Shown: one piece after another, positions 1 to 20,356 of the stretch
Numbering within the stretch: the first letter of the stretch is position 1
Layout: each line of letters opens with the position of its first letter
IMG/VR virus record: IMGVR_UViG_3300036826_000074
Location: 1 to 20,356 of that record
Reading direction: 5' to 3' (one strand)
Source: a virus
Length of the DNA: 20,356 bases
The notes under the pieces: model-generated
The model's input: only the letters and a program-made list of their open reading frames with translations
Databases searched by the model: none
Told to the model about the DNA's origin: nothing
Translations under genes and position numbers: made by a program

Positions 1-2
1 CT

Positions 3-242
3 TACTCCGGAAGTGCGGCGGGGATGTTTGCTGTGGTTTCGTTCTTGTTCCCTTACTACGCTGATACAAGTTTCAACAGGGTGGGAATGTACACGATGAT
101 CGGATTCACATCGGCCAACAGCAGCGGCCTTGTGGGTGAGGGTTATTGGAACAATTCGGCCGCGATAAACCGCATCACCGTGAAGTTGGCCTCAGGGAAT
201 CTTGCGACTGGCTGTCGCGGGCAACTCTACGGGATGAACTGA
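3..242 (+). CDS. tail/receptor-binding protein, C-terminal fragment
   Basis: This reading frame is open from the first full codon of the window (base 3) to a TGA at 240-242, so the gene starts upstream. Only the last 79 residues are present. They are rich in aromatic and small residues and end in a segment (NNSAAINRITV, then GCRGQLYGMN) that looks like the final strands common in phage tail spike and fibre proteins, which often end in I-x-x-I-x-(L/V)...G-x-x-x-x-LYG-x. I infer a tail or receptor-binding protein. An internal ATG at base 24 exists but has no ribosome-binding site, and the frame stays open before it, so it is unlikely to be the true start. The next gene overlaps by one base (TGATG) and looks like a tail-assembly chaperone, which supports a tail role. 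Confidence 0.6.
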   Translation, partial: YSGSAAGMFAVVSFLFPYYADTSFNRVGMYTMIGFTSANSSGLVGEGYWNNSAAINRITVKLASGNLATGCRGQLYGMN

Positions 243-670
243 TGGATGCCATCGTTGTCGACTGTTCGCAGGAGCCGATAGAGGGAGTCTGGCCTGTCCC
301 GCAGGTCGTTCCGCTCACAGGTGCAGAACAGCAGGCCCAAGAGCAAGCGGCAGTCGAATCGGCACAGGTCGCGCTCGAACAGGGCTGGGCGCAGGTCCGT
401 GCCGCTCGCGACGCCGCGCTTGCGGCCAGCGACTGGCTGGTCAGCCCGCCGTCCGACCTGCCGCCCGAGCTTGCGATGACGCTGCAGGCGAACCGCTCCG
501 GCTGGCTCGGCTACCGGCAGGCGCTCAGGGACCTTCCGAGTGCGGGCGAGGATCCGACGGTACTCGTCTGGCCCTACCCGCCGCTCGAGCCCAAGCTCGT
601 CCTGCCGCCGAATCCGTTCCCGCTCGAGCAGGGGCAATTCCAGCCGGATATGCCGCCGCAGGAACCCTAG
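242..670 (+). CDS. tail fibre assembly chaperone-like protein
   Basis: A 142-residue protein with two parts. A helical, Gln/Ala-rich N-terminal half (residues about 26-60) leads into a segment where RAARDAALAASDW is followed by a proline-rich loop and GYRQALRDLPS, then by a WPYPP motif. The order R-x-x-RD-x-x-L-x-x-SDW, YRQALRDLP, WP-x-P is typical of the C-terminal domain of phage tail-assembly chaperones (Phage_tail_APC type), which help fold or attach tail fibres. The start chosen is the ATG at 242, which overlaps the stop of the upstream tail gene as TGATG. An in-frame ATG at 146 would overlap that gene by nearly 100 bases. The C-terminus is proline-rich. Family assignment rests on motif recall and is fairly firm; the exact client protein is inferred from position. 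Confidence 0.72.
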   Translation: MDAIVVDCSQEPIEGVWPVPQVVPLTGAEQQAQEQAAVESAQVALEQGWAQVRAARDAALAASDWLVSPPSDLPPELAMTLQANRSGWLGYRQALRDLPSAGEDPTVLVWPYPPLEPKLVLPPNPFPLEQGQFQPDMPPQEP

Positions 671-686
671 AGAGAGGAGGAATTTC

Positions 687-782
687 ATGCCGCCTTTCGT
701 GACGCAGGCGACCTTCTGGATCTTCGTGCTCGCCGTCTGCTTCATCCTCTTCCTGCTCTTCGGCTTCAACTGGGTCAGCTGA
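687..782 (+). CDS. 31-residue single-pass membrane peptide
   Basis: A very short gene preceded by a strong ribosome-binding site (GAGAGGAGG at 672-680), with ATG at 687 and TGA at 780-782. The product is 31 residues and almost entirely one hydrophobic, aromatic-rich helix (TFWIFVLAVCFILFLLFGF, about residues 9-27) with only a few polar residues at each end. The good ribosome-binding site, and the TGATG overlap with the next gene, argue that it is real despite its size. It could be a holin-like or lysis-modulating peptide, or a small virion-associated membrane protein, but nothing in the sequence decides. It sits about 500 bases before a secreted muralytic enzyme, which weakly favours a lysis or envelope role. 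Confidence 0.6.
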   Translation: MPPFVTQATFWIFVLAVCFILFLLFGFNWVS

Positions 783-1018
783 TGTCGGTCGAAGCCGCGC
801 CCACGCATCCGTTCTCCTGCTACACGCTCGATGAGCAGGGAGAACGCAAGACGCTGGTCGGCGGCAGCTACGACAACATCTCTGCCGTCACGATTGCCGT
901 CGCCGTCTACGGGGCGCAGCAGGACTACAGCCCCTCTACCTGGCGTAAAGTCGCCGTCTTCGATGACAGCGACAAGATCATCGCCTTCGTCGGCGGCTAC
1001 GACGAGGAGGCGGGCTAA
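782..1018 (+). CDS. small hypothetical protein
   Basis: A 78-residue acidic protein, TGATG-coupled to the preceding membrane peptide and followed three bases later by the next gene. I do not recognise a family. It reads as a small beta-rich fold: CYTLDEQGERKTLVGG, then a hydrophobic strand AVTIAVAVYGA, then WRKVAVFDDSDKIIAFVGG. It has no signal peptide, membrane helix or metal site. Alternating hydrophobic residues and the unbroken, coupled frame support it as coding. The role is unknown; position suggests an accessory gene between the tail and packaging modules. Confidence 0.55.
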   Translation: MSVEAAPTHPFSCYTLDEQGERKTLVGGSYDNISAVTIAVAVYGAQQDYSPSTWRKVAVFDDSDKIIAFVGGYDEEAG

Positions 1019-1020
1019 AG

Positions 1021-1218
1021 GTGGCGCGAAAGAAGCCGAGAACGAAGGCCGCGAAGCAGGCGAAAGTCCACACCGTGATGAGCGAATTCAAGCGGGGCTC
1101 GCTGCACTCCGGCTCCAAGACCGGCCCCGTCGTTCGCAGCCGCAAACAGGCGGTCGCGATTGCGCTCTCGCAGTCGGGCCAATCCCGGAAACGAAAGGCG
1201 AAGAAGCGACGCAGATAG
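1021..1218 (+). CDS. DUF6496-like small basic protein
   Basis: A 65-residue, very basic protein starting at GTG 1021, with GAGGAGG about nine bases upstream inside the end of the previous gene. The centre (VMSEFKRGSLHSGS, then VRSRKQAVAIALS, residues about 19-50) matches the pattern of the short phage and plasmid proteins grouped as DUF6496, where 'MxEFKxGxLxSGS' is followed by 'SRKQAxAIALSxA'. The last 12 residues are nearly all Lys/Arg (RKRKAKKRRR), suggesting nucleic-acid contact. The family has no established function that I know of. The spacing and stop/start order place it in the same message as its neighbours. Confidence 0.72.
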   Translation: MARKKPRTKAAKQAKVHTVMSEFKRGSLHSGSKTGPVVRSRKQAVAIALSQSGQSRKRKAKKRRR

Positions 1219-1269
1219 CCGCTGACGAAACAGGCCTGCACTGGGCCTCCCTTCAACAAGGAGGACACC

Positions 1270-1767
1270 ATGAAGATCCTGCTCGTTTCCGCGGCAGTAC
1301 TCGTCGCGGGCGGACTGCTCGCGACCACGCTCTCCGCCGACAACGAACCGATCGTCGTCACCGTCACGACGGCAGACTCCTATCAGGGCAAGAGCGCCGA
1401 CTGGTGGGCCGCTCATGCGGTCAAGGCTCGTCAGGACGCGAACGCTCGTGGGGCTCGGCTGCGACGACTGCAGACCGTCGTTCTTGGGCACCGGTCGAGT
1501 CCTGCGATTTCCGGGCCGCTGGCCCGCTCGCTGCTCTGCATCCACCGCTACGAGGGCAGCTGGTCTGACCCGAGCGCCCCCTTCTGGGGTGGGCTGCAGA
1601 TGGACATGGGCTTCCAGCGCGCCTACGGCGGCGAGTTCCTCCGCGCCTGGGGGACAGCCGACCACTGGCCCCCGTTCGTGCAGCTAGCGGTTGGGATGCG
1701 AGCCGTTCTGGCGGGCCGCGGCTTCGGGCCATGGCCGAACACGTCTCGCATGTGCGGCTTGCGCTAG
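1270..1767 (+). CDS. secreted lytic transglycosylase-like (Rpf-like) protein
   Basis: A 165-residue protein with an excellent ribosome-binding site (AAGGAGG at 1258-1264). Residues 1-23 form a hydrophobic leader (MKILLVSAAVLVAGGLLAT), either a signal peptide or an N-terminal anchor. A helical linker follows (to about residue 75), then a lysozyme-fold domain: C90-I-H-R-Y-E95-G-S-W, GGLQMDMGFQ (107-116), and GRGFGPWPNTSRMCGL (149-164). The invariant Glu after the first Cys is the expected catalytic acid of Rpf/transglycosylase domains, and C90 and C162 could form the usual disulfide. The cell-wall substrate would be the glycan strand of peptidoglycan. It may act in late lysis or as a virion-associated enzyme at entry; the leader favours export. 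The variant resembles those of Thermoleophilia, which hints at the host. It is separate from the CHAP endolysin at 11349. Confidence 0.75.
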   Translation: MKILLVSAAVLVAGGLLATTLSADNEPIVVTVTTADSYQGKSADWWAAHAVKARQDANARGARLRRLQTVVLGHRSSPAISGPLARSLLCIHRYEGSWSDPSAPFWGGLQMDMGFQRAYGGEFLRAWGTADHWPPFVQLAVGMRAVLAGRGFGPWPNTSRMCGLR

Positions 1768-1905
1768 CAGCGCCTGAGTCAGCAGGAAGCCAGCCAGTAG
1801 TCCGTTCGCGAACGCCATCCACCACGGCCCAGTGATCGCGAAGGCGATCGTGAAGGCCGTCCCGACGAGGCCGAAGGCCAGCAGCAGTAGTGGCAGCTGC
1901 TTCAT
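1684..1905 (-). CDS. possible two-helix membrane protein, reverse strand
   Basis: The 149-base gap between the transglycosylase and terminase genes has no convincing plus-strand gene, but the reverse strand encodes 73 residues starting at ATG 1905 (or 84 from GTG 1938). The unique part is two well-formed hydrophobic helices (LPLLLLAFGLVGTAFTIAFA, then WWMAFANGLLAGFLLTQALL) with a Gly-Pro-Trp turn between them and a basic, soluble tail. That is a holin-like layout. The tail overlaps the 3' end of the transglycosylase gene antisense. Against it, I see no purine-rich ribosome-binding site in front of either start, and the start lies on the antisense of the terminase ribosome-binding site. It may be a real convergent gene or a chance open frame. 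Confidence 0.35.
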   Translation of the reverse strand: MKQLPLLLLAFGLVGTAFTIAFAITGPWWMAFANGLLAGFLLTQALLAQAAHARRVRPWPEAAARQNGSHPNR

Positions 1906-1916
1906 CCAGGAGGAGC

Positions 1917-3551
1917 ATGACAGTAGCTCCGGAGACACTCGCGACCTTCGAGGCCGAGCGCGCGATTCGCATGCGCCAGCGGCTCGAGGCGTTGCAGCAC
2001 CCGGCCGGGCTGCTCGACCACGTCGTCTGCCTCGACTCGAGGACGGGCGAGCGCTTCGGCTTCACGCTCTCCGACTCCGAGGCGGGCTGGTACTGGCAGC
2101 GGCAGACGCTCGACGCCTGGCTCGAGCACCCGCTCAACCTCGTCCTGAAGGCGAGGCAGCTGGGAATCACCTGGCTCGCGGTCGGCTACCTGCTCTGGAA
2201 GCTGCTGAGCAAGCCGGGCACGCGCGGCCTGATCGTCTCGATCAACGAGGACGAGGCGATCAAGGTCGTCAACCGCGCCTACGACATGTTCGAGTCACTG
2301 CCGGACCACCTGCGCTTCGGGGCCGAGGTGACCAAACCAGCGCGGGGAGCCCGACCATCAACCCTGATCGAGTTGACCTTCCCCGACGGGACGATCTCCT
2401 CGGTTGTCGGGCTCCCCTCGACGCGGCGAGCCGGTCACGGCGAGGTCGCCGCGGTCGTGCTGCTGGACGAGTACTCGCGGCATGAGTACGCGGGCGACTC
2501 CTGGAAGGCGATGTTCTCGGTCGCCGACAACGGCGGCCAGATCTTCGTCATCTCCACCGCCAACGGCGTCTCGAACGAGAAGACCGGCGAGGGCAACTTC
2601 TTCCACCACCTCTACGTCAACGCCGAGTCGTACGGGATCGACGTCCAGTTCCTGCCCTGGTCGCTGCACCCCGACCGCGACGACGCCTGGTACGCGAACA
2701 CCGCCCGCGCGCTCCCCTCGCACATGCGGGCCGAGCAGTACCCGCTCAACCCCGAGGACGCCTTCATCAACACGGGCGAGTGCTGGTTCGACCTGGACGC
2801 GCTCGCCTGGTACTCGGAGCACGCGGTGCTCGAGGAGAAGGAGCGCTACCGCTTCGTCTCCGATCACAGCGGCGGCAAGGCGAAGCTGCACAAGCAGTCG
2901 AACGGCTGGCTGCGCGTCTACGCCCGTCCCGAGCCCGAGCGCGACTACGCGATCGGCGCGGACGTCGCCACCGGCCGCGGGCGTGACTACTCCTGCGCCT
3001 ACGTGATCGACCTGAGCAACATGGGCCTCGCCGCCGAGCTTTACGGCCGCCTCGACGCCGACGAGTACGCGGAGCAGCTGCACTTCCTCGGCCGCTGGTT
3101 CAACAATGCGCGGCTCGCGGTAGAAATGGGCGGCGGCTACGGCGAGCCCGTTGTGATCTCACTTCGCGACGGACGCCGTGGCCGCCCTCACTACCCGCGT
3201 CTGTACCGGCACAAGCTCGCCGACCGGCCCGACACGCCGGAGATGCAGACCTACGGCTTCCCGATGAACACGCGCTCGAGGCCGCAGGTGATCAACCAGA
3301 TCGAGCAGGCGATCCGTGAGAAGAGCGTCCCGGCGCTACCCCGCTCGCTGCTGATGGAGTGCCGCACCTTCGTCCGCCAGAACACGCTCCCGAGCCCGCG
3401 GGCCCAGGACGGCGCGAACGACGACCGCGTGCTGGCGTTCGGGATCGCGCTCGAGATGTACCGCCAGTACGGACGCCATGAACGCAAGGTGACGCGCAGG
3501 GCGAAGCGGTCGGTCTACGCCTACCCCTGGCAGAAGAGGAGGAGCGCATGA
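1917..3551 (+). CDS. terL: terminase large subunit
   Basis: The DNA-packaging motor: an ATPase that pumps DNA into the prohead and a nuclease that cuts the concatemer. The product is 544 residues, a normal length. An adenine-binding and Walker A-like region (LVLKARQLGITWLA, residues 76-88) is followed by Walker B VVLLDE (180-185) and a coupling motif near VISTANG (211-217). The C-terminal RNase H-like nuclease shows a first catalytic Asp in IGADVATGRGRD (D349), an acidic residue in AVEMGGGYG (E403) and a late acidic pair in NDDRVLAFGIAL (D502/D503). The start is ATG 1917 behind AGGAGGAG; an in-frame GTG at 1890 would add nine residues but lacks that site. No small terminase subunit is evident beside it. 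It is ATGA-coupled to the next gene. Confidence 0.93.
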   Translation: MTVAPETLATFEAERAIRMRQRLEALQHPAGLLDHVVCLDSRTGERFGFTLSDSEAGWYWQRQTLDAWLEHPLNLVLKARQLGITWLAVGYLLWKLLSKPGTRGLIVSINEDEAIKVVNRAYDMFESLPDHLRFGAEVTKPARGARPSTLIELTFPDGTISSVVGLPSTRRAGHGEVAAVVLLDEYSRHEYAGDSWKAMFSVADNGGQIFVISTANGVSNEKTGEGNFFHHLYVNAESYGIDVQFLPWSLHPDRDDAWYANTARALPSHMRAEQYPLNPEDAFINTGECWFDLDALAWYSEHAVLEEKERYRFVSDHSGGKAKLHKQSNGWLRVYARPEPERDYAIGADVATGRGRDYSCAYVIDLSNMGLAAELYGRLDADEYAEQLHFLGRWFNNARLAVEMGGGYGEPVVISLRDGRRGRPHYPRLYRHKLADRPDTPEMQTYGFPMNTRSRPQVINQIEQAIREKSVPALPRSLLMECRTFVRQNTLPSPRAQDGANDDRVLAFGIALEMYRQYGRHERKVTRRAKRSVYAYPWQKRRSA

Positions 3552-3964
3552 GTTCGATCATGGATCTCGTCTCGGCGCTGGGCGCGGGCGGAGGCCCTCC
3601 CGGCGCGGGGCCCCCTGGCGCTGGTCCTCCGGGGCTACCTCCCGGCGCGGGGCCTCCCGGCCTCCCTCCCGGCCTCCCGCCCGGCCTCGCTCCTCCTCCG
3701 GATGCCGGGCTCCCTCCCGGCGCTGGCCCGCCGCCCGACGGCGGCGGCGACCAGGGCTTCCAGAACTCGATGGACGCGCTCGACGCGGCCGAGCAGGCGC
3801 TGCACGCCTACGTGCAGCTGGAGCCCGACGAGGTCGATCGCGCCGCCGGGACGAGTGCGCTGCACGCGGTCGTGAAGCTGAAGGCGAAGGACCAGAAGGA
3901 CCGCCAGAGCGGAAACATGACCTCGCTCGCGCGCGCCCTGCAGTCGGGCGGGCAGCTTGGCTGA
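3548..3964 (+). CDS. Pro/Gly-repeat protein between terminase and portal
   Basis: A 138-residue protein starting at an ATGA overlap with terL and ending inside the start of the portal gene. Residues 14-67 are a low-complexity run of PPGAG, PPGLPPG and related units with no predicted fold. The remaining half (about 70-138) is a charged helical region (MDALDAAEQALHAYVQLEPD, then SALHAVVKLKAKDQKDRQSG). I do not know the family. The position between packaging ATPase and portal suggests a packaging, portal-associated or capsid-assembly accessory. A small terminase subunit is a less likely alternative, since no DNA-binding motif is apparent and the gene normally precedes terL. The proline runs would be expected to slow ribosomes. 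Confidence 0.6.
   Translation: MSSIMDLVSALGAGGGPPGAGPPGAGPPGLPPGAGPPGLPPGLPPGLAPPPDAGLPPGAGPPPDGGGDQGFQNSMDALDAAEQALHAYVQLEPDEVDRAAGTSALHAVVKLKAKDQKDRQSGNMTSLARALQSGGQLG
3587..3748 (+). repeat. Pro-Gly coding repeat
   Basis: About 160 bases of very GC-rich imperfect tandem repeats built on CCTCCCGGC and CCCGGCGCGGGGC units. They encode alternating PPGAG and PPGLPPG blocks in the gene at 3548. The repeat is likely flexible at the protein level and prone to slippage-driven length change at the DNA level. Confidence 0.7.
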
Positions 3965-5873
3965 GACGTCCGCCTATTCGGGAAGCGAGGTCGTTGACGC
4001 CGTCCAGCTGGTAGTGAAGGCGGTCGAGGACTGCGAGCGCCGCTACCACGACGCCTTCATCGAGCGGGTCGAGGCGCGCTACAACGCCTACCGCGGCCTG
4101 AGCGAGGTCCAGGACGAGAGCGACATCCCGCCCGACGAGGACTGGCACTCGAACATCACCACCCCCTACGTGCTGCAGACCTGCGAGGGGATGCTCGCCA
4201 CGATGCTCGAGCCGAACCCGCGCTTCAACGTGCAGCCGCGCCCGAAGCCGGACGAGCCCCTGGACGAGGTGATCGCGCGTCTCTCCTCGATCGACGCGAT
4301 CTCGGACACGCTCCGCTACGCGCTCGACCGCGACCGCTTCGCGCAGAAGCAGCGCGACTTCATGCAGCAGGACCTGATCGCCGGGATCTCGGTGCTGAAG
4401 GACTACTGGTACGAGGAGCGCCGCGACGTCACCAAGCTCGTCCCCGAGCAGATCGTCGTCCAGGACGCGATGGGCAACGTGCTCGACACCGTCCACAGCC
4501 ACAGCGAGCAGCACGCCAAGAACGCGCTCGTCTACGACGATGCCAAGAGCGAGGTCAGGGACGTCCGTGACTTCTTCTGGCCCTCGCAGGCTCCGAACGT
4601 CGAGAAGGCCGAGTACCTGATCGACCGTACCTGGCAGAGCTACGACTACCTGAAGCGCCAGCAGGCTCTCGGCTACTACCGCAACGTCGAGAAGCTGAAG
4701 GAGTCGCGTTCCGTTCAGGCGATGTCCGATCTGACGAAGCGGGAGAAGCGGCTCCGCAATGTCGATCGCACCCAGGACCTGATCGAGGTGCTCGAGTACT
4801 GGACGCCGGAGCGCTGCATCACCGTCGGCAACCGCAACGTGCTGCTCTGGGACAGGCCGAACCCGAACTGGAACGGGCGCATGCCCTTCGTCGTCTGCTC
4901 AGCGATGCCGGACGCCTTCCAGATCCCCGGCATCTCGGTGGTCGAGGCGCTGGCGCAGCTGCAGAACATGCTCTGGACGCTGCAGAACCAGCGGCTCGAC
5001 GTCATCCGGCTGCTCGCCAACGTGATCACGCTCGTCCGCTCCGACGTCGAGGACGCGGAAGGCTTCGTCTGGGGACCGAACCAGCAGTGGCTGGTCGAGT
5101 CGGTCGATCAGGTGAAGACGCTTCCGATCGACCCGACCGCCGCCCAGCTGACGCTGCAAGCCGAGGCGCTGCTGAAAGGCGACCTGCAGAACATCATGGG
5201 CGGGCTGCCGAATGCGAGCGGCACCGACTCGCAGACGATCGACCAGCAGACCGCGACCGGCGTCTCGATCATCACCACGATCGCGCAGCGGATCATCCAG
5301 GCCCGCAAGCAGCACTACCTCTGGGCCTACGCCGAACTCGGGCAGCACTTCCTCTGTCTCTACCAGCAGTTCCTCAGAGAGGACAGGATCGTTCCGATCC
5401 TCGGCAAGCAGGGGGCTGACGCCTACCGCAAGGTCACGCCGCTGCAGGTGCAGGGCGAGTACGAGCTTACGATCGACGTCACCTCCGACTCGCTGATGCG
5501 GCAGGAGCGTCGCGCCGAGGCCCAGAGCCTCTACCAGATCAGCGTCCAGTCCCAGCCCGTGATGGCCCAGTCGGGGACGCCGCTGAATCTGCGCGCCGCC
5601 TACGAGAAGGTGCTCGACGCCTACGACATCGTGGACAAGGAGCGATACTTCATGCCGCCGCAAGTCGCCGCCGCCACCGCAGGCGGTCCCTCAGCGGGGC
5701 CGCAACCGCAGGCGGCTCCGATTCAGGCCCCCGGTGGCGGTGGCGGCGTGACGAACGGCGGGCTCGCAGCCGGGCCTCTGAGCCCTAGCTCGGAGGTGAC
5801 CTCGAGCCCGGAGGCGGCGATGGCGCAGATGCTACGCAGGCGCGGAGGCGCGGCCAATGCCCCGGCCTCGTAG
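3957..5873 (+). CDS. portal protein
   Basis: A 638-residue protein placed directly after the packaging genes and before scaffold and capsid, the standard portal position. It forms the ring at the capsid vertex through which DNA enters and leaves. The N-terminal region has the acidic-aromatic segment DEDWHSNITTPYVLQTCEGM (about 60-79) followed by LEPNPRFNV. This is a layout I associate with portals of short-tailed phages, where substrate-independent stem and wing domains follow. A long helical region with the segment TGVSIITTIAQRIIQARKQH lies in the C-terminal half, and the last 70 or so residues are Gly/Pro/Ala-rich and probably disordered. The start is TTG at 3957 within TTGGCTGA, overlapping the upstream stop by eight bases; no ATG gives a full-length product. 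Confidence 0.87.
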   Translation: MAETSAYSGSEVVDAVQLVVKAVEDCERRYHDAFIERVEARYNAYRGLSEVQDESDIPPDEDWHSNITTPYVLQTCEGMLATMLEPNPRFNVQPRPKPDEPLDEVIARLSSIDAISDTLRYALDRDRFAQKQRDFMQQDLIAGISVLKDYWYEERRDVTKLVPEQIVVQDAMGNVLDTVHSHSEQHAKNALVYDDAKSEVRDVRDFFWPSQAPNVEKAEYLIDRTWQSYDYLKRQQALGYYRNVEKLKESRSVQAMSDLTKREKRLRNVDRTQDLIEVLEYWTPERCITVGNRNVLLWDRPNPNWNGRMPFVVCSAMPDAFQIPGISVVEALAQLQNMLWTLQNQRLDVIRLLANVITLVRSDVEDAEGFVWGPNQQWLVESVDQVKTLPIDPTAAQLTLQAEALLKGDLQNIMGGLPNASGTDSQTIDQQTATGVSIITTIAQRIIQARKQHYLWAYAELGQHFLCLYQQFLREDRIVPILGKQGADAYRKVTPLQVQGEYELTIDVTSDSLMRQERRAEAQSLYQISVQSQPVMAQSGTPLNLRAAYEKVLDAYDIVDKERYFMPPQVAAATAGGPSAGPQPQAAPIQAPGGGGGVTNGGLAAGPLSPSSEVTSSPEAAMAQMLRRRGGAANAPAS

Positions 5874-6168
5874 GACAGAGCAGGAGATTCGCGACCTGAT
5901 CGTCCGCCAGGGCGAACTGACCGCGCTCGCCGACCATCCCTCCTGGCCCGTGCTCGAGGCCGTCGTCGCCGAGGAGAAGAAGCGCACCGAGAAGACGCTG
6001 CTGGCGGTGACGCTCTACAAGGAGGGCACGATCAACGAGGCCGACATTCACGCCGCCCGCGGCTACCTGCGCGGCCTCGAGTACGTGCTCGCGGTCCCGC
6101 GCGGCGCGAAGACGAAGCTGGAGAGAGAGCTACGAGAGGGAGGAGTGCGCGTTGGCAACTCACACTGA
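5857..6168 (+). CDS. small helical protein downstream of portal
   Basis: A 103-residue charged protein whose ATG lies 17 bases inside the end of the portal gene and whose end overlaps the scaffold start, so it is locked into this message. It is mostly helical: TEQEIRDLIVRQGELTALAD, then SWPVLEAVVAEEKKRTEKTL, then a segment GYLRGLEYVLAVPRGAK. Small proteins of about 100 residues in this slot, ending in a 'G-x-x-x-G-L...P' pattern, are common in phages with this portal type, but I know of no assigned function. A role in portal or prohead assembly is inferred from position only. Confidence 0.62.
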   Translation: MPRPRRTEQEIRDLIVRQGELTALADHPSWPVLEAVVAEEKKRTEKTLLAVTLYKEGTINEADIHAARGYLRGLEYVLAVPRGAKTKLERELREGGVRVGNSH

Positions 6169-7243
6169 GATCACCGACATGATGCTCGAGGCCCTGGACG
6201 AGGAACTCGGAAACGAGTCCGGCTCCGAGCCCGAGACGCCCGCGCCCGAGGAGGGCGCAGAGGTCGAGACGCCGGACGAACTCGAGGGCGAGGAGGTCAG
6301 CACGACCTCAGAGCCCAGCGAGCCGGAGGAGGGCGGCGACACCGATACCGGCGAGGAAGGCGAGGACGCCCAGCAGGAGGAGGAGGTAGAGCCGGAGGAA
6401 GGTCAGGAGGGAGAAGGAGAGGAGGAGGTAGCGCCTGAGGTCGAGGCGCTCAACGACCCTGCCATCATCGCCTACCTGCAGCGCTATCAGGGCGACGTTG
6501 TCGAGGCGCTGAAGGCGGGGATCGAACTGCAGCGCGCTCTCTACGAGCAGGGCGAGCGCAACGGCGCGCTCAGCCGCCGGGTCGCCGAACTCGAGGCCGA
6601 GGTGCAGCAGACGCAGCTGCTCCTCGGAGGCGACTTCGCGCTCGATGAGGCGAGCCGCGGCTGGATTGAGGAGGCGCTCGGCTCCGACAACCCGCGCAAC
6701 TACATCCACGGCGCGATCCGCGAGGGCCGCTTCGACCTGGCTCGCGCGATCACCGACCAGATCGGCGAGGAGCGCCCCTACGAGGCGATGCAGATCTCAC
6801 AGATGATCGACCAGGCCGAGTACCAGATGCTGCAGCTGAATCAGCCCGAGCCCGAGGTCGAGCCGGTCGATCAGGCCCTGATGGTCGGCGAACTCGAGAA
6901 GCTGATCCCTGACTTCGGCGCGTACAAGCAGCAGATGCACGACGTCATCTTCTCGCTCGGCGAAGGCCACCCGCTGATTCGCAAGACCGTCTCGACCGAC
7001 CCGGTCACCGCAGCCTCGGGCTGGCTCGACATCTTCGAGATCGCCCGCGGGCGCGACACCACGCTTCAGTCTTCGCGCGAACAAGTCCGCGAGCAGCAGC
7101 GCCAGGCCGCTGCCAATGGACGCGCGAACGCAGTAGTAACATCGGCGCAAGCGTCCCCCACGCCGGAGCAGGGACCCCGACCGATTCGGATCGGGCCGGG
7201 CCTGACTCTCGAGCAGCTGGACGCCGAGATCGCCGCTCAGTAG
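6152..7243 (+). CDS. capsid scaffolding protein
   Basis: A 363-residue protein directly before the capsid gene. Residues about 12-100 are extremely acidic (long runs of Glu with Pro, Ser and Thr). They are followed by a coiled-coil-like region (LQRALYEQGERNGALSRRVA, about 125-145) and a Gln-rich C-terminal part (SSREQVREQQRQAAANG) ending in a short basic/hydrophobic tail. Acidic disordered N-terminus, central coiled coil and position between portal and capsid are the usual signs of a scaffold that organises capsid subunits and then leaves the head. The start is TTG 6152 behind GAGGGAGGAG at 6136-6145, overlapping the upstream gene by 17 bases. An ATG at 6179 is possible but has no ribosome-binding site. 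Confidence 0.8.
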   Translation: MATHTEITDMMLEALDEELGNESGSEPETPAPEEGAEVETPDELEGEEVSTTSEPSEPEEGGDTDTGEEGEDAQQEEEVEPEEGQEGEGEEEVAPEVEALNDPAIIAYLQRYQGDVVEALKAGIELQRALYEQGERNGALSRRVAELEAEVQQTQLLLGGDFALDEASRGWIEEALGSDNPRNYIHGAIREGRFDLARAITDQIGEERPYEAMQISQMIDQAEYQMLQLNQPEPEVEPVDQALMVGELEKLIPDFGAYKQQMHDVIFSLGEGHPLIRKTVSTDPVTAASGWLDIFEIARGRDTTLQSSREQVREQQRQAAANGRANAVVTSAQASPTPEQGPRPIRIGPGLTLEQLDAEIAAQ

Positions 7244-7327
7244 GCCGGGCGGGCCTCGCTCAGCGGGGTACCCCTCCCAGAGCCGAAGGAAGAAAGCAGT
7301 GCCTCCCTTCGACCCCCTGGAGGGGCC
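7244..7327 (+). promoter_or_regulatory. capsid gene leader with sequestered ribosome-binding site
   Basis: An 84-base gap before the capsid gene contains no gene. It holds a perfect palindrome GGGGTACCCC (7265-7274). The capsid ribosome-binding site GGAGGGG (7319-7325) can pair with CCTCC at 7302-7306 or, as a small tetraloop hairpin, through CCCC-TGGA-GGGG (7314-7325). Such pairing could tune translation of the most abundant virion protein. No clear -35/-10 promoter is visible. The pairings are read directly; any regulatory effect is inference. Confidence 0.35.
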
Positions 7328-8512
7328 ATGGCTGGAACCATCGTTCAGGGCGGTGCAGTCTCGACGGAGGAAGTCCTCCCCGACGAGCGCGTCATCGACA
7401 TGGACGACCGCATCCGGGTCCTGAAGCCGGATGACACTCAGTTCGTCACCTTCACCGATAAGCAGCCCGTCAAGCAGGCGGTACGGGAGAAGGTCAACTG
7501 GCTCGAGGAGGAAGACTTCCCGCGCCAGGTCACCGCCCAGTCGGCGGCCTTGTCCACCGACACCGCGATCACGCTGCAGGCCGGGCAGGGCAAGGTCGTC
7601 GCTGCCAACGACACGCTGCGCAACATGCGTACGGGCGAGGGCATCCGAGTCGTCTCGGTCGCCACCGACGTCGCGACCGTTGCACGGAACGTCGGCAACG
7701 TCGCCGCCGCGGCGATCAACGCTGGCGACGTGTTCCTGGTCGTCGCCGACGCGCAGCCGCAGGGCTCCGACTTCCCGGCTCCCCGCTACCTGCAGCGGGT
7801 GCTCGGCTTCAACTACACGCAGATCACGCGCACCCCGTGGACGTTCACGGGCACGCAGACCGCGATCGAACTCTACGGAGGGCGCGAGCCCGCCAAGGAG
7901 GCGACGCGGAAGATGCGGGAGCACAAGAAGAAGTGGGAGGCGCTCGGCTTCTTCGGGATGCGCTCCTTCGCAGCCGCTGTCCCGCCGGACAACGATCCGC
8001 GCGGCACCGCGGGCGGAGCGATCGAGTTCATCCAGACGTTCAAGCAGGACGCGAACGGCCCGCTGACGCCGGACTTCTTCGACACCTTCCTGATGAGCGT
8101 GATGCCGTACGGGTCACAGAACAAGATCCTGTTCGCCTCCCCGCTCGTCGTCTACTCGATGTCGAAGTGGAACCGGCAGGGGATGGGCTCGCAGTGGGAG
8201 CCGACGCCGGACAACGTGCACGGCGTCAAGGTCGATGCGTTCATCTCGGGCGCGTACGGCTACCGGATCCCGGTGATCGTCAAGAAGGAGTGGTCCGAGT
8301 TCCCGACCACGAACAAGGGCTACGGCACCTACGCCTTCCTGCTGGACATGGACTACATCCAGCGGCGGCCGTTGCGTGACCGCGACACGAAGCTCCTCAC
8401 CGAGCAGCAGCCGAAGGGGAAGGACATCTACTCGGCTGAACTGATGTGTGAGGCGACCTACGAGTTCGCGCAGGAGCGGGCTCACGGGATCATCTTCGGC
8501 GTCACGCCGTAG
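7328..8512 (+). CDS. major capsid protein, SU10 type (DUF5309-like)
   Basis: A 394-residue protein that would build the head shell with an HK97-like fold. The start ATG 7328 follows GGAGGGGCC. The sequence fits the SU10_MCP/DUF5309 family as I recall it: an N-terminal part with DKQPVKQAVREKVNWLEEED, a beta-rich insert with repeated Val/Ala strands (about residues 80-140), then GFNYTQITRTPWTFTGTQTA (160-179), ELYGG, and a long helix (EATRKMREHKKKWEALGFFG, 191-210). The C-terminal half includes GSQNKILFASPLVVYSMSKW and RDRDTKLLTEQQPKGKDIYS, which would form the P and A domain strands. Together with the upstream scaffold and portal this is a secure call. The 12-bp hairpin after the stop probably marks the end of a capsid-rich transcript. 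Confidence 0.88.
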   Translation: MAGTIVQGGAVSTEEVLPDERVIDMDDRIRVLKPDDTQFVTFTDKQPVKQAVREKVNWLEEEDFPRQVTAQSAALSTDTAITLQAGQGKVVAANDTLRNMRTGEGIRVVSVATDVATVARNVGNVAAAAINAGDVFLVVADAQPQGSDFPAPRYLQRVLGFNYTQITRTPWTFTGTQTAIELYGGREPAKEATRKMREHKKKWEALGFFGMRSFAAAVPPDNDPRGTAGGAIEFIQTFKQDANGPLTPDFFDTFLMSVMPYGSQNKILFASPLVVYSMSKWNRQGMGSQWEPTPDNVHGVKVDAFISGAYGYRIPVIVKKEWSEFPTTNKGYGTYAFLLDMDYIQRRPLRDRDTKLLTEQQPKGKDIYSAELMCEATYEFAQERAHGIIFGVTP

Positions 8513-8526
8513 GGACGCCCCAGAGA

Positions 8527-8563
8527 AACGGAGAGCGGTTAGGGGCACTGGCCGCTCTCCGTT
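8527..8563 (+). terminator. 12-bp hairpin after the capsid gene
   Basis: AACGGAGAGCGG (8527-8538) and CCGCTCTCCGTT (8552-8563) form a perfect 12-bp stem with a 13-base loop, 14 bases after the capsid stop. There is no U-run afterwards, so it may be a leaky terminator, an RNA-stabilising 3' end for capsid mRNA, or an attenuator for the next gene, whose AGGAGG lies 11 bases downstream. GGTTAGGGG in the 3' side of the left arm and loop could instead pair with CCCCAACC (8566-8573). Confidence 0.7.
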
Positions 8564-8583
8564 GACCCCAACCAGGAGGACGC

Positions 8584-9141
8584 ATGCGATTCGTATCCCG
8601 CTGGGGGCGGCACAGCGTGCAGATCCAGTCCCTGATCCAAGAGGCGTACGCGACCGGCGCGATCAAGGTCTTGCAGGACGCGGTCTACGCCCAGTTCTAC
8701 CCCGAGGGTCTGCTGCCGCACGAACGCGAGCTTGCGCTGATCAAGTGGACCTGGAACGGCTTCTACCAGCAGGAGGATGAGGTCACGGTCGTTCCGCCCG
8801 ACCGGCGGATCGGCGTCTTCGACTCCGTCATCGCCCAGCAGCAGCACCGCTGGTCGGACGAGGTGCGGGAGATGGTCGAGGCCGAACTGATTCGGCTCAG
8901 CCAGGAGTACAACGACATCCTCGTCATCCCGCGCACGGTCGTGCCTCCGCCCTGGCCGCGCTACGACGAGTACGGCGGCTCGCCGAAGGGCCTGATCCGC
9001 AAGCTCAGCGACGAGGGCCACTCGCTCGAGCAGACGCTCGAGTACGAGCGGGCGATGCAGAACCGCCCCGGCATTGTCGAGGCGCTCGAGCAGGCGCTCG
9101 CCAACCCCGACCTCGAGTTCGAGGAGGAGGTCGTTGGCTGA
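8584..9141 (+). CDS. hypothetical protein after capsid gene (possible virion component)
   Basis: A 185-residue protein with ribosome-binding site AGGAGG (8574-8579) five bases from the ATG. I do not recognise the family. The N-terminal half is mixed helix and strand (QIQSLIQEAYATGAIKVLQD, then KWTWNGFYQQEDEVTVVPP). The centre is an acidic helix (RWSDEVREMVEAELIRLSQE). A proline-rich turn (VPPPWPRYDEYGG) then leads to a charged, helical C-terminus ending in EEE. It lies just after the capsid gene, where connector or decoration proteins often sit, and its 3' end overlaps the zinc-ribbon gene through TTGGCTGA. A structural or head-completion role is inferred only from place. Confidence 0.58.
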   Translation: MRFVSRWGRHSVQIQSLIQEAYATGAIKVLQDAVYAQFYPEGLLPHERELALIKWTWNGFYQQEDEVTVVPPDRRIGVFDSVIAQQQHRWSDEVREMVEAELIRLSQEYNDILVIPRTVVPPPWPRYDEYGGSPKGLIRKLSDEGHSLEQTLEYERAMQNRPGIVEALEQALANPDLEFEEEVVG

Positions 9142-9475
9142 ACGCTGGCGACGGCCCGCGGTCGTCCTCAACATCGAGGAGGTTCCCGACGAGGGGCTCT
9201 GGCTCCCCGACGGCCGCATCCAGGGGCAGCTGAAGCTCACCCTCGATGCCGAGACGGTCGAGCGGATGCGGCTCGGCTACATGTGCGTCAAGTGCATGGA
9301 GCCGTTCGAGCGGCCCTGGCCCCAGCGCTGCCACGTCTGCGGCGCTCCGATCGCGACCAGACAGGCCGAGTACTTCGAGAAGGAGTTCGCCGGGACGGAG
9401 CCGCTCGGTCCCGTCGTGCCGCTCTTCGACGGTCGCATCCACGAACGAGCAGCCGAAGCAGAGGAGAAGCGATGA
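9134..9475 (+). CDS. zinc-ribbon protein in the head module
   Basis: A 113-residue protein starting at TTG 9134 with GAGGAGGAGG (9121-9130) just upstream, overlapping the previous stop as TTGGCTGA. A beta-rich N-terminal part (VVLNIEEVPDEGLWLPDGRI, then LKLTLDAETVERM) precedes a clear four-cysteine site, C51-V-K-C54 and C66-H-V-C69 with 11 residues between the pairs, which should bind one zinc ion. The C-terminus is charged and helical. The zinc ribbon is directly seen. What it binds (protein, RNA or DNA) is not. In this position it may be a small virion or assembly protein using zinc for stability. An ATG-like in-frame start at 9074 would overlap the previous gene by 68 bases and is less likely. 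Confidence 0.65.
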   Translation: MAERWRRPAVVLNIEEVPDEGLWLPDGRIQGQLKLTLDAETVERMRLGYMCVKCMEPFERPWPQRCHVCGAPIATRQAEYFEKEFAGTEPLGPVVPLFDGRIHERAAEAEEKR

Positions 9476-9891
9476 AGCAGGACTGGTACTACGGGTCTGC
9501 CGAGAACCTGATCGCGGCTCTCTGGCTGAGCCAGCCGTTGAAGGCGGCGCTGATGAAGCCGGGCTTCGTTCCGGATCTGGACAGCCAGCGCAACTGGCCT
9601 CAGATCAGCGCCAACGAAGTCGTCGGGACCGGTTACACGGCTGGCGGCACGCTGCTCGCGAACAAGGCGGCCGTCTACGACGCGCCCACCAACCACACCG
9701 ACCTGAAGGCCGACGACATCGTCTGGGGGCCCGGAGCCAGCTTCGACACCGGCTTCGCGGTGGTCTACAACTCCTCGGGCGCTCAGGAACTCTGGTCGCT
9801 GATTGACATGGAAGGTCAGAAGAGCGTCGCCTCGGGCAGCTTCACGCTCGACTTCGCGACGATCGGGGTGCTGGGGCTCGTCCCGGCCTGA
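9472..9891 (+). CDS. phage virion-associated protein (GTGYTAGG type)
   Basis: A 139-residue protein starting in an ATGA overlap with the zinc-ribbon gene. It has the features of a family found in many phage structural modules: a short helical start (LIAALWLSQPLKAALMKPGF), a segment ISANEVVGTGYTAGGTLLAN (45-64), then ADDIVWGPGASFDTGFAVVY (80-99) and a final hydrophobic strand DFATIGVLGLVP. The likely fold is a small beta sandwich. I know these as uncharacterised head-decoration or tail-associated proteins, often of about 120-140 residues. No active-site residues stand out. The gene is TGATG-coupled to the repeat protein that follows. Confidence 0.65.
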   Translation: MKQDWYYGSAENLIAALWLSQPLKAALMKPGFVPDLDSQRNWPQISANEVVGTGYTAGGTLLANKAAVYDAPTNHTDLKADDIVWGPGASFDTGFAVVYNSSGAQELWSLIDMEGQKSVASGSFTLDFATIGVLGLVPA

Positions 9892-10295
9892 TGGCCTTCC
9901 CGCCGCCCCCCTACGCCGACTGCGTCTGCGGCACCTTCAAGGTCGGCGAGGCCCGGGTCGGAAGCTGGTGGGCCTACCCGCCGCAGGCGAAGCTCGGCCT
10001 CTCGACCTACGCGGTCAAGATCGTCATCAGTCAGCCGGACGTCGTCCCGCAAGACAACCTCGGCTTCCGCGCCTATGTCCCCTCGGTCCGAATCGACTGT
10101 GCGCTGCAAGTCCCGCAGGCCAAGCTCGGCTTCGCGGCGACGCTGCCGGGTTTGAAGATCGACAGCACGATCCATCTCAGCGACGAGGCGCGGCTCGGCT
10201 TCCGGGTCGATTCGCCCGACTACGTCGGCGTGATGCATCTCGTCCCCTACGAGGAGTGCCTCGAGCTTGACCTCGAGCCCGTGGCCTGTCTCTAG
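9891..10295 (+). CDS. protein of four ~22-residue beta repeats
   Basis: A 134-residue protein TGATG-coupled to the gene before it. After a proline-rich start with C11-V-C13, residues 34-123 are four tandem imperfect units of 22, 22, 23 and about 23 residues, beginning AKLGLSTYAV, DNLGFRAYVP, AKLGFAATLP and ARLGFRVDSP. Each has the pattern (K/N/R)-L-G-F/L, a few residues, a hydrophobic strand and a short polar turn with Gln or Asp. A partial copy (EARVGSWWAY) precedes them. This is likely a small beta-solenoid or beta-blade structure. I do not recognise the family; I infer a structural or decoration role from its place among head genes. Confidence 0.62.
   Translation: MAFPPPPYADCVCGTFKVGEARVGSWWAYPPQAKLGLSTYAVKIVISQPDVVPQDNLGFRAYVPSVRIDCALQVPQAKLGFAATLPGLKIDSTIHLSDEARLGFRVDSPDYVGVMHLVPYEECLELDLEPVACL
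9990..10259 (+). repeat. four tandem ~66-bp coding repeats
   Basis: Diverged tandem units of 66, 66, 69 and about 69 bases inside the gene at 9891, each opening with an AAGCTCGGC- or CTCGGCTTC-like start coding for LGF/LGL. The repeat is clear at protein level and only partly kept at base level, so it is old or under selection for protein structure rather than recently duplicated. Confidence 0.6.
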
Positions 10296-10308
10296 CAAAG
10301 GAGGAAGC

Positions 10309-10620
10309 ATGGCTTCCAGCAAGACCAGCAAGACCGAGGAGCCGAAGCAGACGCTCCCGTCCGGTCACCCGAAGGCCGGATACGTCAGCCCTGACCTCTC
10401 CTTCACCGACGGCGTCGGTGACGCGCCCGACGAGGAACTCGACTGGGCAGAGGAGCGCGACCAGGCGCGCGAGGACGAGGCGAAGGCCGTCGCCGAGGCC
10501 GAGGACAAGGTCGCGAAGGAGGAGGCGGCCGCACTCGAGAAGGCGGCGAAGGAGTCGCAGGACGCAGCCGCAGCGAGCACGTCGGACACGGCGACGACGT
10601 CGAGCAAGTCGTCCAGCTGA
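10309..10620 (+). CDS. charged low-complexity protein
   Basis: A 103-residue protein with a strong ribosome-binding site (AAAGGAGG, 10297-10304) and ATG 10309. An in-frame ATG at 10267 lies inside the previous gene and is rejected. After a polar N-terminus (SSKTSKTEEPKQ) and a short structured-looking segment (GHPKAGYVSPDLSF), most of the protein is a Glu/Ala/Lys-rich helix that could form a coiled coil (about residues 43-86), ending in a Ser/Thr/Asp tail. I know of no family. It is the last gene of this transcription block, followed at once by a strong terminator. It could be an assembly chaperone or head-fibre component; neither can be shown. Confidence 0.6.
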   Translation: MASSKTSKTEEPKQTLPSGHPKAGYVSPDLSFTDGVGDAPDEELDWAEERDQAREDEAKAVAEAEDKVAKEEAAALEKAAKESQDAAAASTSDTATTSSKSSS

Positions 10621-10624
10621 GAGA

Positions 10625-10658
10625 CGAGAAGGGGGGGCACAGGGAGCCCCCCCTCTCG
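10625..10658. terminator. strong GC hairpin between converging genes
   Basis: CGAGA-A-GGGGGGGC (10625-10638) pairs with GCCCCCCC-TCTCG (10646-10658). This gives 13 base pairs with one bulged A and a 7-base loop. It lies four bases after the stop of the gene at 10309 and 22 bases beyond the stop of the reverse-strand gene ending at 10680. It can therefore end transcription from both sides. No long U-run follows in either direction. Confidence 0.75.
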
Positions 10659-10679
10659 CCAAACCACCAGGGCTGAAGT

Positions 10680-10832
10680 CTAGCGCTGGTCGAAGCACTC
10701 CAGGCAGAGCGCCCGCCCGCGGCGGCGCGAGCGGCAGTAGCGGAAGCGACCGCAGCCCGCGCACGTCCGCCAGCCCGCGTAGTCGCCCCAGCCGATCCAG
10801 CGGTTGCGGACGAGCCGTTCGAGAGCCGTCAT
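10680..10832 (-). CDS. small zinc-ribbon protein, reverse strand
   Basis: A 50-residue protein on the minus strand, starting at ATG 10832 in an ATGA overlap with the stop of the gene upstream on that strand and ending at TAG (10680-10682). It carries cysteines C24-A-G-C27, C33, C43-L-E-C46 in a basic, Arg/Trp-rich context (RNRWIGWGDYAGW, then RFRYCRSRRRGRALC). C24/C27 with C43/C46 make a plausible zinc ribbon; C33 is extra. Zinc plus high positive charge suggests nucleic-acid binding, so a small regulator or host-takeover protein is possible. I know of no exact family. The overlap with its partner and the clean zinc-site spacing are the reasons to accept so short a gene. Confidence 0.6.
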   Translation of the reverse strand: MTALERLVRNRWIGWGDYAGWRTCAGCGRFRYCRSRRRGRALCLECFDQR

Positions 10833-11197
10833 GCGTATCCCATTCCGTTCCAGCCGTGACGCTCCGCGCGTCTCGGGGAGTGTTCGTAGTAGTAGGTGAG
10901 CGCGCGCTGTTTCGCCTCGCGTCGCGTATCGCAGCGGTCGAGCTTCACACGCTCCCATCGCTTCGCCTTTCCGGAGCGTGAGCCCTGTCCCTTCGGCGCG
11001 TAGACGAAGACAGCGAACAGCCCGTCGAGCGTTCCCGCGCGGATCCGCTGCGTGGTGTAGGAGACGAGCCATCCGTCCTCTGTCCACCAGTCGCGGGTCG
11101 GCGCGAGCCCTTCCGGGCTGAATGCGCGTGCGAACTCTGCGTCCGTCATCGTGGACCCGAGTCGCCGCATGATCTCCTGCCCTATGTCTGTGCTCAT
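10829..11197 (-). CDS. hypothetical protein, first gene of the reverse-strand cassette
   Basis: A 122-residue protein on the minus strand. The start is ATG 11197, with a textbook ribosome-binding site AAAGGAGG three bases upstream (plus-strand 11201-11209 region). A longer in-frame start near 11491 is rejected because it runs through the control region and into the endolysin gene. The protein seems a small alpha/beta domain. A helical start (TDIGQEIMRRLGSTMTDAEF) is followed by the strands WLVSYTTQRI and GLFAVFVYAP, a basic linker KGQGSRSGKAKRWERVKLDR, and a helix TRREAKQRALTYYYEHSPRR. I do not recognise a family. It is followed by the zinc-ribbon gene at 10832. As the only well-supported leftward genes here, the pair are probably controlled apart from the late operon. 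Confidence 0.7.
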   Translation of the reverse strand: MSTDIGQEIMRRLGSTMTDAEFARAFSPEGLAPTRDWWTEDGWLVSYTTQRIRAGTLDGLFAVFVYAPKGQGSRSGKAKRWERVKLDRCDTRREAKQRALTYYYEHSPRRAERHGWNGMGYA

Positions 11198-11228
11198 TCG
11201 TCCTCCTTTGGACGGGTTGATTGAGCAC

Positions 11229-11257
11229 ATTCTAGCGATCGGGGTTTTCGCGATTCC
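11229..11257 (-). promoter_or_regulatory. candidate leftward promoter
   Basis: On the minus strand TAGAAT (11234 down to 11229) is a good -10 match, with a poor -35 (GGAATC, 11257 to 11252) 17 bases upstream. A start point near 11222 would leave a leader of about 25 bases before the ATG at 11197, which is sensible. The weak -35 suggests need for an activator or an overlap with the dyads just upstream. Not decisive. Confidence 0.32.
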
Positions 11258-11291
11258 TCGCAATCCCGCATGGATGCAGGGGTTTTCGTGA
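11241..11291. repeat. direct repeat GGGGTTTTCG(C/T)GA
   Basis: Two 13-base copies with one mismatch, at 11241-11253 and 11279-11291, start to start 38 bases apart (about 3.6 helical turns). The right copy overlaps the central part of the 27-base dyad. Their presence in the divergent control region suggests repeated binding sites, but no binding protein is known. Confidence 0.6.
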
Positions 11292-11302
11292 AAACTGCCT
11301 GC
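11276..11302. promoter_or_regulatory. 27-base palindrome, possible operator
   Basis: The arms GCAGG...CCTGC and GTTTTC...GAAAAC are nested around a GT centre, giving an imperfect dyad of 27 bases. It lies upstream of the candidate leftward promoter and ahead of the endolysin gene, so a dimeric regulator could affect both. It is followed by an A-run on the plus strand, so it is not a plus-strand terminator; on the minus strand the T-run precedes it rather than follows it. Confidence 0.5.
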
Positions 11303-11348
11303 AAAAAATTCGTGCTTGACACGGGTTCCCGTTCTCTGCGGAGGCGAC

Positions 11349-12890
11349 ATGAACTTCGAGGGCGCTGGCCTCTTCTCGACCTGGGGGATGATCTCCGGCG
11401 ACCTCCCGATCGAGGAGCTTGTCAGCCGCTCGAGCGCGGCCGGAGTTAGCTGGGTCGCCGCCCAGTTCGATGACGGCGACAACCTCGGCAACCTGCCCGA
11501 GTTACGGCAGCTGCTGCACGCTCACGCGATCTCGTTCGGCCTCTGGGACGCCGCCCCCGACCCGTACCGACTGCAGAGAGCCGTCGGCTTCGGGCCCGAC
11601 TTCTGGATCGCGCAGTCCGAAGGCAACCCGGTGGACTGGCGCAACCTCGTCGGCGGCATCCCACACACGATGCAGCGCGGCGTCGTCACGAACTTCTCCG
11701 GGCTCGATGACGCCTGTCTGACGAGCGCGGGCTTCTGCTGCCTGCCCGAGTGCTACCTGCCCGAGAACCCGAACGCGAGCCCGGAGGGGATGATCGAGGA
11801 GGCGAAGCGGCGCGGCTACAAGACGGTCGTCCCCTGCCTCGGCGTCTACTGGGACACCGCGCTCGCCGCCTACTCGTCACAGCCGGACTTCGCGATCTGG
11901 GCGGCCGAGACGATGACGGAGGCCGACTGGAACGAGCTTGGGCGGCGCTGCTCGAGCGGAGGAGGAGACGTGCCCGACAACGACGAGCCCGACTGGTGGG
12001 AGAAGGCGTACAAGGGCGGCCCGATGGTGAAGGTGAAGGGCTTCCCCCGCCCGCTCTACCCGCCCGACGCGAACAAGTACGGCAAGAAGCCCTCGGTCGA
12101 TGGACCCGACGTCGAGGCCTACAAGAGGACAGTGTCGAGAGCGGGCCGATGGCCCTGGCAGAGCTTCGATGACTCCTACTCGAACGGCTTCGCGCACGGG
12201 ACGAGCGGCAACGTCGGCGAGACGGGCGTCGCCGGGGTGCAGCGCCAGCAGGACATCGATGACACCGGTTGGCTGGGCGAGAAGACCTTCAACACGCTTC
12301 GCTCGATCCGCTGCCCGCAGGGGCCGCATGAGGGCGAGATGGCAATGGACGCCTACTCCGCCGATCTGATCAACAAGGCCTGGGAGCGCTTCGGCGGACA
12401 TGAGCCCGCGCCCGACGACGGCAAGACGCTGCGCAAGAAGGCGCTCGACAAGGCGATCTCACAGCTGGGCATCAAGGAATCGCCGCCCAACTCGAACCAG
12501 GTCAAGTACTGCACCTGGTACGGGCTGCTCGGCCCCTGGTGCGCGATGTTCGTGACCTGGTGCTTCGAGACGGCGGGCGACTCACCGAGCTTCCTACAGG
12601 GCGGGCGCTACAGCTACGTGCCCTACATCGTCGCCGACGCCCGCAACGGCAAGTACGGGCTGAAGACGACCGACGACCCCCAGCCCGGCGACCTCGTCGC
12701 CTACGACTGGGGCTTCGACGGCACCTACGACCACGTCGGCATCTTCGAGAAGTGGCTCAACTCGACACAGTGGAACGCGATCGAGGGAAACACCTCCACC
12801 TCGAACGACAGCAACGGCGGCGAGGTAATGCGGCGGACGCGAACCAAGGGAGCCCAGGCGACCGTCTTCGTTCGCGTCGCCGAGCCGTGA
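11349..12890 (+). CDS. modular endolysin: barrel-like domain, PG-binding-like domain, CHAP
   Basis: A 513-residue cell-wall hydrolase with three parts. Residues about 1-205 alternate strand and helix (SWVAAQFDD, ISFGLWDAAP, DFWIAQSEG, GVVTNFSG, CLPECYLPEN, TVVPCLGVYWD), resembling a TIM-barrel glycosidase-like fold that I cannot assign. Residues about 245-320 look like a peptidoglycan-binding module (EAYKRTVSRAGRWPW, then VQRQQDIDDTGWLGEKTFNT). Residues about 363-513 are a CHAP amidase/endopeptidase, with the probable active Cys398 in GPWCAMF, His462 in YDHVGIF, and E479/N481 in IEGNTS as third-residue candidates, plus the PGDLVAYDWG motif. The start is ATG 11349 behind GGAGG (11340-11344). 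No leader peptide is present, so release probably needs a holin. An in-frame TTG at 11316 lies in the control region and is rejected. Confidence 0.85.
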   Translation: MNFEGAGLFSTWGMISGDLPIEELVSRSSAAGVSWVAAQFDDGDNLGNLPELRQLLHAHAISFGLWDAAPDPYRLQRAVGFGPDFWIAQSEGNPVDWRNLVGGIPHTMQRGVVTNFSGLDDACLTSAGFCCLPECYLPENPNASPEGMIEEAKRRGYKTVVPCLGVYWDTALAAYSSQPDFAIWAAETMTEADWNELGRRCSSGGGDVPDNDEPDWWEKAYKGGPMVKVKGFPRPLYPPDANKYGKKPSVDGPDVEAYKRTVSRAGRWPWQSFDDSYSNGFAHGTSGNVGETGVAGVQRQQDIDDTGWLGEKTFNTLRSIRCPQGPHEGEMAMDAYSADLINKAWERFGGHEPAPDDGKTLRKKALDKAISQLGIKESPPNSNQVKYCTWYGLLGPWCAMFVTWCFETAGDSPSFLQGGRYSYVPYIVADARNGKYGLKTTDDPQPGDLVAYDWGFDGTYDHVGIFEKWLNSTQWNAIEGNTSTSNDSNGGEVMRRTRTKGAQATVFVRVAEP

Positions 12891-12891
12891 G

Positions 12892-13110
12892 TTGCTGCTC
12901 GCGCTGACCAGTGACGGGCTGCTCGCAATCGCGGCCCTGGTCACTGCGCTCGGCGGACTGATCGCCACGATCGCCGCGACACGTCGGGCGAGGAGCGAGG
13001 GCAAGGAAGAGGGCGACGCCGATTGTCATGAGCGTCTGCTGGCGGCCCGGCGTGAGGCCGAGGACCTCGCCGAGGAACTGCACCGGCTGAAGATGAGGGA
13101 GTTCGAGTGA
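12892..13110 (+). CDS. single-pass membrane protein, holin candidate
   Basis: A 72-residue protein whose probable TTG start is one base after the endolysin stop and whose end overlaps the collagen-like gene. One hydrophobic helix (DGLLAIAALVTALGGLIATI, residues about 8-27) is followed by basic residues TRRARSEGK and a charged coiled-coil-like tail (ERLLAARREAEDLAEELHRL). A short N-terminus, one helix and a charged cytoplasmic tail, next to an endolysin without a leader, fit a holin or a holin-regulating protein. A spanin-type role is an alternative, but spanins belong to Gram-negative hosts. No ribosome-binding site is visible, so it is likely translated by re-initiation after the endolysin. 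Confidence 0.6.
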   Translation: MLLALTSDGLLAIAALVTALGGLIATIAATRRARSEGKEEGDADCHERLLAARREAEDLAEELHRLKMREFE

Positions 13111-13637
13111 TCCCCTCCCGGCTGCTCGTCATCGCCGCCTGCGTCTTCTGGCTCGCCGCAGCCGCGCTTTGGGCCGTCTCCAACCGCGGAGCCTCGGGGT
13201 CAACGACGACGACGACGGTACGCGGCCCCGCAGGTCCGCCCGGCCCGCCCGGCCCGACAGGTAGTAGTGGCAGGCCGGGGCTCGCGGGTGCGATCGGGCC
13301 TCCGGGACATCGCGGCCAACGGGGCGAGCGCGGGTTGCGAGGCTTGCGCGGCGAGCGCGGCGAGCGCGGCGAGCATGGAGTCCGCGGCAAGCAAGGCGCG
13401 CGCGGCGAGCGCGGCCAGATCGGAGCGCAGGGTCTGCCCGGCGCAGAAGGCCCGACCGGTGCGACCGGCGCGCAGGGGGCACAGGGGCCGCAAGGCTCGC
13501 AGGGCTCGCAGGGGCCACCGGGCGCTCAGGGAGCACAGGGTCAGGCGGGCTTGACCTGTCCAGCGGGGTTCAAGGCGGAGGAGCTAGTGGTGCGAACACG
13601 CGGTGCCGACGCTCACGTTTTCGCGTGCGTGAAATGA
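13107..13637 (+). CDS. membrane-anchored collagen-like protein
   Basis: A 176-residue protein starting at GTG 13107 in a GTGA overlap. Residues 6-24 are a hydrophobic helix (LLVIAACVFWLAAAALWAV), then a Thr-rich spacer (STTTTTV). From residue 40 to 147 there are 36 uninterrupted Gly-X-Y triplets, with GPP-rich ends and an Arg/Glu-rich middle (repeated GER) suited to salt-bridged triple helices. The end (148-176) is a small domain with two cysteines (C151 and C174, in TCPAG and FACVK). Phage collagen repeats usually form tail-fibre shafts, but here an N-terminal membrane segment and the location between two small membrane proteins of the lysis region point to a trimeric rod fixed to the membrane or exported. 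The function is unknown; the repeat and topology are directly visible. Confidence 0.78.
   Translation: MIPSRLLVIAACVFWLAAAALWAVSNRGASGSTTTTTVRGPAGPPGPPGPTGSSGRPGLAGAIGPPGHRGQRGERGLRGLRGERGERGEHGVRGKQGARGERGQIGAQGLPGAEGPTGATGAQGAQGPQGSQGSQGPPGAQGAQGQAGLTCPAGFKAEELVVRTRGADAHVFACVK
13224..13547 (+). repeat. collagen Gly-X-Y coding repeat
   Basis: 108 codons in perfect three-residue register coding for 36 Gly-X-Y triplets. Short near-exact DNA repeats lie inside it, such as three tandem 9-base GGCGAGCGC units near 13350-13374 and CAGGGCTCG units near 13490-13515. These suggest growth by slippage. Confidence 0.75.
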
Positions 13638-13834
13638 TCGCCGTCAGCGACGCGACCACGATCACGATCAGCGTCGTCGGCTTCCTCGCCTTCCTCGCGA
13701 TCGTCGCGCTCGCCCGCGTCCTGCTTCGTAGCGAGGAGTCGCGCTGGCGCAAGGTCAGACTCGGCTTCTTCATCGAGCGGAACCACGTCGATGACGACCG
13801 GCGGGAGCGGCTGGAGCAGTCGAAGGAGCCGTAG
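13634..13834 (+). CDS. small single-pass membrane protein
   Basis: A 66-residue protein starting at ATG 13634 in an ATGA overlap with the collagen-like gene. A GTG nine bases upstream would add three residues. One helix (TITISVVGFLAFLAIVALAR, about residues 9-28) is followed by a basic, soluble tail (RSEESRWRKVRLGFFIERNH) and a charged end. This is the last gene of the lysis region, separated from the adaptor by nine bases with a new strong ribosome-binding site. It may be the holin, an antiholin or a partner of the membrane protein at 12892. The two cannot be told apart from sequence. Confidence 0.6.
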   Translation: MIAVSDATTITISVVGFLAFLAIVALARVLLRSEESRWRKVRLGFFIERNHVDDDRRERLEQSKEP

Positions 13835-13843
13835 AGGAGGTCC

Positions 13844-14494
13844 ATGTACCGCAAGGACATGCACGACTGGGTGAAGTACTCGCTCGGGCTGCAAGAGATC
13901 ACCGACTACGACGAGGGCGGCATGATCGACAACCTCTTGCACCAGGGGGCGATCGATCTGCTCGCCCGCACCAAGTGCGTCGCCCGCTGTCTGCATCTGA
14001 GAGTGAAGGCCGGGGTGGACGAGTACACGCTCGACCACTCGGTGCTCTCGCTGATCGACGTCGATGACGGCAAGCTGCCGAAGGCCCGGCGCGACCAGAC
14101 GTCCTACAGCCCCGCCTTCACGCTCGTTCGTGCCGACGTGCTGCGGCTCGAGCCTCCCCCCGACGAGGACGGGACAGTAGACAGCTGGGCCGTGATGCGA
14201 CCCGAGCAGATGACCGACGACGGGGACTCGCCCGGCTTCGAGGACTTCGGCGCGATCCCCGACGAGTACCAGGACGCGATCCTGCTCTATGCGCTCTGGA
14301 AGGGGGCCGAGTACTCGAACGACCAGCCCTCGGTGGTCGGCGAGCGCTACCGCGTCCTCTACGAGGGCCAGGACGGGCAGGGCGGTCGCCTCGCCCAGAT
14401 CCGAAGCTCGGTGAACAAGCGGGCGAGTGCCCGCGGCCCGGCTCGGCGTGTGCTGCTCCCCACCCAGCCCGACAAGTCGATCTGGGTGGGCTGA
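13844..14494 (+). CDS. head-to-tail adaptor protein (SU10 adaptor-like)
   Basis: A 216-residue protein with ribosome-binding site AGAGGAGG (13832-13839) five bases before ATG 13844. Its features fit the adaptor ring that joins portal to tail nozzle in short-tailed phages: a helical start with MIDNLLHQGAIDLLARTKCV (about 27-46), a beta section VKAGVDEYTLDHSVLSLIDV, then a second helical part with IPDEYQDAILLYALWKGAEY (142-161) and GERYRVLYEGQDGQGGRLAQ. The C-terminus is basic (RASARGPARRVLLP). The pairing with an SU10-like capsid protein and the nozzle-like gene after it, TGATG-coupled, supports the assignment. This is family recall, not a search result. Confidence 0.68.
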   Translation: MYRKDMHDWVKYSLGLQEITDYDEGGMIDNLLHQGAIDLLARTKCVARCLHLRVKAGVDEYTLDHSVLSLIDVDDGKLPKARRDQTSYSPAFTLVRADVLRLEPPPDEDGTVDSWAVMRPEQMTDDGDSPGFEDFGAIPDEYQDAILLYALWKGAEYSNDQPSVVGERYRVLYEGQDGQGGRLAQIRSSVNKRASARGPARRVLLPTQPDKSIWVG

Positions 14495-15996
14495 TGGCGG
14501 CACCCGTCTCGCTCCTGCAGGGGGCGCGAGCGTTCGCGCGCGACTTCCCCCGCGACGCGATGCCGAAGGGCTACCTCTGGGATGTCGTGGACTACGTGCC
14601 CGTGATCGTGGACGCGCCGCTGACCGGGCGCGGCGGCTGGCGCTGGAATTCGGGCGTGCTCGGCGGCGACATCGAGGGCGGCATCTACGCCGACTTCACG
14701 ACCGGCAACAAGCTGTTCGCTCAGGCCACCGACGGTCACCTCTACGAGATCACCGACGCCGATCCCTACGCGGCGACCGACCGTGGCGCGATCGTGCGCT
14801 CGAATCAGAACCCGATCCAGTACGGCGACACCGTGATCGTGCTCGACCGCGACGGCCTGCAGGTTCCGACCATGATCACCGCTCCCGGTGGGACGACGAC
14901 GCTCGGCAAGCTGGACGCGAGCGCGCCCAAGGCCCGCTACGGCGCGGTCTGGAAGGACTACTTCGTGCTCGGCGGCGGCACCGGCCAGCCGAGCGGGGCT
15001 CCGCCCGAAGAGCGGACGGTGCGCTTCTCCCCCGCGCCCGTCACCGCGGCCTGGGACGCGCAGTCCTTCCACGGCACCACGCTCAAGATCACCGGCATCG
15101 CCGCGCTTCGCTCCGCGATCCTCGTCTTTCATTCCGGCTCGACGCAGCGGATCCGCGGCTCGATCCCGCCGCACACGCTGATCGCCGGGCAGACCGACGA
15201 CGCCGACACGTTCGTGGAGGTCCTCTCCAACGGGGTCGGCTGCGACGACGCGCGCACGATCGCCTACTGGAACGACAACTGCATCTTCGCCGACCAGCAC
15301 GGCGTGCACATGACCGACGGCGCTGTCGTCCGCAACCTCGCCTCCCAGGGCGGCATCTCCTACTATTGGCGCGTGCTCTGGGGGAACAAGCTGAGCGCCG
15401 CGGGCTCGATCTTCCTCGACTACTACATGATCACCGTCCGTCGCACCGACGGGCTCGATGACACGCTCGTCTGCGATCTGAACCGCCGTCAGTGGTTCCG
15501 CTTCTCGAACATCCCGGCGATCAGCTACATCAGCAGTAGCGGAGCCCCAGGGATGGAGCGTCTCTGGGCCGGGATCGCGAACACGAACCGGCTCGCTCGC
15601 GTCAGCAGCTGCTTCTCGCCCGTCTTCACGCTGACTCCGATCTCGGACGACAACGGCGTCGCCGTCCTGCCCCGCTTCGACACGCCCTGGTACCGGATGG
15701 GGGCGGAGGGGCGCAAGCGGATGCGCTTCGTCTACCTCTCCTACGACTCCCGGCTCGGGGGCTCGGCGAGCGGGGACGGAGCGATCCGGATCGAGTTCGC
15801 CGACTCGCCCGAGCAGACGCTCTACACCGCGCTCGGCCACTTCCCCGGTACCGATCGCTACCGCCGCTACCGGCTGCCACTCGGACGCTTCCCCTACGGG
15901 ATCGGCTTCCGAGTCGCGCAAGACCAGCCTGCCGCCGCCGTGCGCGTCTACGACATCGCGGTTGACGCACAGGCCGCGGAGAGGAGCAGGGTGTGA
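14494..15996 (+). CDS. tail nozzle / tail stabilisation-like protein
   Basis: A 500-residue beta-rich protein in the place where short-tailed phages keep the tail nozzle or stabilisation protein (T7 gp12 / P22 gp10-type). It contains repeated strand-turn units such as NKLFAQATDGHLYEITDADP, KARYGAVWKDYFVLGGGTG, and NDNCIFADQHGVHMTDGAVV, which look like propeller blades. A late domain (YRMGAEGRKRMRFVYLSYDS) and a final stretch (YRLPLGRFPYGIGFRVAQDQ) are typical of nozzle C-termini. No catalytic residues stand out. The gene is TGATG-coupled to the adaptor and GTGA-coupled to the next gene, matching co-assembly below the portal. The exact family is uncertain, the tail role fairly secure. Confidence 0.68.
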   Translation: MAAPVSLLQGARAFARDFPRDAMPKGYLWDVVDYVPVIVDAPLTGRGGWRWNSGVLGGDIEGGIYADFTTGNKLFAQATDGHLYEITDADPYAATDRGAIVRSNQNPIQYGDTVIVLDRDGLQVPTMITAPGGTTTLGKLDASAPKARYGAVWKDYFVLGGGTGQPSGAPPEERTVRFSPAPVTAAWDAQSFHGTTLKITGIAALRSAILVFHSGSTQRIRGSIPPHTLIAGQTDDADTFVEVLSNGVGCDDARTIAYWNDNCIFADQHGVHMTDGAVVRNLASQGGISYYWRVLWGNKLSAAGSIFLDYYMITVRRTDGLDDTLVCDLNRRQWFRFSNIPAISYISSSGAPGMERLWAGIANTNRLARVSSCFSPVFTLTPISDDNGVAVLPRFDTPWYRMGAEGRKRMRFVYLSYDSRLGGSASGDGAIRIEFADSPEQTLYTALGHFPGTDRYRRYRLPLGRFPYGIGFRVAQDQPAAAVRVYDIAVDAQAAERSRV

Positions 15997-16244
15997 GTTC
16001 CTCCCAGCCCTCGGGTAGCAGCGGTGGCGCGAGCACGGGCGGAGCAGGGGGCTCCGGCGGCGACGACCGGCCGCTCACCGACAGCGAGTTTCAGCTGGTG
16101 CAGCGACTCTTCTCCGACCCGTTCTCGTTCCCGCTCTCGTTCAAGACCTGGCTCGTCTCCTATCTCGAGGCGTCCGACATGATCCTGCCCCAGTCCTCCG
16201 TCGAGGGGCTGAGCAGAAAGCTGAAAGACCTCTCCAACCCGTAG
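15993..16244 (+). CDS. small structural-module protein
   Basis: An 83-residue protein starting at GTG 15993 in a GTGA overlap, with GAGGAGCAGG upstream. Residues 2-24 are Ser/Gly-rich and disordered. The rest is a compact helical unit, SEFQLVQRLFSDPFSFPLSF then KTWLVSYLEASDMILPQSSV. This unit, with a SDPFSFP turn and a W-L-x-x-YLE helix, reads like a conserved small phage protein I have seen near tail genes but cannot name. It may be a linker or scaffold for the internal virion proteins encoded next. Function unknown. Confidence 0.58.
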   Translation: MSSSQPSGSSGGASTGGAGGSGGDDRPLTDSEFQLVQRLFSDPFSFPLSFKTWLVSYLEASDMILPQSSVEGLSRKLKDLSNP

Positions 16245-16254
16245 AGGAGCGCCA

Positions 16255-17109
16255 ATGCCTGCCTACTCCGCAGTGCCGGGCGGAGCGCCCGTCCGCACGC
16301 TCGCCGGGCTCGGCAAGACGTCTGCCCCCGGCAAGAAGTTGCCGCGGGGGACGTACGACGTCAGCAGCCTCGGCGACCAGTTGCCCCAGTGGGATCCGAC
16401 CACGATCACGATCCCGGAACTCTCCACGCCGACCGTCGCGGCTCACATGGAGGCCTACTCGCCCGCGGAACTGAAGAACATGCTGATGGCCGACCCCACG
16501 TTCAGCGCGGCCCAGCAGGCCTTCCAGGCGAACGTGGCGATGGGCCGCACCAGCCTCGCACAGGCGATTCGTGCCGCAGCGGTGCAGTCCGGCTACGACC
16601 TCGGTACGAACGCGCCGCAGGATCTCTGGAACTACGTCGGCGACATCGACCCGGCCACGAAGGCGGCGGCCGCCGCCAACCAGTTCTCGGACAAGGCGCA
16701 GCTGCAGCGGGCCCTCGCAGGAGGGATGGCAGACCTCACCTACAAGATGCGGGCCCGCGGCGCGCTCGAGTCCGGCGCGACCGGCGCGACGGCGGGGGCG
16801 CTCAACCAGCAGTACCAGCAGGAGGCCTACAACCGCACCCAGGCCATGATCAACGCGATCCGGCAGGGGATCTCGGGCTACCAGACGATGGTGATGAGCG
16901 AGCAGGACAAGCTCAACCAGGCGATGGCCGCCGTCGCTGCCTACCTCGCCGGGCAGGGCAAGTACACCCCGGCTAGCGGCGGCGACTACACGCTCCCGGT
17001 CGGCGGCTACGCCGAGGCTCCTCCCGTCTCCGTCGTCAACATCAACGGCAAGCCGACCGTCATTCCCGGCACCGCCGTTCCTCATCCTGGACATCCGGTC
17101 GCGGTCTGA
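16255..17109 (+). CDS. probable internal virion / ejection protein 1
   Basis: A 284-residue protein with ribosome-binding site GAGGAG six bases before ATG 16255. The proline-rich N-terminus (PAYSAVPGGAPVRT...KLPRG) is followed by a long Ala/Gln-rich helical region (QQAFQANVAMGRTSLAQAIR, then ALNQQYQQEAYNRTQAMINA, then GYQTMVMSEQDKLNQAMAAV). A short beta tail with repeated Pro-Val follows. Long amphipathic Ala/Gln helices, no catalytic motif and a position after the nozzle genes fit an internal head protein ejected with DNA. It is TGATG-coupled to the next gene, which has the same style. Assigned by composition and order only. Confidence 0.55.
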   Translation: MPAYSAVPGGAPVRTLAGLGKTSAPGKKLPRGTYDVSSLGDQLPQWDPTTITIPELSTPTVAAHMEAYSPAELKNMLMADPTFSAAQQAFQANVAMGRTSLAQAIRAAAVQSGYDLGTNAPQDLWNYVGDIDPATKAAAAANQFSDKAQLQRALAGGMADLTYKMRARGALESGATGATAGALNQQYQQEAYNRTQAMINAIRQGISGYQTMVMSEQDKLNQAMAAVAAYLAGQGKYTPASGGDYTLPVGGYAEAPPVSVVNINGKPTVIPGTAVPHPGHPVAV

Positions 17110-18539
17110 TGCCCGCCCTCCATCCCCGCTACTACACGAACTGGTGGCAGGTTCCCGGCGTCGGCAAGCCGGGGACCCGCCGACCCGGACCGGGGATCCA
17201 CTACACCACCGGCAGGGGCTACTACTCGAACCCCGCGGGCGGGGCACTCACCCGTCCTGGCGCACCCGTCGTCCGTCCGCCGACGAAGAAGAAGCCAATC
17301 ACGGGCGCACCGACCTCGCTGCAGTCGCTGCTCGGCAACTACTTCACAAGCTTCCAGACCCCGAAGCAGATGCGCGACGCGGCGACGAAGACGATCAACG
17401 ACCAGATCAACCTCGGGCTCACCCAGATCGCGAACGCCTACGCGCAGCAGCAGTCCGACCTGAAGGCGCAGCAGCAGAACGCCGCCAACATGGCCCAGGT
17501 GCTGATGGGGATGCAGAGCGACGTCGGCAAGGGCCTGCAGGGCGCGTACCAGGAGGCGGGGAACCGGCTGAACGCCTACGGCACCGGTCTGACCGGCGCG
17601 ACCGCGGCCGAGATGCAGAAGGAGAACGCCCAGACCGCCGCCCAGGTCGCCGCCGTCGGCGGAGGCAACGTCGCCAGCTTCGACATCCCGGGGCTCCAGT
17701 CCACCGGGCAGTATCTCGGCGTCACCCTCCCCGGCCGCACGCTCGAGGAGAACGCGGCCGAGGCGTACAAGCTCGGCGCGGCCCAGCAGGCCGGGCACGC
17801 CTGGGGGATCGAGGGCATCTCCAGCCAGTACGGCCAGAAGCTCGCCGACCTCGCAGGCGAGATCGCGGCCAAGAAGGCCGACCTGCTCGCGCAACGACCG
17901 ACGCTCTTCACGCAGTACCTGAGCCAGCTTCAGTCCGGCCAGCGCCAGGATCTCGCCACCTACCTCTCCGCGGCCTCGCTGAACCCGAAGCTGCTTGAGG
18001 AGCAGTCACTCGTCAACTACCGCAAGGCGCAGACGGCAGCGGCCAGGCAGAGAGCGAAGCAGGCGGCGGCGAACGCAGCGGCGACCGAGGCTCATGCTCG
18101 CGGCTACTGGGTGGACAAGGCGGGCAAGAAGCACGTCTACCCCGGCTTCAAGCTCACCCCGAGCGGCGACGTGGTCAAGACCTACAAGCCGAGCGCGCCC
18201 AAGAACGCACCCGGCGCGAGCGCCAGGGTCCCGAAGTACACCGACTTCACGGTCTTGCAGAAGTCGCTCGACAAGCTGGCGAACGACCGGCTCGGAATCT
18301 CGCGCGGCTCCTCGAGGCCGAAGAAGACCTGGACGCTGCCGCAGCTGACCGACTTCCTGATGCGCAACGCGGGCGTGCCCTTCATCGACCAGTTCGGCGA
18401 GCAGTATCGGCCTCGCGTCCGGCAGATGATCAACGCGGCCTCGAAGCGGATCTACGCGATCTACATCCAGCGCGTCAAGGCCGCTGCGGCCCAGGCCGCC
18501 GGATCCGACACAGGCGTCGGCTCAATCGCAGGAGGCTAG
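17109..18539 (+). CDS. probable internal virion / ejection protein 2
   Basis: A 476-residue protein TGATG-coupled to the previous gene. The first 65 residues are basic and Pro/Tyr-rich. Residues about 80-310 are almost all helix, with many Gln and Ala (INLGLTQIANAYAQQQSDLK, LKAQQQNAANMAQVLMGMQS). A Lys-rich stretch follows (KAQTAAARQRAKQAAANAAA), then a segment ARGYWVDKAGKKHVYPGFKL and a C-terminal helical domain (RPRVRQMINAASKRIYAIYI). The long Gln/Ala helices resemble ejection proteins that form a channel through the envelope at infection. No enzyme motif is seen. The stop is followed directly, with no gap, by the ATG of the next gene. Confidence 0.55.
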   Translation: MPALHPRYYTNWWQVPGVGKPGTRRPGPGIHYTTGRGYYSNPAGGALTRPGAPVVRPPTKKKPITGAPTSLQSLLGNYFTSFQTPKQMRDAATKTINDQINLGLTQIANAYAQQQSDLKAQQQNAANMAQVLMGMQSDVGKGLQGAYQEAGNRLNAYGTGLTGATAAEMQKENAQTAAQVAAVGGGNVASFDIPGLQSTGQYLGVTLPGRTLEENAAEAYKLGAAQQAGHAWGIEGISSQYGQKLADLAGEIAAKKADLLAQRPTLFTQYLSQLQSGQRQDLATYLSAASLNPKLLEEQSLVNYRKAQTAAARQRAKQAAANAAATEAHARGYWVDKAGKKHVYPGFKLTPSGDVVKTYKPSAPKNAPGASARVPKYTDFTVLQKSLDKLANDRLGISRGSSRPKKTWTLPQLTDFLMRNAGVPFIDQFGEQYRPRVRQMINAASKRIYAIYIQRVKAAAAQAAGSDTGVGSIAGG

Positions 18540-20356
18540 ATGGCCCGCTATACGGGGGGCGGCGCGAAGCGCAAGCGGACGCCGCCCCCCAGCCTCGGCG
18601 CGCGCATCGCCGGGGCCCAGGCGATCACGCCCCCGTTCGAGGCGGCTCCGTGGCAACGACCACCGCCGAAGCCGACCCGCGCCCAGCGACGAGGAGCCGC
18701 CCCCTTCAAGCCGGGCAGGGAGCCACTCGCCCACCAGGTCAACCGCGAGATCGCACAGGCTCGAGTCCAAGCTCGTCGGCACGGACTCGTCCTGCAGCCG
18801 GTCGCGCACCCCGTCGCGGTCGCGCGCGCCAACGAGCGTCGCGCTCGGATCTTCGCCGCGAACCAGTTCCTCGCCGACCTCGACACGGCCGCCACCGGCA
18901 GGCCCGGCACCAGCGCGCTGCTGGCCCGTCAGCGGCTGATCGCTGCCGCAGGCCCGGACGCGCTCTGGCGGATGCGGCATCCCGCCGCGCTGCCGCCGGG
19001 GCTGCGGCCGAAGCCGAAGTCGTTCTGGGACAGGAGCCTCGGCGAGGCAAGAGGGGCGCTCGGCGAGGCCACCCATCTCGCCGGACGCGCGGCCGAGGTT
19101 GCCGACCCGCTGGCGCTGCCGCTGCTGCTCGCGCGCGAGGCGGGCTTCCACTCGAAGCGGGTCGATCGGCTCTCCCACTCTGTCGCCGCCGCGCAGCTGG
19201 CGATGCAGGCGGGGGGCCCGCTCGCCGCCGGGTACGTGCTCGGTCGCAACCCCGACGTCCAGAAGGTGGTCGCCTCCTCGAACGAGGCCTCCAAGCTGGC
19301 CGCCGACGAGATCTACAAGGGGCTCTATGCGCCCGAAGCGCTCTGGAAGAAGCTGCCGCGCTCGACGCGCAAGGGGCTCGCAACCGGACCGCTCGCGGCG
19401 GGCTTCGCGCTTCCCGAGACGAGGATCGGGCGCGCGAGCGTCAAGACCGGGCTCGAGGCACTCACCGGGCTCGGGCCCGGCACCGCCGCGATGGTGCTGG
19501 AGCCGAAGGAAACCGGCGTCGGCATGTACCAGCACTGGAAGCGCTACTACGGCCCGCTGCTGCACGGTGACCCTTCGCCGCTCTACCGCGAGGGACTCAC
19601 CCCCGCCGTGATGGACGCACTGCTCTTCCTCGGCCCCGCCTTCGGAGCCGCCCCTCGCATCGGGGCGCTCGGGCGCACCGCCCGCTTCGGCGGCGAGGTT
19701 AGGCTCTCGACCGAAGGGGAGCCGATCGGTCGCGCCCAGGCGCTCGGGCGGGCCGCAGCTTTCGGCCAGGAGCCGGTCGCTCGCGTCACCCCCAGCGGCG
19801 ACGTCTACGTGATGGGTCGGCGCGTCCCGATCCGCCAGCTGCAGGTGATGGCGAACGTCGAGCCGGGCGACCGGATCGTGGACGGCGACGTGGTCACGAT
19901 CGCGGGCCGCCGCAAGAAGGTCATAGCCAGCCAGAAGAACGGGCTGGTCGGAGAGGTCGCACCACATCCGGACGATCCCGTCGAGGTCAATCTCGGCGGG
20001 AGGCCTGTCCGCCTGGTCCAGGTCGAGCGAGCCCGCGACTTCGCGCAACGGATGGTGCCGCGCTCGCGCTTCGGCCAGGAGATGAGCGACTGGTACTGGA
20101 ACGTCCGCAAGCGCTTCGGGGTCCCGGGCAAGCGCTTTGGCACCGGAGGCGCACGCAAGCGGATCCTGCGCCAGGAACTCGAGGCCGAGCGCGACCGCCA
20201 GACCGCGGTCTTGCACCAGTTCCGCGCCGACGCCCGCGCGATTCAGGCCGATCCCGGCCTCTCGATGGCCTTCGACCGGATGCTGCGCTACCACGATCCG
20301 GAGGCGGCGATTGCGCGCGAGATCGAACTCCGGAACGAGCGCGGGCTCAACGAGAC
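18540..20356 (+). CDS. very large internal virion protein, 3' end outside the window
   Basis: ATG 18540 directly follows the TAG of the previous gene, with GGAGG at 18531-18535. The frame has no stop to the window end, giving at least 605 residues of an unfinished protein. The first 60 residues are very basic and Pro-rich (YTGGGAKRKRTPPPSLGARI). The remainder is Ala/Arg/Leu-rich helix with hydrophobic stretches (ALPLLLAREAGFHS; MDALLFLGPAFGAAPRIGAL). A short beta-like insert (SGDVYVMGRRVPIRQLQVM, then DGDVVTIAGRRKKV) and a charged helical segment (RILRQELEAERDRQTAVLHQ) follow. As the third in a row after two helical proteins, and by size, it fits the largest ejection/internal virion protein. 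Enzyme domains, if any, may lie past the edge. A 590-residue open frame on the opposite strand is its shadow. Confidence 0.7.
   Translation, partial: MARYTGGGAKRKRTPPPSLGARIAGAQAITPPFEAAPWQRPPPKPTRAQRRGAAPFKPGREPLAHQVNREIAQARVQARRHGLVLQPVAHPVAVARANERRARIFAANQFLADLDTAATGRPGTSALLARQRLIAAAGPDALWRMRHPAALPPGLRPKPKSFWDRSLGEARGALGEATHLAGRAAEVADPLALPLLLAREAGFHSKRVDRLSHSVAAAQLAMQAGGPLAAGYVLGRNPDVQKVVASSNEASKLAADEIYKGLYAPEALWKKLPRSTRKGLATGPLAAGFALPETRIGRASVKTGLEALTGLGPGTAAMVLEPKETGVGMYQHWKRYYGPLLHGDPSPLYREGLTPAVMDALLFLGPAFGAAPRIGALGRTARFGGEVRLSTEGEPIGRAQALGRAAAFGQEPVARVTPSGDVYVMGRRVPIRQLQVMANVEPGDRIVDGDVVTIAGRRKKVIASQKNGLVGEVAPHPDDPVEVNLGGRPVRLVQVERARDFAQRMVPRSRFGQEMSDWYWNVRKRFGVPGKRFGTGGARKRILRQELEAERDRQTAVLHQFRADARAIQADPGLSMAFDRMLRYHDPEAAIAREIELRNERGLNE

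Follow-up and report, generated by a model that had tools for sequence, protein, structure and literature searches.

A Leftward Gene Pair among the Late Genes of a Metagenomic Tailed Phage Appears to Be One Instance of a Promoter-Marked Locus with Exchangeable Cargo

Introduction

Morons, the accessory loci of prophages (Juhala et al. 2000), are described in PMC7067206. In acr-aca operons, the acr genes are followed by a regulator gene whose product represses the operon promoter, and the likeness of these loci to toxin-first toxin-antitoxin (TA) operons has been discussed (PMC9410906). In archaeal viruses, conserved regulatory sequences have been used to find anti-defense genes; there the motif is common to many genes of a genome, some activities have been demonstrated, and early expression was shown (PMC11065993). 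The SAS/ESAS sequences of Cluster K mycobacteriophages (PMC3203893) are found with many genes per genome, at the start codon, and with largely the same gene families. Small anti-host and anti-defense genes are hard to recognize because they have no common sequence, and a rare DNA motif can point to candidates.

Here, we describe a leftward two-gene unit in a 20,356-nucleotide stretch of viral DNA (the window) from a tailed phage known here from metagenomes only. We put the probability at roughly two in three that this is an accessory locus that has a promoter of its own and carries exchangeable, host-directed cargo.

Results

A Leftward Gene Pair between Late Genes

Two small genes, P122 and P50, overlap by an ATGA and are the only leftward genes called in the window, all others being rightward; they are flanked by the late gene g10309 and an endolysin carrying a CHAP domain (Table 1). 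Both open reading frames are present where the first-pass annotation had described a coupled leftward pair, as are the ribosome-binding site and the TAGAAT -10 hexamer that it had assigned to them.

Table 1. Positions of the gene pair, its presumed control sequences and neighboring genes in the window.
Feature	Position	Strand	Basis or comment
Lysozyme/Rpf-like gene, small and secreted-looking	1270-1767	+	adjoins terL
Late gene g10309	10309-10620	+	
GC-rich hairpin between g10309 and P50	10626-10658		probably a shared convergent terminator of both
P50	10680-10832	-	50 aa; zinc-binding protein, recurrent last gene of such units
ATGA overlap of P122 and P50	10829-10832	-	
P122	10829-11197	-	122 aa; putative variable cargo gene, first of unit
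Shine-Dalgarno AAAGGAGG of P122	11202-11209	-	sequence
Promoter core CGCTAGAATGTGCTCA	11222-11237	-	tops the window in the leave-window-out model
-10 TAGAAT within the core	11229-11234	-	
Conserved control region upstream of the -10, with GAAAAC and the CCCCTGCA block	11238-11330	-	alignment with other units
CTGCAAAAAATT...GCTTGACACGGG block	11294-11330		also in G028, near 34.8 kb
GTCGCCTCCGCAGAGAAC element	11331-11348	(- strand sequence)	close match to GTTGCC-N6-GARAAC of other units
Endolysin	11349-12890	+	CHAP domain
Collagen-triple-helix protein	13107-13637	+	Pfam Collagen, E = 6.5e-22

The first-pass annotation had made its cargo idea depend in part on purifying selection, and the codon comparisons bear it out. 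P122 and its only homologue (in G002) give a dN/dS of 0.31 (Fisher p = 1e-6), P50 compared with its relative in L032 gives p = 2.5e-7 for purifying selection, with synonymous sites near saturation, and one other cargo, compared between L047 and L106, gives a dN/dS of 0.21 (p = 4e-4). By this measure P122, P50 and that cargo are under purifying selection; in several other distant cargo pairs it was not significant.

The homologue of P122, 73% identical, lies in the leftward early region of G002 and stands without a P50. Searches of P122, P50 and the partner proteins encoded in related units against Pfam, PHROGs, NCBIfam and PADLOC gave no convincing match apart from DUF7694 for the L044 partner and a CENP-B_N helix-turn-helix (HTH) match, just above the cut-off, for the L045 partner. 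GenBank phages yielded no relative of P122 or P50, and searches for RNA families and tRNAs found none. The predicted model of P122 has a mean pLDDT of 68; WGR-like matches (Z 4.1-4.5) were set aside, since such scores fall within the noise and Pfam has no WGR match for the protein. Two cargo proteins of other genomes carry an HExxH-like motif, HEAMH in L033 (3968-4465, +) and HEANH in L011 (3734-4162, -), which suggests metalloprotease-type proteins; the L033 protein has no match in Pfam.

The window lysin has about 200 extra N-terminal residues, and this domain seems exchangeable because in most relatives the match starts only near residue 215. Just past the lysin, the late operon encodes a collagen-triple-helix protein. 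Small secreted-looking lysozyme/Rpf-like genes adjoin terL in the window and in L020, L025, L094 and L103, and in several relatives they converge on a cargo unit.

Empty and Filled Junctions

The comparison covered 27 loci, among them G001, a longer contig nearly identical to the window, and others with the MCP gene. The stretch at 10.66-11.35 kb, whose presence or absence the first-pass annotation had proposed to compare, does vary among them. In six relatives (L010, L012, L016, L019, L028 and L030), g10309 and the lysin are separated by only 62-95 bp, and in other relatives the two genes abut or the gap is indistinct. Where it is filled, the junction measures 728 bp (window) or 572 bp (L008), and the additional sequence separates the hairpin from the start of the lysin. 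The L033/L034 junction is also filled and the L106 unit stands beside the lysin, giving at least three filled junctions besides the window. A further phage, G028, has no detectable relative of this capsid gene and does have a related lysin, just upstream of which four leftward genes form a unit whose last gene encodes a relative of P50. The CTGCAAAAAATT...GCTTGACACGGG block is common to the window and G028, upstream of the lysin in both; in two phages with different capsid genes, it is a possible rightward lysin promoter.

The hairpin at the end of the pair folds with z = -3.0 on the cassette strand and -1.5 on the other, without a clear U-run. A hairpin, GC-rich in those of the six empty junctions that were folded, also occurs at this junction in cassette-free relatives (z from -3.8 to -5.4), so the hairpin is probably older than the cassette and merely shared by it. 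The convergent hairpin described as part of the cassette is real, but judged from these junctions the terminator probably belongs to the site and not to the cassette.

Units of the same type occupy three types of insertion site, next to the lysin, to terL, or to tail-fibre-like or g0782/g1021 genes. The first-pass annotation had raised the possibility that the zinc protein controls the neighboring lysis genes. The coincidence of the lysin ribosome-binding region with a GTCGCC-N6-GAGAAC element in the window (GTCGCCTCCGCAGAGAAC; the G010 copy is GTTGCCTCCGCAGAGAAC) could be taken to mean that P50, or leftward transcription, tunes the lysin or other late genes. We consider this very unlikely and the suggestion unsupported, because units of this type in other genomes adjoin terL, tail-fibre-like or g0782/g1021 genes and many relatives have no unit next to the lysin.

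Exchange of Cargo Genes

The cargo itself appears to be exchanged. L094 and L109 are 99.55% identical over their first aligned 5.56 kb, which end at the cargo start codon; the cargos are unrelated, and beyond them identity is again 94-99%. This suggests that cargo was exchanged next to a shared control region. Individual cargo proteins also recur in different company. The 70-aa protein of L047 is found beside the lysin with P50 in L008, beside the lysin with a third gene and P50 in L106, and beside terL with another gene in L102. The 107-aa protein of L035 is present in both L035 and L103, and an HTH-like protein occurs with P50 in L038 and L045 and without it in L099.

In the full-length records, the structural genes run one way, and the RecB-like exonuclease, integrase and excisionase-like proteins are encoded on the opposite strand, which is the cassette direction. 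Judging by the integrase-like proteins of G002, G005, G010 and G024, at least some of these phages are probably temperate. The unit could then be a lysogenic-conversion locus: instead of working at the onset of infection, it would be expressed from the prophage and protect the lysogen, for instance through superinfection exclusion. Its own promoter directed against the late genes would be typical of prophage accessory loci (PMC7067206). Our search of GTDB genomes for hosts, however, found no prophage, nor any relatives of P50 or of the MCP, and leftward is also the direction of the early lytic genes. We regard lysogenic conversion as possible though doubtful; it is compatible with an accessory locus carrying exchangeable cargo, and the two are not exclusive.

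The Promoter and Control Region

Upstream of the units lies a shared motif, GTTGCC-N6-GARAAC-N14-GGTAAAATGTGT, with a promoter core whose consensus in relatives is CGGTAAAATGTGTCTG and which stands about 40-50 nt before the start codon in MCP-bearing genomes. The window is an outlier in this alignment: its -10 is TAGAAT where most relatives have TAAAATGTG, and its GAAAAC is 9 bp from the -10, versus about 16 bp in other units, a 9-bp spacing found also in L039 and L011. Any functional -35 of the window promoter is uncertain.

The motif is rare elsewhere. TANAATGTG alone was found only before such units in the first 443 kb fetched, and with a 16-position model 11 distinct sites in the fetched DNA exceeded 12.5 bits, every one of them in front of a unit of this kind. 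A low score by itself carries no significance, because a similar amount of simulated DNA gives 16 sites at 12.5 bits, one at 17 and none at 20; nine of the real sites score above 22 bits. Because the model had been trained on these sites, we made two tests independent of them. First, a model trained on the other phages only was used to score both strands of the window (about 40,700 positions), and the -10 region of the unit ranked first with 11.5 bits, the next position scoring 7.6. Second, the pattern GARRNC-N14-GGTAAAATGTGT was scanned over all IMG/VR viral contigs. It had 17 matches, 10 of them in this phage group: four known loci and six new ones (L094, L099, L102, L103, L106 and L109), each a small-gene unit divergent from terL or the lysin. 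Within the group, the scan thus gave only units of this kind, including six not used in the definition. The other seven matches, six in AT-richer contigs plus L100, have no relation to the group and look like chance. Each of the full-length records read has no more than a single site scoring 15 bits or higher.

The region upstream of the promoter had been called dyad-rich. Conserved sequence blocks are present, but the region folds no better than shuffled sequences (z = -0.40), and GTTGCC-N6-GARAAC is an imperfect dyad only, present also in units without P50. L045, L007, L035 and L094 have another GTTGCC-N6-GnnnAC-like copy, about 100 bp away from the one at the promoter and overlapping the start of the adjacent late gene; with it goes the word ATTTTACAA, which in the genomes scanned occurs only at such units.

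These findings bear on whether a dedicated cargo module exists at all. By ordinary mosaicism, a fragment of the early region would have moved into the late operon by illegitimate recombination, and the placement of the P122 homologue and several P50 relatives in early operons fits such an origin. Against it, a specific promoter, rare elsewhere, precedes units with unrelated cargo at three types of site, and cargo is swapped from the start codon onward without loss of the promoter; we consider mosaicism alone improbable. Two further readings were rejected: a mobile endonuclease, because the unit encodes no nuclease, and a site for replication or packaging, because the place of the unit differs from genome to genome.

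The P50 Family

P50 has relatives in 17 loci, in which C24, C27, C43, C46 and D48 are invariant; several of these loci are in records without this MCP, that is, in phages with other capsids. It appears to be an undescribed family of zinc proteins. The AF2 model (pLDDT 91) has the order helix, knuckle, hairpin and short helix, a fold predicted to be treble-clef-like. Foldseek and VIA-align found nothing significant for this fold (best Z 2.5). Profile matches to the LIM protein PINCH, uS14 type Z and the anti-sigma factor Gin (E from 0.0006 to 0.6) look like generic zinc-knuckle similarity, and P50 has no match to an HTH family. The alignment of 17 rows was too diverse for collection scanning.

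Among the units, P50 is the commonest downstream gene and usually the last. Its partners are mostly unrelated to one another, with two shared families only, the HTH-like proteins of L038 and L045 and the YLLPSND proteins of L040 and L036. Four units (L011, L094, L102 and L109) have no P50, and in L099 its place is taken by another cysteine-rich protein. P50 also occurs in ordinary early operons that lack the unit promoter (G016 and G019), with further genes after it in G019.

Two small coupled genes, in the order of toxin-first TA operons, might be read as a toxin (P122) and its antitoxin (P50). Such a pairing is hard to reconcile with the many unrelated partners of P50, with the P122 homologue of G002 that has no P50, and with the existence of single-gene units, and we give a TA pair hardly any weight.

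P50 is probably a zinc protein that binds nucleic acid or a polymerase and works with many cargos. That it regulates its own unit is a guess, and on balance an unlikely one, because it is found in early operons without the promoter and is missing from some units.

Discussion

The first-pass annotation had read the pair as moron-like cargo. The presence and absence of the unit at the junction, purifying selection and a conserved promoter of its own all support that reading, and it now extends to other genomes: the pair seems to be one instance of a promoter-marked, exchangeable cargo slot, a modular locus and not an isolated oddity. We take the locus to be of moron type. Comparison shows a conserved control region that bears its own leftward promoter sequence; behind it stand one to four small genes, interchangeable between units and often with P50 as the last, and the whole is inserted between late genes. 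We are highly confident that this is an accessory cargo locus; that the cargo is host-directed or anti-defense is an even call.

We propose that host RNA polymerase would read the unit from the TAGAAT -10 soon after DNA entry, or in the prophage. Leftward transcription would run against the late direction and end at the hairpin shared with g10309, and P122 and P50 would be translated together. P122 would most likely act on the host, for instance against a defense system or a competing phage, and P50 would bind nucleic acid, most plausibly as a regulator of the unit. A more specific version, in which the control region marks an exchangeable anti-defense slot and P50 is a non-HTH, treble-clef zinc counterpart of the Aca regulators that tunes the slot, strikes us as rather improbable. 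If it is true, the promoter could be used as aca genes are, as bait for new anti-defense proteins in phages of uncultured bacteria. The candidates from the present loci include P122, the HEAMH protein of L033, the YLLPSND proteins, the HTH-like proteins and others.

Of the known systems, type II TA modules are fixed pairs, whereas here the partners change and single genes occur. With SAS/ESAS, the units share a conserved, partly dyad-like sequence before small phage genes; here there is one copy, in promoter position, before changing genes, and a genome has no more than a single site scoring 15 bits or higher, in place of many.

The likeness to morons is closer. Shared features are insertion between genes conserved in relatives (62-95 bp at empty junctions, 728 bp in the window, 572 bp in L008), orientation against the late genes, patchy occurrence among relatives and a promoter of their own, which here is recognized by sequence only, its core ranking first in the window under the independent model. 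In contrast to morons, one control region is kept while the cargo changes, a zinc-protein gene recurs, the terminator does not seem specific to the cassette, and independent expression is presumed.

Like acr-aca operons (PMC9410906, PMC6538845), the units combine small, unrelated first genes with a recurrent small gene after them and a conserved promoter region, P50 having many unrelated partners upstream. P50, however, is a treble-clef-like zinc protein with four to five cysteines and no HTH family match, not a helix-turn-helix protein, and some units do without it; we therefore describe the unit as built like an acr-aca operon and do not call it one. The core promoter of acr-aca operons also contains a conserved inverted repeat; its possible counterpart here, the imperfect dyad GTTGCC-N6-GARAAC, occurs in units with P50 and in units lacking it. 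As in the archaeal-virus loci (PMC11065993), a conserved promoter region marks small, unrelated, putatively early genes better than the genes themselves do. The units described here differ in belonging to bacterial tailed phages, in occurring as at most one high-scoring unit per genome and in being known from sequence alone.
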